The position numbers were made by a program, and so were the translations under genes. Below, piece by piece: positions 1-64,000 of a stretch of DNA of 64,000 nucleotides. The notes below the pieces were generated by a model, which had not been told where the DNA came from, did not search any database, and saw only the letters and a program-made list of their open reading frames with translations. The DNA lies in contig JAGYJJ010000004.1 in the NCBI GenBank assembly GCA_018402235.1, positions 951,256 to 1,015,255 on the forward strand. The letters are read 5' to 3'. Within the stretch, counting starts at the first letter, position 1; each line of letters begins with the position of its first letter. This stretch comes from Candidatus Nanopelagicales bacterium (GTDB taxonomy: Bacteria; Actinomycetota; Actinomycetes; S36-B12).

Positions 1-1520
1 CAACATTGGATATCCGCGAGCACGCGGGTAGGTTCCACGAAGCAGTGGGAGAGTTGTTCACCCGATTGGGATTTTCCTACGGTGATCTAACACGCGTGGA
101 ACGCACGGAACTTCTCGCAGATGAGCTGAGCGCTCTGCGGCCCTTAGCGCCGAACCCGCCGCACCTCAGCGACAACTCGATGGTGACTTATCGGATGATG
201 GAGACGATTCGGTCCCTGCTCGACACTTACGGCGCACGGCCCGTCGAGTCGGTGATCGTTTCCATGACCCGGGGAGTAGACGACATCCTCGCTGCGGTGG
301 TTCTCGCACGCGAGGTGGGGCTCGTCGATGCCGTGAAGGGAACTGCGCGCGTGGGTTTCGTCCCACTGTTGGAGACGGTGGAGGAACTCCGCAACGCCGA
401 CACCATCATCGAAGGACTCCTGCAGCATCCGGTTTACCGATCGATTGTCGCCTCACGCGGCGACGTGCAAGAAGTGATGCTGGGTTACTCGGATTCAAAT
501 AAGGACGCCGGCATCACCACCTCCCAGTGGGAGATTCACCTAGCTCAGCGGCGCCTGCGCGACATCACCAAGAAATATGGCGTGCGCCTGCGCCTTTTCC
601 ACGGTCGCGGCGGAACCGTGGGGCGCGGCGGTGGACCCACCTACGACGCCATCTTGGCTCAACCGTGGGGTGTTTTGGACGGTCAGATAAAGGTCACCGA
701 ACAAGGTGAGGTGATCAGTGACAAGTACCTGCTGCCCGCTCTCGCCCGGGACAACCTCGAGCAGATGGTGGCCGCAGTTCTCGATGCATCCTTACTTCAT
801 CGCCGACCTCGCCAGTCCAACGCCGAGATCGATCGCTGGGATTCGGTCATGGACACCACCTCCTTGGCTGCCCAGGCGAAATACCGTGAACTCGTCGAGG
901 ACCCGGACCTGCCCCGCTACTTCACGCTGTCTACTCCCGTTGAGGAGTTCGGCGCGATGCACCTGGGGTCGCGTCCAGCGCGTCGCCCCGACGGCAGTGC
1001 GGGTATCAGCGACCTTCGCGCGATCCCGTGGGTTTTTGGATGGACCCAATCCCGCCAGATTGTTCCCGGTTGGTTCGGTGTCGGTTCAGGATTGCATGCC
1101 GCGCGCGACGCCGGATTCGAGCTCGACCTTGCAGATATGCATAAGCATTGGCACTTCTTCTCCAACTTCATTTCCAATGTATCGATGACACTGGTCAAGA
1201 CGGACCTTGATGTTGCACGTCAATACGTCGACCGGCTCGTGCCCGTCGAACTCCACCGAGTTCTTCAAGGATATTGAAGAGGAGTACAAGCGAACGGTGG
1301 AGGAGATTCTTCGAATCACCGGACAATCGGAGTTGCTGGCCGATAATCCGACACTGCGACGAACACTGGCAACGCGAGACACCTACCTATTGCCGTTGCA
1401 CTCGCTACAGGTCTCCTCCTGGACCGCATTCGCTCGGGAGCCGATTCCAGCGAACAACTGCGACGAGCGCTCTCTGTGACGATCAACGGCATCGCAACCG
1501 GTCTACGCAATACCGGCTGA
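1..1520 (+). CDS. ppc: Phosphoenolpyruvate carboxylase, C-terminal part (5' end outside window; two apparent frameshifts near 1240-1275 and 1405-1412)
   Basis: ORF 6-1277 has PEPC motifs ([40 protein letters not shown]). Continuation [25 protein letters not shown] is in ORF 1207-1479, and the C-terminus [34 protein letters not shown] is in a third frame ending at 1520. Confidence 0.95.
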
Positions 1521-1532
1521 TCAAAAGGTCGA

Positions 1533-2036
1533 CTAGCTGAGTTCCAACAGCATCCGATGGTTACCTAAGGTGTTGGGTTTAACGCGTTCCAGTCCGAGGA
1601 ATTCGGCAACACCCTCGTCGTAGGACTGCAGGAGCTGTTCGTAGACGTCGTGGTCCACGGGCGCCTCAGTGATTTCGGCGAAACCGTGCTCTGCGAAGAA
1701 ACCGACCATGAAGGTCAGGCAGAAAACCCGACGCACGCCGACATTTCTCGCGCGCTGTAGAAGTTCCTGCAAGATCAGCGAGCCCAAACCTTGACGTAGG
1801 TGAGCACCGGATACGGCGAGGGTGCGGACTTCGGCAAGGTCCTCCCACATGACATGCAAAGCCCCGCAGCCCACGACCACACCGTCGATCTCGGCCACCA
1901 CGAATTCTTGGACATCCTCGAAAAGCGTGACCGAGGCCTTCGCTAGGAGGTGGCCGTCGACTGAGTACTCGTCGATCAATGAGCGGATGGCTCGCACATC
2001 GTGCGTGCGAGCAGGGCGGACCGTTGCAATGCTCAC
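1533..2036 (-). CDS. GNAT N-acetyltransferase, ArgA-like amino-acid N-acetyltransferase
   Basis: 167 aa; RPARTHDVRAIRSLID..., GALHVMWEDLAEVRTLAV, GLGSLILQELL acetyl-CoA motif; resembles short actinobacterial N-acetylglutamate synthase. Confidence 0.8.
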   Translation of the reverse strand: MSIATVRPARTHDVRAIRSLIDEYSVDGHLLAKASVTLFEDVQEFVVAEIDGVVVGCGALHVMWEDLAEVRTLAVSGAHLRQGLGSLILQELLQRARNVGVRRVFCLTFMVGFFAEHGFAEITEAPVDHDVYEQLLQSYDEGVAEFLGLERVKPNTLGNHRMLLELS

Positions 2037-3557
2037 TTAACGCTCCGGCTTCACCAGTGGGAACAAGATGGTCTCCCGGATTCCATATCCGGTCAGATTC
2101 ATCAATAGTCGGTCGATGCCCATGCCCACTCCCCCGCTGGGCGGCATCCCATGTTCGAGGGCCCGCAGGAAATCCTCATCAACTCGCATCGCCTCATCGT
2201 CGCCGCGAGCAGCCAAGCCGGCCTGCTCGGTCAGGCGTTCGCGCTGGATAACCGGGTCCACAAGTTCCGAATACCCCGTGGCCTGCTCGACTCCCCCCAC
2301 ATACAGGTCCCACTTTTCGACCACACCTGGCTTGGAACGATGTTCTCGAACCAGCGGGGAGGTATCGAGCGGGTAGTCCATCACGAAGGTGGGTCGGTCC
2401 AATCCGGGAAGCACGTGGTGCTCGAACAACTCCTCAACCAACTTGCCCGGAAGCCAGGTCGGAGCCACGGAGATTTCGGCTGCCTCGCACAAGGACTCCA
2501 AGCGCTCATGACTGGTTTCTGGTGTGATCGTTTCATCGAGGACGGTGGACACACTCTCGTATAGATCGATCCAATCCCAGTCACCGGACAGGTCGATAGT
2601 CGTGCCATCGGTCCGCGTGACGATCTCACTTCCCGCGACACCACGGGCCACCGCTTGAATGAGCTCTCGCGTAATCGTCGCCATGTCCTGATAATCCGCA
2701 AACGCTTGATAGAACTCCAACATGGCGAATTCCGGGGAATGACTGGAATCGACTCCCTCATTCCGGAAATTCCTATTGATCTCGAATACTCGCTCGATGC
2801 CGCCCACAACCGCACGCTTCAAAAACAGCTCAGGCGCGATTCGCAAAAACAGGTCGATGTCGAGCGCATTCGAGTGCGTAACGAAAGGCCGTGCAGCGGC
2901 CCCGCCGTGTTGCGTCTGGAGCATGGGGGTCTCGATCTCCAGGAAGCCGCGCGAGGTCAACTCCTGGCGAAGGGTGCCAACTACATCAACGCGGAGCCGG
3001 GCGATACGGGCTGCTTCAGGTCGGACGATGAGATCCACATAGCGCTGACGAACACGGGCTTCCTCGCTCAATGGCTTGTGCGCCACCGGGAGCGGTCGCA
3101 GCGCTTTGGCCGCCATTCGCCATTCATCGGCCAGTACTGACAATTCCCCGCGCCGGGAGGAAATCACCTCACCATGGACGAAGACGTGATCGCCGAGGTC
3201 GACAAGTTCTTTCCAGCCCTCCAAGGCCTCATCTCCCACTTTGTCCAGCGAGATCATGGCCTGGATCTCCGTGCCGTCGCCGGCCCGAAGCGTGGCAAAG
3301 CACAACTTCCCGGTGTTTCGGGAAAAGATCACCCGTCCGACGATCCCCACCTCATCCCCGGAGTGATCGTCGGCCTCAAGGTGGCCGTACTTATCTCGAA
3401 CGACGGCGATGGTGTCGGTGATAGGCAGCTGAACCGGATAGGGCTCCATGCCCCGGTCGGACAGTTCTAGACGTTTGGCACGCCGGATTCGCATCTGCTC
3501 GGGCAGATCGTCCTCGAACTCAGCGGTATCCACGGTGGGCAAGGCTATTGGATCCAT
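2037..3557 (-). CDS. lysS: Lysyl-tRNA synthetase, class II
   Basis: 506 aa; class II motifs [56 protein letters not shown]. Confidence 0.96.
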
Positions 3558-3587
3558 CGACGGCAGAAGGCCACCAACATCGGGAGA

Positions 3588-4359
3588 TCAGGCATCGGAC
3601 TGCGGATGGTTGCGCTCGAAGACCAAGCGAAGCCCCGTCAAGGTGAGATGCGGATCGTGGTGGGTGATCGTCTCCGACTCCCCGATCACCACCGACGCCA
3701 GCCCGCCGGTAGCAACCACTGCCGTGACGGGGCCGATCTCTTCGACGATTCGATCAACAAGCCCGTCCACCTGGCCTGCGAAGCCGTACACCGCACCCGA
3801 CTGGAGTGCTTCCACGGTGTTCTTGCCGATGGGTGAGCGCGGGCGAACCACCTCGACCTTGCGCAGTTGGGCCGCCCGGTTGGCTAACGCTTCCAACGAG
3901 ATGTCGATACCCGGAGCCAGCGCTCCACCGAGGAACTCACCGTTCTTGGACACAACATCGAGGTTGGTGGATGTCCCGAAGTCCACCACGATGCACGGGC
4001 CACCGAACTGGTGGTGGGCGGCAAGTGTGTTCACAATCCGATCCGATCCCACTTCCTTCGGATTATCCGTCAGAACCGGCACCCCCGTCTTAGTTCCCGG
4101 TTCAACGATCACCACGGGAATGTCATGGAAGAACGCGGCGACCATCGGACGCAACTCGTGCAAGACGCTAGGGACGGTGCTACACAAGCGCGAGTCCAGT
4201 CACCTTGGGCTGTGACGCCAATAGGCCGCGATACGTGAGGGCCATCTCATCGCCGGTGGCGCGGGCATGCGTTGTTATTCGCCAGGAATCAAGAAGTTGA
4301 TCACCGTCGAACAGGCCGAGCACGGTGTTGGTATTACCAACATCAACAGTCAGCAGCAT
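3588..4359 (-). CDS. coaX: Type III pantothenate kinase (one frameshift near 4175-4190)
   Basis: Start [28 protein letters not shown] read from 4359 on the minus strand; remainder in ORF 3588-4187 ([27 protein letters not shown]). The frame changes in a GTGT run. Confidence 0.92.
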
Positions 4360-4367
4360 GCGGACTC

Positions 4368-5270
4368 CTAGCCGATCACGATGAGTTCTGCGCCGATATC
4401 CATCACGGGTGCTGAGTGGGTGAGCGCACCGACGGCAAGGTAGTCCACTCCCGTTGCCGCGACCGCAGCCGCCTGGTCAATAGTCAAACCCCCGGAAGCT
4501 TCGAGTCGGACACGACCGCCAGCACGCCGAACGGCTTCTGCCATCTCGCTCGTGGTGAAGTTGTCGAGCAGGATCAGATCGGCGCCCGCTTCAACGGCCT
4601 CTTCCAGTTGCGTCAGGGTGTCGACCTCGACTTCGATCGGCACATCGGGGAATCTCTCCCGCACCGCAGCGAATGCCTGCGAGACGCTGCCAGCAGCGAG
4701 CACGTGGTTATCTTTCACTAGCGCCGCGTCCGCGAGGCTCATGCGGTGGTTGCTTCCGCCACCCATGCGCACCGCATACTTCTCAACCGCCCGCATCCCC
4801 GGCGTGGTCTTCCGCGTGTCGCGAACCACCGCCTGCGTGCCACGCAGTTCGGCTGCCCAGGCTGCAGTAATCGTGGCCACACCACTGAGGTGGCTGAGCA
4901 AATTCAACGCCGGGCGCTCAGCCCGCAAAAGATGGTGCGTCAGTGACGTGGCACTCATGATGACGGTTCCCGGATCCACACGTGCACCCTCGTCAACACA
5001 GAAATCCAGCACTATGTCATCACCACAGACCACGTCGAAAACGGCGGCGGCCATAATTTGGCCAGCTATCACTCCACCGCGACGCGCTACAAAATCCAAT
5101 CGTCCTCGCTGGTCGGCGGGAACAGTGGCCATCGTCGTAACATCGACTCCATCGCCGATGTCTTCTTCCGTGGTCCGCAGGACCAAGGACTCAACGTCGA
5201 GCGGAGACAAACCGGCCGAGGCCAACCCCGAGGTGGTTTCCGGCGCCAGGCGGTACGCGGGGTATCGCAT
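4368..5270 (-). CDS. nadC: Nicotinate-nucleotide pyrophosphorylase (carboxylating)
   Basis: DTRKTTPGMRAVEKYAVRMGGGSNHRMSLADAALVKDNH is diagnostic; start chosen at MRYPAYRL overlapping the nadB stop. Confidence 0.95.
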   Translation of the reverse strand: MRYPAYRLAPETTSGLASAGLSPLDVESLVLRTTEEDIGDGVDVTTMATVPADQRGRLDFVARRGGVIAGQIMAAAVFDVVCGDDIVLDFCVDEGARVDPGTVIMSATSLTHHLLRAERPALNLLSHLSGVATITAAWAAELRGTQAVVRDTRKTTPGMRAVEKYAVRMGGGSNHRMSLADAALVKDNHVLAAGSVSQAFAAVRERFPDVPIEVEVDTLTQLEEAVEAGADLILLDNFTTSEMAEAVRRAGGRVRLEASGGLTIDQAAAVAATGVDYLAVGALTHSAPVMDIGAELIVIG

Positions 5271-6943
5271 CAGGTACTCACCCTTCCTGGAATCCACTCA
5301 GGTGCTTGACGTTCTGTTCGCAAAACACCGTTGTGGTCCATCGTCGTGACGAGTCGGACGCGCCAGCTTTCCTCGGCATCCGGGTGATCCTCGCGCCAAT
5401 GCGAGCCCCGGGTTTCCTCACGCAACCAGGCATGCTCAACCAGAACCCGGGCGACGGTGATGACGTTCGTCGCCTCCCAATCCTCGGTCCGCGGGCTTCC
5501 ACGAAACTCCTGATTCGACAACACCTCATCGATCCACGTCCGAGCCTCGACCAAAGACTCAGCACTTCGCAGAACCCCGGCGTCGATGTCCATCCTCTGC
5601 TGCAGTGAACGCCGGATGGTATTCGCCACCACGGACCCACTCGTGTTTCTTGCATCGTGCATGTCGGACTGGGCAATCACTCGACGTTCTGGCTGATCGT
5701 TCTCGATGGCGTCTGCTATTCGCCGCCCGAAAACCAAGCCTTCGAGCAATGAATTCGACGCGAGCCTGTTGGCTCCGTGAACGCCTGAGCACGCCACTTC
5801 CCCGCACGCATACAGACCGGGAATCGTCGAACGCCCGTCCAGGTCAGTCATGACACCACCAGAGGCGTAATGCTGGGCAGGCGCGACGGGAATCAAGTCG
5901 GTAACGGGGTCGATTCCACGCAAGCGACACGACGCAAGGATCGTGGGAAAGCGATGAACCCACATATCCGCACCCAACTGTCGTCCGTCGAGCCACATGT
6001 GCGCATCTCCGGTCACACGCATACGACGTCGAATCGCTTTCGCGACCACGTCCCGAGGAGCCAGGTCCGCCATGGGGTGCTCCCCCAACATGAAACGCTC
6101 CCCGGCGTCGTCGACCAGTACCGCACCCTCCCCGCGAACCGCTTCGGATACCAAGGGTTGCTGCCCTTGGGCCAGCGGGCCCAGCCACATGACCGTGGGA
6201 TGGAATTGAACGAATTCAAGATCGGCAACGGCAGCACCGGCACGCAAAGCGAGCGCAACACCGTCGCCGGTGGACACGTAGGGATTAGTGGTTTGCCCGA
6301 AAACCTGACCGAACCCTCCGGTGGCCAACACCACGACCGGCGCCAGTGCAGCACCCACACCGTCCCGACGCCCTGGACCGATTACGTGCAAGGTCACCCC
6401 AACGGCAACACCGCCGTGGTCCTTCAGTAGGTCGAGCACGAGTGCGTTCTCCACGATTTCTATACCTGGATCGGCGCTTACTGCGGCAACGAGTGCACGT
6501 GAGACCTCGGCCCCCGTGGCGTCGCCGCCTGCATGTGCGATTCGATTGCGATGGTGTCCGCCCTCCCGGGTAAGGGAGATTGAGCCCGTGGGATCGGTGT
6601 CGAAACGCGCACCCCACGCGATAAGTTCACGCACTGCGTCGGGGCCTTCGGTGACGAGGATCCTTACTGCCTCTTCATTGCAAAGGCCGCCACCGGCTTC
6701 CAAGGTGTCCCGCAGATGCTCCTCGGGGGAATCATCATCAGCCAGGGCTGCCGCTATACCACCTTGCGCCCAACGCGTGGATCCTTCGTCGACGGTCGCT
6801 TTGGTTACTAGTAGGACGCTCCTGCCTTGCGCCCGCACCCGCAAAGCGGTGGTCAGGCCTGCCACACCAGAGCCGATCACGATGACATCCGCCGAGATAG
6901 TCCAACCTGACGAGGGGGCCAACAAAGCTACGGGCAGGCTCAT
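5270..6943 (-). CDS. nadB: L-aspartate oxidase
   Basis: FAD-binding VIVIGSGVAGLTTAL, TRWAQGGIAAAL, GEVACSGVHGANRLASNSLLEGLVFGRR; next to nadC; start overlaps panC stop. Confidence 0.95.
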   Translation of the reverse strand: MSLPVALLAPSSGWTISADVIVIGSGVAGLTTALRVRAQGRSVLLVTKATVDEGSTRWAQGGIAAALADDDSPEEHLRDTLEAGGGLCNEEAVRILVTEGPDAVRELIAWGARFDTDPTGSISLTREGGHHRNRIAHAGGDATGAEVSRALVAAVSADPGIEIVENALVLDLLKDHGGVAVGVTLHVIGPGRRDGVGAALAPVVVLATGGFGQVFGQTTNPYVSTGDGVALALRAGAAVADLEFVQFHPTVMWLGPLAQGQQPLVSEAVRGEGAVLVDDAGERFMLGEHPMADLAPRDVVAKAIRRRMRVTGDAHMWLDGRQLGADMWVHRFPTILASCRLRGIDPVTDLIPVAPAQHYASGGVMTDLDGRSTIPGLYACGEVACSGVHGANRLASNSLLEGLVFGRRIADAIENDQPERRVIAQSDMHDARNTSGSVVANTIRRSLQQRMDIDAGVLRSAESLVEARTWIDEVLSNQEFRGSPRTEDWEATNVITVARVLVEHAWLREETRGSHWREDHPDAEESWRVRLVTTMDHNGVLRTERQAPEWIPGRVST

Positions 6944-7761
6944 GCGGTGTCGCCACTGACCAGATGCACCGGACAATTGTCGATCAAGCGGGTATTTCCC
7001 GCGTGGACGGCTATCAGCAAACGTGCTTCACCCTCACAAGGAACAGTTCCAAGATCACAACTTCGAACCTCCACGTAATCGATGGCCAGATCAGCGGCTT
7101 GCAATTCCGCGATCGCAGCTGCTCGCACGCCTTCAGCGCTGGTCGATCCGCAGCCGGCTGCCAGCGCTCGCGGGATCGCAGCCGCCTGCTGGCGTTCCTG
7201 TTTGCTCAGATAGGCATTTCGTGAGCTTCTAGCCAGGCCATCTGCCTCGCGCACAGTCGGTACTCCAACGATGTTCGTCGGGATCGAAAGATCGCGACAC
7301 ATGCGGCGAACCAGTTCGAGTTGTTGGTAGTCCTTATCTCCGAAAACAGCTAGGTCAGGTGCGATCTGATGGAACAAGATCGCCACGACCGTGAGCATCC
7401 CTGCGAAGTGGCCCGGCCGGGCCGCACCTTCGAGTTCTGCTCCCAGAGGGCCCGGATTCAAGGTGATCGACGGATCGGCTCCATAAATGGTCTCGACTGA
7501 TGGGACGTACAGGATGTCCACCCCTTCGGCTTCGCACACCGATGTATCTGCATCCAGCGGACGTGGGTACACGTCGAAGTCCTCATTCGCACCGAACTGA
7601 AGCGGATTGACAAAGACACTCACCACCACCTCGCCGTGAGGTCCCACGTGTTCTCTCGCTACGCGCATGAGTTCACGATGACCTTCGTGAAGCGCTCCCA
7701 TGGTGGGGACAAAGGCTCGGCGCTTGCCGCCTGCTGAAGGAACAACATCGGTGACGATCAC
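6940..7761 (-). CDS. panC: Pantoate--beta-alanine ligase
   Basis: FVPTMGALHEGHRELM, VSVFVNPLQF, FGDKDYQQL, GVPTVREADGLARSSRN. Confidence 0.96.
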   Translation of the reverse strand: MIVTDVVPSAGGKRRAFVPTMGALHEGHRELMRVAREHVGPHGEVVVSVFVNPLQFGANEDFDVYPRPLDADTSVCEAEGVDILYVPSVETIYGADPSITLNPGPLGAELEGAARPGHFAGMLTVVAILFHQIAPDLAVFGDKDYQQLELVRRMCRDLSIPTNIVGVPTVREADGLARSSRNAYLSKQERQQAAAIPRALAAGCGSTSAEGVRAAAIAELQAADLAIDYVEVRSCDLGTVPCEGEARLLIAVHAGNTRLIDNCPVHLVSGDTA

Positions 7762-8654
7762 AATCGATCCCCCGCCGCACCCTCGAGCGCGTGCAGAACG
7801 TCAGACGCCTGATGGGTGTCGATCACGCCGGCCGCGAGTAACCGATCCACCGTGAGTTTGCCGAGCGACCGATAAGCCTGTGCTGCCAGTGGTGCTTGGT
7901 CGCTGAGCCACTCGAGGTGCGAGGCAACCGTCGATCCGTCTCCGCGCGTTATCGGACCTGTCTGACCCTTGTCTCCTCGCTCGAGTGCTGTTTCCACACT
8001 CGCCCGCACCAGCGGACCGAGGATCCGCGCCGGCGCTTCGGCCCCGGCATCAGCAAGTAGGTCAACGGATTCGTTCACCAAGGTCATGGCGTAATTGGCG
8101 GCGAAAGTGAGCGCCGCGTGATAGCCGTTTCGCGCTCTCTCGGGAATCCACACCGGCTCTGCGCCCAGTTCGACAACGAGTGCCTCGGCAACCGTCCGCA
8201 TTCCATCGGGAGCCGTGACACCGAAGACCGACCCGGCAAGGCGGTCCAGGTCCATGCTTGTACCCGTCAAGGGCAGTGCCGGGTGCAACGCCAGGGGAAC
8301 TGCGCCAGCGCGCGCGGCGGGTTCGAGGACCTCGAGCCCGTACCGCCCGGCCGGGTGAACCACGAACTGTCCGGCTCGAATCGTTCCCATCGATGTGAGT
8401 CGTTCAACGACCTCGGGCAGCACCCGATCAGGTACGGCCACCAGGACCAGGTCGGCATCGGCGCCAACGTCGGACTCGTCGAGGATGGGGGTTCCCGGCA
8501 GCAAGGCTTCGGCACGCAATCGTGAGGTATCCGATCGTGCCGTGACGGCGGTGATGCGGTGACCTGCTCGATGCCAAGCGGCGCCCAGGACGGCACCAGC
8601 GCGACCACAGCCGACAATCGCGATTCGGAGTCGAGACGGAGCTGCATCACTCAC
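7758..8654 (-). CDS. Rossmann-fold DUF2520-type oxidoreductase-like protein
   Basis: IAIVGCGRAGAVLGAAWHRAGHRITAVTARS N-terminal Rossmann motif; HPALPLTGTS; adjacent to panC. Confidence 0.8.
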   Translation of the reverse strand: MSDAAPSRLRIAIVGCGRAGAVLGAAWHRAGHRITAVTARSDTSRLRAEALLPGTPILDESDVGADADLVLVAVPDRVLPEVVERLTSMGTIRAGQFVVHPAGRYGLEVLEPAARAGAVPLALHPALPLTGTSMDLDRLAGSVFGVTAPDGMRTVAEALVVELGAEPVWIPERARNGYHAALTFAANYAMTLVNESVDLLADAGAEAPARILGPLVRASVETALERGDKGQTGPITRGDGSTVASHLEWLSDQAPLAAQAYRSLGKLTVDRLLAAGVIDTHQASDVLHALEGAAGDRL

Positions 8655-8691
8655 AGGACGTGAGCCTAGGCGGTGCGGCTAGCGTGCCCGC

Positions 8692-9639
8692 ATGTCGCAC
8701 ATTGCCTGGCAGCACGCGTGGAATCAGGCCAACACCGATTTCTACGATAGAAACCGGGCTGAGGATCACTTCTCGACTTCGGTCGAACTCGGCGATCATG
8801 TTGCAGGCGCTCTTGCGAAGCTGGCTCACACAGAGCACGATCGATATCCGAACCGGCCGTTCTGGATCATCGATATCGGCAGTGGTTCGGGACAACTCCT
8901 TGAGCAGTTGCGCGCGCGCATGCCGAGCAACGTCCACTTCCTCGGTATCGACATACGCAAAAGGCCCCTTCAACTACACAGCGCTATCCAGTGGCAGACC
9001 ATCCTCATCAATGAAGACACCCGCGACATCACCGGTGAGGATTCCGATCTAGCCGGTGTAGTTATAGCCCACGAGTTCCTTGATGACATTCCCTGCGACA
9101 TCATCGAGTTGGACGAAGATCTCTCGCCGCACGTAGTTCTCGTCGATCCAAAGACCGGCGCTGAGGAACTCGGGCCAGATCTGGGTGATCCCGCGGCAAC
9201 GAGATTCCTTGAACCGCATCATCCAAGTGAGGTCCGCCAGTGGCTGGACACCTGGTGGCCGGCTACTCGGCCCGGTGCCCGTCGAGAGGTAGGCCTCACG
9301 CGTCAACGCGTCTGGGCCGCAATCACTCGCACCATTCACGTTGGCTGCGCAGTCGCGATCGACTATGCACACACTCGGGCAGATCGGGCTACTGGCCTAT
9401 GGGATGGCGGAACCGTGAAGGGTTTCTCGGCTGGTCGTCCCCAGCGTGCGTTACCTGATGGTTCGGTCAACATCACTGCGCATGTTGCACTCGATGCTCT
9501 CGCTCATCCCGGGTCGACTCTTGACACCCAACCTGAGATTCTCAAGACGTCAACACTGCACTCGTGGCCCAGTGGACTGGGCTCTTACACGTGGCTCATC
9601 GAACCAATCAAGGAACAGGGCAATCGCAGCAAGTCGTGA
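8692..9639 (+). CDS. SAM-dependent methyltransferase, MidA/NDUFAF7-like
   Basis: HFSTSVELG...; IIDIGSGSGQLLEQL SAM motif; VVIAHEFLDDIPCDII; YAHTRADRATGLWDGGTVKGFSAGRPQRALPDGSVNITAHVALDAL pattern typical of the MidA family. Confidence 0.82.
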   Translation: MSHIAWQHAWNQANTDFYDRNRAEDHFSTSVELGDHVAGALAKLAHTEHDRYPNRPFWIIDIGSGSGQLLEQLRARMPSNVHFLGIDIRKRPLQLHSAIQWQTILINEDTRDITGEDSDLAGVVIAHEFLDDIPCDIIELDEDLSPHVVLVDPKTGAEELGPDLGDPAATRFLEPHHPSEVRQWLDTWWPATRPGARREVGLTRQRVWAAITRTIHVGCAVAIDYAHTRADRATGLWDGGTVKGFSAGRPQRALPDGSVNITAHVALDALAHPGSTLDTQPEILKTSTLHSWPSGLGSYTWLIEPIKEQGNRSKS

Positions 9640-9651
9640 AACGATGACCCG

Positions 9652-10776
9652 ATGACCGAACGCATCATTGCCGCGATCGGTATGGCGCGTTACCTGCCTG
9701 CAGAACCGGCCCACTCCCTGGCGCTCGATCTTGGGGATTTTCACCCCAGTGCACACGGCGGTATGCAACTTGAACTGTCCGTAGCAGACGGGATCGTCCA
9801 GGGCTGCACCGCACGCATCGGTCTGATGCATCGCAGCACCGAGAAACTCTTCGAGGCGCGGGATTACCGGCAGATCATGATGCTGGCCAACCGCCACGAC
9901 TGGCTCTCGGCGGTTTCCTCGGAAATGGGGGTAGCCCTCGCTATTGAGCACGCCACCGGCATCACGCCACCCGAGCGAGCCACCTGGTCACGCATGCTTC
10001 TGGCCGAGGCAGGTCGCATCGGTGCCATCGCGTTGTTCGCCGCTGCCGGTGGAGCACCCGATGCCCTCGCACTCCGGGAGCAATGGGCCACCTGGCAAGA
10101 ACGTGCAACCGGTGGGCGCGTCCACCCGATGGTCAACCGCATCGGAGGCCTTGAGCATGCGATCCCCTCACCGGCTCTTGAGGAGATCCTCGATATCTGT
10201 AATGCAGCCGACTCTGCCCATAAGCAGTGGAATGACTACTTCGAAGCCCGCACGGCATTGCAGGGGCTGGCGATTCTCGAGCAGCAGGATGCCCGTGACT
10301 TCGCATGCTCGGGAGCTGTCGGCCAGGCGAGCGGTGTCGATTGGGATCTTCGGAGAGATGATTCGTATCTGAACTACGGGCAACTCGACGAAGATTGGAG
10401 TGGCCCAGTGCGCTCGCAGGGTGACGCGCTCGCTCGGCACCTATCTCTTATCGAACAGGCCCCCCTGAGCGCACGGATCATCAGACGCTGCGTGGGCGAG
10501 TTGTCCGCTCTGGCCGATGAACCCTTCTCGGTGCCCCTACCCAAAACGTTGCGGGCTCCTGAAGGTCTTGTGCACGTGCGTACCCAAAATCCACTCGGCA
10601 TCGCGGGCTGGCTACTGGTATCCGATGGGGCGCCGATGCCGGTTCGCCTGAAGGCGCGTACCCCCAGTTTCGCTCACCTGCAGGCGATGCAGCACGCACT
10701 CGTGGGCGTGCCACTTGACCTGTTATCTGTTGCTGTCGGCTCATTTTTCTTCGTTACGGGCGACTCCGATAGGTAG
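9652..10776 (+). CDS. Solitary NuoD-like (complex I 49 kDa / NiFe-hydrogenase large-subunit-like) protein
   Basis: GDFHPSAHGGMQLEL, IGLMHRSTEKLFEARDYRQIMMLANRHDWLSAVSSEMG, VHVRTQNPLGIAGWLLVSDG align with the NuoD/NDUFS2 core; no other nuo genes nearby. Confidence 0.85.
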   Translation: MTERIIAAIGMARYLPAEPAHSLALDLGDFHPSAHGGMQLELSVADGIVQGCTARIGLMHRSTEKLFEARDYRQIMMLANRHDWLSAVSSEMGVALAIEHATGITPPERATWSRMLLAEAGRIGAIALFAAAGGAPDALALREQWATWQERATGGRVHPMVNRIGGLEHAIPSPALEEILDICNAADSAHKQWNDYFEARTALQGLAILEQQDARDFACSGAVGQASGVDWDLRRDDSYLNYGQLDEDWSGPVRSQGDALARHLSLIEQAPLSARIIRRCVGELSALADEPFSVPLPKTLRAPEGLVHVRTQNPLGIAGWLLVSDGAPMPVRLKARTPSFAHLQAMQHALVGVPLDLLSVAVGSFFFVTGDSDR

Positions 10777-10800
10777 TCGATCGACCAACAGGTAACAGGC

Positions 10801-11091
10801 TTATTTTTCGTGTTCGCGAATGTACGTGGCGAATCGAGCGCGAAGGAGGGCCTCGGTGTTCGGGTCAAGTTCACCGGAGCCGAACATTTCTCGGACCGCG
10901 CGAACCGTCTCGATGAACGTTCCACCGATCGCGCCCAGGTCCCCCTGCTCACCTTCGATCGCAACCATGCCGGGCATGTGACCGAAGAGTTCGGTGAAGA
11001 ATCCGATATCCACCCGATGCTCGGCGATGTGGAAGGCCCGATGGCGCAACTCATCGAAGGGCAGGTCTTCTAGGGCTGGCGATTCACTCAT
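10801..11091 (-). CDS. Small conserved hypothetical protein (96 aa)
   Basis: MSESPALEDLPFDELRHRAFHIAEHRVDIGFFTELFGHMPGMVAIEGEQGDLGAIGGTFIETVRAVREMFG; upstream part of the longer ORF looks non-coding. Confidence 0.6.
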   Translation of the reverse strand: MSESPALEDLPFDELRHRAFHIAEHRVDIGFFTELFGHMPGMVAIEGEQGDLGAIGGTFIETVRAVREMFGSGELDPNTEALLRARFATYIREHEK

Positions 11092-11107
11092 AGCCCTAGA
11101 CCTTAGG

Positions 11108-11590
11108 TCACCGATCGGTGTCGTCGGTGTCGGCTGGCAACAAACACCAGCGCTCCAGACGAAATCCAGCTCCGGCCACAACAACCGATCCGCTGCCGGC
11201 AAGTAGAGCCGACCACAGCGTCTGCTGTGTGGCTGGCGTGGATAGACCCGATGCGATCGCTGCAATGGCGATTCCGATGTACAGACCAGCCACGAGCGCA
11301 CCCACCCGCGTAGCCGCCATGGCGATGGCCGCGACCCGAGCCGCGACGAGTACGGGCATGGGATCGATGCCAGGAAACCGCAGCGGATCCACATGTGCCT
11401 GCAGACGCGGACGAATGACCCATCCCCAAACAATCAGAGCGATTCCCAGCAGCCACAGCGCCGAACCTGCCAACACCGGCACCTGAAGCGACCGTCCGGT
11501 CCAGCCGTCCACGATCACCGCCGCACCCCAGCCCACGGCTGCACCGACAACAACAAGGGTGACAATGAGTGGCGGCCTACTCGGCTTCAT
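11108..11590 (-). CDS. DUF3180 family membrane protein
   Basis: 160 aa with four hydrophobic segments; ARVAAIAMAATRVGALVAGLYIG; directly downstream of folK as in other Actinobacteria. Confidence 0.75.
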   Translation of the reverse strand: MKPSRPPLIVTLVVVGAAVGWGAAVIVDGWTGRSLQVPVLAGSALWLLGIALIVWGWVIRPRLQAHVDPLRFPGIDPMPVLVAARVAAIAMAATRVGALVAGLYIGIAIAAIASGLSTPATQQTLWSALLAGSGSVVVAGAGFRLERWCLLPADTDDTDR

Positions 11591-12069
11591 GACTCAACCA
11601 AGGTGATGTCCTGCTGATCGAAACCTGCATCCACGAGATCACGAACAGAGCCGACTCCCGGGATCTGCGCCGATGGATCGATCTCCAGCCAGGGGACGAG
11701 GACGAAAGCCCTCTCATGCGCCCGCGGGTGGGGAATAGTCAGTACGGGATCATCGCTCACCACCTGGCCGGCCACGATCACGTCGAGATCCAATGTGCGC
11801 GGGCCCCAGCGAACGTCACGGATGCGACCAGCATCATTCTCCATCGCCTGTAAACGGGTGAGGACATTCCGCGGTTCAAGTTCGGAGTTCACTATCGCCA
11901 CGGCATTGACGAAGTCCGGCTGATCTGGTCCACCCACCGGCGCTGTGCGAAAAAGCGAGGAACGTCCAACGAGGGATCCATCCAACTTCTCGGCGACGTT
12001 CGCTAACGCCTCGTTGACCACCTGCGCGGCGTTGCCGAGATTGGCTCCAACGGCAACCACGTATTCCAC
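11587..12069 (-). CDS. folK: 2-amino-4-hydroxy-6-hydroxymethyldihydropteridine diphosphokinase
   Basis: VEYVVAVGANLGN, FRTAPVGGPDQPDFVNAVA, RWGPRTLDLDVI, IPHPRAHERAFVLVPW. Confidence 0.95.
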   Translation of the reverse strand: MEYVVAVGANLGNAAQVVNEALANVAEKLDGSLVGRSSLFRTAPVGGPDQPDFVNAVAIVNSELEPRNVLTRLQAMENDAGRIRDVRWGPRTLDLDVIVAGQVVSDDPVLTIPHPRAHERAFVLVPWLEIDPSAQIPGVGSVRDLVDAGFDQQDITLVES

Positions 12070-12073
12070 GGTG

Positions 12074-12430
12074 CTACCCGAATTCCCGGCGCACACGCGC
12101 CACCACATCGTTGAAGGGAACAGCAATCGGTGCGGAGGGTTTGTGAACGGCCACCTCCATGAACTGAAGTGGTCCCACATCGGCGCAGGCATCCACGATC
12201 CGCTGCGCAACTGTCTCGATCAACTGACACGGCTCACCGACAATCACATCGTGCGCGCGCTGCGCAACAACCGAGTAGTCGATAGTCCGCTCCAGATCAT
12301 CCCCAAGATCCACTAGGTCGACACCGAGCACTATGTCGACCAGGAATTCCTGCCCATCTCGACGCTCGGACTCCAACACGCCGTGATACCCATAGCCCCG
12401 CACACCCATGATCTCGATCTGATCGGTCAT
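12074..12430 (-). CDS. folB: Dihydroneopterin aldolase
   Basis: MTDQIEIMGVRGYGYHGVLESERRDGQEFLVDIVLGVDL, ETVAQRIVDACAD, VAVHKPSAPI. Confidence 0.95.
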   Translation of the reverse strand: MTDQIEIMGVRGYGYHGVLESERRDGQEFLVDIVLGVDLVDLGDDLERTIDYSVVAQRAHDVIVGEPCQLIETVAQRIVDACADVGPLQFMEVAVHKPSAPIAVPFNDVVARVRREFG

Positions 12431-13278
12431 CCATGTTCTCCTGATCCACTCATGGCACGTGCCACTTTCAGAGCATCGACGGTTGCTTGAACATCGTGAA
12501 CGCGTAATCCCCAGACGGAGCCTGCGAGCAGACCACTCAGTGCTGACGTGGCCACATCCCGGCCGTCGGAATCGCGGGCTTCCCCATCTGCATCGGCAAG
12601 CAGGGCACCTATGAAGCGCTTTCGCGAAGCCCCGACCAAAACCGGCTGTTTCAGACCGTTCACTGCATCCATGGCCCGTAGCAGCGCCCAATTGTGATCG
12701 GCTTCCTTGGCGAATCCGATTCCCGGATCGATGATGATGCGCTCGCGATCGATACCGGCCTGCACAGCAAACTCAATTTGTTGCTCGATCTCCTCGCACA
12801 CCTGACGGACCGGGTCGTCGTAAACGGCTAACTCGTTCATCCGATCGGAGTGTCCGCGCCAGTGCATGAGGACATACGGAACACCGAGCTCCGCCACTGT
12901 CGCGTGCATGGCGGGGTCGGACCGTCCTCCGCTCACATCGTTAACAAGCATTGCCCCCACTTCTACGGCTGCGGCGGCAACATCGGCGCGCATGGTGTCG
13001 ATACTCACGGTGATGCCCTCGGCCTTCAGCGTCTCGATAACCGGGAGCACCCGAGTCAGCTCCTGCTCAAGCGGAATGCGCTCGGCCCCAGGTCGCGTGG
13101 ACTCCCCACCTACGTCAATCACATCTGCGCCGCTGTCTCGCATGAGTCTGGCTTGTTCGACCGCTCGGTCCACAGTGTGGAACCGACCACCATCGGAGAA
13201 GGAATCCGGCGTCACATTGAGCACGCCCCACACCACGGGTAAACCATCCCCAAGAGCCGGGGTGGGCAACCCAGACAC
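12427..13278 (-). CDS. folP: Dihydropteroate synthase
   Basis: WGVLNVTPDSFSDGG, ADVIDVGGESTRPGAE, IIIDPGIGFAKEADHNW, GASRKRFIGALL. Confidence 0.97.
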   Translation of the reverse strand: MSGLPTPALGDGLPVVWGVLNVTPDSFSDGGRFHTVDRAVEQARLMRDSGADVIDVGGESTRPGAERIPLEQELTRVLPVIETLKAEGITVSIDTMRADVAAAAVEVGAMLVNDVSGGRSDPAMHATVAELGVPYVLMHWRGHSDRMNELAVYDDPVRQVCEEIEQQIEFAVQAGIDRERIIIDPGIGFAKEADHNWALLRAMDAVNGLKQPVLVGASRKRFIGALLADADGEARDSDGRDVATSALSGLLAGSVWGLRVHDVQATVDALKVARAMSGSGEHG

Positions 13279-13280
13279 GA

Positions 13281-13889
13281 CTACTTACCCAAGATGAGAG
13301 ACATCGCTTCGGCGCGGGTGGCCGAATGCAACAAGGACCCGCGCACGGCACTCGTGACCGTCTTCGCGCCTGGCTTGCGGACGCCCCGCACTGCCATGCA
13401 CATGTGCTCGGCCTCGATCACCACGATGGCGCCGCGCGGCTCGAGTATTCGCATAAGTGAGTCGGCCACCTGGGTGGTAAGTCTTTCTTGTACCTGCGGC
13501 CGCTTGGCAAAGACGTCGACCAACCGCGCGAGTTTCGACAATCCCGTAATGCGACCGGACTCATTCGGTAGGTAGCCAACGTGCGCCACCCCGTAGAACG
13601 GCAATAGGTGGTGTTCGCACGTGCTGTGCAGTTCGATGTCTTTGACCAAGACGAGTTCGTCGTGACCCAAATCGAAAGTTGTGGTGAGAACTTCCTCAGC
13701 CGTTTGCCGAAGCCCGCCAAAGATCTCCGCATACCCTCGAGCTACGCGATCGGGAGTGCATTTCAGGCCCTCGCGGTCGGGGTCCTCTCCAATGGCGATC
13801 AACAGGTCACGAATGGCCTTTGCGACTCCTTCTGCGTTGTATTCACCGGCAGATTCGGGCGCGTTGGAGAGAACTGGATCTATCCCCAT
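13281..13889 (-). CDS. folE: GTP cyclohydrolase I
   Basis: [67 protein letters not shown]. Confidence 0.97.
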
Positions 13890-13892
13890 GGC

Positions 13893-15869
13893 CTACTTCC
13901 CGTCCGCGTCGCGCATCTCGCGCACTGCAGGATCGAAGGCCGATGATCGGCTGCGTCCGTTCGCTGAGTTGCCGGGGAAAGGAATCGGACCGCGAGTATC
14001 GGGTGCGCGACGAGTCGAGCCGGTCCACGCTGGACGAGGTGATCGAAGGTTCAGATCGGAGAAGATCTCTTCTATCTCTCCTTTATCTAGAGTCTCACGC
14101 TCGAGCAGCGCCAGGACGAGCGCATCGAGTGCCTCGCGATTTTCCACCAGGGTGTCGTACGCCTCTTGGTGCGCGGCTTCAATGAACGTGCGCACTTCCT
14201 CGTCGATGGCTGCAGCTACTTCCTCGGAGTAGTCGCGCATATGTCCCATATCGCGACCTAGGAACACCTCGCTTTGCTCCTGCCCATACTTGATCGCTCC
14301 CAGGCGTTCGGTCATGCCGTACTGGGTGACCATCGCACGGGCAACCGCCGTGGCCTTCTCGATGTCGTTGGCAGCACCCGTGGTGGGATCGTGGAAGATC
14401 AATTCCTCCGCAGCGCGCCCACCGAGCATGTATGCGAGTTGGTTCAGCATCTCGCTGCGAGTCGTGGAGTACTTGTCCTGATCGGGCAGCACCATCGTGT
14501 AACCGAGCGCACGACCGCGCGGCATGATCGTGATTTTGTGCACCGGATCATTACCGGGAAGTGCGGCGGCCACGAGAGCATGGCCCGCTTCGTGATAGGC
14601 CGTGATGGTCTTTTCATGATCGTCCATCACTCGGGTGCGCTTTTGTGGTCCGGCGATCACGCGATCAATGGACTCATCGAGGGCTTCATCATCGATGAAA
14701 GTTTTATCCATGCGCGCGGTGAGCAGCGCCGCCTCATTCAAAACGTTCGCAAGATCAGCACCGGTAAATCCAGGAGTTCGCCGCGCTACCGCCATGAGAT
14801 CCACCTCCTCGGCAACCGGCTTACCTTTGGCGTGAACCTGCAAGATGGCATAACGACCATTGAGGTCCGGGCGCTCCACCGCAATTTGCCGGTCAAAGCG
14901 GCCCGGACGCAGCAGGGCTGGATCCAAGATGTCCGGACGGTTGGTGGCTGCGATCAAGATGACCCCGCCGGTCACATCGAAGCCGTCCATCTCAACGAGC
15001 ATCTGGTTCAGCGTCTGTTCGCGTTCGTCGTGCCCACCACCGAGACCAGCGCCACGGTGACGACCGACCGCGTCGATTTCATCAATAAAAATAATCGCGG
15101 GTGCATTCACCTTGGCCTGTTCGAATAGGTCGCGCACCCGGCTAGCACCAACACCGACAAACATCTCCACGAAGTCCGAGCCGGAGATGGAATAAAACGG
15201 AACGCCCGCCTCACCAGCCACGGCGCGGGCAAGCAGCGTCTTGCCCGTTCCTGGAGGCCCGTAGAGGAGCACGCCCTTGGGAATCTTCGCGCCCACCTTC
15301 TGGAAGCGCTCGGGATCAGCGAGGAAATCTTTAATCTCGCGCAGTTCCTCAACCGCTTCTTCAGCACCAGCAACATCTTCGAACGTGGTCTGCGGCATGT
15401 CCTTGGTGATCGCTTTTGCTTTGGACTTGCCGAAGTTCATCAATCGGCCGCCCCCGCCTTGCATCTGACTGAAGATGAACACCATCAGCAAGATCAGCAG
15501 CGCGAACGGAATAAGCGAGATGAACAAGGTGACCAGGAGGTTCTCGCTGGGAACCACCACGTTGTATCCACCAGGGATCTGGCCGGCATCGGTTCGCTGC
15601 TGCAGCAGGTTCTGCAGTTCCACGCCCTGCCCACTGATGTAGTGCGAGCGAACCTCGTCGCCGTTCCTGAGAGTCAGTTCCAGCACCTGGTCGCGATCGA
15701 TCAAGGTTGCGGTGTCGACATTGCCCGAGGTGATCTGGGAAACGGCCTCGCCGGTGTCGATTTCGTCAGGCGCACCCAGGCCCGAAATGAGGCTCGAGCC
15801 CACCAGCACGAGGATCACGGCCATGGCGATCCAGAAGATCGGGCCGCGCAAGAACCGCTTCACGTTCAC
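13893..15869 (-). CDS. ftsH: ATP-dependent zinc metalloprotease FtsH
   Basis: Walker [46 protein letters not shown] zinc motif, two N-terminal TM segments. Confidence 0.98.
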
Positions 15870-16147
15870 CGCATAACGGTAACGGACCGGCCTAAGCCCG
15901 CGAGGCGGTCGGGGGCGTCAGGCCTTAAGCCCACCGCGAACTGCACCCCGCTTAGGGAACAACCAGCCCTACGCTGGACGCACCTTTGGTGTGCTCTCGG
16001 ACCACTACCCAAGGGCGTCTCCAGCGTGGTGAACTCACCCTCATCGGGATTGGCCCACGTATCCGGACAGGATTTCGGCGCGATAACCGTGGCGGAACTC
16101 GCACAGGTTTATGTGCAGCACGCGATCAGGAGTAACTGGCAGGCAAG

Positions 16148-16699
16148 TCAGCTGTAAACGTGGGGGGCGAGGGTTCCAATGCAGCGCAGGTTGCGGTAGC
16201 GCTGGGCGTAGTCCAGGCCATAGCCCACCACGAACTCATTGGGGATGTCGAAGCCGATGTACTTCGGATCCACCGAGACCTTGATCGCATCCGGCTTCCG
16301 AAGGAGCGTGAACACCTCAAGTGATACCGGCTTGCGCGACTTCAGGTTCTTGAGTAACCAGGACAAGGTGAGTCCGGAGTCGAGGATGTCCTCAACGATG
16401 AGAACGTCGCGGTCGGCAACATCGATGTCCAGATCCTTCAAGATGCGCACCACTCCACTAGATGCGGTGCCCGATCCGTAGGACGAGACCGCCATCCAGT
16501 CCATGTCCGCATGGATACTCAGCGCACGCGCTAGGTCCGCCATGACCATTACCGCACCGTTCAGCACTCCAACGAGCAGCGGATTCTTGTCCTGGTAGTC
16601 CTGGTCAATTTGGATAGCCAATTCGTGGATACGTTCGAGGATCTGCTCTTCGGTGAGAAGCACGTGGTCGAGATCGGATTCGACGTCCTTGGGTTCCAC
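16148..16699 (-). CDS. hpt: Hypoxanthine phosphoribosyltransferase
   Basis: [64 protein letters not shown]. Confidence 0.96.
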
Positions 16700-17689
16700 T
16701 CACATCTCCTGAGGTTGAACGAGCAGGGTCAGCCTTCCACACTCCACACTCGCTGTGACCTCACCCGGCAAAGATGTCGGGCCCTGGCCCTTCCAGCGAG
16801 ATACCAGTGCCTCAATCTGCTGAATGTGATCGAAACTCAGATCCTCATGAATGCCCACAAGTCGCTGATGCATCAGTCGAAGTACCCGGGTGCGCACCGC
16901 TCGCGGAAGTTCCACCAGCGCTGGGATATCCGCAACTGTGGAACCAGTTTCACTGTGCACGATGCGCTCGAATTCACCCTCCGCCCAGGCCTCCAAGGCG
17001 TCGGCATCGTCACCGAGCAACTTGGCCGAACGAGCAAGGTTGCCCGCCAAGCCGGGACCGAGTTCAGACTCCAGGATGTCCAGGCTCTTTCTGACCCGAA
17101 CTCGCGCGAACCGCGGATCATGATTGTGCGGGTCATCCCAGGGCGTGAAGCCAAGCGGCTCGAACCTTTCGCGAGCAACGTGCTGCACAAGTTTTCGCGG
17201 TAGATCCAGGAACGGACGGTGCCAGGGGGCATCGCAGGCTCGCATCGCCGACAGTGAGCGCGCGCCGGAACCGCGGGCTAGCCGCAACAGCACCGTCTCG
17301 GCTTGATCATCACGTGTGTGGGCGAGCAAGATCTGGCGGGACCGGCGTTCCTGCGCAGCTGCAAGGAGCGCTTCGCGGCGTGCAGCGCGAGCAGCCGCTT
17401 CGGGGCCGCCCTCGGTTCCCACCTGAACCCGGCGGATCTCCACATCGTCAATGCCGGTAGCCCGGCAGGCTTCGGCTGCTCGTTGGGCTACGTCAGCGGA
17501 GTCTTCCTGCAGCCCGTGATCCACGATCACCACCGCAAGGGTTCCACCGATATGCGGAACCGCCCATGCTGCGGCATCAGCGAGTGCGAGGGAATCCGGC
17601 CCCCCGGAGCAACCGACAATCACCGATCCTGGCTCGATGCATTCGGTGACCGCGTGCCGCAGTTGTTGCGCCTGCGCCGAAACGCTCAC
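16700..17689 (-). CDS. tilS: tRNA(Ile)-lysidine synthase
   Basis: VIVGCSGGPDSLALADAA PP-loop, HTRDDQAETVLLRLARGSG; GTG start inferred. Confidence 0.93.
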   Translation of the reverse strand: MSVSAQAQQLRHAVTECIEPGSVIVGCSGGPDSLALADAAAWAVPHIGGTLAVVIVDHGLQEDSADVAQRAAEACRATGIDDVEIRRVQVGTEGGPEAAARAARREALLAAAQERRSRQILLAHTRDDQAETVLLRLARGSGARSLSAMRACDAPWHRPFLDLPRKLVQHVARERFEPLGFTPWDDPHNHDPRFARVRVRKSLDILESELGPGLAGNLARSAKLLGDDADALEAWAEGEFERIVHSETGSTVADIPALVELPRAVRTRVLRLMHQRLVGIHEDLSFDHIQQIEALVSRWKGQGPTSLPGEVTASVECGRLTLLVQPQEM

Positions 17690-18732
17690 GCAGCGATCCC
17701 CCGCATCCGCGCCAGCCACAGCGACGGCTCGCGGATCTCGTCGATACTTGGCAGGTTGCCGGGTGCTTCCCACACACGGTTCACCATGGTCATGCCACCT
17801 TGGTCCATCAGGGCTCGCACAAAAGCCGCGCCTTCTCGGTATTGCGCCATCTTCGCGTCCATACCCAGCGCTTTGCGCCACAGCGAATCCGCGCCGCGAA
17901 CGGCGGCCTGACTCGCCCGCCGGCCTTCGAATCGATCTCTGATCTGCGCGACGGTAGGAACCACTGATACATCCACTTCATCCATCACCACATCGGCATG
18001 ACCTTCGAGAAGCGACATGAGTCCGGTGATCTCATCGAGAATCGCCCGCTGTTCGTCGGTTTGCGCGGCGGCGATGATGTCGGGGGTGCGTCGCTGGATA
18101 AAGGCTTCGAAGATTTCGCCGATGATAGAGAAGAGTCGATCACCCAACGACGATTCGTCGAAGGTATCCAAGGCGCGGGTGATCAGTTCCTTGAAGTGTT
18201 CCCCCAGCCACGGCACCGCACCGAATTGCACTCGATGCGTTTCCTCGTGAAGGCATACCCAGAGCCTGAAGTCGCGCTCGTTGACCTCGAGTGCGCGTTC
18301 CACATCAACGATCGTCGGCGCGACGAGCAGGAGGCGACCGGGGTCGGCCAACGCTTCGTACTGTCCGAGCACCTTCCCACTGAGCCATCCCAGGGCAGCA
18401 CCCAGTTGCACCGCACTCGCACGCGTTCCTACAGCCCGCACCGCAGCCGACGACGTCTCGTCTCTTTCCTGCGCGGCAGGCCACAACGCGAGAACTTGTC
18501 CCATGGCGGTTACGTTCGAATCGATCCACTCACCACGGTCTACGACAACCGCCGGGTGACCGGGTTCGGCCTCCATGCCGGTAATGGCAAAAACATGCTC
18601 GCGAGCTTCCTGCGCGTGATCGCGCAGTTGTGCCACCACTGCGCGTGCCTCTCCAAGTTCTAGTTCAGGCCCTGACGGCGCGAACCGCCGCCCGAGTTTG
18701 CGGGCGAGGGACCAATCAATCGGCTCGGTCAC
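17686..18732 (-). CDS. HEXXH zinc metalloprotease-like protein (DUF2342 / F420-biosynthesis-associated family)
   Basis: WVCLHEETHRVQFGAVPWLGEHF; conserved position between tilS and dacB in Actinobacteria. Confidence 0.8.
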   Translation of the reverse strand: MTEPIDWSLARKLGRRFAPSGPELELGEARAVVAQLRDHAQEAREHVFAITGMEAEPGHPAVVVDRGEWIDSNVTAMGQVLALWPAAQERDETSSAAVRAVGTRASAVQLGAALGWLSGKVLGQYEALADPGRLLLVAPTIVDVERALEVNERDFRLWVCLHEETHRVQFGAVPWLGEHFKELITRALDTFDESSLGDRLFSIIGEIFEAFIQRRTPDIIAAAQTDEQRAILDEITGLMSLLEGHADVVMDEVDVSVVPTVAQIRDRFEGRRASQAAVRGADSLWRKALGMDAKMAQYREGAAFVRALMDQGGMTMVNRVWEAPGNLPSIDEIREPSLWLARMRGIAA

Positions 18733-18743
18733 GTGCGTCCCAC

Positions 18744-19799
18744 CTACCGAGGTGCTTCCGGGGCATCCGCAGCCGGTGGCCGACACACCATCGCGACCAC
18801 ATCGCCGGTGAGAGACCAGGGCCCTGCGGAGAAGGGAATAAGCAGTGCGTCCCCGCGCGCGATTTCCTGCCCGTGATCGCCGAAGGTCATCACACCGCGT
18901 CCGTCGGTAGCGATAACGATCGCGAAGCCTGCTTCCACCGATTCGCCTGCGGCTCCAGGTGCAAGCCGATGAAGCCGGAAGTAGGGATCAGCAGCAGCCG
19001 GAAGCGCTGTGATCAGCCCCTGGGCCTCAATGTCCTCTCGCTTAACTACGAGCCGATCCAAATCCGAATCAGCAATAGCGCTGGTATCCACTGCTTGAAG
19101 TGCGGTCTCGAAGCCGAGGTCGAGGTGGCCGTCCTTGAACCCATCGACCGCGAAGCCCTCCCACTCCAGCAGGATCGATAGATCCGTGGGCTCTTGCAGT
19201 TCCAGGACGAACACACCTTCTTGCACGGTGTGCGGCAGACCCGCCGGGACGAGCATTGCATCACCCGGGCGCACCTCACGCGTGCGTAGCGCAGCAAGCA
19301 GCGCTTCACTGTCGCGATCCATCACCCATGTGCGCATCTGATCCATCGACATTTGCTTGGCGAAACCAACGCCCACCCTGGCGCCTTCAGGGGCATCGAG
19401 CACATACCAAGCTTCGGTCTTGCCGTGCGCGAGGCCGAGGTGTGTGCGCGAGAAGTCGCGGGTTGGGTGCAGGTGCACCGGCAGCCGCTGATCGAGATCA
19501 AGGAGTTTGACGAGCAGCTCGGTGCTGGATCCGTAGCGATCAACGTGTTCGGGCCCCAGCCAGGCATTCGGATCGGCACTGACTTCCTCGGCCAGATATT
19601 TGCCATCCGGCAACACGGTCAGGCCGGCCGGCGCCTGGCCGAAACGTGCAGTTGCCGAACCGATCCACTCTTCGGGTCTGCGCGGTCCACCCGGCCCATG
19701 GCGCAGCGCACCGATGCGATCCCCGCCACGGTAAAAGTGATCGAACTGATTGACCGGAAGGACGATCGGGGAATCAAGGTTCACGAACGGCACCCACAT
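18744..19799 (-). CDS. manA: Mannose-6-phosphate isomerase, class I
   Basis: EEWIGSATARFGQAPAG, LPVHLHPTRDFSR, KTEAWYVLDAPEGARVGVGF, PGDAMLVPAGLPHTVQEGVFVLELQEPTDLSILLEW. Confidence 0.85.
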   Translation of the reverse strand: MWVPFVNLDSPIVLPVNQFDHFYRGGDRIGALRHGPGGPRRPEEWIGSATARFGQAPAGLTVLPDGKYLAEEVSADPNAWLGPEHVDRYGSSTELLVKLLDLDQRLPVHLHPTRDFSRTHLGLAHGKTEAWYVLDAPEGARVGVGFAKQMSMDQMRTWVMDRDSEALLAALRTREVRPGDAMLVPAGLPHTVQEGVFVLELQEPTDLSILLEWEGFAVDGFKDGHLDLGFETALQAVDTSAIADSDLDRLVVKREDIEAQGLITALPAAADPYFRLHRLAPGAAGESVEAGFAIVIATDGRGVMTFGDHGQEIARGDALLIPFSAGPWSLTGDVVAMVCRPPAADAPEAPR

Positions 19800-21118
19800 T
19801 CGGCGAGACGGCTGGCAATGCGGTCCATTGTGTCGCGCGCCTGCGCCTGGCTTCGCACGTTATTCCCGATCAGGACGAAGACCAAGGGTCGACCGTCGTC
19901 GTCGAGCACGGTTCCAGCGAGTGATCCGACTCCCGTTAACGTGCCCGTTTTGGCCCGCACCACGCCGCGGCCCGGGTTGGTTGCTTTGGTGGCGAACCTG
20001 TTGGCAAGGGTTCCGGTAACACCGGCAACTGCAAGTCCTTGCACGATAGGCGCCCAGCGCTCACCGCGGACCACATCGACCAGCACTTCCGCGATGGCTG
20101 CGGGGGCCACCTTGTTGCGACCCGACAGCCCGCTGGCGTCGACGAGTTCCATCGATGAGGTGTCGACTCCCGCGCTCGTCAGGATCTGCGTGGTAGCGGC
20201 TGCGCCACCGGCGAAGGATCCGTCGCCCAGCACTTCCTTGCCAACAAGGTGACCGAGTGCTTCGGAGACGTCGTTGTCCGATCCGGTGAGCATCTCCTTG
20301 ACGATCTCGGTAATGGTGACCGACTCCACGCGGGCAACTTCACTGACTCCCGCCGGAGCCACTCCCCGAGAAATGCGATTCACCTGCACGCCACGCTTTT
20401 CCAACAGGTTCGCAAAAACCTGCGCAGCCTTCTCCGATGGATCGCTGACCCGGGCACGTGACGAAGAAGTACGTCTGCCTTGATCAATCATCAACGCTGT
20501 GACCGGCGCAGCAACGCCCGCTGCGGGGAAACCTTTGGGCCACCCTGGACCGAGGAGACGACCAGAGAAGAGTGAATCGTCGAAGACGATGTCGATGCGG
20601 TTGCGCGTGCCGAGTTTCGTTGCAGTGTCCCTAGCAAGACGACGAAGGGACGCCGGCCCCTGCGGAAGTGAGTCCGTCTTCAATGCCCGCGGCAACGTGG
20701 CATCGCCGCCACCGATGAGATAAACGGTGTTGCCCTGTTGCGCGGTTCGCGTTGCGAGCCTTGCGTTCGGGCCCAGCGCCTCCAGCGCCGCGGCAGCGGT
20801 GAAGATCTTGACCGTCGATGCCGGGATGAGCGCGCGCGAAGCCTGCTTGTCGAACAAGGTCTGCTCGGTGCCCGGATCCACCACGACAACTCCCGAACGC
20901 CGCAGGGCATCGGACCGCGCCAGTCGATTGATCTGCTCTCGCACTCCGGCGGGAGTGGGGGCGGTTCCGTTGAGGGCGCTGACGGGGCTCCACCCGGTGG
21001 AGGCCGACGCCGGAGCTGGCAGGGAGTCGGCGGCGTGGGCGACGGGCACCGAACCGAACGCCACGGCTGCTCCCAGAGCCGCCACCCAGATCCGCCGCAC
21101 CGCTGCCCCTTCGTCCAA
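19781..21118 (-). CDS. dacB: D-alanyl-D-alanine carboxypeptidase/endopeptidase (PBP4 / DacB type)
   Basis: ALIPASTVKIFTAAAALEALGP (SxxK), SDNDVSEALGHLVG, VRAKTGTLTGVGSLAGTV (KTG), signal peptide. Confidence 0.92.
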   Translation of the reverse strand: MDEGAAVRRIWVAALGAAVAFGSVPVAHAADSLPAPASASTGWSPVSALNGTAPTPAGVREQINRLARSDALRRSGVVVVDPGTEQTLFDKQASRALIPASTVKIFTAAAALEALGPNARLATRTAQQGNTVYLIGGGDATLPRALKTDSLPQGPASLRRLARDTATKLGTRNRIDIVFDDSLFSGRLLGPGWPKGFPAAGVAAPVTALMIDQGRRTSSSRARVSDPSEKAAQVFANLLEKRGVQVNRISRGVAPAGVSEVARVESVTITEIVKEMLTGSDNDVSEALGHLVGKEVLGDGSFAGGAAATTQILTSAGVDTSSMELVDASGLSGRNKVAPAAIAEVLVDVVRGERWAPIVQGLAVAGVTGTLANRFATKATNPGRGVVRAKTGTLTGVGSLAGTVLDDDGRPLVFVLIGNNVRSQAQARDTMDRIASRLAECGCRS

Positions 21119-21216
21119 CTCACTAACCCGGCTACCCTACGCAAAGGGGCCGCCGCCACCGGCCAGCGTTTGCCAGGCGCGCTCACCAGACGACTTCAGC
21201 TGATGCGGGGATAACT

Positions 21217-21714
21217 ATGGAACCTCTCGAATTCAACGTCACCATCGAAATCCCCGCCGGCAGCCGCAACAAGTACGAAATGGATCACGAGACCGGGCGG
21301 ATCCGCCTCGACCGCATGCTCTTCACCTCCACGCGCTACCCCCATGACTACGGCTACATCGACGACACCCTGGGCCTGGACGGCGATCCCCTCGACGCCC
21401 TCGTGCTCGTCCAAGAGCCAACCTTCCCGGGAGTCTTGATCCGCTGCCGAACGGTGGGCATGTTCCGCATGACCGATGAGGCCGGTGGCGATGACAAGGT
21501 CCTGTGTGTTCCCGCTGGCGACCCACGGATGGAGCACATGCGCGATATCCACCACGTTGCCGAATTCGATCGCCTGGAAATCCAGCACTTCTTTGAGGTC
21601 TACAAGGATCTGGAGCCGGGCAAATCCGTCGAAGGTGCCACCTGGGTGGGCCGGACGGAGGCGGAGAAGGAAATCCACGAATCCTGGGCAAGGCACCAAC
21701 CGACCCGGCACTGA
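21217..21714 (+). CDS. ppa: Inorganic pyrophosphatase
   Basis: [55 protein letters not shown]. Confidence 0.97.
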
Positions 21715-21803
21715 TAGACCTAGCACTGAACTGACGAAGGTCCCGAACACTCCCTCACTTCGGCCCTGCCTCCAGGGCGCCTCCCGGGCATACCGTCGGG
21801 GGT

Positions 21804-23078
21804 ATGAGGAGATTATTGATTCTGGGTGGTGGGACCGCCGGCACGATGGCGGCCAACAAGCTCTACAAGGAACTCGACCAGGGCCAGTGGCAGATCACCG
21901 TCATCGATGCCGACGACGATCACCGCTACCAGCCGGGCTACCTATTCATGCCCTTCGGCACCTACAAACCCTCGCAGGTAACCAAGTCCCGTCGAGCAAC
22001 GCTGAACTCCGGCGTTGATCTGCAGTATGGCGATATCGATGTGGTGCGCCCAGAAGAGCAAAAAGTCTCACTCACCAACGGACGTGAATTCGCCTATGAC
22101 ATTTTGATCATCGCGACCGGCGTGAGCCCGCGGCCCGATCAGACCGACGGAATGCTCGGGGCCCAGTGGCGCGACTCCGTTCACGAGTTCTACAGCTACG
22201 ACGGTTCGGTCACCTTGGCCGAGAAGCTCAAGGACTGGCCGGGTGGGCGTCTGGTGATCAACATCGTCGATATGCCGATCAAGTGCCCGGTCGCTCCGCT
22301 GGAGTTCGCCTTCCTGGCCGACGGCTACTTCAAGGACAAAGGCATGCGTGACAAGGTCGAGATGACCTACGTGACCCCACTGCCCGGTGCCTTCACCAAG
22401 CCAATCGCCGCCGAGGCTTTTGGCACCACGCTGGACGACAAAGGCATCGCAGTGGAGTCGGACTTCATGTTGATGGAGATCGATAACGAGAAGAAGGCCC
22501 TGGTCTCCTACGACGAGCGCGAGGTGCCCTTCGATCTGCTGGTCACAGTCCCACTGAATATGGGGCAGGACTTCATTGGACGTTCCGGGTTGGGCGATGA
22601 GCTCAACTTGGTGCCGGTGGACAAGTTCACCCAGATCTCAACCCAGTTCGACACCATCTTCGCTCTGGGCGACGCCAACAACATCCCGGCGTCCAAGGCT
22701 GGGTCGGTGGCGCACTTCGAGATCGACATCTTCGTGGAGAACTTCCTGCAGCACATCGCGGGTGCGGAGATGTCCCACAAGTTCGACGGTCACGCCAACT
22801 GCTTCATCGAAACCGGTGGCGGCAAGGCGATGCTCATCGACTTCAACTACGACTACGAACCCCTGCCCGGCAAGTTCCCCTACGCCGGCGTGGGTCCGAT
22901 GAACCTGCTGAAGGAAAGCCGCATCAACCACCTGGGCAAACTCGCGTTCCGCTGGATCTACTGGAACGTACTGATGCCGGGTCGCTCGATGCCACTACCA
23001 GCGCTCATGTCCTTGAAGGGCAAGCGCACCGATCTGCTGGAAACCGAACAAGAAAAAGAGCCGGCGCTTTCGGCTTAG
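21804..23078 (+). CDS. FAD/NAD(P) oxidoreductase, sulfide:quinone oxidoreductase-like
   Basis: LLILGGGTAGTMAANKL, IATGVSPRPDQTDG, DMPIKCPVAPLEFAFL (conserved Cys), FALGDANNIPASKAGSVAHFE, GHANCFIETGGGKAMLIDFNY (second Cys), amphipathic C-terminus. Confidence 0.85.
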   Translation: MRRLLILGGGTAGTMAANKLYKELDQGQWQITVIDADDDHRYQPGYLFMPFGTYKPSQVTKSRRATLNSGVDLQYGDIDVVRPEEQKVSLTNGREFAYDILIIATGVSPRPDQTDGMLGAQWRDSVHEFYSYDGSVTLAEKLKDWPGGRLVINIVDMPIKCPVAPLEFAFLADGYFKDKGMRDKVEMTYVTPLPGAFTKPIAAEAFGTTLDDKGIAVESDFMLMEIDNEKKALVSYDEREVPFDLLVTVPLNMGQDFIGRSGLGDELNLVPVDKFTQISTQFDTIFALGDANNIPASKAGSVAHFEIDIFVENFLQHIAGAEMSHKFDGHANCFIETGGGKAMLIDFNYDYEPLPGKFPYAGVGPMNLLKESRINHLGKLAFRWIYWNVLMPGRSMPLPALMSLKGKRTDLLETEQEKEPALSA

Positions 23079-23107
23079 AAAGCGCCCGCCGCGGCACAAG
23101 TGAGGAG

Positions 23108-23431
23108 TTGATTGCCATGGCAACCACCGTTATCAACGGTAAGGAAGTCGTCGTCGACGATGAGGGCTTCATGACGCAATACGACCAATGGGACGAGGCC
23201 ATCGGCCAGGCACTAGCCACCGCCATTGGTGTCGACATGACCGACGAGCACTGGAAGGTCGTGAACTTCCTGCGGGAGGACTTCAAGGAGAAGGGCGAGA
23301 CGCCCACAATCCGCCGCGTTTCCACCGCTGGCGGTGTGGACACCAAGAAGTTGTTCCAGCTCTTCCCCAAGAAGCCGGCTAAGAAGATGTCTTACATCGC
23401 CGGTTTGCCCAAGCCGCACGGCTGCGTCTAG
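23108..23431 (+). CDS. TusE/DsrC/DsvC family sulfur-relay protein
   Basis: DEGFMTQYDQWDEAIGQALATAIGVDMTDEHWKVVNFLREDF...IAGLPKPHGCV C-terminal swinging-arm motif with penultimate Cys. Confidence 0.92.
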   Translation: MIAMATTVINGKEVVVDDEGFMTQYDQWDEAIGQALATAIGVDMTDEHWKVVNFLREDFKEKGETPTIRRVSTAGGVDTKKLFQLFPKKPAKKMSYIAGLPKPHGCV

Positions 23432-23443
23432 GAGGCGAACACC

Positions 23444-23953
23444 ATGACTGCCACAGCAGAGATGATCGTTCCCTCCTTCGACGACGAGAAGGAAACCGAT
23501 CGCACGCTGGCCATCATCTGCTCCAAGGGCAGTTTGGATATGGCCTACCCGGGACTCATCTTGGGCAATGCGGCCCTCGGCGAAGGTGTGGATGTGCACC
23601 TGTTCTTCACCTTCTGGGGCTTCGACATCATCACCAAGGGGCGAATGGAGCACCTGAAGTTCTCACCCGTTGGCAACCCAGCCGCCCACATGCCGGCCGC
23701 GCTCGCACCACTGCCCGGCATGACCACAATGGCGACCCACATGATGAACAAGTCGCTGAACGAACTGGACATCCCACCGGTTCCGGAGTTCTTGGAACTG
23801 CTCAAGGCCTCGGGGGCCAAAATCTGGGCCTGCCGGCTCAGCGCTGACATGAACCACCTCGATGAATCGGATCTGTTCGATGGTCTGGACGGGATCATCA
23901 ACGCGAGCGACTTCATCGAACTGACTGAGGGAGCGCAACTCCTCTTCATCTGA
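23444..23953 (+). CDS. DsrE/DsrF/DrsH-like sulfurtransferase-family protein
   Basis: LAIICSKGSLDMAYPGLILGNAALGEGVDVHLFFTFWG; conserved Cys in KIWACRLSADMNHL. Confidence 0.88.
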   Translation: MTATAEMIVPSFDDEKETDRTLAIICSKGSLDMAYPGLILGNAALGEGVDVHLFFTFWGFDIITKGRMEHLKFSPVGNPAAHMPAALAPLPGMTTMATHMMNKSLNELDIPPVPEFLELLKASGAKIWACRLSADMNHLDESDLFDGLDGIINASDFIELTEGAQLLFI

Positions 23954-23982
23954 GCGGGGGCTCAGATGAGCGCCTCTCACAG

Positions 23983-24014
23983 GTAGGGCCGGCTGCTTCG
24001 GGCACCGGCCCTAC
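23983..24014. terminator. Hairpin terminator between convergent dsrE-like and pstS-like genes
   Basis: GTAGGGCCGG-ctgcttcgggca-CCGGCCCTAC, perfect 10-bp stem; a second hairpin CATCTGAGC-gggg-GCTCAGATG at 23947-23968 overlaps the dsrE-like stop. Confidence 0.65.
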
Positions 24015-24037
24015 CGCTGTACGTACTGGATTACTTA

Positions 24038-25360
24038 CTAACCGTCTTCGGGTGCGGTCTCGTCATCGAGCACCTCATCGCCGGTAACCCCCATGGAGTC
24101 CTCTTCGTCCACGATGTCCTCTTCGAGGCCAGCTTCATCAGGCACGGTGCCGTCGCCAGCAGATCCGTCTTCGCTGATGCCGTCGTCCTGAACGGTGACG
24201 CGCAGCGGCGTGAAAGTCTGAACGCGGATGGGCTCGGGGAGCGGCGTCACGCCAAAGGTTTCCAGGGAGCCTTGGCCGGCCAACCGAACCATGTACTGCG
24301 CAAACAGCAGCGGCAGTGACTGATCATTGCCGTCGTCGCAGATCAACGCGTGGGCGTAAGCCTTCAACGGGCCAGCCCACCAGACCCGCGCCCTCAGCGA
24401 GCACGATCTTTGAGGAAGCAAGACTCGAAGTTGCCGGGTGTGGGGAATCCATCCCACGGCGGGGCTGGCGAAAATGTTTCCTGTGTCGTCGACGGTGATG
24501 GTCGATCGCGCCCGATCCGACCTTGTACAGCTGGACGTCGTCCGAAGTGATGACGGTGTCGACTTCCCTGGCCGTTTTCATCTGTGCCCTTGACGGGGAA
24601 GTTTGCGGTAGCGAAGAGTAACTCTGTGAAGGCTGTGAAGATGGGCAGGACCGCCATCCGAACCCTCCACAGCGACCATCTCCGCGATCAAATCGGCCTG
24701 CGTGGCGAACTTCTCCCCCACGTCGAGAGTGCTCACAACACCCTGCGGCCAACTCGATGGCGACTGCTGGACGATCCAAGAGGTCATGGCCTCCACCGAC
24801 CCCTGCGGCGTCTCGACGGACATGACTGCGATGTCCGGAAGGAGCGTGAGGTCGAAGTCCGGATTCTGCTCAACGATGGCCGGGTCTTCCCATGAAGTGA
24901 TCGAGCCACTGAGAATCCCCGCGACGATCTCGGGCGTGAAGACCAGTCCTTCCAGACCGATCACGTTGTACGCCATGGTGACCGGGTAGGCAAACGACGG
25001 GATGACGATGATCGAATCGGTTGGACACGATGCCGCCTGGAAATCGTTGACCACCTGATCGCTCGGCGTCTGACCGACGATCGCTACCGGAGCCGGATCG
25101 GTGATCGGCACCTCGGTGACGGTCTGGTCGGCGCACACAGAGGTGAGGGCCATACCGACCGAGTCGGCAACGCCCACGAACTCATCGGGTACTGCCACAT
25201 CAACGTTCCCGGTGCCGCACGTGATCTGTGCCTCGGCCCGGGCAGCTAGAACATCGGGTGGCATCGGTGGCGTGCACCCTGCCAGTAGTAGACCACCGCC
25301 CACCAACGCAGTGAGGACGATGCCTCGGGATCCTTGAGAAAGCCGAGACATCGTCCTCAC
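24038..25360 (-). CDS. PstS-like periplasmic-binding lipoprotein with acidic C-terminal tail (several frameshifts, 24350-24700)
   Basis: Lipobox LVGGGLLLAGC; ITSWEDPAIVEQNPDFDL resembles PstS; coding potential continues across ORFs 24578-25360, 24394-24657, 24324-24779 and 24038-24457. Confidence 0.65.
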
Positions 25361-25374
25361 CTTCGCGTTATGTC

Positions 25375-25402
25375 GTGATCGAACCTACGGTTCGATGATC
25401 AC
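25375..25402. other. Intercistronic hairpin between pstS and the downstream pstS-like gene
   Basis: GTGATCGAACC-tac-GGTTCGATGATCAC, near-perfect stem with a small bulge. Confidence 0.5.
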
Positions 25403-25410
25403 GAGTGGAA

Positions 25411-26468
25411 CTACTTGATTTCCTTGACAAGCTCGCGGGCCTTGGCCAGCACCTTGCCGCCAACCGGGACGTAGCCCAGGGAAGCTGCACGGGCCGGTCC
25501 GCACTTCTGAATCACGTAGTCCATGAACTGACGGACGCCGAGGCCGTTCGGGCCCTTGCCATCCGTGCGCGCCAGGCCGTAAGTGAAGATCGCGATCGGG
25601 TAGGCACCCTTGGCCTTCACGTTGTAGTTCAGCTGCACCAGACCCTGGGAGTTGAAGTTGGTCTGGTTGGCCAGAGCCTTGGCAGCAGAAGCCGAGGACG
25701 GAGCGACGAACTCGCCGTTAGCGCTTCTGCAAGCGCGCTGACGGGTAACCCTTGGCGTCGCCGAGGTCCACGTAGCCGATGGTTCCTTCCTTGGCCTGGA
25801 CGTTAGCGAGAACGCCCTGGTTGCCCTTACCCGCAACGGAGTTGGCCGGAGGCTTGCCACCGGGGAACGCGGTGGACATGTCGTCTTGGACCTTCGAGAA
25901 GATCGTCGGCGACCAAGCGTTCAGGTACTGCAGGAAGTTGTTCGTGGTACCGGAGCTGTCCGAGCGGTAGGAGATCGTGATGTTGGTTGCAGGAATACCC
26001 TTCGCGATACGCGGGTTGTCCTTCAAGATCTCACGATCGTTCCACTTGGTGATCTGACCGCCGAAGATCTTCGCCAGCGTCTTCTGCTTCAACTGGATCG
26101 AGGGGCCGAGCGAGCGACCGGTCTGCTTGTTCTTAAGGTTGATCGGCACGGTGATAGCGCCACCGACGTTGGGGATGTACTCCCAGCCGAAGGTGGGTTC
26201 ACCCGAGGAGTACTTCGAGTCGGTCTGGCCGAACACGAAGGTGCCCTTCGAGAAGTTGCCCTTACCGGTTCCGGAACCGGTCGAGGTGTAGGTGATGGTG
26301 AAATTGTTCTGGGAGCCGTTGAAGTCCGCAGCACACTGCTGCAAGAACACGGCCGGGAATGATGCTCCGCCACCGGGAATGGTCTCGGCGGCCTGAGCCC
26401 GGAACTGCGATGGCGACGGTTGATGCCGCCATGGCTGCACCGGCGACGATCGCGATTGTGCGACGCAC
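25411..26468 (-). CDS. pstS: Phosphate ABC transporter substrate-binding protein (frameshifts near 25730 and 26400)
   Basis: GTG start VRRTIAIVAGAAMAASTVAIAVPG; ETIPGGGASFPAVFLQQC, TYTSTGSGTGKGNF, FGGQITKWNDREI, YRSDSSGTTNNFLQYL; C-terminus in ORF 25411-25860. Confidence 0.92.
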
Positions 26469-26579
26469 TGGTTTCTCCTTCGGGTTGACTAACACTGCGT
26501 ACGGGACGCTAGGGGCGGAAGGTTGACGACAAAGGGCTCTCGGTAAACGAAACAGAGACCAGAAGATGAACAATGGCTG

Positions 26580-26601
26580 TACAGGTGAACGTCCGGTTAA
26601 C
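26580..26601 (-). promoter_or_regulatory. PHO-box-like element upstream of pstS
   Basis: Minus strand reads GTTAACCGGAC|GTTCACCTGTA: two 11-nt direct repeats matching the Streptomyces PhoP GTTCACC unit. Confidence 0.65.
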
Positions 26602-26606
26602 AGGTA

Positions 26607-27449
26607 TCACCCGAAGCGACCGTTGACGTAATCCAGGGTTCGCTGATCCTTCGGGTTGCTGAAGATTTCCGTGGTGGGTCCCTGTTCGATGACGCGACCG
26701 GGCTCGTTCTCGGCCGCCAGGAAGAACGCGGTGTAGTCCGAGACCCGGACCGCCTGCTGCATGTTGTGGGTGACGATGATGATCGTCACATCTTTAGACA
26801 GTTCGCGGATCGTCTCTTCGATCTTCAGGGTTGAAGCGGGGTCGAGTGCCGAGCAGGGCTCGTCCATGAGAAGCACGTGCGGCTGAACAGCCAGTGCTCG
26901 AGCGATGACCAGACGCTGCTGCTGCCCGCCGGACAGTTCTCCGGCGGCATGGTCGAGGCGATCCTTGACCTCTGTCCACAGGCCTGCTGCCGTGAGAGTC
27001 TGCTCGACGATCTCGTCGTGGTTGTCGCGCTTCATGCCCGAGAGCTTCAATCCGGACAGCACATTGCCGCGGATCGTCATGCTCGGGAACGGGTTGGGCT
27101 TTTGGAAAACCATGCCGATCTGGAGGCGGATGTAGACCGGATCGATATCGGGTGAGTAGATGTCCTTGCCGTCGTAGTACACCTCACCCGCGAGAGCCGC
27201 GCCAGGCAGCAACTCGTGGAGACGGTTCAACGTGCGAATGAAGGTCGACTTGCCACAGCCAGACGGGCCGATGAGGGCCGTGCACGACTGCTCGGGGAAG
27301 TCGATATTCACTCCTTCGAGGACCTTGCGCTTGCCGAACCAGACGCTCACGTCCTGTGCCTTCATGGCAAGGGGTTTACTGTCAGTTCGCGAGGCTGCAG
27401 CGTAGGTCTCCTCGAGGGCGTCGACCCCTTCGAATTCAGACGTTGTCAT
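26607..27449 (-). CDS. pstB: Phosphate ABC transporter ATP-binding protein
   Basis: [79 protein letters not shown]. Confidence 0.97.
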
Positions 27450-27460
27450 GGCGTCCTTTC

Positions 27461-28542
27461 CTATTTTCCGACTCGTCCGCGTCCGATAACGCGAGCAAGG
27501 GTGAACAGAACAGCAACGAGAATCATGAGAGCGAGAGCCGAACCCCACGCACGGGTAACCGCATCCGGGTACGGAAGCGCAACATTGTTGAAGATGTACA
27601 CCGGCACGGACGCGATGGCCTGTCCAAAGGGGTTCAGAACAGTTCCATCGTTGTTACCAGCGGCAGGAGCAACGGTGCTGTTTCACCGATAACCCGGGCG
27701 ACACCTAGCAGGATCGCAGTGATGATGCCCGTACGTGCGGCGGGGATGACCACCTTGAGGACTGTGCGGGCCCTGGTCGAGCCCAGCGCCAACGCACCCA
27801 TCCGCAACTCGTCGGGAATTAACTTAAGGACTTCCTCCGCGGTACGGGCAACCGTAGGAAGCATCAAGATCGCGTAGGCAATGCCGCCGGCAAACGCGCT
27901 CTGGTTGAACAAGCCCGTGGATACCGCGATGGTCAAGATGAACAGGCCGGCCACCACGGAAGGCACACCCGACATCGCCTGGACGAAGAAGCGAACGTAG
28001 GGAACCGCGCGCCCCCGAACTTCGGTGATGTAAACGGCGGTTGCAATTCCAACCGGGACCGCGATGAGAGAAGCGATGCCCACGATGAGGAAGGTGCCGA
28101 GCATTGCGTGGCCGATGCCACCGTATTCCAGCGGCGTACTCGGATTGATGTACACACTGTTCTGGTAGAGAAAGTGTGCGCTTAGCGCCCTGAAACCACG
28201 AAGGATGAGTGATCCCAGAACTGAAACCAGGACAACAAGGCTGAACACGGTCGCACCAAGCGCTGTGACAATGATGAAGGAGTCGCCGATACTCCTCGTC
28301 CCGCGAGTCAGCCACGCAGATATGCCTGCCGCAATGGCCTGGAGCGGGAAGTAAATCACTACGAGAACGATGACGCCGGGAATGTCGGAGTAAACGAACA
28401 GCGCAGCAACGATCGCCGCGGGAATGATTACCGCCAAGATGACCGACAGTGTGAATTTACGGGGCTTCTTGCGCCACGGGCGCTGGAGTTGCTGCTCGGA
28501 AAGCTCCGTCAGACGCGACTGATCCAGTGTTTGCGTGCTCAC
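27461..28542 (-). CDS. pstA: Phosphate ABC transporter permease (frameshift near 27665)
   Basis: [46 protein letters not shown]-terminus ([59 protein letters not shown]) is in another frame ending at 27461. Confidence 0.93.
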
Positions 28543-29504
28543 TTTTGCAGCCTTCCGGTTCGGTTGACGATGAGGTTCGCAATGACGTTCACGACCAACG
28601 TGCCGATGAAGAGGAAGAAGCCCGCAGCGAGGAGTAACTGCAATTCGAACGGCCCGGTCACTTCACCGAATCGGCCGACGATCAAGGTCGCTACCGAGCC
28701 GCCCCCGGACTCGATGATCTTGTACCAGTTGGTCTCGAAGACCACCTTCAGCACGAAGAACACGGCGATCGTTTCACCGAGGGCTCGGCCAAGGCCGAGC
28801 ATGACTCCACCGATGATGCCGCCTCGTCCATAGGGCAAAGCCACGTAACGGAGCATCGTGTAGAGCGAGCATCCGAGGGATTCCGCTGCGTTGATCAGGT
28901 CTGGAGGGGTCCTGCCGAGCACTTCGCGTGTCACGGAGGTCACGATGGGGATCATCATGATGGCGAGAACGAAGCCTGCGATGAACGGTGTTCCTAGGAA
29001 GTTGCCCGAATCGTTCTGAAAGATCGGAATCCAACCTAAGTACTGGTTCAGCAGGCGCTGCCACTCGTCGGCCGGTGGATTCAAAATGTAAAAGGCCCAT
29101 AAGCCCAAGATGACCGACGGGATTGCCGCCATCAAGTCGATGAGGTTTGTGAGGGTCTTGGCCACTTTCTGCGGCGCAAGGAACACGATGAAGATGCTCA
29201 GCAGCAAACTGGCCGGCACGGCGATGAAGAGCCCGATGACAGCCAGGAGCACCGAGCCGTAGAGCATGCCCCAGATGCCCGCTGTGGGCGGATCGGTATT
29301 GATATCCCAATCCGTGGTGGTCAAGAAGGCGATGCCCTGCGTCTGGAACGCCGGAATTGCCTGGAATCCTAGGAAGATCGCAATGCCTGCGAGCACAACA
29401 AGCGACGTGAAGGCCGCTGCCGTAACGATTCGGTTGAAGACTCGGTCCCCTCGGTGGGACGTGGCAGCCGAATGGAGGTCGCGCATTGCCTCGGTTTGCG
29501 ACAT
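28539..29504 (-). CDS. pstC: Phosphate ABC transporter permease
   Basis: DLMAAIPSVILGLWAFYIL, RYVALPYGRGGIIGGVMLGLGRALGETIAVFFVL. Confidence 0.95.
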   Translation of the reverse strand: MSQTEAMRDLHSAATSHRGDRVFNRIVTAAAFTSLVVLAGIAIFLGFQAIPAFQTQGIAFLTTTDWDINTDPPTAGIWGMLYGSVLLAVIGLFIAVPASLLLSIFIVFLAPQKVAKTLTNLIDLMAAIPSVILGLWAFYILNPPADEWQRLLNQYLGWIPIFQNDSGNFLGTPFIAGFVLAIMMIPIVTSVTREVLGRTPPDLINAAESLGCSLYTMLRYVALPYGRGGIIGGVMLGLGRALGETIAVFFVLKVVFETNWYKIIESGGGSVATLIVGRFGEVTGPFELQLLLAAGFFLFIGTLVVNVIANLIVNRTGRLQK

Positions 29505-29565
29505 GGCGGAACCTTGTCGGCATTTCGTAGCCGAAACACCCCTATTTGGCGTCCAAATTCTTAAG

Positions 29566-29587
29566 ACCAGATGAACGAAAGGGAAAC
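29566..29587 (-). promoter_or_regulatory. Candidate PHO-box-like repeat upstream of pstC
   Basis: Minus strand reads GTTTCCCTTTC|GTTCATCTGGT with 11-nt periodicity, about 60 nt upstream of pstC. Confidence 0.45.
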
Positions 29588-29606
29588 GGTTGTTCCCATT
29601 CTTGTC

Positions 29607-30096
29607 TTATGTGGACCGGGGATGATCTCCACCGTGGATTTGATCCAGCGCATGCGGCAGAACAGGTCCGAGAGCAGCCACGCCGTCCGTGCAGCCACCT
29701 GGAGAGCCGGGCAGGTTAACGATTAACGTGCTCCCGGCGATTCCGGCGATGCCGCGGGAAAGAATGGCGGTCGGAACGCCTGCAGCCACTCCGTAGTTCC
29801 GCACCGCTTCGGCCAGCCCAGGCGATTCACGCTCGATGACCCTGCGCGTCATCTCGGGTGTGAGGTCCTGTGGGGTGTGGCCGGTCCCGCCGGTGGTGAG
29901 GATGAGGTCTGAACCCTCTTCCACACCCTGCTCGAGCGCCGCCGCGAAAGGCTTGCACCGTCCGCCACCACTCGAGGACCTACCGCGTCGAATCCCAATT
30001 GCGCGAGGCCGGCAATGAGGATCGGACCAGAGGTGTCCTCCACTCCCCACGCGCTGCGCGGTTGGACGAGGTGATGACCAAGGCGCGGTAATTCAC
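29607..30096 (-). CDS. moaB: Molybdopterin adenylyltransferase / MoaB-MogA-type protein (two frameshifts, near 29945 and 30035)
   Basis: GTG start VNYRALVITSSNRAARG...EDTSGPILIAGLAQLGFDAVGPRVV...EEGSDLILTTGGTGHTPQDLTPEMTRRVIERESPGLAEAVR...GIAGSTLIVNLPGSPGG. Confidence 0.88.
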
Positions 30097-30104
30097 GATT
30101 CCCG

Positions 30105-30584
30105 TTAACTCTCGGAAGGCCGGATGTAATGCCCGGATCGGCCACCGGACTTTTCCAAGAGCACCACGCGTTCGATCATCGCCGAACGATCCACGCCCTT
30201 GACCATGTCGATCATCGCGAGGGCTCCCACACTCGCGCCGGTCAAGGCTTCCATCTCAACGCCGGTGCGATCGGCGGTACGGACCGTGACCGTAATGCGC
30301 ACACCGTCGTCCTCCACCTCGAGATTCACATCCACTCCATGCACGGCAATTGGGTGACACAGCGGGATCAGATCGGGCGTGCGCTTGGTTCCGCTGATTG
30401 CGGCGATTCGTGCAACCGCAAGGGCATCACCTTTGGGTACACCGCTACCGCGTAGCAGTTCGATCACCTGCGTGCTGGTGCGCACGAAGGCTTGCGCTGT
30501 TGCCCGTCGGTCAGTTACGTCCTTCTCAGCAACGTCAACCATTCGGGCGTCGCCGGATTCATCGAGGTGGGTGAAATCGCTCAT
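30105..30584 (-). CDS. moaC: Cyclic pyranopterin monophosphate synthase
   Basis: GDARMVDVAEKDVTDRRATA, LIPLCHPIAVHGVDVNLEV, VEMEALTGASVGALAMIDMVKGVDR. Confidence 0.96.
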   Translation of the reverse strand: MSDFTHLDESGDARMVDVAEKDVTDRRATAQAFVRTSTQVIELLRGSGVPKGDALAVARIAAISGTKRTPDLIPLCHPIAVHGVDVNLEVEDDGVRITVTVRTADRTGVEMEALTGASVGALAMIDMVKGVDRSAMIERVVLLEKSGGRSGHYIRPSES

Positions 30585-31812
30585 CGGATATCTCCGCGCA
30601 AATCGATGACATCCACGTTGTCGCCGGCATTGACGTGCGCAACACCTTCGGGGATGACGATCAGGCAATCGGATTGCGCAAGGCCGCCGATCACATGCGA
30701 ACCCTGGCCGCCGCCAACGGGTTCCACCCGTCCATCACCCAGGAACCGTCCGCGAGCGAACTGTCGCTTCGCTTGCTGGGAGTCCATAGATTTGGTGATC
30801 TCCGCAACCACGCGCGGACGATCGTCTCCTTGTAATCCCCTGAGTTTGTGGATGGCGGGGCGAACGAAGTTCTGGAACGAGATGAACGAACTGACCGGAT
30901 TACCCGGCAGGGTTATCACCGGGATCCGCTCACCTTCGGATTCGCCGACGAATCCATGGCCCTGCGGCATTCCTGGATGCATCGCGACCTTCGTGAAATC
31001 AACCGTGCCCATCTCGGTGAAGACCTCCTTCACGGTGTCGTAAGCACCCATACTCACTCCCCCGCTCGTGAGGATCAGATCAGCTCTGTGGAGTTGATCG
31101 CTGATCGCGGCCGCAAACGCCTCGGCATCGTCCTTGACCGGGGGCACGCGATACGCCTGCGCTCCGGCCTCATTCGCGGCGGCTACCAAAAGAAAACTGT
31201 TGGAATCGCTAATCATTCCCTTGGTGAGCGGGGTTCCCGGTTCTACGAGTTCACTGCCCGTCGATAACACAGCACACTGCGCGGGCGCGGGTGCACCACC
31301 AGGTGACCTTTGCCAACTGCGGCGATGACCGCCAAGTGGCGAGCCGACAGCAAAGTTCCGGCCTTCGCGACGGTGTCGCCGACGATCACGTCCTCGCCAG
31401 CACGGCGGATATAGGCACCCTCATCGACCGATCCACGGATCTGGACGCTTTCGGTTCCCCCATCGGTCATCTCCACGGGCACCACACAATCGGCGCCAGC
31501 TGGCATCGGCGCACCGGTCATGATGCGCACCGCATTACCTGCACTCACAGGAACGTCTGCACGAAAGCCCGCAGGGACGTCGTCGATCACGGTCAACGTG
31601 ACGGGCGCCTCTTCGGTGGCTCCGCTGATATCCGAAACAACAACTGCATACCCGTCCATCGACGAGTTATCGAACGACGGCAATGGCCACGGAGCCACCA
31701 CATCCTCGGCGAGGACGCAACCGTGGCTGTCGGCGAGCGGCAGTGCGATGGGAGCTAGCGGTTCGATCCCAGCGAGGATGCCCTCGCGGTAATCATCGAC
31801 AGGAACAAGCAC
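30581..31812 (-). CDS. moeA: Molybdopterin molybdenumtransferase (frameshift near 31255)
   Basis: PSFDNSSMDGYAVV, RIMTGAPMPAGADCVVPVE, then (frame change) LSTGSELVEPGTPLTKG...LTSGGVSMGAYDTVKEVF, LPGNPVSSFISF. Confidence 0.95.
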
Positions 31813-31844
31813 TTGATAACCCTATTCCGCGATTTTTGTTCTCA

Positions 31845-33083
31845 CTAGGCAGCACCGCTGAGCCGCGAACGCGCTTGGGTCGAGCGATCAACCCGGTCTC
31901 CCGCGGCGGAAATGGCGGCCATGACGTCGTGCAGCGCACGCATGCTGTGACCGGATAAGAAGGTATCCACATAGGGAAGCACCGCGGCCATCCCGCCGGT
32001 AAGGGGTTCAAACGATTCGGCTGCCTTTCGCGGATTCACCCAGATGATGTGGTGCGCAAGGCGCGAGAGCCGTTCCATCGCCTCACCAAGCAACTCAGGT
32101 CGATCGCTCTCCCAGCCATCACTCACGATCACCACCACGGCCCCGCGCGCCATACCGCGGCGACCGAAGTCATCAATGAACGTGCCGATCGCGTGACCTA
32201 TCCGCGTGCCGCCGGACCAATCGTTGGCTGCTTCGGCGGCCTTGCGGTAAGCGATCTCGGTGTGCGTGGTGGACAACTGTCGGGTGAGGCGCGTCAGGTG
32301 GGTAGCAAAAACGAAAGCCTCGGCCTTAATCGCCTGCACCGCCCCACGCATCAGGTGCAAGTAGATGCGCGCATATGGCTCCATGGAACCGGAGACGTCG
32401 GCGATCAAGATGATGCGCCGCGGTTTGGTGGTTCGTTTGCGATACATCAAGCGGACTGGATCACCGGCGGTGCGGTGCGATCGTCGCAAGGTGGCGCGGA
32501 TGTCGATATCTCCTATGGAGCGATGGCGTTTGGTTCGACGCCCTCGACGAAGTGGAGGAACAAAGGGGAGCTGCTCGACCAATCGCTGGATCAGAGCGAG
32601 TTCGTCTTCAGTGAGCGTTGAGAACTCACGATCGTTCAGACGTTCTTGCATGCTCACCGCCGCGAGGGCGCTTGCTTCATCGAAATCGGCATCGGGATCC
32701 GCCGCGCCGGGAGTAGCGCTGGTGCCCCGCTGACCTGCTTGACCGTCCCCGCTGCGCTCCTGCCGAGCAGGAGCGCTATCCCCCGTCGGGGCCGACGCCG
32801 GTGGTGCCTGATTCGGACTGTCACCACGGAAATCAGCAATGTCCACAATTCCGCGGAACACTTGCTGAAAGACACGGTCGTAAATCTCGTGTTGATCGCG
32901 CGCAGTTATGAGGGTCACCCGACCCAGCCAGTACAGCTCGCTGAGGTTGGCCGGTTCGGCAACCACCACCGCAGTTGCGAAACGGGAGCTGCGCTCGGGT
33001 GTTACCGGCACACCTGCAGCGTGCAGCAACTCACCGAAAGCGGTACAAATCGCCGCCAAGTCCGGGCGTTCAGCCGCTGGCAA
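31845..33083 (-). CDS. VWA-domain CoxE-like protein
   Basis: IILIADVSGSMEPYARIYLHLMRGA (MIDAS), ...AVVVIVSDGWESDRPELL, HHIIWVNPRK; adjacent to MoxR-like ATPase and CoxG. Confidence 0.88.
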   Translation of the reverse strand: MPAAERPDLAAICTAFGELLHAAGVPVTPERSSRFATAVVVAEPANLSELYWLGRVTLITARDQHEIYDRVFQQVFRGIVDIADFRGDSPNQAPPASAPTGDSAPARQERSGDGQAGQRGTSATPGAADPDADFDEASALAAVSMQERLNDREFSTLTEDELALIQRLVEQLPFVPPLRRGRRTKRHRSIGDIDIRATLRRSHRTAGDPVRLMYRKRTTKPRRIILIADVSGSMEPYARIYLHLMRGAVQAIKAEAFVFATHLTRLTRQLSTTHTEIAYRKAAEAANDWSGGTRIGHAIGTFIDDFGRRGMARGAVVVIVSDGWESDRPELLGEAMERLSRLAHHIIWVNPRKAAESFEPLTGGMAAVLPYVDTFLSGHSMRALHDVMAAISAAGDRVDRSTQARSRLSGAA

Positions 33084-33963
33084 CCCAGTCCAGCCCTTCG
33101 GCGCGCGCGAGATCCTGGTCCTCCCGATACTTCAGCACTGAACTCAAGGTTCGCTCCACACCCACTTCGTCTAGCCTCGTCAAGCCCAGCAGTGCCGACG
33201 CATGCACCCAGTCAATGGCCTCTGCGATACCGGGAGCCTTCTGCATATCCAGACTGCGTATCCGCTGAACTGCGCCCGCAACATCTTCAGCCAACTGCGC
33301 GGACGCCTCCGGGACCCTCGCGCGCACAATTGCCGTTGCGTGTTCTAAGTCCGGATACTCGATCCAGTGATACAAACACCTGCGCTTGAGCGCATCGTGC
33401 AGATCGCGCGTTCTATTAGACGTCAAAATGACGATGGGTGGTTGCTTCGCTTGAATCGTGCCGAGTTCGGGAACAGTAACCGTGGACTCAGCGAGCATTT
33501 CAAACAAGAAGGCCTCGAATTCCTCGTCCGCTCGATCGACCTCGTCGATCAAGAGAACAGCCGGATTGGGGCCGTCGTGTTCGATCGCCTGGAGCAAGGG
33601 TCGGTCGATTAAGTAGTCACGCTCGAACAGCGATGCCTCGTCCAGCGATTTACCCTGCGTTTCCGCCATGCGGATGCTCAATAACTGCCGTGGGTAGTTC
33701 CACTCATAAAGCGCCTCAGATGCATCGATGCCTTCGAAACACTGAAGGCGGATCAGTGGAGTGTCGAGCATCTGCGCGAGGGATTTGGCCGCCTGGGTTT
33801 TGCCTACGCCTGCCTCACCTTCCAGCAGCAGGGGTTGCGGAAGTCGTACCGCGCAGAACAGCGCTGTTGCCAAACCTTCGTCGGTTAAATAGCCCTGTTG
33901 CCTGAGTTGCTCACGCAGGGCTTCCGGTGTGGGGATGGATTCCTCGAGGGACATAAGACTCAC
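33070..33963 (-). CDS. MoxR-family AAA ATPase, CoxD-like
   Basis: PLLLEGEAGVGKTQAAKSLAQML Walker A, AVLLIDEVDRADEEFEAFLFEML, VILTSNRTRDLHDALKRRCLYHWIEYP. Confidence 0.9.
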   Translation of the reverse strand: MSLMSLEESIPTPEALREQLRQQGYLTDEGLATALFCAVRLPQPLLLEGEAGVGKTQAAKSLAQMLDTPLIRLQCFEGIDASEALYEWNYPRQLLSIRMAETQGKSLDEASLFERDYLIDRPLLQAIEHDGPNPAVLLIDEVDRADEEFEAFLFEMLAESTVTVPELGTIQAKQPPIVILTSNRTRDLHDALKRRCLYHWIEYPDLEHATAIVRARVPEASAQLAEDVAGAVQRIRSLDMQKAPGIAEAIDWVHASALLGLTRLDEVGVERTLSSVLKYREDQDLARAEGLDWVASG

Positions 33964-33966
33964 ACA

Positions 33967-34623
33967 TCACCGACTAGCGACGATCCAGATAATTGCAACA
34001 ACAGCGACGACGCCAATCACCACGGGAATCGCACGCTTGAGCACCGGCCCCATTGCAACAGAGCCCAGATCAAGCGCCTCGGCTGGCTGTTGCGGTGCGA
34101 TCACCCGAGGCTCTGTCGATACACCACCATCTGTAGCGGTCGGGGCGGGCGTGGCTTCCTCTTGGGCGCCACTGGTCCGCGACGCGATGACACCTTCCAG
34201 GTTCGTTGCGAACTGGCCGACCAATCGACCGGCAACATCTTGCATAACACCGCGACCAAACTGCGCGGCCTTACCGGTGATCGTCAAGTCGGTTGTCACG
34301 TCAACACGAGTCAGATTCGGGCCCTCAGCCACCATGGCGGTGGTGACATTGGCCTTTGCCGTTCCCGAACCACGAGTTTCCTTGCCAGTTCCTTCGATCA
34401 CCGCCGTGTGAGTCGATTCGTCTTTGGACAGGAATCTCGCTTGGCCGCCGTAGGTCATGGACACCGGCCCCAACTTGACCTTCACATTGCCACTGAACTC
34501 ATCGCCATCCACCGACTCAAGGGTTGCCCCCGGCATGCACGGAGCTATCGCCTCTACATCAAGAAGGGTCTTCCACGCTGTATCAATATCCGAAGGAACG
34601 GTGAACGAGTTCTTGAGTTCCAT
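33967..34623 (-). CDS. CoxG-like SRPBCC protein with C-terminal TM anchor
   Basis: MELKNSFTVPSDIDTAWKTLLDVEAIAPCMPGATLESVDGDEFSGNVKVKLGPVSMTYGG is classic CoxG; C-terminal IPVVIGVVAVVAIIWIVASR helix. Confidence 0.9.
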   Translation of the reverse strand: MELKNSFTVPSDIDTAWKTLLDVEAIAPCMPGATLESVDGDEFSGNVKVKLGPVSMTYGGQARFLSKDESTHTAVIEGTGKETRGSGTAKANVTTAMVAEGPNLTRVDVTTDLTITGKAAQFGRGVMQDVAGRLVGQFATNLEGVIASRTSGAQEEATPAPTATDGGVSTEPRVIAPQQPAEALDLGSVAMGPVLKRAIPVVIGVVAVVAIIWIVASR

Positions 34624-34755
34624 GGGTACTCCTTACCGGATCGGCGTGCCAGGCGCATCTATATACGGGGATCGGGCTCTTGACCATACAAGGCGAGAGC
34701 CAACGACGTCCCCGGTTTCGCCTTGCTTCACCCTTCACGGGTCTAGCCTGCCTCC

Positions 34756-35001
34756 ATGGCCGTTACCGTCAGGCTCTTTGCCGCAGCCCGCTCGGCGGCG
34801 GCCACTGATTCCGCCCCGGTGGCGCCTGGAAGCCTGTCAAGTGTGATCACCGAACTCCTCCAGCGATTTCCTGGCTTGGAGGACGTGCTGCCCCGCTGCT
34901 CGTTCCTTATCAACGGGCTGGCGGTGCACGGGAATCCCGACGAGGTCACGATTGCCGACGGCGCTGAGCTTGACGTGCTGCCGCCTTTCGCGGGCGGTTA
35001 G
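34756..35001 (+). CDS. moaD: MoaD-like molybdopterin synthase sulfur carrier subunit
   Basis: 81 aa ubiquitin-like, ends in ...DVLPPFAGG. Confidence 0.9.
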   Translation: MAVTVRLFAAARSAAATDSAPVAPGSLSSVITELLQRFPGLEDVLPRCSFLINGLAVHGNPDEVTIADGAELDVLPPFAGG

Positions 35002-35029
35002 CCCGCCGTAAGAACGCGGGCGGTTAGCC
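34989..35029. repeat. Two perfect 15-bp direct repeats (CGCGGGCGGTTAGCC) with hairpin potential between convergent moaD and moaA
   Basis: Copies at 34989-35003 and 35015-35029; first forms GCGGGC-ggtta-GCCCGC, second forms GGCGG-ttag-CCGCC. Confidence 0.7.
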
Positions 35030-36037
35030 GCCGATGGCGGACATAGGTCGTGCAGGCTGGATGAATGAAGGATCGTTGATTCCGTGGCCGGGCAGTTTCG
35101 CGTGGGTCACCTTGCGCAACGTATCCGCGATGCCCGCGCGAATTTCGTCCTCCGACAGTGAGGATCCACGAAGAAGTGCGCGGACATCTGTTTCTTCTTG
35201 GGAGAACAGGCAGTTGCGAAATTGTCCATCGGCGGTGAGTCGCAGGCGATCACAGGCGGCACAGAACGGACGCGACACACTGGCAATGATGCCAACGGTG
35301 GCTGGACCCCCGTCTACATAGAACTCCTCGGCCGGTGCAGATCCCCGACCAGGCACGGGCGTGAGTTCAAACTCCTGCGAGAGCATCTGCATGATTTCAT
35401 CGGCGGTAACCATTTTTGGTCGCGCCCATAGTCCGCCAGCGTCCAGTGGCATCTGCTCGATGAAACGCAGATTCCATTCATTGGCGATGGCGTGGCGGAG
35501 CAGCGGCACTGCTTCATCGTCGTTCACTCCACGCATCAAAACCGCATTCACTTTCACGGGCAGCAAGCCCGCTTCCTTGGCTGCTTCAATACCGGCGATC
35601 ACATCGTGGAAGCGGTCGCGGTGCGTCATCTGCTTGAAACGCTCCGGGATGAGTGTGTCCAGGCTGATGTTGACCCGCTCCATTCCGGCGTCAGCCAATT
35701 GCTGGGCCATCTGCGGCAGCCGCAATCCGTTGGAGGTGAGGGAGATCTTGGGAGCGTGCGGCAATGCATAAATACGGCGAACCACGTCCACCACGTCTGG
35801 ACGAAGAAGTGGCTCACCGCCGGTCAAGCGAACCTGCTCGATACCAAGTTCGGTGGCTACATCGAGCACAAGCATCAATTCATCAGTGGTGAGGAGTTGA
35901 TCACCAGGAATCCAGTCGGCAAAGTCGGCGGGCATGCAGTAGTTGCAACGAAGCGAACACCGGTCGGTCAACGAGACGCGCATGTCGCGATGGACGCGAC
36001 CATACGTATCGACGAGCGTTTTGTCCTGGTCACTCAT
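35024..36037 (-). CDS. moaA: GTP 3',8-cyclase
   Basis: RVSLTDRCSLRCNYCMPADF radical-SAM CxxxCxxC; PFCAACDRLRLTADGQFRNCLFS second cluster. Confidence 0.97.
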   Translation of the reverse strand: MSDQDKTLVDTYGRVHRDMRVSLTDRCSLRCNYCMPADFADWIPGDQLLTTDELMLVLDVATELGIEQVRLTGGEPLLRPDVVDVVRRIYALPHAPKISLTSNGLRLPQMAQQLADAGMERVNISLDTLIPERFKQMTHRDRFHDVIAGIEAAKEAGLLPVKVNAVLMRGVNDDEAVPLLRHAIANEWNLRFIEQMPLDAGGLWARPKMVTADEIMQMLSQEFELTPVPGRGSAPAEEFYVDGGPATVGIIASVSRPFCAACDRLRLTADGQFRNCLFSQEETDVRALLRGSSLSEDEIRAGIADTLRKVTHAKLPGHGINDPSFIQPARPMSAIGG

Positions 36038-36474
36038 GCGCAGTTCACCCACTCGTCGGTCCCATCATCGAACTGCTGATGCTTCCAGATGGGTATCCGT
36101 TCCTTGGTCATCTCGACGAGGGCCACACATGCATCAAAGGCCTGCTGGCGGTGACGCGCACTTGCGGCTGCGACAAGCGCCGACTCTCCGATCGGAATCG
36201 GGCCATGCCGATGCGCAACAGCCACAGCGACCACGTCGTAGGCCTCGGCCACTTCACGCGCCACTTCTTCCAAAACTGCCGCAGCGCTCGGGTGGACCTC
36301 ATACGTCAAGGAGACCACCGACCGACCGTGATCGTTGTCGCGAACATCGCCGGTGAACACGACGCTGGCTCCGGCCGCAGGATCGGCGACCTGAAGGCGC
36401 AGATCCTCGGCGTGGATCGGTTCGGGCCCTACCCAGGCTCCCCTCACCGCGGCGGATTCCTTCACATGCGACAT
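36034..36474 (-). CDS. moaE: Molybdopterin synthase catalytic subunit
   Basis: ASVVFTGDVRDNDHGRSVVSLTYEVHPSAA, VAVAHRHGPIPIGESALVAAASARHRQQAFDAC, IPIWKHQQF. Confidence 0.95.
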   Translation of the reverse strand: MSHVKESAAVRGAWVGPEPIHAEDLRLQVADPAAGASVVFTGDVRDNDHGRSVVSLTYEVHPSAAAVLEEVAREVAEAYDVVAVAVAHRHGPIPIGESALVAAASARHRQQAFDACVALVEMTKERIPIWKHQQFDDGTDEWVNCA

Positions 36475-36503
36475 CGTCCCATTATTGGCCTACCCTGCCT
36501 CTC

Positions 36504-37622
36504 ATGCGCGAGGTCCTCGAAGATCTCCTAGCGGCCCACCGCTCAGGGGAGCCGGTCGCCATGGCCACCGTGGTGCGCACCTGGAAATCTGCACCCCGCC
36601 CGGCGGGAGCGGCAATGCTCGTGACTAGCGCCCAAGAAGCCGTGGGATCGGTGAGTGGGGGATGTGTTGAGGGGGCACTTTTCGATCTGGGCGTCGAACT
36701 ACTCGCTGACGGTCAGCCCCGGTATGAGACCTACGGAATCAGCGACGACGAAGCTTTTGGGGTGGGCCTCACCTGCGGTGGAATCATCGAGATCTTTGCC
36801 GAGCGAGTGGATCGACACACATGGCCCGAACTCGAGGCAGTGGCCGCCAGCATCCAGGCCGAAGAGCCGGTAGCCGTAGCCACCATCGTGCGAGCGCCCG
36901 AAGATGTATTCGATCGGGTAGGTAAACACCTGGTGGTTCGCCCGCACGGAACCGAAGGGACTTTGGGAACAGCGCGGCTAGATGACACAGTGCGTGAGGA
37001 TGCGCTCGGGCTTCTGGCCGCGGGCACCACCGGCTTCTTGCATTACGGAGCCGAAGGTGAGCGTCTCGGAGAAGGCCTCGACGTCTTCGTCGCGAGTTAT
37101 GCGCCACCTGCACAGATGTTCGTCTTCGGAGCCATCGACTTCTCCGCATCGCTTGTGCGCGTGGGCAAGATCCTGGGATATCGAGTTACCGTCTGCGACG
37201 CACGGCCCATATTTGCGACCAAGAAGCGCTTTCCTGAGGCAGACGAAGTAGTTGTGGACTGGCCTCATCGGTGGCTGGAGAAGCAGCATGTGGATCAACG
37301 CACGGTAATCGCGGTTCTCACCCACGATCCGAAGTTCGATGTTCCGGCACTCAAAGTGGCGCTCGCCAGTAAAGCCGGGTACGTGGGTGCAATGGGTTCG
37401 CGCCGCACCCATGAAGATCGTCTCGAACGCTTACGAGAAGCGGGGGTCAACGAAGAGGAGCTCAAGCGCCTGCACTCCCCTATCGGTTTGGATCTCGGTG
37501 CGCGAACGCCCGAAGAGACGGCCGTATCCATCGCCGCGGAGATAGTGCAGGCCCGCTGGGGAGGTACCGGAAGACACCTCACCGACACCGATGGACCCAT
37601 TCACCCGGGAGCACCCCGATGA
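36504..37622 (+). CDS. XdhC/CoxI family molybdoenzyme maturation protein
   Basis: PVAMATVVRTWKSAPRPAGAAMLV, GSVSGGCVEGAL, LTCGGIIEIF, YVGAMGSRRTHEDRLERL, SPIGLDLGARTPEETAVSIAAEIV. Confidence 0.94.
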   Translation: MREVLEDLLAAHRSGEPVAMATVVRTWKSAPRPAGAAMLVTSAQEAVGSVSGGCVEGALFDLGVELLADGQPRYETYGISDDEAFGVGLTCGGIIEIFAERVDRHTWPELEAVAASIQAEEPVAVATIVRAPEDVFDRVGKHLVVRPHGTEGTLGTARLDDTVREDALGLLAAGTTGFLHYGAEGERLGEGLDVFVASYAPPAQMFVFGAIDFSASLVRVGKILGYRVTVCDARPIFATKKRFPEADEVVVDWPHRWLEKQHVDQRTVIAVLTHDPKFDVPALKVALASKAGYVGAMGSRRTHEDRLERLREAGVNEEELKRLHSPIGLDLGARTPEETAVSIAAEIVQARWGGTGRHLTDTDGPIHPGAPR

Positions 37623-38173
37623 CGAAAACACCATCCGTGGCGGGAGTGGTTCTCGCTGCCGGTGAGGGTAAGCGTTTCGGTGGACCCAAAGCCCCCTTCG
37701 AATACGAAGGTGAGCGCTTCGTTGATCGGGCGGTTCGCGTGCTGCGCGAGGCTGGGTGTGATCCGGTGTTAGTCATCTTGGGTGCTTGGGAGGGTCAGGT
37801 CGACGACGCGCTTGTGATCGTCAATCACGGCTGGAAGGAGGGCATGGGTTCGTCCTTGCGCATCGGTCTCAAGTGGGTCAATGCCACAACCGAAGCCGAA
37901 TACGCGCTCATCACATTGGTCGACCTGCCCGGCCTCACGGGCGAAGCCATGAAACGCGTCATCGACGCGCCCGCCGGCATCGCTATTGCCACCTTCGACG
38001 GTGAGCGCGGACATCCCGTACGTATTCCCCGCGCCTTCTTCCGTGAGTTGATCGACACCGTTGCCGGAGACGAGGGAGCACGTGCATTCCTTGCAGAGCG
38101 CGCCGATGTAACTGCTGTGGAACTCGCTGACATTGCCGACGGCACCGATCTGGACCTCAGCCCCACTGCCTGA
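37619..38173 (+). CDS. MobA/MocA-like nucleotidyltransferase
   Basis: GVVLAAGEGKRFGGPKAPFEYEGERFVDRAVRVL; overlaps xdhC stop. Confidence 0.88.
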   Translation: MTKTPSVAGVVLAAGEGKRFGGPKAPFEYEGERFVDRAVRVLREAGCDPVLVILGAWEGQVDDALVIVNHGWKEGMGSSLRIGLKWVNATTEAEYALITLVDLPGLTGEAMKRVIDAPAGIAIATFDGERGHPVRIPRAFFRELIDTVAGDEGARAFLAERADVTAVELADIADGTDLDLSPTA

Positions 38174-38215
38174 ACCGGCGGAGTACCTTGTCCGCACTAG
38201 GGACAGGAACCTTCC

Positions 38216-38930
38216 GTGAGCAAGCAACGAATATTTTCTCTACGCCTGCCGCAGGCTCTTCGTCCGTCACGTTCCATCCCGGTAACGCCCTGGCGTTCGC
38301 AGTCACGGTGGAAGGCGAGACCTTCCACGCTCGCGGTCCTGGTCATCGGACTGTGGTTGTTCGGCACAGGAGAGGCTCTGTTAGTGGTTGCCGAACTCGG
38401 TAACGGACCGTGGACAGTGCTTGCGCAAGGCGTCAGTTCGCGCACGTCCTTGTCTATCGGGCATGGCGACGTTCGTCATCAGTCTCGCCGTCCTCGCATT
38501 GTGGATTCCGCTTCGCGAACGGCCGGGGCTTGGAACTATCGCTAACGCTTTGGTGATTGCCGCCGCGTTGCAGGTGGGAGTGTGGTTCCTGCCGCACCCT
38601 GACCCAACGTGGCTGAAGTTGCTGTTCGTATTTGCTGGAGTTGCACTTATCGGAATCGGTAGCGGCCTTTACCTCACGACCAACCTCGGCCCCGGCCCAC
38701 GCGATGGCTGGATGACCGGCATTCACACCAAGTTCAACATTCCCGTGGCGCGGGTCCGACTCGGCATCGAGATCACCGTGCTGGCACTCGGATGGCTACT
38801 GGGAGGCACGGTTGGTCTGGGAACGGTGATATTCGCGCTGCTGATTGGACCCAGCGTGGGCTGGGGTTTACGCCTGGTGGATCGCGGAGTTCGGGTGCCG
38901 TCGGAGTCCGAACCCGAACTCGAGGCCTAG
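38216..38930 (+). CDS. YczE/YitT-like membrane protein (frameshift near 38455)
   Basis: ELGNGPWTVLAQGVSSRTSLSIG...LWIPLRERPGLGTIANALVIAAALQVG...GLYLTTNLGPGPRDGWMTGIH across ORFs 38216-38545 and 38388-38930. Confidence 0.75.
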
Positions 38931-38934
38931 GTCC

Positions 38935-39965
38935 TCAGTGAGCGCTGGGCCAGGTGTCGGCAACCCGGTATCCGCTAGGCCACGGATCACGCGGGTCCAG
39001 GTAGTACTGGCTGGTGCCGTAGACCCAGGCCCGGCCTCGAATTCTCGGAATGACTGCGGAGCGATCCCCCACAGCAGTCGTGTCCACAATGGCGCAGTCG
39101 AAGACCGAGTCGATGATCGATCGAGCCCGGTACTCCTGACCAACCACTATGTCTCCCCGCTCGTGCATCAAGGCCAGCAGCGCTGAGCAACCGGTGCCGG
39201 TCGGTGATCGATCCACTTTTCCGGGCTTGATTGCGCAGGCATTGCGCGACGTCAAAACGCCGTCAACTTCATCGAGTGGTCCGGTGAGATAAGCGAAAGA
39301 GAAGTGTGTCCAATCTGGCAACGTGGGGTGTTCGAATCGCCACTGTGCATTTGCTGCGTCGCACAGCGCCCGACCGATCTGTGCTATCCGACGACCATTC
39401 TCAGGTCGAATCTCGATACCCAAATCCGCTGCAGATGCAATGACGAAGCTATCGCCACCGAAAGCCGTATCCACCCGAACATCGCCGAGCCCGTCGACCC
39501 GCAAGATTTCGTTTCGACGCTCCACGAAACTCGGAACATTCGTCAAGGACAACGAGTTCACATCACCCTTGAACAGTCGGCCTCAATGGTGACCAAACCT
39601 GCAGGCGCTTCAAGTCGGACTTCAGTGACCGGCTCCGTTATCGGCACCTGCCCGGTGTGCAGCAGCACCGCCGCAACGCACAGGGAATTCGAGCCAGACA
39701 TCGGTGGAGTGTCCTCCGGCTCCATGATGATGAAACCGCTGTGCGCCCGCGAATCGAATGGTGGCACCAGGAGGTTCACGTGTCGGAATACACCGCCACG
39801 AGGTTCATTCAGCAGGAAATTGCGCAGTTCCCCGTCATTAGAAACAAAGCGCGACTGCTCCCACAATGAATTACCCGGCGGCGGTTGAACGCCCCCCACC
39901 ACAACATCGCCAACTTCGCCTTCGGCGTGGCAGTGCACCACATGCACCACCCGATCCGTTCGCAC
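38935..39965 (-). CDS. Proline racemase / hydroxyproline epimerase superfamily protein (frameshift near 39563; start could lie up to 40040)
   Basis: [84 protein letters not shown]. Confidence 0.88.
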
Positions 39966-40007
39966 GGATCGGACACTAGCGCCCGCGAACCCTGGCCGAT
40001 CGACGCA

Positions 40008-40062
40008 CTTTCCGCCAGCCGCTGGCTGATTGATCGTCAATCAGCCAGGGCCTGGCGGAAAG
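40008..40062. repeat. Large imperfect palindrome / hairpin
   Basis: CTTTCCGCCAG-ccg-CTGGCTGATTGA-tcg-TCAATCAGCCAG-ggc-CTGGCGGAAAG: 11-bp and 12-bp stems separated by a 3x3 internal loop. Confidence 0.85.
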
Positions 40063-40082
40063 AGACACAGTCCGCCAGCGTG

Positions 40083-41741
40083 CTAGCGACGAATGGTTAT
40101 CGTCTTGGACATCGTGGCGACGGGGTAGTTATCGCGGAATGCCGGCGTGGGCGTGTAAACGGCCCTAACCGTGTACGTGCCCGGAGTCAGGCTGCGACTG
40201 ACAACCTTGCGTTTGATGGCGCGCTTGGATGTGGCACCGAGAGGCTTGAGCCAGCGACCCTTGGCAATTACCTGGCGCTCACGGCCTGCGGAGTCAATGA
40301 TGCTGATGCGCACCTTGCCCTTGATGTTGGCGGTGTTCGCGATCACGGCGAATGGCCTTCGGACCCCTGCCCGAGTTCGATTCCTAGCACGCAATGTAAG
40401 CGTGACGCCTTCAGCGATTGTGACCGTCTGGCCCCCGCTGACTGGCGTGGGAGCAGGCGGCGGGGTGGTACCCACACCCACAAGCGATGACAGTGCAGGG
40501 CTACCGGGCCCGCTGCCGTTCACACCTTGAACCGTTACGCGGATGAACTGATTGGTTTGCGCGGCTGTGGGAACGTAAGTCTTAGCTGTTGCTCCCGGGA
40601 TGTTCGTGCAGGTATTCGCATCTGCCCCGTTGGTACATGCCTGCCACTGGTACAGGAAGCTTCCTGGGCTCAGGCTCCAGGCGCCATCCGACGCTGTCAG
40701 GACGGTGCCGGCCTGCACGCCAGTAGTGGGTGTGATCGTGGGAGCAGCCGTCGATACCGGGACGGCACCGGACAGAACTCGGGCAACCTTGCCCGCCGTG
40801 GTCTGCGCAACCCAGACATTCGAGTCTGGGCCCTCAGACAGTCCCGTCGGTCCAGAATTCGGACTCGTCAACGTGTATTCGCCGAGCGGCGCGCCTTGAG
40901 CCGAGTACTTCGCAACCGAGTTGCGTGCAGTCAGTGAAACCCACAGGGTGTTGCCCACTCCATTGGCCATTCCGCTCGGAGCCCCGGGCACCGACATTTC
41001 CAAGACAGTGGTGTCGGCTACCAACTTGCCGAGTTGGTTGCGGGCGGACATTGCGAACCAGATCGCACCATCCACGTTGGCGATGCCCGTCGGGTCTGAC
41101 GCGGTAGCAAGCGGAACACTTCCGTAGGTGGTTCCGTCCACGAGCACGTAGGCAATGCGATCAGCGCCAGCATCGGTGAAGTACAAGCGACTACTACCGG
41201 TAGGGCCTTGGACGATGCTGTGCGGTTGTGAGTTGGCCCACGGCACAGCAAACATCGTCACCGCACCAGCCATGGTCACTCGACCAATGCGTCCACCCAA
41301 TTCGGTGAACCACATGTTGCCATCGGGACCTTGAGCAATGTCTTGAGGTCGCATAGTTGCGTCGGGAAGATCGATGACGGAAACAGCGCCTTGCATCGTG
41401 ATGCGCCCGAGCTTCCCACCGTCGCGCAGCGTGAACCACATGTTGCCATCCGGTCCAGCTGCAATACCCCAGGGATTCCCGACATTTGCCGGAAGCGGAA
41501 GTGCGTAGGCCGTGACTGCGCCGGTCATGGTCACCTTGGCGATCGTTTTGGATGCACCTCCGGTGACCCACATGCTGCCGTCAGGACCGGGCGCAACGTC
41601 GCGAGGCGTGGCACCTGCGGCCAGTCCAATCTCAGTTACGTCGCCCGGTGCGGCGCTCGCAGTGCTCGCGCCCACCAAACCGGTGGCCACGAGGGCAACG
41701 ATAGAAACGACAGATGCAGCAACTTTCGAGTACGCACGCAT
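40083..41741 (-). CDS. Secreted Vgb/streptogramin-lyase-like beta-propeller protein
   Basis: Signal peptide MRAYSKVAASVVSIVALVATGLVGASTASA; repeated GPDGNMWFT motifs; C-terminal Ig/Ig-like region. The 866-aa ORF 40083-42683 merges this with the upstream transporter. Confidence 0.82.
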   Translation of the reverse strand: MRAYSKVAASVVSIVALVATGLVGASTASAAPGDVTEIGLAAGATPRDVAPGPDGSMWVTGGASKTIAKVTMTGAVTAYALPLPANVGNPWGIAAGPDGNMWFTLRDGGKLGRITMQGAVSVIDLPDATMRPQDIAQGPDGNMWFTELGGRIGRVTMAGAVTMFAVPWANSQPHSIVQGPTGSSRLYFTDAGADRIAYVLVDGTTYGSVPLATASDPTGIANVDGAIWFAMSARNQLGKLVADTTVLEMSVPGAPSGMANGVGNTLWVSLTARNSVAKYSAQGAPLGEYTLTSPNSGPTGLSEGPDSNVWVAQTTAGKVARVLSGAVPVSTAAPTITPTTGVQAGTVLTASDGAWSLSPGSFLYQWQACTNGADANTCTNIPGATAKTYVPTAAQTNQFIRVTVQGVNGSGPGSPALSSLVGVGTTPPPAPTPVSGGQTVTIAEGVTLTLRARNRTRAGVRRPFAVIANTANIKGKVRISIIDSAGRERQVIAKGRWLKPLGATSKRAIKRKVVSRSLTPGTYTVRAVYTPTPAFRDNYPVATMSKTITIRR

Positions 41742-41830
41742 ACCCCCACCGTGGCACAGGTTCGCGGATCGGGCGGGGAATGCCCTGCCCGTGTCGCCCT
41801 TCGATGAGGAAAAGGATGGGGATTTCTTCA

Positions 41831-42683
41831 CTAGGCAACGGCTAAGGCCGACGCAGCCAGCAGGGCCAGGCCGACACCGAGAAGTTGAATGCGAGACAGC
41901 GTCTCTTTCAGGAATACCCGGGCCAACATGACCGTCGCAGCCGGATAGAGACGAGCCGATCACCGCAACAACCGCCAATAATCCACGTTGGGCAGCCAAC
42001 TGAAATACCGCGTTGGCCAGTGCATCGAGTACACCGGCTGCGATTGCGAGGTTCCACGGAAAAGAGGGTCGATTTGAAGGCGGAGCAGAACGTGAGCGAT
42101 GGATGAGGATCGCCAAGATGCCCAGGACAAGGATCGTGGAGAACCAGCGGCCCATGGTGGCGACCCAGATTCCCGAATCGGCAGGTGCAGTCCCGATCAC
42201 ACTGAGGTAGACACCAATCGCCAGCCCACTACCCGCAGCAAGCACAACAGCGCGAGGTGGCGTGCGTCGATGGGGTCCCGATTCACGGCTCACCAGAACA
42301 ACCGCGACACCCGCCACGGCTACGCCGGCCAGGGCTAGAGCAGACAGCGACTCTCCCAACACCACGCCCACACCCACCGGAACTGCCCCCGACAACACGG
42401 CGGTTATCGGCGACACAATTCCCATTTGTCCGCGAGACAAAGCTGCGTACAGCAAGCCGATAGCAAGTGCACCAACAATGCCCGCGACAAAGCCGATGCC
42501 CACGGCGCTCCAGGACCAACGTCCGGGAACGATCACCAGGGCCAGGAAGGTGATGAGTACTGCACCGGCCGGGTAGGACACGGCCAAGACCCGAATCGAA
42601 CCAACCCGGCGGGCTGCAATTCCACCAAGGAAATCCGATGTGCCCCACGCCAGGCTGGACAGCAGCGCCAAAACAGCTGCCAC
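41831..42683 (-). CDS. EamA/DMT-family transporter (frameshift near 41945)
   Basis: LLSSLAWGTSDFLGGIAARRVG..., ANAVFQLAAQRGLLAVVAVIGS; correct C-terminus SLYPAATVMLARVFLKETLSRIQLLGVGLALLAASALAVA* read in another frame, stop at 41831. Confidence 0.88.
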
Positions 42684-42787
42684 GTGCGCCCCTTCCCAAC
42701 CCTGCGGTTATAGCCGGCGAACAGTACCGGGCCGAATGGGATACTCGAAACTATGCAGAGCACTCGACCGGCGGGACGGCCAGGGTC

Positions 42788-43237
42788 ATGACACGCATCG
42801 CATCCGGTCCGTGGGATGAATCCGAAATCGAGTCGTTCTTGGATCGAACCTGCATTCCGGTCCGGCTGGCCACCAATGGCTCCTCCGGTCCCCTCGTACA
42901 AAGCCTGTGGTTTGCGCCGCGAGGTATGGAGTTGTGGTGCTGTACGCAAAGATCCTCGGTTCTCACCCGGCGACTTGAACGTGACGACAGAGTGGGATTC
43001 GAAGTTGCCGCCGACACCCCTCCCTACCGTGGAGTTCGCGGCACCGGAGTGGCGCATCTCCTAGACGACAATGTGCAATCCACGCTGCAAACCCTCATCG
43101 AGCGCTACCAGGGCACGGAGCGCACCGAATTGAGTGACTGGCTCCTTAGCCGGATCGAGAGTGAGATCGCTATCCGTATCGAACCTCGAACCGTCGCGTC
43201 CTGGGACTTCTCTAGTCGCATGACAAAACGCGATTAG
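42788..43237 (+). CDS. Pyridoxamine 5'-phosphate oxidase-like FMN-binding protein
   Basis: ESFLDRTCIPVRLATNGSSGPLVQSLWFAPRGMELWCCTQRSSVLTRRLERDDRVGFEVAAD, GVRGTGVAHL. Confidence 0.75.
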   Translation: MTRIASGPWDESEIESFLDRTCIPVRLATNGSSGPLVQSLWFAPRGMELWCCTQRSSVLTRRLERDDRVGFEVAADTPPYRGVRGTGVAHLLDDNVQSTLQTLIERYQGTERTELSDWLLSRIESEIAIRIEPRTVASWDFSSRMTKRD

Positions 43238-44493
43238 GTGAAAAGATCCGACGCGAGATAGTCCCCATCTACGCAACCAGGAGGAATGAAGTACGACGAC
43301 GACCCAATCGTCGTATTCCATCGGTTGAAGGCGTCGAGCGCAGCGATTCGCTCCTGCATCGGGATGAACGACTTACGTGGATCTGCGGTGTACGCCGCAA
43401 AGATCAGGCCCGCGTCCTGCACTCCATTGACGAAGCCGCCATCGTAGGTATACGGGCGGCGCAGGATCATCTCTTCTTCGCTCTCGGCGTGAGCCACGCG
43501 CATGTGGGCGTTCGACGGAATAACCGGAAGTCCGTTCTCGTCTAACACATCGAAGCGCACCTCATCGGTCTCACTCGTTCCACCGAGGGGAGCTCCGGTA
43601 TCCAGAGTACGACCGATAACGATCTCTTTGGCTCCCGCATCCATGCGGTCCCATTCGTCTAGGAGCATGCGGATTCTTCGAATAACCACCACGGTGCCAC
43701 CGGCAGCCCAGGCCGGATCGCCTTCGGTCCACACAACCGCATCGAATTGCGGCGTTCCCGGCATCGGATTAACGGTTCCGTCCACTTGCCCCATCATGTT
43801 GCGCGAGGCTCGGCCCCCTTCGTTTGCCGGAGTGGGCGAACGAAACCCGGCCTGCACCCAGGCAACCGTCGTCAGGGTTGATAAATCCTTGACCAGCATG
43901 CGCTGGGCGTGGGCCAGTGTGAGTGGATCGTCCGATCCGATCTGGATGAGGAAGTCGGTATCGGACCACTTGTTTTCGAGTTGGTCGGTCGAGAACGTAG
44001 GGATCTCAGCGAAGTACTCAGGGACCTGATCAGCACGTCCAGTCTTCTCGAACAGCGATCGACCAAGCCCAAGCGTGATGGACAACCGGGCGGGCACCTC
44101 GGCGATCTCCGGCTCGGTATCGCCGAGTGCCGGGCGCCCGGCCATCAGACGCGCGGCGTCATCGCTGACGATGCGAAGGACGCTATCGGCGTCCTGCGCA
44201 CTCGCACTCAGCAGGTTGAGGCCGAGGAAAGTGGCGTAGGTCTGCTCGGGTGTATCCACACCCGCTTGGTGGACGCCGTGAAAATCAATCGTCTGATGTG
44301 AACTCCAGCCAGCGGGGTTCTCTTCCGAGATCCGAGGGCGGGCGGTGGGAGCAACGGAAGCGCTGTCTGCTCCCGTTGCGGTCGTCCGACCGAGGACCAC
44401 CCCACCGGCGACGCCGACTATCGCGGCGCCGCTGGCGGTGAGTAGTCCACGACGCGACACACTGCGCTGCGGGGTTTCGCCGTGGTCGTTCAT
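43234..44493 (-). CDS. Dyp-type peroxidase (Tat-exported, EfeB-like)
   Basis: Twin-Arg SVSRRGLLTASGAAIVG; RASRNMMGQVDGTVNP (GxxDG), RRIRMLLDEWDRM, RRPYTYDGG, GLIFAAYTADPRKSFIPMQERI. Confidence 0.93.
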   Translation of the reverse strand: MNDHGETPQRSVSRRGLLTASGAAIVGVAGGVVLGRTTATGADSASVAPTARPRISEENPAGWSSHQTIDFHGVHQAGVDTPEQTYATFLGLNLLSASAQDADSVLRIVSDDAARLMAGRPALGDTEPEIAEVPARLSITLGLGRSLFEKTGRADQVPEYFAEIPTFSTDQLENKWSDTDFLIQIGSDDPLTLAHAQRMLVKDLSTLTTVAWVQAGFRSPTPANEGGRASRNMMGQVDGTVNPMPGTPQFDAVVWTEGDPAWAAGGTVVVIRRIRMLLDEWDRMDAGAKEIVIGRTLDTGAPLGGTSETDEVRFDVLDENGLPVIPSNAHMRVAHAESEEEMILRRPYTYDGGFVNGVQDAGLIFAAYTADPRKSFIPMQERIAALDAFNRWNTTIGSSSYFIPPGCVDGDYLASDLFT

Positions 44494-45122
44494 TAGTTCA
44501 TTCCACCGTGGTTCATGCCGGCGCCCATGTCGTCGTACTTCTCGTTTGCACCGGCGAAAACCTTGCCCATCGCCCTAAAGCGCAACTGCCCGCCATCAGA
44601 TGTGATCAAGACCATCGGCACCATTTCACCTGCGGTGACCGGCTGCTTCATCTGCATCAGCATCAAGTGCTCACTGCCCGGCTTCAACTCAAGCGATCCA
44701 CGGGCGGGAATGACGAACCCCCCGTCCATCTCCTTCATCTGCATCGTGCCGTCTTGCATGGCCACATCGTGAAGTTGCACAACACCGGCAAACCGCGGTG
44801 AGCGCGCACCGATGACACGAATCGGTTTGTTGGTGGGATTGGTGATGACACCGAAGCCGGACGTCATACCCGAATCTGCTGCCTTGACCCAGGTGTCGTC
44901 GATGATGAGTGGGGACTTTGACCGCTTGAGTCCCTTGCTCCACGTACTGCCGTTTGCACCTGACGTGCATATAAACGCGCGCCCGGATGCAAGTCGGGTT
45001 TCGCCGGACATCATGCAACTGCTACCCGGCTTCGGCGCTGAAGCCGCTTGGGCTGGGGCAACGCTTCCCGCAAGTCCTAATCCGGCAACCAAACTCACAG
45101 CAAGAAATGAATGAGTACGCAT
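44493..45122 (-). CDS. Periplasmic copper chaperone PCu(A)C-domain protein
   Basis: LHDVAMQDGTMQMKEMDGGFVIPARGSLELKPGSEHLMLMQMKQP matches H-x(n)-M...HxM copper motif; signal peptide; N-terminal two-Cys segment. Confidence 0.87.
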   Translation of the reverse strand: MRTHSFLAVSLVAGLGLAGSVAPAQAASAPKPGSSCMMSGETRLASGRAFICTSGANGSTWSKGLKRSKSPLIIDDTWVKAADSGMTSGFGVITNPTNKPIRVIGARSPRFAGVVQLHDVAMQDGTMQMKEMDGGFVIPARGSLELKPGSEHLMLMQMKQPVTAGEMVPMVLITSDGGQLRFRAMGKVFAGANEKYDDMGAGMNHGGMN

Positions 45123-45186
45123 GGAAAACCTTTCGATAATCGAATGAATTGATGGGTGCACAGCAACAGCACCCACCGATTCACGA

Positions 45187-45723
45187 CTACGCGAAAGTGG
45201 GTGCTCCTACCGGACTCGGTGGCCCACGACGAGAGCGCGCGTGCACATCGAATGAGCTGCGCGAAAAGACAGGAGTGATGTGCGGAAGGTCTCTTTTGGA
45301 GGTCGACGGAATACCGGGGAAGGACAGACTCGGGACTCCGAGAAGACGTGCTGCCGCACGAACCCAGAGGGAAACGATCTGCTCGCCACGCGCGAAGAGC
45401 ACAGCGGCGATCCCCGCAGCCATGAGGTGAGCCGTGGTCATCGATAGGTCGGGCAGATACCCGACGCCATGGTGGCCCAGGGCAACTATTGCTGCGTGAA
45501 TCAGCATTTGACCAGCGAACAAGATGCCCACCAGTGAAGTGACTGAGCGGCGTCGACCTGCCAAGGACCAGGCGAGGCCGCCTGCAACAACCGCCCCGCC
45601 AAGCAGAGCGGTAAGGCCGGGCAGGGAACCTGCGGCTGCAGCATGCGCGGCGAGCGAGAGGACCAAGAGCACGGTAGCGAGCACTACGCGGCGCAAACTC
45701 GACTGCGACTTACGGCCAGGCAC
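45187..45723 (-). CDS. Multi-TM membrane protein upstream of PCuAC
   Basis: About 4-5 hydrophobic segments; GQMLIHAAIVALGHHGVGYLPDLSMTTAHLMAAG. Confidence 0.6.
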   Translation of the reverse strand: MPGRKSQSSLRRVVLATVLLVLSLAAHAAAAGSLPGLTALLGGAVVAGGLAWSLAGRRRSVTSLVGILFAGQMLIHAAIVALGHHGVGYLPDLSMTTAHLMAAGIAAVLFARGEQIVSLWVRAAARLLGVPSLSFPGIPSTSKRDLPHITPVFSRSSFDVHARSRRGPPSPVGAPTFA

Positions 45724-45750
45724 ACTTCGACATTACGCCACCGCGGAGCG

Positions 45751-46674
45751 CTAGGACCGAACGGGCTCGTCCACCTGCTCTTCACTGATCCCCAGGCGTC
45801 GCTCCACCACGAGGAGCACCACAACGAAACCAGCACCCAGGACAGCAACCAGCAGTGCAGGCAGAAATAAAGAGTCCGGGGCCAGCAGATCGCGTTCCTC
45901 GGTCTGCCACGGCCACAGAGCGCGAAGTGAGCCGAACATCAGGCCTGTGAGGATTGCGAGCGTGATGCCGGCGCGATGCTGCAATAGCCACTTGAGCAAC
46001 GTGACGAACGCGCCGAGTCCGACTATTGCGCCAACGGCAAACGCACCCAGGTACACAAGATCGCGATCGTTCACCGCTTGGATCGTGGGTTCGTATAGCC
46101 CAATTGAGAGCAGCAGAAAGGACCCCGACACTCCCGGCAACACGAGGGCGCAGATGGCAACGGCGGCCGCGAGCATCACCACGATCGGGCTCGGGTTATC
46201 GATGGTGGCAGGCGGCAGGCCGGTAATGAAGAACAGCGCGATCGCAGCGAGCGCCGCAGCAATGACATACGAAGGCCGCCACCCCACTCCACGATGAACC
46301 ATCTGGGCCGGCACCCAGATTCCAGCAAGGACGAGCCCGAAGAACAGAGCGAGCATCTGCACCGGGTACTCCTCGAGCAATGGCTCCACCACGGCAGCAC
46401 CGACGATCACCATCGTTCCCATGCCGATTGCCACAGGGATGAGTAACCGCCAGGGAAGACCGCCCAGAGTGCGCATTGCTCCTGCGGGACCTCCGGCTGC
46501 AAGACCAACCAACTGTCGCACTGCGAGCACGACGTTGGCGATCGCATCAATGACCGTGCGGTAGATGCCAACGATCAGCGCGATCGTCCCGCCGCTTACC
46601 CCCGGTATCACCTCGGCGACACCGATCAGGCCACCGCGAATGAGGTCCACGAACACGCGAAACGCTTGAGGCAC
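45751..46674 (-). CDS. DUF368 (PopT-family) membrane protein
   Basis: LIRGGLIGVAEVIPGVSGGTIALIVGIY, VLPGVSGSFLLLSIGLYEP: duplicated PGVSG motifs typical of DUF368. Confidence 0.92.
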   Translation of the reverse strand: MPQAFRVFVDLIRGGLIGVAEVIPGVSGGTIALIVGIYRTVIDAIANVVLAVRQLVGLAAGGPAGAMRTLGGLPWRLLIPVAIGMGTMVIVGAAVVEPLLEEYPVQMLALFFGLVLAGIWVPAQMVHRGVGWRPSYVIAAALAAIALFFITGLPPATIDNPSPIVVMLAAAVAICALVLPGVSGSFLLLSIGLYEPTIQAVNDRDLVYLGAFAVGAIVGLGAFVTLLKWLLQHRAGITLAILTGLMFGSLRALWPWQTEERDLLAPDSLFLPALLVAVLGAGFVVVLLVVERRLGISEEQVDEPVRS

Positions 46675-46746
46675 CCGATAACCCTAGGGCAGGAAAAGGA
46701 CCTAACCCGCTGTCGCCACACATGGCCGACGCGATATACCTAGGCC

Positions 46747-47179
46747 ATGGAAGAAGGCGGACTCGCAACGTTCATCCCTTACACCGAGGTGATGTTGGGG
46801 CTCGCCCAAGCCTTCGAGATCGTCGCGGCGCTGACCTTGCTGGTCGGCTTGTTTTGGTCACTTGCCCTCACCATTCGCACATATCGCTTGAGTCACGACG
46901 GAAAACTCGCCTATAAGACCATGCGCCAATCCTTCGGTGGCGCCATCTTGCTCGGACTGGAGATCTCTGGTCGCCGGTGATCTGATTCGTACCGTTGCGG
47001 TCTATCCCACCCTCGAGAACGTGGGCGTTCTCGCGATCATCGTTCTCATCCGCACAGTGCTGAGTTTCAGCCTGGAGATCGAAATAGAAGGTGTCCCGCC
47101 GTGGCGCCGCGCATTGGTCAGTGGCGCAACCGTCATGAAGCAAGCAACCACCAATGCGAAGGCCCAGGCCGATGGCTGA
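46747..47179 (+). CDS. DUF1622 family membrane protein (frameshift near 46963)
   Basis: ORF 46747-46980 then VAGDLIRTVAVYPTLENVGVLAIIVLIRTVLSFSLEIEIEGVPPW in ORF 46937-47179. Confidence 0.85.
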
Positions 47180-47600
47180 CGGAAAGATCACCGCGTGCCC
47201 GTCGTGCGGCAAGAAGAATCGGGTCCCAGCTGCTGTCGTAGGCAAGCCGCAATGTGCATCGTGTAAGTCACCGCTTCCGTGGATAGTCGATGCCACTGAT
47301 CAGACCATCAACAGTGCTTTGGACACCAAGCAACTCGTTCTCATAGATCTGTGGGCACCGTGGTGCGGGCCGTGCCGAATGGTGGCGCCGGTGCTCGAGC
47401 AATTGGCTGCGAAATACGCTGGGCGCATCAAGGTAGTGAAGGTGAACGTCGATGACAATCCCCGTGCGGCCCAGACCTACGACGCCCGCAGTATTCCTAC
47501 CTTGGTGTTTGCTAAGGATGGTGCGGTGGTCGATCGAGTGATCGGCGCCCAGCCCGCCCCAACACTGTCCACCCATATCGACACACTGCTTGCGAGTTGA
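47172..47600 (+). CDS. Thioredoxin with N-terminal zinc ribbon (TrxC-like)
   Basis: CPSCGKKNRVP...CASCKSPLPW, LIDLWAPWCGPCRMVAPVLEQLA. Confidence 0.95.
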   Translation: MADGKITACPSCGKKNRVPAAVVGKPQCASCKSPLPWIVDATDQTINSALDTKQLVLIDLWAPWCGPCRMVAPVLEQLAAKYAGRIKVVKVNVDDNPRAAQTYDARSIPTLVFAKDGAVVDRVIGAQPAPTLSTHIDTLLAS

Positions 47601-47603
47601 TGC

Positions 47604-48149
47604 ATGCAAACCATCATGTTCATCCGCCATGCGGAGAAGCCCGAGAAGGCAGAGAAGGGCGTGACGCCCGATGGCGAGCACGACGAGCACTCACTTTCCG
47701 TGCGGGGATGGACGCGAGCTGGCGCACTCGCTGCTTTGTTCGCAAACACCTCGGGCCGTCAGCACTTGGTTGAGCCCGCTCGAGTAATCGCTACTGCGCC
47801 AAGCCACAGTTACAAGAGCAAGCGTGAGCACGACACCGCGCTTCCCACAGCAGAGCGCCTCAACCTCAAGATCGATGCAATTGAGGTGCCCGATGATTAC
47901 GCACCGCTCGTCCAGGAGCTTCGGAACTCACCGAACCCGGCACTCATCGTCTGGCACCACGGCACCATCCCCGCATTCATCGCATCATTTCCAGTGACGA
48001 ACTTCCACGACGTCCCTGCACACTGGCCCGAGGATCGCTTCGATGCGATATGGGTCCTGCAACCCGATGGTGAGCAGTACACCTGGCATGAAGTGAACCA
48101 GGAGCTACTTGACGGCGACGTTCTAGGTCAGGCAGCCGATCCCGTATAG
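47604..48149 (+). CDS. Histidine phosphatase superfamily protein
   Basis: TIMFIRHAEKPEK...LSVRGWTRAGALAALF; second conserved His in LIVWHHGTIPAF. Confidence 0.78.
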   Translation: MQTIMFIRHAEKPEKAEKGVTPDGEHDEHSLSVRGWTRAGALAALFANTSGRQHLVEPARVIATAPSHSYKSKREHDTALPTAERLNLKIDAIEVPDDYAPLVQELRNSPNPALIVWHHGTIPAFIASFPVTNFHDVPAHWPEDRFDAIWVLQPDGEQYTWHEVNQELLDGDVLGQAADPV

Positions 48150-48512
48150 CTCTTCAGGGATAGCGGCATCTGCCGGGTAAGAGCCGTCCTCGTAGGTCCC
48201 ACATACATCTGTTTGCGTTCGCGGAACCCAGAACTGGCCCTCCGCTTCGAAAATGAAACTCGTCGGCGCGCCCTGACCCGAGTCGTCGCCCAGGATGCCG
48301 CTGGTGACGGCCCAGCCGTCCGCGCACTCAACGTTGTCGACACCATAATCATTGCCATCACCGAGTGATTCCGCGTACTGCTCCGCAGCTTCGCCCACCG
48401 CCTCAAATGTGCAGTCGGTCATTCCGCCCACCATGTCGTCGCCTTCACTCGAACAAGCACCCAAGGTCCCCGTGAGGACGAGCGCTGAAACCACTACGAC
48501 GCCAACCCGCAT
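48123..48512 (-). CDS. Small putative lipoprotein
   Basis: Signal + lipobox LVLTGTLGAC; Cys-containing acidic mature part. Confidence 0.6.
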   Translation of the reverse strand: MRVGVVVVSALVLTGTLGACSSEGDDMVGGMTDCTFEAVGEAAEQYAESLGDGNDYGVDNVECADGWAVTSGILGDDSGQGAPTSFIFEAEGQFWVPRTQTDVCGTYEDGSYPADAAIPEELYGIGCLT

Positions 48513-48587
48513 GACATTTCCTCCAAGAAGTTTCGCTGGGACAGCCGTCCCCTAAATATTGGGCCCACTATTGAGCACTGTGCGCCG

Positions 48588-51110
48588 ATGAGCCTGCACA
48601 TGGGACGAACGTATGCTGAATACGTGGCAAACCCCAGGCGGCTCGCGGTAGTTGCGTCAGCAATGGCTCTAGGCCTCGCCTCTGCGGCGATTTCCACAGC
48701 ACACGCTACGACGAATCCGCAAGACTTAGTGCTAGACGGAGGTCCGATCAGTGCCACGGACTCGATGTCCGTTCAACTCGAGGCAGATCTGTACTTGCCG
48801 CGCACCACCCCGGCACCGGCCGTAGTTCTCGCCCATGGTTTCGGGGGCAGCAAGGAATCGGTGGCAACCGAAGCCGAGTACCTCGTGGATCGGGGCTTTG
48901 TCGTCCTCGCCTACAGCGCCCGTGGTTTTGGAAGTTCCACTGGTCAGATATCAATGAACTCACCCGACTTCGAAATCGCTGACGCCTCAACGCTCATCGA
49001 TTACCTGGCAACGCAGGATGCGGTAACACAGGACGCTCCGGGTGATCCTCGCGTCGGATTTGCGGGTGGTTCCTACGGAGGAGCCCTTTCACTCATGGTG
49101 GCTGGCTATGACGATCGCGTGGACGCAATCTCTGCAGACATCACCTGGAACGATCTACAGACCTCGCTATTCAGTCAATCCGTTATCGACAGCAACGTGA
49201 CCGGTGTCTTCAAGCAACTGTGGAGCGGTCTTTTCTTTAGCGCCGGACTCACCACGAACGATGGCCAAGTTACCGATTGCGGACGCTTCGCCCCCGATTG
49301 GTGCGCGGCTTATTCGACCGCTGCCGCCGATGGCGTACTTACCGAACAGGCACGCCTACTCATGGCGCAGTCATCACCTGCAAGTATCACCAATCGCATC
49401 AGCATTCCCACGTTGCTCGGTGGCGGACAGTCCGACTCGCTCTTTCCACTTGCTCAGGTGAATGCGAACGCCGAGCAGATCGCCGCGAATAACCCAAACG
49501 TGAAAGTTGTCTGGCACGCCGGTGGACACGACGGTGGTGTCAACGAATCGGAGCGGCTGCGTGAGTTGAATGCACAGTGGTTCCAAGCACACCTCGCCAG
49601 CGGACCACCCATAGACGATTCCTTTGAGGTTTCGCTCGTTGAGGCTTCGGCCTTTGGGGGTCAAGCAAACGCAGGGGTTGCGCTTTTATCCCGACCAACC
49701 TACCCGGGCCTATTCGGAGAATCGCAGCGCGCAATTCAGATCGCCGGCCCCCCGCAACAAGTATTGGCACCCGCCGGCGGCGTTCCGGCCGCCATCTCCT
49801 CCCTTCCTGGTGCAGGAGGCTTGGCCGGCCTCGCCGGAGGTCTGCTGGCCTTGCCGCTACCGAACCAATCGGCCACTTTCGCAACCGAGCCACTGACCGA
49901 GTCTGTGCAGATCATCGGGTCTTCGACGATCACCGTGGATATCGCTAGCGAAACCCCCACGCAGAACGTGACCTTGTTCGCCAGCTTGCGCATCATCGGT
50001 GGCACCGAGCGCCCGATACTCCCGCAAGGCTTGGTCGCACCCGTCCTGTTGGAGAACATCGGTCCTACACCCACCACCGTAGCCATCGAACTTCCCGCGA
50101 TCGTGGCAGATGTGGCAGCGGGCGAACGTCTCGCTGTGGTGGTGGGAACCACCGACCAGGCGTACCGAATGCCTCCCGGGCCGGCCGTCTACTCGATTGC
50201 ACTCGCCACGGACAACCTGACTGTGCCGATCACTCCCATGAGTGCAACGGCATCGGGGATGCCGGTGTGGCTGTGGCCACTCATTGCACTCATCGTTTCG
50301 GTCCTCATTGCAGTGCTTGTGCTACTGCTTCGCCCACGGAACACCAAAGCAGCAGCGCGGTCGGATCTCGCCGACGTTCCTATCGCCGTAGAAGGGCTGG
50401 CCAAACACTTCAAGGGCGGCGTACACGCGGTCAACGACGTCACATTCCAGGTACCCCGGGGTGTTGTACTCGGCTTACTCGGACCCAACGGGGCGGGAAA
50501 GACCACCACCATGCGCATGGTCATGGGACTCATCTACCCAACCGGCGGTAACGCGTACGTGTTCGGGCAACCGGTGTTTCCGGGAGCTGCGACGCTTGCG
50601 CATATCGGATCCTTCATTGAGGGCCCCGGCTTCCTGCCGCACCTTTCAGGACGGGAAAACCTGCGCCTGTATTGGGAGGCCAGTGGCCGAGAATCGTCCG
50701 ATCCGAAACTGGACTACGTGCTGGATATCGCAGGGCTTGGAAGTGCGATCGATCGAAAGGTTCGCACCTACAGCCAGGGCATGCGCCAACGCCTAGGAAT
50801 CGCTCAAGCAATGCTCGGCATGCCCGACGTCCTAGTTCTCGATGAACCCACCAACGGACTCGACCCGCCGCAAATCCGGGAAATGCGACAGGTTCTCCAT
50901 GACTACGCCGCCACCGGTCGCACCGTGGTTATCTCCTCGCACCTACTGAGCGAGGTCGAGCAAACCTGTTCGCACGTGGTGGTGATGCACCATGGAGCCC
51001 TCATCGCGCAGGGCACGGTCACCGAGTTGCTCGCCGGCCGCACCGGCGTGCGACTCGAGGACGTGTTCATGGAGATCGTCGGCGAAGGACACGAGGTGGT
51101 CACGTCATGA
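48588..51110 (+). CDS. Fusion protein: exported alpha/beta hydrolase (S15/CocE-like) - TM helix - ABC transporter ATPase
   Basis: Signal-like N-terminus; GFAGGSYGGALSL nucleophile elbow, GGQSDSLFP, HAGGHDGG; TM VWLWPLIALIVSVLIAVLVLLL; LLGPNGAGKTTTMRM, YSQGMRQRLGIAQAMLGMPDVLVLDEPTNGLDP. Confidence 0.9.
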   Translation: MSLHMGRTYAEYVANPRRLAVVASAMALGLASAAISTAHATTNPQDLVLDGGPISATDSMSVQLEADLYLPRTTPAPAVVLAHGFGGSKESVATEAEYLVDRGFVVLAYSARGFGSSTGQISMNSPDFEIADASTLIDYLATQDAVTQDAPGDPRVGFAGGSYGGALSLMVAGYDDRVDAISADITWNDLQTSLFSQSVIDSNVTGVFKQLWSGLFFSAGLTTNDGQVTDCGRFAPDWCAAYSTAAADGVLTEQARLLMAQSSPASITNRISIPTLLGGGQSDSLFPLAQVNANAEQIAANNPNVKVVWHAGGHDGGVNESERLRELNAQWFQAHLASGPPIDDSFEVSLVEASAFGGQANAGVALLSRPTYPGLFGESQRAIQIAGPPQQVLAPAGGVPAAISSLPGAGGLAGLAGGLLALPLPNQSATFATEPLTESVQIIGSSTITVDIASETPTQNVTLFASLRIIGGTERPILPQGLVAPVLLENIGPTPTTVAIELPAIVADVAAGERLAVVVGTTDQAYRMPPGPAVYSIALATDNLTVPITPMSATASGMPVWLWPLIALIVSVLIAVLVLLLRPRNTKAAARSDLADVPIAVEGLAKHFKGGVHAVNDVTFQVPRGVVLGLLGPNGAGKTTTMRMVMGLIYPTGGNAYVFGQPVFPGAATLAHIGSFIEGPGFLPHLSGRENLRLYWEASGRESSDPKLDYVLDIAGLGSAIDRKVRTYSQGMRQRLGIAQAMLGMPDVLVLDEPTNGLDPPQIREMRQVLHDYAATGRTVVISSHLLSEVEQTCSHVVVMHHGALIAQGTVTELLAGRTGVRLEDVFMEIVGEGHEVVTS

Positions 51111-51985
51111 GCGCACCTACCCTCGAGTACTCGCGTCAAGGAACCCTGGGTATTCGCGTTGAGTTGATCCGGCAGATCAAACGTCGTCGCACCCTGGTTG
51201 CCTTCCTGTTGGTGATCGCGCTGCCCTTGATTGTGGTTGCGGCGGTGAAGTTCGGCCCATCGTCAGATGACGGTGGCGGCGGCGGTGGCGATGGCGGCGG
51301 CTTCGGCGACGGCAACTTCGATCTTGTCGGCTTGGCCACGAGCGGGGGGTGGAACTTCGCGCTCACCATGCTGTTGTTCTCCTCCGGATTCTTGTTGGTC
51401 ATCATCGCTGCGATGTTCATGGGCGACACCGTGGCGAGCGAGGCAAGCTGGTCCACCCTTCGGTATCTGCTCGTCGCTCCAGTTCCGCGGCGCCGACTGC
51501 TACGAACAAAAGCGATCGTTGGTCTGATCTTGACGGCGATTGTGCTGCTAACCCTTGTTGTCGCGTCATGGGCTATCGGCGCGATCGCTTTCGGGACAGG
51601 TCCACTCGCCAGTCCGTTCGGTGGCGCACTGACCCAAGCCGAGTCGGCACAGCGACTATCGATCGTGGCGACCTACATCGCCATCACTTTGCTGTTCCCC
51701 GCGGGGTTGGCCTTTCTCATGAGTGTGCTCACCGACGTTCCCTTGGGCGCAGTGGGGACCGCCGTGGTGGTGGTAATCGTCCTCAACATCCTCGACGCCA
51801 TCGACGCCCTCGGCACGCTGCGTCGTTTCCTGCCCGGTGACTACGGCACCGCCTGGGTGGATGCCCTTAATCCGACCATCGTGTGGGACCAGATGGCTGT
51901 CGGTCTGGCCTACAACCTGATGGCCTTCGCGATTCTGATAGGGATCGCAGTGCTGCGCTTCGACCGCAAGGACATCACGTCCTAG
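51107..51985 (+). CDS. ABC-2 type transporter permease
   Basis: Overlaps ATPase stop; six-TM-like profile; Gly/Asp-rich loop SSDDGGGGGGDGGGFGDGNFD. Confidence 0.88.
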   Translation: MSAPTLEYSRQGTLGIRVELIRQIKRRRTLVAFLLVIALPLIVVAAVKFGPSSDDGGGGGGDGGGFGDGNFDLVGLATSGGWNFALTMLLFSSGFLLVIIAAMFMGDTVASEASWSTLRYLLVAPVPRRRLLRTKAIVGLILTAIVLLTLVVASWAIGAIAFGTGPLASPFGGALTQAESAQRLSIVATYIAITLLFPAGLAFLMSVLTDVPLGAVGTAVVVVIVLNILDAIDALGTLRRFLPGDYGTAWVDALNPTIVWDQMAVGLAYNLMAFAILIGIAVLRFDRKDITS

Positions 51986-52009
51986 GACATCACCCGCTAC
52001 GGTGAAGGC

Positions 52010-52198
52010 ATGGACGATCGCGGTCGATTGCGCTTCTCACTGTTCTTGCAAATCTTCGCCATCCTGATGTTCACCGGCGCAGGACTCATCCGAGCGTTCG
52101 CCGTCGGATTCGACACCCTCACCCTGGTCTTCCTCGGTGCCGGACTGATTTCCGCTGTCATTGCGGCCTTCACCTTCGTTCAACTGCGTGACGAGTGA
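52010..52198 (+). CDS. Small two-TM membrane protein (62 aa)
   Basis: RLRFSLFLQIFAILMFTGAGLIRAFAVGFDTLTLVFLGAGLISAVIAAFTFVQLRDE. Confidence 0.6.
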   Translation: MDDRGRLRFSLFLQIFAILMFTGAGLIRAFAVGFDTLTLVFLGAGLISAVIAAFTFVQLRDE

Positions 52199-52201
52199 GG
52201 G

Positions 52202-53062
52202 TTAGGTCGCTAGTACCGACCGCCGTCCACACACCTCCCGCACCACTCGCGCGAGATCATCAGCGGCCTGAGCCACCGCTGTCGGGGCTCGGTGTAAATC
52301 GACGGTCACCGGTGCCATCGCTGGTAACTCAAAGGCTTCCCCAACATCCACAAGACCTGCCGGTATCGAACGACGTGCCTTGACGGCAACGGCCAAGCCC
52401 GCCGCCACGGTCGCATTGACGGCCGCAGCGCTATCGCTTACGTACCGAACAGTCCAATCAATCCCTGCTCGGGCCAGCGCATCAATCGCATTCGCGCGAT
52501 GGATGCACCCTTCGGGATTTGCGGCAATCGGTAGCGGCTGGTCGCGATCCCACTTGATCTGCGGATGCCCGATCCAAACTAGATCCTCAATATCGATGGT
52601 TTCACCGGGCAGTGAATCTCGATGGCGGATGGTCAGCGCGACATCGAGCAGCCCAGCAGCCAATTTATCTGCCAATACCGAGGACACCGAGCAGTCGATT
52701 TGCACCCCCACCTCGGGGTGCAACGCCGTGAAGCGCCGGAGTATCTCGGGCAAAAAACGGTCGGCTTGCTCGGCCGTGATGCCCAGGCGTAAGGCAGGCC
52801 GGTTCCCCCCACCACTCACCAACGAACTCACGGTGTCGCTGAGGTTGAGCAGTTGGCGAGCGTAGGGCAGCAAGGTGGTGCCCGCGTCGGTCAAGACGAC
52901 GCTGCGGGTGGTGCGATCGAATAGCCGAACACCGAGGTGTCGTTCCAACGAGGAGATCTGCGCGCTCACCGCCGACTGGGTCAGCCCCAATACCTGTCCT
53001 GCGGAGGAGAATCCATGCGTTTCGGCTACAGCGACGAATGTCCCAAGCTGGTGTAGGTCCAC
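52202..53062 (-). CDS. LysR-family transcriptional regulator
   Basis: MDLHQLGTFVAVAETHGFSSAGQVLGLTQSAVSAQISSLERHLGVRLFDRTTRSVVLTDAG HTH. Confidence 0.95.
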   Translation of the reverse strand: MDLHQLGTFVAVAETHGFSSAGQVLGLTQSAVSAQISSLERHLGVRLFDRTTRSVVLTDAGTTLLPYARQLLNLSDTVSSLVSGGGNRPALRLGITAEQADRFLPEILRRFTALHPEVGVQIDCSVSSVLADKLAAGLLDVALTIRHRDSLPGETIDIEDLVWIGHPQIKWDRDQPLPIAANPEGCIHRANAIDALARAGIDWTVRYVSDSAAAVNATVAAGLAVAVKARRSIPAGLVDVGEAFELPAMAPVTVDLHRAPTAVAQAADDLARVVREVCGRRSVLAT

Positions 53063-53125
53063 CCGATCAATTTACAACAAAAATCGATAGGTCTTGCCGG
53101 AAGTATTTGTTTCTCTTTTCATTGA

Positions 53126-53167
53126 TTTCTCCCTAACGTTGCCCCCAGATCAATCCGAAGGGAGAAA
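53126..53167 (+). promoter_or_regulatory. Inverted repeat able to sequester the Shine-Dalgarno of the 2OG-oxygenase gene
   Basis: TTTCTCCCT (53126-53134) is the exact reverse complement of AGGGAGAAA (53159-53167), which contains the SD immediately before ATG at 53169. Confidence 0.55.
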
Positions 53168-53168
53168 C

Positions 53169-53999
53169 ATGAGCGTCATTGATCTGGCCCGCTATCCGAT
53201 CGACCGTCCTGGTCCCGAGCGCGAGGCCTTGGTGGCGACCTGCCGTCAGCAATTGGCCGAGACCGGCTGTGTGGTGCTGGAAGGGTTCGTCACCCAGGAC
53301 GCCTTGGCCGCCATGAACGCTGAAGGCCGGGACCTCGCACCCAGCGCGCACTTCAACACCACCCAGACGAACTGTTACAGCAGCGGCGATGACTCGGCAC
53401 TACCCGAGGGTCACCCCAAACGCGTGTTCATGGAACGCACGAACGGATTCGTGGCCGGGGATCTCATCGGACCTGACTACGCAGTCCGTGGGCTCTACGA
53501 GAATGAAGCCTTGCGAATGTTCGTCGCCGAGTGCATGCAGGTCGAACAGATCCATGAGTACGGCGATCCCCTCGGTCACCTTGTGTTCAATGTTCTGCGC
53601 CCAGGCACCCAGCATCCCTGGCATTTCGACAACAACGGTTTCATCGTGACGTTACTGACCCAAAAGGCCGAAGCCGGTGGGAAATTCGAGTACTGCCCGC
53701 GGATCCGATCCGAAAATGACGAGAACATCGGAGCTGTCGCGGCAACACTCGCCGGTGACGAAGCACTCGTCCATCGCTTGGACCCAGAGCCGGGTTCCTT
53801 GCAGATCTTCTATGGCCGGCACTCCCTGCACCGGGTCACCCGCATCGAAGGTGGCCGGGAACGGCACACGCTGATCCTGGGCTACTCCGATACACCCGGG
53901 GAGATCGCAGACGTCGAGCGCACCAAACGATTGTTCGGGCGGGCGACCGATGAACACGAGCGGGCGGCTCGCGAAGGTCGCGAGCGGGTGTCGGTGTAG
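53169..53999 (+). CDS. 2OG-Fe(II)-dependent oxygenase, ArpA/BesD-like hydroxylase family
   Basis: PGTQHPWHFDNNGFIVTLLTQKAEAGGKFEYCPRIR (HxD), FYGRHSLHRVTRIEGGRERHTLILGYSD (distal His and Arg). Confidence 0.82.
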   Translation: MSVIDLARYPIDRPGPEREALVATCRQQLAETGCVVLEGFVTQDALAAMNAEGRDLAPSAHFNTTQTNCYSSGDDSALPEGHPKRVFMERTNGFVAGDLIGPDYAVRGLYENEALRMFVAECMQVEQIHEYGDPLGHLVFNVLRPGTQHPWHFDNNGFIVTLLTQKAEAGGKFEYCPRIRSENDENIGAVAATLAGDEALVHRLDPEPGSLQIFYGRHSLHRVTRIEGGRERHTLILGYSDTPGEIADVERTKRLFGRATDEHERAAREGRERVSV

Positions 54000-54001
54000 C
54001 G

Positions 54002-55273
54002 ATGCTGCAACCCATCGAGCCCGGAGCACTCACCGACATCGAGACACCAAGCGCCGGCGCAGATGTCACCGGCATCACCGACAGCCTTCCCGGGGGGTTC
54101 GATCCGGTCCGCATGCGTGCTGATCGATTGGCCCGAGTACGGCAGATGATGCGCGAGCAGGACCTTGCGGCTGTCGTCCTTTTCGACCCGTACAACCAGC
54201 GTTACGCCACCGGGTCACGCAACATGTTCGGCTATTTCCTGCGCAACTCGACGCGCTACATCTACGTGCCCCTCGAGGGCGATGTGGTCCTGTTCGAGTA
54301 TCCGGGATCGGCACACGTGTCCACGTGGCTGGAAACCATCGATGACAACCGCACCTCCCAGGTGGTCTGGTCTGCGGTCAACAGCAAGGACGCCGCAGTA
54401 GCCAGCCCCTTCGCGCAGGAAATCGCCGCGCTCGTTCGCGCGGATGGACGCGGTGGCAACCGCGTTGGGTTGGATCGGTGCGGCCATCTGCACGCACTAG
54501 CCCTGGAGGAGGCTGGACTTGAGGTGGTCGATGTGATGGGCGACTTGCTCTACGCGCGCCGCATCAAGACGCCCGACGAAATCGCCTGTCTTCGTATCTC
54601 GATGTCCACTACCGAGGCTGCCATGGCAGCAGTTGAGCGCAGCATTCAGCCGGGTATCTCCGAGAACGAGTTGTTCGGCGTCTTCTACGGCGAAGTGATC
54701 AAGCGCGGCGGGGAGTTCGTGGAGACCCGCTTACTGAACTCTGGACCCCGCACTGAGCCGTGGTTCAACGAGGCCAGCGAGCGCAGAGTGCGACCAGGCG
54801 ACCTGATCGCCTTCGATACCGACACGATCGGCAACAACGGCTACTACTCGGATTTCTCTCGCACCTTTCAGGTGGGACCAGGACGGCCCACCGGTTACCA
54901 GCGCACGCTCTACGGCATGGCCTACGAACAGGTTCAACACAACATCACTCAACTTCGTCCGGGCATGACCTACCGAGAATTGGCGGAGAAGGCGTGGCCG
55001 ATCCCCGAGCGCTACTACGACCGTCGCTACCCCTCGATCATCCACGGAGTTGGGATGCATGGAGAGACTCCGCTCGTGGCGCACTATGGTGATTTTGATC
55101 GGTTCTCCACCGACGACGTCCTAGAGCCTGGCATGGTCGTCTCGGTCGAGAGCTACATCGCCGAAGTAGGCGGCGGTGAGGGAATCAAGCTCGAAGAAGA
55201 GGTGCTGATTACCTCCGATGGAGTGGAGATGATCTCCAAATACCCATTCGACGAGCGCCTCCTGGGATCGTGA
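54002..55273 (+). CDS. M24 (Xaa-Pro peptidase/creatinase) superfamily protein, DddP-like
   Basis: LIAFDTDTIGNNGYYSDFSRTF, IIHGVGMHGETP, VVSVESYIAEVGGGEGIKLEEEVLIT retain the D-D-H-E-E metal ligands; NSGPRTEPWFNEASERRV resembles DddP. Confidence 0.85.
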   Translation: MLQPIEPGALTDIETPSAGADVTGITDSLPGGFDPVRMRADRLARVRQMMREQDLAAVVLFDPYNQRYATGSRNMFGYFLRNSTRYIYVPLEGDVVLFEYPGSAHVSTWLETIDDNRTSQVVWSAVNSKDAAVASPFAQEIAALVRADGRGGNRVGLDRCGHLHALALEEAGLEVVDVMGDLLYARRIKTPDEIACLRISMSTTEAAMAAVERSIQPGISENELFGVFYGEVIKRGGEFVETRLLNSGPRTEPWFNEASERRVRPGDLIAFDTDTIGNNGYYSDFSRTFQVGPGRPTGYQRTLYGMAYEQVQHNITQLRPGMTYRELAEKAWPIPERYYDRRYPSIIHGVGMHGETPLVAHYGDFDRFSTDDVLEPGMVVSVESYIAEVGGGEGIKLEEEVLITSDGVEMISKYPFDERLLGS

Positions 55274-55288
55274 CACCACAATTCAGCC

Positions 55289-56158
55289 ATGCCGGAAAAA
55301 CTCGTCGTTGGTGCGGCCCAGATCCCGACCGTTCCTGAGGACATTGAGGCGAACCTCGAGACCCACCTGGACCACATCGCCCAGGCCCGATCCCGGGGCT
55401 GTGATCTCGTCGTCTTCCCAGAGTTATCCCTGACCGGTTACACCCTGTCCGATGAGAGCTTTCGGCTGGCGCGTTCTCGTCACTCGAAGGTGGTCCGGCA
55501 ACTTGCCGAAGTGTCCGAGGGCATCACTACGCAGTTCGGCTTCATCGAGGAGGGCCCGGCTGCTCAGTTCTACAACGCGACCCTCGCCGTCCGCGACGGA
55601 GAGATACGGCACCTGCACCGCAAAGTGAACTTGCCGTCCTACGGCAACCTCGATGAGAACAAGCACTTTGCGACCGGCCGCTTCATGGAAACGGCTCAAC
55701 TTGATGAGACCTGGCGCTACGCGATCGTGATTTGCGCCGATGCGTGGAATCCGGCACTGGTCCACCTAGCAGCAATGAACGGTGCCAGCTTGCTGAGTAT
55801 CCCGATCAGTTCGTCGGTTGACGCGGTGGGCGGGGAATTTTCAAACCCCAAGGGCTGGGACCTCGCTATCCGGTTCTACGCAATGATGTACGGGATGCCC
55901 GTTGTGATGACGAACCGTGTGGGAACAGAAGGTGGTCACCGATTCTGGGGTGGCTCAGCGATCATTGATGCGCACGGCCATATCTTGGAACAAGCTGGCG
56001 ATGAGCCCACGCTTGTCGTTGCTGAACTCGACTACAACCAAGTCCGTGAAGCACGTTTCCACCTGCCGACTGTGCGCGATTCGAACTTCTCGTTGATCCA
56101 ACGGGAAGTCAATCGTCTATCCAACATTCTAGGTGTTCCCGAGAGCGTCCGCGACTGA
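55289..56158 (+). CDS. Carbon-nitrogen hydrolase (nitrilase superfamily)
   Basis: Catalytic Glu in VVFPELSLTGY, Lys in HLHRKVNLPSYG, Cys in YAIVICADAWNP. Confidence 0.92.
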   Translation: MPEKLVVGAAQIPTVPEDIEANLETHLDHIAQARSRGCDLVVFPELSLTGYTLSDESFRLARSRHSKVVRQLAEVSEGITTQFGFIEEGPAAQFYNATLAVRDGEIRHLHRKVNLPSYGNLDENKHFATGRFMETAQLDETWRYAIVICADAWNPALVHLAAMNGASLLSIPISSSVDAVGGEFSNPKGWDLAIRFYAMMYGMPVVMTNRVGTEGGHRFWGGSAIIDAHGHILEQAGDEPTLVVAELDYNQVREARFHLPTVRDSNFSLIQREVNRLSNILGVPESVRD

Positions 56159-56175
56159 ACTGCGGCGGGGACCTC

Positions 56176-57537
56176 TCAGCCCGAGGTGATGTTCGCAACC
56201 GCCTCGGCGAAAAGTTCGGTGTGTCGATCGACATCGGCTGCCTGGGTGGCCGGACACATCAAGGCCATGTTGTGGAACGGAGTCATGAGCACTCCCCTGT
56301 TTGCCATGAACAAGTGCAGGTACTCCTCAAGATCATCGTCATGCGCTGCCGCTGATTCGCTGCCGGTGCGCGGCGGCGGATCGACGAACCGGTACTCGGC
56401 GCGAGCGCCGAGTTGGGTGATCGTCCAGGGAACCTGGGTATCGGACAGGACCTTCTCCACGCCCTCACGAAAACGTGTTGCCAACTCGATCATGTGATCG
56501 AACGCGAAATCGGTCAGCACCTCGCTCAAAGTCGCGCGCATCGCAGACGTACTCAGGGCATTTCCGGCCAACGTCCCACCCACGCCACCAACATCGATGA
56601 GATCGGCCTCGGGGTGCTGCTGGATACGGTCTGCGATTTCCTGGGTAATGCCGTACGCCCCCGAGGGGACACCCCCACCGATGCTCTTGCCGATCACCAC
56701 GATGTCCGGCCGCAAGTCCCAAAGACGTGTGCAGCCCCCTGGTCCCGCTGAGATGGTGTGGGTCTCATCGATCAGCAGCAATGTTTCGTACTTGTCGCAC
56801 AGTTCACGCACGGATTCCCAGAAACCAGGCTCGGGAAGGACGATGCCGATATTGGTCATGACCGGCTCGGCGATGAGGATCGCAACGTCGCCATGTGCGA
56901 GTGCGCGCTCAACCGATTTCAGATCATTGAACTCAGCAACTCGAGTGGTCTGGGAAACGGGGACGGCCGGACCAACATTTCCCTCACGCTCAATGGTCGA
57001 TCCATTCGGACCCGTTCGCACGAGGGTCTCGTCCACCGCGCCGTGATAGCAGTACGAGAAAGCACAGATCTTGTCGCGACCGGTCACCAGGCGAGCGATT
57101 CGCAGCGCCCAACGATTCGCATCGGTCGCTGTCAGCGCCAGCGACCACAGGGGTAGTCCAAACCGTCGACTTAAGTCGGCGGCAACCCACTCGGCATCGT
57201 CCGTCGGAAGCATCGTGGTGATACCGCCTGCGCCCTCGATGCGATCACGAACAGCACGCACTGTTGCTTCGGGTGAGTGACCGGCCATGGCCCCGGTGTC
57301 GCCCAGTGCGAAATCGATGTACTCATTGCCATCAACATCCACGATCCGGTTGCCTTTGGCTTGCGCGAAATGGATCGGGTGGCCGCCTGCCCATTTATTC
57401 ATCCAGGTCATCGGGACGCGACCCAGCAGATGATCAGCCGCATCGAACAATTCCTTGGACTTCGGCGTGCGGCTTCGGTAGAGCTCAACCTCGCGTGAGA
57501 TGGCGGCGGATAATGCGTCGCGATCGATGCCGCTCAC
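56176..57537 (-). CDS. PLP-dependent class-III aminotransferase (glutamate-1-semialdehyde aminomutase-like)
   Basis: LLLIDETHTISAGPGGCTRLWDLRPDIVVIGKSIGGGVPSGAYG with PLP Lys; DVDGNEYIDFALGDTGAMAGH. Confidence 0.92.
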   Translation of the reverse strand: MSGIDRDALSAAISREVELYRSRTPKSKELFDAADHLLGRVPMTWMNKWAGGHPIHFAQAKGNRIVDVDGNEYIDFALGDTGAMAGHSPEATVRAVRDRIEGAGGITTMLPTDDAEWVAADLSRRFGLPLWSLALTATDANRWALRIARLVTGRDKICAFSYCYHGAVDETLVRTGPNGSTIEREGNVGPAVPVSQTTRVAEFNDLKSVERALAHGDVAILIAEPVMTNIGIVLPEPGFWESVRELCDKYETLLLIDETHTISAGPGGCTRLWDLRPDIVVIGKSIGGGVPSGAYGITQEIADRIQQHPEADLIDVGGVGGTLAGNALSTSAMRATLSEVLTDFAFDHMIELATRFREGVEKVLSDTQVPWTITQLGARAEYRFVDPPPRTGSESAAAHDDDLEEYLHLFMANRGVLMTPFHNMALMCPATQAADVDRHTELFAEAVANITSG

Positions 57538-57622
57538 GGTTACCTCCTCGGTTATTGGCTCACTGAGCGTAAGCCAGCAAGGGGATCCTCAGGTATAGGC
57601 CAACGCCTTGGCACCAGCAAAT

Positions 57623-57657
57623 AAGCGAGGGGCCCGGCATAGCCGAACCCCTCGCTT
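57623..57657 (-). terminator. Intrinsic terminator of the DUF1269-like gene
   Basis: AAGCGAGGGG...CCCCTCGCTT 10-bp stem followed on the minus strand by TATTT. Confidence 0.75.
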
Positions 57658-57682
57658 TGCGCGTAACGCGCTAGCGCAATGA

Positions 57683-58225
57683 CTACTCGCCGGCGATGTT
57701 GACAGCCTTGTCCAGACCCTTTTCCAGGTCTGCCACTGCAGCCTCGACGTCGCCCTTGTCTACTGCCTTGCTTGCCTTCTTGGTCGCCCGCGAGAGCGCC
57801 TTGTCTATGTCGGTATCGACGGCATCGACGGCCACCGCCACGAGAGCAGCCTCACCATCGTCCAGGAACTCGCCGAGTGCCTTCATGTCCTTGCGGCTGA
57901 TTCCGCCGGAGAAGTGACCGATTGCGCCGGCCACTATGCCCAGACCTGCACCTCCCGCGACGGCTGCACCGATTACTGCCATACCTGCGGGCGGGAACAC
58001 CGCTCCGATAATCGCACCGGCCACGATGCCTACGCCACCGGCAACTTTGCCGGCGTGGGTGGTCTCGTGCACGTGCAACCGACCCTTGTCGTTGCGTGAG
58101 ACCAGGGCTGCGGTGAGATCACGGATCTCGCCCGATGACTTGATCTGGCGCAGTGCCTCGAGATCGGCCTGTGCGTCCTCTTTGCTTGCGTAACTGGCCG
58201 CGTAGACCATGTACGTCTTATCCAT
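57683..58225 (-). CDS. DUF1269-like protein with glycine-zipper hydrophobic segment
   Basis: MDKTYMVYAASYASKEDAQADLEALRQI; GGVGIVAGAIIGAVFPPAGMAVIGAAVAGGAGLGIVAGAIGH. Confidence 0.75.
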   Translation of the reverse strand: MDKTYMVYAASYASKEDAQADLEALRQIKSSGEIRDLTAALVSRNDKGRLHVHETTHAGKVAGGVGIVAGAIIGAVFPPAGMAVIGAAVAGGAGLGIVAGAIGHFSGGISRKDMKALGEFLDDGEAALVAVAVDAVDTDIDKALSRATKKASKAVDKGDVEAAVADLEKGLDKAVNIAGE

Positions 58226-58305
58226 GATTGTGTCCTTCCACGGGGGAATCCCCCGAATTGGGCAATTCATCTAATTGCCGTATCTAAGGCTAGTTGGTTG
58301 CCCCG

Positions 58306-58410
58306 TCAGCCGTCCAGGTCGTCGAGGTCGTCCAGCAACTCCGGGGAGGTGGGATCGAACCCTTGATCGTCCTCGAGTTCCAAATCCTCCGGATTGGTGC
58401 GCGATGTCAT
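58306..58410 (-). CDS. Possible very small acidic protein (34 aa)
   Basis: MTSRTNPEDLELEDDQGFDPTSPELLDDLDDLDG; about one third Asp/Glu; weak SD only. Confidence 0.3.
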   Translation of the reverse strand: MTSRTNPEDLELEDDQGFDPTSPELLDDLDDLDG

Positions 58411-58629
58411 GAGCCGGAGCCTAGGTAAAAGGAAGTCTGAGTAGGTGGGCACCGGATGGCGTCCGAGTGAATATTCGATGACGCACCGACACGAAATAGC
58501 CCAAAAAGCAGGGATATCCCAATGTCTGGGAGTGGGGGTCCAGCACCCCCGGGACCATTGCCTCCATCGTGGCGCCCCATCGCCTGACCCGGTCGAGTGA
58601 CGCCGCACCAACCCAAGTGGAGGGATCTC

Positions 58630-59367
58630 GTGAGTACTCGCAAGCTCATCGCTGAATTCGTGGGGACGTTCCTACTCGTCTTTCTTGCCGTCGGAACGGC
58701 CGTCTTCGGCATTGCCGCCGTGGTCGGTGTCGACGGCGGCGGCCCAGGTTCCGGCGTAGTCGGTGTCGCCCTTGCCTTCGGCCTCGTCCTGCTCGGCATC
58801 GCCTACGCCTTTGGTCCAGTCTCCGGCGCGCATGTGAACCCGGCCGTGACCTTGGCCATGCTCGTGGGCCGGCGGATGCCAGCCAGTGAAGCCATCGGCT
58901 ATTGGATCGTTCAGTTTCTGGGTGCCATCGCTGCAGGTGGCCTGCTCAAGTTGTTCGTCAGCAGCTTCGGTGTTACCGACTACACCGGTGCACTCGGCAC
59001 GAACAGTTACGACAACGGCGCCATCAACTTGGCGGGTGCATTCGTCATCGAGGCAGTGCTCACCGCAGCGTTTGTGCTCGTCATCTTGCTGGTCACCGAA
59101 AAGATCGCCGCTCCCGGCTTTGCCGGCATTGCCATCGGTCTGACCTTGACCCTGGTTCACCTGGTCGGCATTCCCCTCACCGGCACATCGGTGAACCCAG
59201 CTCGTTCGCTCGGCCCGGCTCTGTTCGAAGGCGGCGTAGCGATGCAGCAGGTATGGCTGTTCATCCTGGCACCGCTGGTCGGTGCGGTTATCGCTGTTGT
59301 CGTCTGGAAGTTGACGAAGACCAGCGACGAGGAAGCCCGTCGTCTGGTGGCTGGCGACGAGGCGTAA
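58630..59367 (+). CDS. Aquaporin (MIP family)
   Basis: GAHVNPAVTLAMLVG and GTSVNPARSLGPALF double NPA motifs; GTG start after GGAGGG. Confidence 0.95.
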   Translation: MSTRKLIAEFVGTFLLVFLAVGTAVFGIAAVVGVDGGGPGSGVVGVALAFGLVLLGIAYAFGPVSGAHVNPAVTLAMLVGRRMPASEAIGYWIVQFLGAIAAGGLLKLFVSSFGVTDYTGALGTNSYDNGAINLAGAFVIEAVLTAAFVLVILLVTEKIAAPGFAGIAIGLTLTLVHLVGIPLTGTSVNPARSLGPALFEGGVAMQQVWLFILAPLVGAVIAVVVWKLTKTSDEEARRLVAGDEA

Positions 59368-59393
59368 GAACGAAGCGTAAAAACGTATGTGAG

Positions 59394-59429
59394 CAACAGT
59401 GGGGCGGCCGACAAGCCGCCCCACTGTTG
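59394..59429. terminator. Perfect hairpin terminator between convergent genes
   Basis: CAACAGTGGGGCGGC-cgacaa-GCCGCCCCACTGTTG, 15-bp perfect stem followed by TTAT. Confidence 0.9.
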
Positions 59430-59458
59430 TTATCAGCCTGAATGCCAAACAGGCAGCT

Positions 59459-60145
59459 TCAAAGTCTGCTCACGAACGCAATGAGCACGGCTGCGCTTCC
59501 TGTCAGATAGAGCCCGACGATGAGGAACATGGCGCCGAGAATCGTGAAGTTGTGGCGCAACACGTAGTCAGAGACCTTGGCTAGGGCACCGCTATTTCGT
59601 CGACCCAGGACAACAGCGAGAACAACCGGTAGCCACAAGGTGGTGAAGACGAGTGCGTACAACAGCAGCAACGCCAATACCTGCCAGAGCACTCTCTCGC
59701 GAGATATCGCAATATCGTGCAGGGCGGGTAGAAGAAGTGCGAAACTCGTGAGCGACTTGCCATTCATTACCAAACCAAGGATGAAGAAGTCCCTCGGTGA
59801 TCCATCCGTGGCTTTGCTCTTCAGGAAGTCTGCAGACTTCTGCTCAAGTCGGGGATGTGAGATCAGCAACCAGACCGCTGCTGCAAGGAACGCCAGCCCG
59901 ATGATCGTCCGAATGCTGATTCCAAGAATGTCGAGCGAACCAGGTTCGGGCTTCGGCAATTGATTGAAGCCCAGGAAGACGAGGGCACCGAAGGCGAGCA
60001 AAGGAACTGCCGCTCCGACTGCAAACGCACGGGCTCTGGGCCACCAATGGGGTTGGCCGACGATAAGCAACTGCAGGGCGAACAGTCCAGGCCGGACAGC
60101 TGCTGCCAAACCCAAGGGAATGACAGTTACCAGCAAAGGCAGCAT
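59459..60145 (-). CDS. GAP-family (Sap-like) membrane protein
   Basis: VTVIPLGLAAAVRPGLFALQLLIVG..., RDFFILGLVMNGKSLTSFALLLPALHDIA. Confidence 0.7.
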   Translation of the reverse strand: MLPLLVTVIPLGLAAAVRPGLFALQLLIVGQPHWWPRARAFAVGAAVPLLAFGALVFLGFNQLPKPEPGSLDILGISIRTIIGLAFLAAAVWLLISHPRLEQKSADFLKSKATDGSPRDFFILGLVMNGKSLTSFALLLPALHDIAISRERVLWQVLALLLLYALVFTTLWLPVVLAVVLGRRNSGALAKVSDYVLRHNFTILGAMFLIVGLYLTGSAAVLIAFVSRL

Positions 60146-60154
60146 GACAAGGAC

Positions 60155-60601
60155 CTACCGCTGTGGGAGGCGAGCCCAACGCGACTCTGCCTGAACCCGA
60201 ACCTTGCCATCGGATTTCAAGGTGGCCGCAACAACCATGGAGGATTCCGTGCGCTCGGTGATCTGCGCATGTAATTCGCATGGATGTTCCAAAAAGGTAG
60301 GCAGCCGGTACCGCAACTGAAGTCCGGCGGTAACCCACAGATCCACTAACTCGCCCGTTTCGCTTGCCGAGTCGAGCAGAACGGCTGCCCCTGAATGACA
60401 ATCCAGAATCGTCGCGATGATGCCTCCGTTCAAAGTGCCCATTCCGTTGCTGTGGGCTTCATCCGCCACGAACGTCGAAATCACTCCGTTCTCCGCCTCG
60501 AAACTTGTAAGCCTCAGGCCCTGGGGGTTCGCCTGCCCGCAGCCAAAGCAGGTGGACTCCGGGTAGAAGCGCTCTTGGATGCTGATCGGGCTCGGCGTCA
60601 C
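60155..60601 (-). CDS. PaaI-type hotdog thioesterase
   Basis: CFGCGQANPQGLRL, HSNGMGTLNGGIIATILDCHSGAAVL. Confidence 0.85.
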   Translation of the reverse strand: MTPSPISIQERFYPESTCFGCGQANPQGLRLTSFEAENGVISTFVADEAHSNGMGTLNGGIIATILDCHSGAAVLLDSASETGELVDLWVTAGLQLRYRLPTFLEHPCELHAQITERTESSMVVAATLKSDGKVRVQAESRWARLPQR

Positions 60602-60612
60602 GGCACAGCAGC

Positions 60613-61059
60613 CTAGTTAGTTGTGGCTCGCTTAAACACGCAGTCAGAATCAAGTGCCCGTGCCATCACCAAACGCAACCGGGCTTGACAGTTGGTGAAC
60701 GTGAGAGTTGAGCCGTCTTCAGAGAGCTCACCGCGCAACACTCCGCTGCCACGATCAAAGCGACCCTGCTTTGCCCGCATGACCAGCTTGTCATCACGCA
60801 CCGTTGCCACGAAGGGCATGCGAGGACCTTTTCGTCCATCGCGATACTCAAATCTGATCATTCCGGAATAGGACGACTCCACGCTCTTGCCCGGGGACAT
60901 GGTCAGGAAATAGCCGATCCCGTTGTCTCTCAAAGAATGTGAGTCCCATCGACCTGATGTAAGTTCAGCCGCCTGCGCATGTCCTGCGATCGAGACCATC
61001 ACAACGAGACTTACCAGCAACGAGGCTAGGCGGCGAGCGATCACACCGAAGTGTGTCAC
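60613..61059 (-). CDS. Secreted hypothetical protein
   Basis: GTG start; signal peptide LASLLVSLVVMVSIAGHAQA; no recognised family. Confidence 0.55.
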   Translation of the reverse strand: MTHFGVIARRLASLLVSLVVMVSIAGHAQAAELTSGRWDSHSLRDNGIGYFLTMSPGKSVESSYSGMIRFEYRDGRKGPRMPFVATVRDDKLVMRAKQGRFDRGSGVLRGELSEDGSTLTFTNCQARLRLVMARALDSDCVFKRATTN

Positions 61060-61124
61060 GGTCCTGGAATGGCGATACTTCAGGAGCAAGTTTGGTGTCT
61101 GCTCACGGACGCGCACTTCCAAAG

Positions 61125-62366
61125 TCATGGACGTCGGGGCGGAACCGGAGGTGCCACATCGCACGAACGTCCGGCTGGTCGCCCCGCAAAACGATCGGCT
61201 ATCCAATCAACCGCTGCTGGCCCAGAGACGTGAGCGGCCTGCTCATGGTTGACGTCACCCATCCACAGAAAACTCACCGTCGAGCCACCCTCGCACCACT
61301 GCTCTTGGATCATTGCGTTCGGCCATGGCAGCACAACTTCATCCGCTGTTCCTTGAGCAATGAACACCGGCATGTCCGCTGGCATCACCGGGGGCGTCTG
61401 GTCGAGCATGGCGTCGCTCCACGCCTGATCGGTAAGTGGGTTCACGGCGAAGATCTGCTGCCCAAACTTCTCACGGGCCAGCGCCTCAAGGCCCGACTCC
61501 TTAATGCATTCGGTTGCCAACCGTGCGCTCGCACTACGCCCCGCTCGGGAAAGAATCGAGTCAACCGGAAGGTTCGGGTAGTAGGTGGGCCAGGACTCCA
61601 CGAGATCGGAGCCGATCACCCATCCCACAGCCGTATCCCATTGCGCCGAAGCGATCTCTGAGAGGTTCAACGCCGGTGCTGCCGCCGCAACGCCCACCAA
61701 TTCCAGCTCGGGTGCGTATTGCGGACCCAGGTGCCCTGTCCAGATGGACGCGTGACCACCCTGGGAGTGCCCGAAAGTTGCATACCTGTTGCCTGCTGCT
61801 GCTTCGGGCATCTTCTGCGCCGCGCGCACCGCGTTCACCACATCGCGCACTTCGGACTGCGCGATCAGGTACTGATTCGGACCGGGCGTCCCCAACCCGA
61901 CGTAATCGGTCGCCACGATGACCCAGCCCTGGTCCATCATCGGGCCCACGAAAGTGAACATGTCCGCTGTTGGATTCTTCGAACGAGACGGAACGCACGC
62001 ATCACCCATACCCAAGGTGCCGTGCTCCCACGCCACAACCGGCCTACCTCCCGGTGGCGCTGGCGCATCGGGGATGAAAATCATTCCGCCCGTCACTGCT
62101 CGCGTTCCATCGGGTCGCTCGGATACATACAAGATGCGTTGCGCCGATCCACCCGCTACCTCAATATCCAACGGTTCAGCGCGGACAACTGTTCCGAGTT
62201 CACTCGGAATCGGATCCGGTGGCGCGTAGAACGGATCGAGGCTGGACTGCATGGTGCGATTCTCCTCCCAGTTCGCTCCGAACGTGGCAATACCGATCAA
62301 GGCGGCGGCAGCGATGAGTGCAACCGTGACAAGGCCGACCACTCGGAAGAAGCGCATGAACGGCAC
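61125..62366 (-). CDS. Secreted lipase-family alpha/beta hydrolase
   Basis: ATFGHSQGGHASIW (GHSQG), WEHGTLGMGDACVPS, VIVATDYVGLGTPG, AQGTADEVVLPW. Confidence 0.88.
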   Translation of the reverse strand: MPFMRFFRVVGLVTVALIAAAALIGIATFGANWEENRTMQSSLDPFYAPPDPIPSELGTVVRAEPLDIEVAGGSAQRILYVSERPDGTRAVTGGMIFIPDAPAPPGGRPVVAWEHGTLGMGDACVPSRSKNPTADMFTFVGPMMDQGWVIVATDYVGLGTPGPNQYLIAQSEVRDVVNAVRAAQKMPEAAAGNRYATFGHSQGGHASIWTGHLGPQYAPELELVGVAAAAPALNLSEIASAQWDTAVGWVIGSDLVESWPTYYPNLPVDSILSRAGRSASARLATECIKESGLEALAREKFGQQIFAVNPLTDQAWSDAMLDQTPPVMPADMPVFIAQGTADEVVLPWPNAMIQEQWCEGGSTVSFLWMGDVNHEQAAHVSGPAAVDWIADRFAGRPAGRSCDVAPPVPPRRP

Positions 62367-62463
62367 CCTATGGCTCCGCTGCTAGTAACCATCTGGCCAC
62401 CGCAGTTTCGGAGAACTATGCAACCTATTTGCCAAATGGGATTCCTACTGTTGTACTCGCTCA

Positions 62464-63144
62464 GTGAAGTCTCCAGGCGCCGTCCTTTCCATGGTTGTTG
62501 GATTCCTACTCGCTGCAGGTATTGCGAACCCAGCGCTTGCTCAAGACGAGGTTGCCGCAACCGAGCCTTCGTACCTATTCGTGTTCGATGGCGAAGACGC
62601 TCAACTCAAACAGGTCAGCGGGAAGGCAGATACTTTCGAGTTGACCGTTCCCACACGAGGCAGGGGTCATTTGGTGACCTGGTTTACGGATCGACCCGTG
62701 CGAGATGTCGGTCACACCACGATGAAGAACTTCGTAGGTTTGTGGCAGCAAGACGGCGACGACGGTTTCGCAGAGAATCCACCGAACGTAGCGATCTCTT
62801 TCAACCAGAGGACTGTCATTGCCACGATGGACGAGCCGAAACTCATTCGAACACGAAAGGGTGGCCAGGCGCTCAGGTCCACGATGACGTTGGTGAAGGG
62901 CGAGGCGCTCACCACGTTGCTGCAAGAGAACGAAAACCTGGCGGCTCAAGTGAAGCGAGCCTCCAGCAACACGATTCGAGGCACAAGAAGGCTTCCTGCT
63001 GTAAGCGTCTTCGTCGACTCAGCTCAATCGCCTTATAGCGATTCCAGCAGTCACAATGACGACCCCCGTCCTGACTCCAGTGATGAAGATGACGACCACG
63101 AACAACCTCCCGACGAGACGCAAGAGGAGACGGATAATTCGTAG
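62464..63144 (+). CDS. Secreted hypothetical protein with DRPxR...W...NPPN motif and acidic low-complexity tail
   Basis: Signal peptide; LVTWFTDRPVRDVGHTTMKNFVGLWQQDGDDGFAENPPNVAISF; tail SSSHNDDPRPDSSDEDDDHEQPPDETQEETDNS. Confidence 0.65.
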   Translation: MKSPGAVLSMVVGFLLAAGIANPALAQDEVAATEPSYLFVFDGEDAQLKQVSGKADTFELTVPTRGRGHLVTWFTDRPVRDVGHTTMKNFVGLWQQDGDDGFAENPPNVAISFNQRTVIATMDEPKLIRTRKGGQALRSTMTLVKGEALTTLLQENENLAAQVKRASSNTIRGTRRLPAVSVFVDSAQSPYSDSSSHNDDPRPDSSDEDDDHEQPPDETQEETDNS

Positions 63145-63200
63145 TTCCTGTTATTTGAGTTTGCGTGTTCACCTCCACACACCAGCGAAGGGGTCCATCC

Positions 63201-63497
63201 ATGTTGAAGACTGCAGTAGTTTCAGGAGCCGTTGGCGTTCTTCAACTGACTGCAGCCATCGCCCCACCTGCAGCCGCTCGCATGATCGATCGTGTGGGAC
63301 AGGTCTGTGGGGAAGCACTTGTCACTGCGAAGATGCAACAAGAGGACGGCAAGGTTCTTCATCGAATGAACCGCACGACCGACCGCAACTTCGCCTTCGA
63401 CGTGTGGCGTTACGTGCCCCGCAGCGCTAATCAGATTGACATCCGCCTGTCTGGTCCGTCCGGCCAGGAATGTTCGATCAAACTCGCTGCTAAGTAG
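63201..63497 (+). CDS. Small secreted hypothetical protein
   Basis: MLKTAVVSGAVGVLQLTAAIAPPAAARM signal-like N-terminus, two Cys in mature part. Confidence 0.55.
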   Translation: MLKTAVVSGAVGVLQLTAAIAPPAAARMIDRVGQVCGEALVTAKMQQEDGKVLHRMNRTTDRNFAFDVWRYVPRSANQIDIRLSGPSGQECSIKLAAK

Positions 63498-63519
63498 AAC
63501 TGGCTAGGAGTGGTCGGCC

Positions 63520-64000
63520 GTGACTCGCATTCGACTTGTTGCCGCGATCACTACAAGCTTCGTCGTTGGAGCCATCGCCGGAGCTGGGTCACTGTGGCTC
63601 GTGCAGGAGAACCGTCCGTCTTCCCTCGAACCCACTCGCCGTGGACCGGCCAACGCCACAACCTTCCTTGACCACCCCCCAAGGTTCGGATGAGGTCACA
63701 TATGACCCGAGCATGGTGACCATCGAGTATCAGGTCATCACCGACGGAATGAGCGTCACGCATCTGTCCTACGTAGACGTTGTCGATGGCGCTCCGGTGA
63801 TGATCGAAAGCCTGGGATCCCCGCCACCCTTCGCGCACGTGATCCAACTCCCGAAAAGCGACAGTTTCGATCTAGGCAAGCTCTCGGTCACTGGCATGGG
63901 TGCGGCTACCTCAACCACAACCACGTGCACGCTCAAGGTCGATGGCGAAGTAGTGGCCCGCCAAAGTGCTACAGGCACTTACGGACTGGTGAATTGCGCT
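63520..64000 (+). CDS. MmpS-like membrane-anchored protein, truncated by window end (frameshift near 63670)
   Basis: GTG start, single TM; after a C6 run: SDEVTYDPSMVTIEYQVITDGMSVTHLSYVDVVDGA...CTLKVDGEVVARQSATGTYGLVNCA, MmpS-like C-terminal pattern. Confidence 0.6.

Follow-up and report, generated by a model that had tools for sequence, protein, structure and literature searches.

A conserved LysR, 2-oxoglutarate hydroxylase, DddP-like M24 and amidase gene set that probably serves the catabolism of a betaine-type osmolyte

The window, the whole 64,000-nucleotide stretch of Candidatus Nanopelagicales DNA analyzed here, contains a gene for a LysR-family regulator that diverges from genes for an Fe(II)/2-oxoglutarate (2OG) oxygenase (OXY), an M24-family metal enzyme (M24), and a carbon-nitrogen hydrolase (NIT). 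These four genes probably constitute a catabolic module, inducible and spread by horizontal transfer, that acts on an osmolyte of the betaine type (an onium zwitterion) taken up from outside. The regulator, OXY, and M24 form a core that spans Actinomycetota and Proteobacteria. The open-access literature that was searched yielded no account of this gene set, nor of a betaine pathway built on an M24 enzyme, a 2OG enzyme, and a nitrilase, a result that is weaker than a proof of novelty; the conserved gene kit, common to halophiles and certain actinobacteria, is apparently unstudied.

Gene content of the cluster

A scan for open reading frames (ORFs) recovered all five genes at the positions reported in an earlier, sequence-only reading of this DNA, with gaps of 2 nt between OXY and M24 and 15 nt between M24 and NIT, and Pfam searches confirmed its superfamily assignments. 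The features are as follows.

52202-53062, minus strand: LysR-family regulator (Pfam HTH_1 and LysR_substrate), divergent from the operon
53105-53124, no strand assigned: candidate LysR operator ATTTGTTTCTCTTTTCATTG in the LysR-OXY intergenic region, with a similar motif in many relatives
53169-53999, plus strand: OXY, predicted Fe(II)/2-oxoglutarate hydroxylase with a BesD/HalD fold (Pfam HalD, AF2 model, Foldseek, HxD...H...R)
54002-55273, plus strand: M24, dinuclear-metal enzyme that resembles DddP but is distinct from it (best PDB match DddP)
55289-56158, plus strand: NIT, carbon-nitrogen hydrolase of the amidase type (CN_hydrolase, E-K-C triad)
56176-57537, minus strand: class-III aminotransferase, convergent, probable bystander (PRK07046 subfamily cut-off passed)

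The host assembly is 2.2 Mb in size and 94% complete. A second genome of the same genus (locus L062) retains LysR, OXY, M24, and NIT at 84-94% identity, followed by an extra ORF and then the aminotransferase, and OXY is missing from the remaining eight members of the genus. No Rfam elements were found around the cluster. Elsewhere in the window, an 840-aa ORF (48588-51110) apparently runs from a secreted, alpha/beta-hydrolase-like N-terminal part through a transmembrane stretch to an ABC ATPase at the C-terminus, and is followed by an ABC permease-like gene (51107-51985); both were assigned by eye.

Enzymes of the module

The start of OXY at 53169 is backed by an AAGGGAG site just upstream and by orthologs; an alternative, longer ORF opens at a TTG at 53094. 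The protein matches Pfam HalD (46.9 bits, cut-off 26), and its AF2 model (pLDDT 94) retrieved HalB, HalD, BesD, and a BesD-like lysine hydroxylase in Foldseek (TM 0.62-0.66), the best matches being HalB, HalD, and BesD (TM 0.64-0.66). The catalytic residues H152, D154, H221, and R232 are all intact, and H152-x-D154 is kept in the aligned orthologs. Together, the Pfam match, the BesD-like fold, and the HxD...H...R pattern fit the Fe(II)/2OG HalD superfamily. At the iron site, the halogenases have HxG and the lysine hydroxylase HxD, as does OXY. Assignment as a BesD/HalD halogenase was rejected, since HxG is required for it, and OXY is expected to hydroxylate because it carries HxD at the iron. 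The label "BesD/ArpA-type" in the sequence-only reading was thus correct as to fold, with the intact Asp indicating the hydroxylase type. OXY shares the fold and the Fe(II)/2OG site with these proteins, and HxD with the hydroxylase, but differs from all four in sequence (15-18% identity) and in genomic context, and is not of the halogenase type. Two loci (L006 and L040) have a 33% OXY relative directly before a Rieske oxygenase that resembles betaine/choline monooxygenases, and at L046:9998-10594 a short OXY match, possibly a decayed or frameshifted copy, adjoins an M24 gene.

M24 contains the Pfam domains Peptidase_M24 and Creatinase_N. Its closest PDB match is the dimethylsulfoniopropionate (DMSP) lyase DddP (4RZY/4B28; Foldseek TM 0.87, ~35% identity), and the model is closer to DddP than to prolidases, creatinase, or EutD. 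The two enzymes have in common the fold, an osmolyte-related context, Tyr366, and the six DddP metal ligands (D295, D297, D307, H371, E406, and E421), which are invariant in M24 and in all aligned relatives. In structural work on DddP, Tyr366 and Asp377 are both invariant and Asp377 is the favored base (PMC4108388), whereas M24 has Gly354 at the latter position, as do 79 of 80 orthologs (Gly). The NCBIfam model for DddP (NF043017) scores M24 at 294.8 bits against a cut-off of 600. In the M24 tree, the window protein belongs to a clade (100/100) that excludes DddP; the latter clusters with other actinobacterial M24 proteins (the tree includes one DddP sequence, on a long branch). M24 also differs from DddP in its partners, a 2OG hydroxylase and an amidase. 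The name DddP was rejected on the grounds of a cut-off missed by half, the Gly in place of Asp377, and the separate clade. Judged from its sequence, M24 is a DddP-superfamily metal enzyme to which the name DddP should not be applied; it is nearest DddP, which the earlier reading had listed among its relatives, yet in a clade of its own. An ectoine hydrolase (DoeA/EutD) was likewise rejected, as the NCBIfam scores (47.6 and 23 bits) are far below both cut-offs (575 and 613). Creatinase matches are weak, and prolidase models reach 77 bits at most. The EutD/DoeA ectoine pathway is similar in combining an M24 enzyme with an amide-releasing step in the catabolism of a zwitterionic osmolyte, but its enzymes have 17-20% identity to M24 in the fold alignment, besides the very low model scores. 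At locus L043, an OXY-linked actinobacterial M24 keeps Asp at the Asp377 position, groups with DddP in the tree, and adjoins a 3-hydroxyisobutyrate-dehydrogenase-like gene.

NIT matches Pfam CN_hydrolase (131 bits), and its intact catalytic triad (E45/K112/C149) places it in the nitrilase superfamily; its similarities are to N-carbamoylputrescine amidase and to N-carbamoyl amidohydrolases. In the window, as in L062 and L063, it follows M24 in the same gene order, and 33 of the best 80 OXY loci contain it. Of the 201 Halomonadaceae genomes sampled, 69 (about a third) have an M24 ortholog, and NIT occurs in 67 of these versus 4 of the 132 that lack one (Fisher p ~1e-45, from counts that ignore shared ancestry). 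The two genes are within 30 kb of each other in 50 of the 67 genomes holding both; where they are apart, NIT usually adjoins an OsmF-type ABC importer, and often an MmgE/PrpD protein as well. The assignment of NIT to the same system as OXY and M24 is therefore well supported. Some M24 relatives adjoin an amide hydrolase from a different family (isochorismatase, amidase, or M20), which suggests that an amide-cleaving step recurs across them.

Conservation, spread, and regulation

With a profile built from OXY alone, 84,980 GTDB species genomes were searched, and the best 80 loci were analyzed. ORF calls in the loci of relatives come from a simple coding score suited to GC-rich DNA, and some starts may be misplaced. 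M24 immediately follows OXY in all 80 loci, at 62-94% identity to the M24 of the window, and LysR is directly upstream and divergent in 75 (40-84% identity), with three further loci having it ~5 kb away. The members of the core have co-evolved: pairwise distances of OXY and M24 are strongly correlated (Mantel r = 0.939), as is the divergence of LysR and M24 (Mantel r 0.866), with 0 of 999 permutations as high in either case. The hosts of these loci are mainly Halomonadaceae, together with Arhodomonas, Natronospirillum, Marinobacter, Fodinicurvata, Aquibaculum, other Alphaproteobacteria, and Ilumatobacteraceae. Because actinobacterial copies of M24 are interspersed among proteobacterial ones in the tree, the sequences suggest that the module has spread horizontally. 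The sequence-only reading had named confinement to this genome and membership in housekeeping clades as outcomes that would count against the gene set, which survived both checks. Sinorhizobium meliloti has an M24 ortholog with no OXY beside it; given this, M24 may be able to act without OXY.

Many relatives have an ATTCAT-like motif at a nearly constant distance (~37-43 nt) from the start of LysR. A relaxed consensus (up to 4 mismatches) occurs in 31 of 63 intergenic regions against ~1.3 expected in shuffles, an enrichment that is partly circular, since the consensus was built from some of the same sequences, many of them close kin; an earlier, stricter pattern matched 4 of the 63. The element at 53105-53124 is likely an operator for LysR.

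Genomic neighbors in relatives

The core enzymes are linked to betaine transporters in many relatives, although not in the window, where the cluster has no transporter and the OsmF-type importer of the host genome is on another contig. All three of the tested binding proteins encoded next to NIT or M24 belong to the OpuAC family. M24 relatives of two further sub-types in Halomonadaceae have genes for OpuAC-type binding proteins next to them in the majority of the loci inspected; BCCT carriers are also encoded at one of these loci. Glycine-betaine transporters are near LysR-OXY-M24 on Pseudomonas and Caballeronia plasmids, and the M24 ortholog on S. meliloti pSymA is accompanied by an MttB-family methyltransferase, a GlxA-type regulator, an isochorismatase, and a betaine importer. 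OpuAC proteins can also carry non-betaine solutes. Since relatives adjoin OpuAC, OsmF, and BCCT betaine transporters, a small zwitterionic substrate, as the earlier reading had proposed, is likely, and by this analogy the substrate is likely a betaine-type zwitterion.

A gene for MmsA, a CoA-acylating (methyl)malonate-semialdehyde dehydrogenase, comes just after M24 in 40 loci (TIGR01722 657 bits, cut-off 448.5), an adjacency limited to Halomonadaceae and one Natronospirillum. By analogy with these loci, it suggests that the product of the pathway is a C3 or branched C4 semialdehyde. The MmsA of the host is on another contig, in a pyrimidine-type cluster.

Several other loci were noted. A third M24 sub-type, with no OXY of its own, is beside a GcvA-like LysR and an OpuAC-like binding protein (L180, L182, and L185), and in L180 and L185 also with genes for an M20 amidohydrolase, a HIBADH-like protein, and an aldehyde dehydrogenase. 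In the host genome, locus L195 (G000:C1:6000-25000) is a cluster for reductive catabolism of the pyrimidine type, in which a true MmsA (724 bits) is encoded together with a CN hydrolase and a hydantoinase-like protein. Host locus L193 (G000:C4:257000-276000) is an apparent aerobic glycine betaine cluster that contains an MttB-like methyltransferase, corrinoid/pterin-binding proteins, a choline-dehydrogenase-like protein, an aldehyde dehydrogenase, and a ProVWX-like transporter. Aerobic glycine betaine demethylation by MtgBCD (PMC12478193), for which the host genome has a similar set away from the cluster, is comparable to the proposed pathway in that it is a route of betaine catabolism with a betaine transporter and methyltransferases of the corrinoid type, but its chemistry and genes are different from those of LysR-OXY-M24-NIT.

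Proposed pathway and alternatives

From the enzyme families and the neighbors in relatives, we infer a pathway in which an ABC importer of the glycine-betaine family (adjacent in relatives, unlinked here) would bring the betaine-type compound into the cell, and the module would be inducible. OXY would hydroxylate it using Fe(II) and 2-oxoglutarate, and the dinuclear metal site of M24 would then cleave the hydroxylated compound at a carbon-heteroatom bond, most likely C-N. NIT would hydrolyze an amide, either in the substrate or in an intermediate. The carbon skeleton would probably exit as malonate or methylmalonate semialdehyde, to be oxidized by MmsA.

Other readings of the cluster were weighed against this one. 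If M24 were a DMSP lyase, it would convert DMSP to acrylate and dimethyl sulfide, and the other genes would process the products. The closest solved structure (TM 0.87) and the retained metal ligands and Tyr366 are in line with this. DddC is itself an MmsA-type enzyme. A further point in favor is that it accompanies the DddD lyase in DMSP gene clusters (dddC with dddD; PMC9327192). The dddD cluster of Halomonas is comparable in taking a C3 onium zwitterion to malonate semialdehyde with an MmsA-type dehydrogenase, but its lyase is of the CoA-transferase type and it is without M24, OXY, and NIT. A DMSP lyase is very improbable given the score of 295 bits against 600, the Gly in 79 of 80 orthologs where DddP lyases have an invariant Asp377 (PMC4108388), and the separate clade; moreover, cleavage of DMSP requires neither a hydroxylase nor an amidase. 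A role in peptide or amino-acid turnover, with M24 as an Xaa-Pro type dipeptidase and OXY as an amino-acid hydroxylase, would agree with the family name of M24 and with the lysine hydroxylase/halogenase fold of OXY, but it is just as hard to credit, as prolidase models stay at or below 77 bits and the neighbors are betaine importers, not peptide importers. A creatine-like, ureido, or amidine route, in which M24, like creatinase or ectoine hydrolase, would hydrolyze a guanidino, amidine, or ureido compound and NIT would take off the amide or carbamoyl group so formed, draws on the fold common to creatinase and EutD/DoeA, the resemblance of NIT to N-carbamoyl amidohydrolases and N-carbamoylputrescine amidase, and the isochorismatase-family proteins adjoining some M24 relatives. 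We consider it unlikely, since the DoeA/EutD models reach 48 and 23 bits against cut-offs of 575 and 613, creatinase matches are weak, and MttB and OpuAC neighbors indicate methylated onium compounds.

The sequence-only reading had included the class-III aminotransferase (Pfam Aminotran_3) as a fourth enzyme that transaminates the product. Within the genus, it is found only in the two genomes that have the cluster, which are close kin. However, it is on the opposite strand, an extra ORF separates it from NIT in L062, and outside the genus no counterpart was found with the core at E<=1e-6, barring a 26% partial match in L131. Furthermore, it is common in the phylum without the cluster: 50 of 397 sampled genomes have it, whereas the M24 search in the phylum gave an ortholog for the host of the window alone. 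A four-enzyme pathway is thus quite unlikely, and the aminotransferase is probably a bystander. The proposal of a single pathway holds for OXY, M24, and NIT, backed by synteny and co-occurrence, and is unsupported for transamination.

Implications

The module for a betaine-type osmolyte may be one member of a larger group. We tentatively suggest an undescribed family of osmolyte pathways in which a DddP-like M24 enzyme performs the cleavage, usually together with a betaine-family importer, an amide hydrolase, and a 2OG hydroxylase dedicated to the pathway; DddP could be one branch of this family with a changed substrate. DddP is a climate-relevant DMSP lyase that makes dimethyl sulfide, the gas responsible for the smell of the sea, and the module bears on its origin. 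Betaine-type osmolytes are large pools of carbon and nitrogen in saline habitats, and to our knowledge several of them have no known degradation route. Since the module is present in Halomonadaceae, actinobacteria, rhizobia, and soil proteobacteria, there are cultivable strains in which its substrate could be found. In metagenomes, DddP-like M24 genes should not be taken for DMSP lyases without a check for Asp377.
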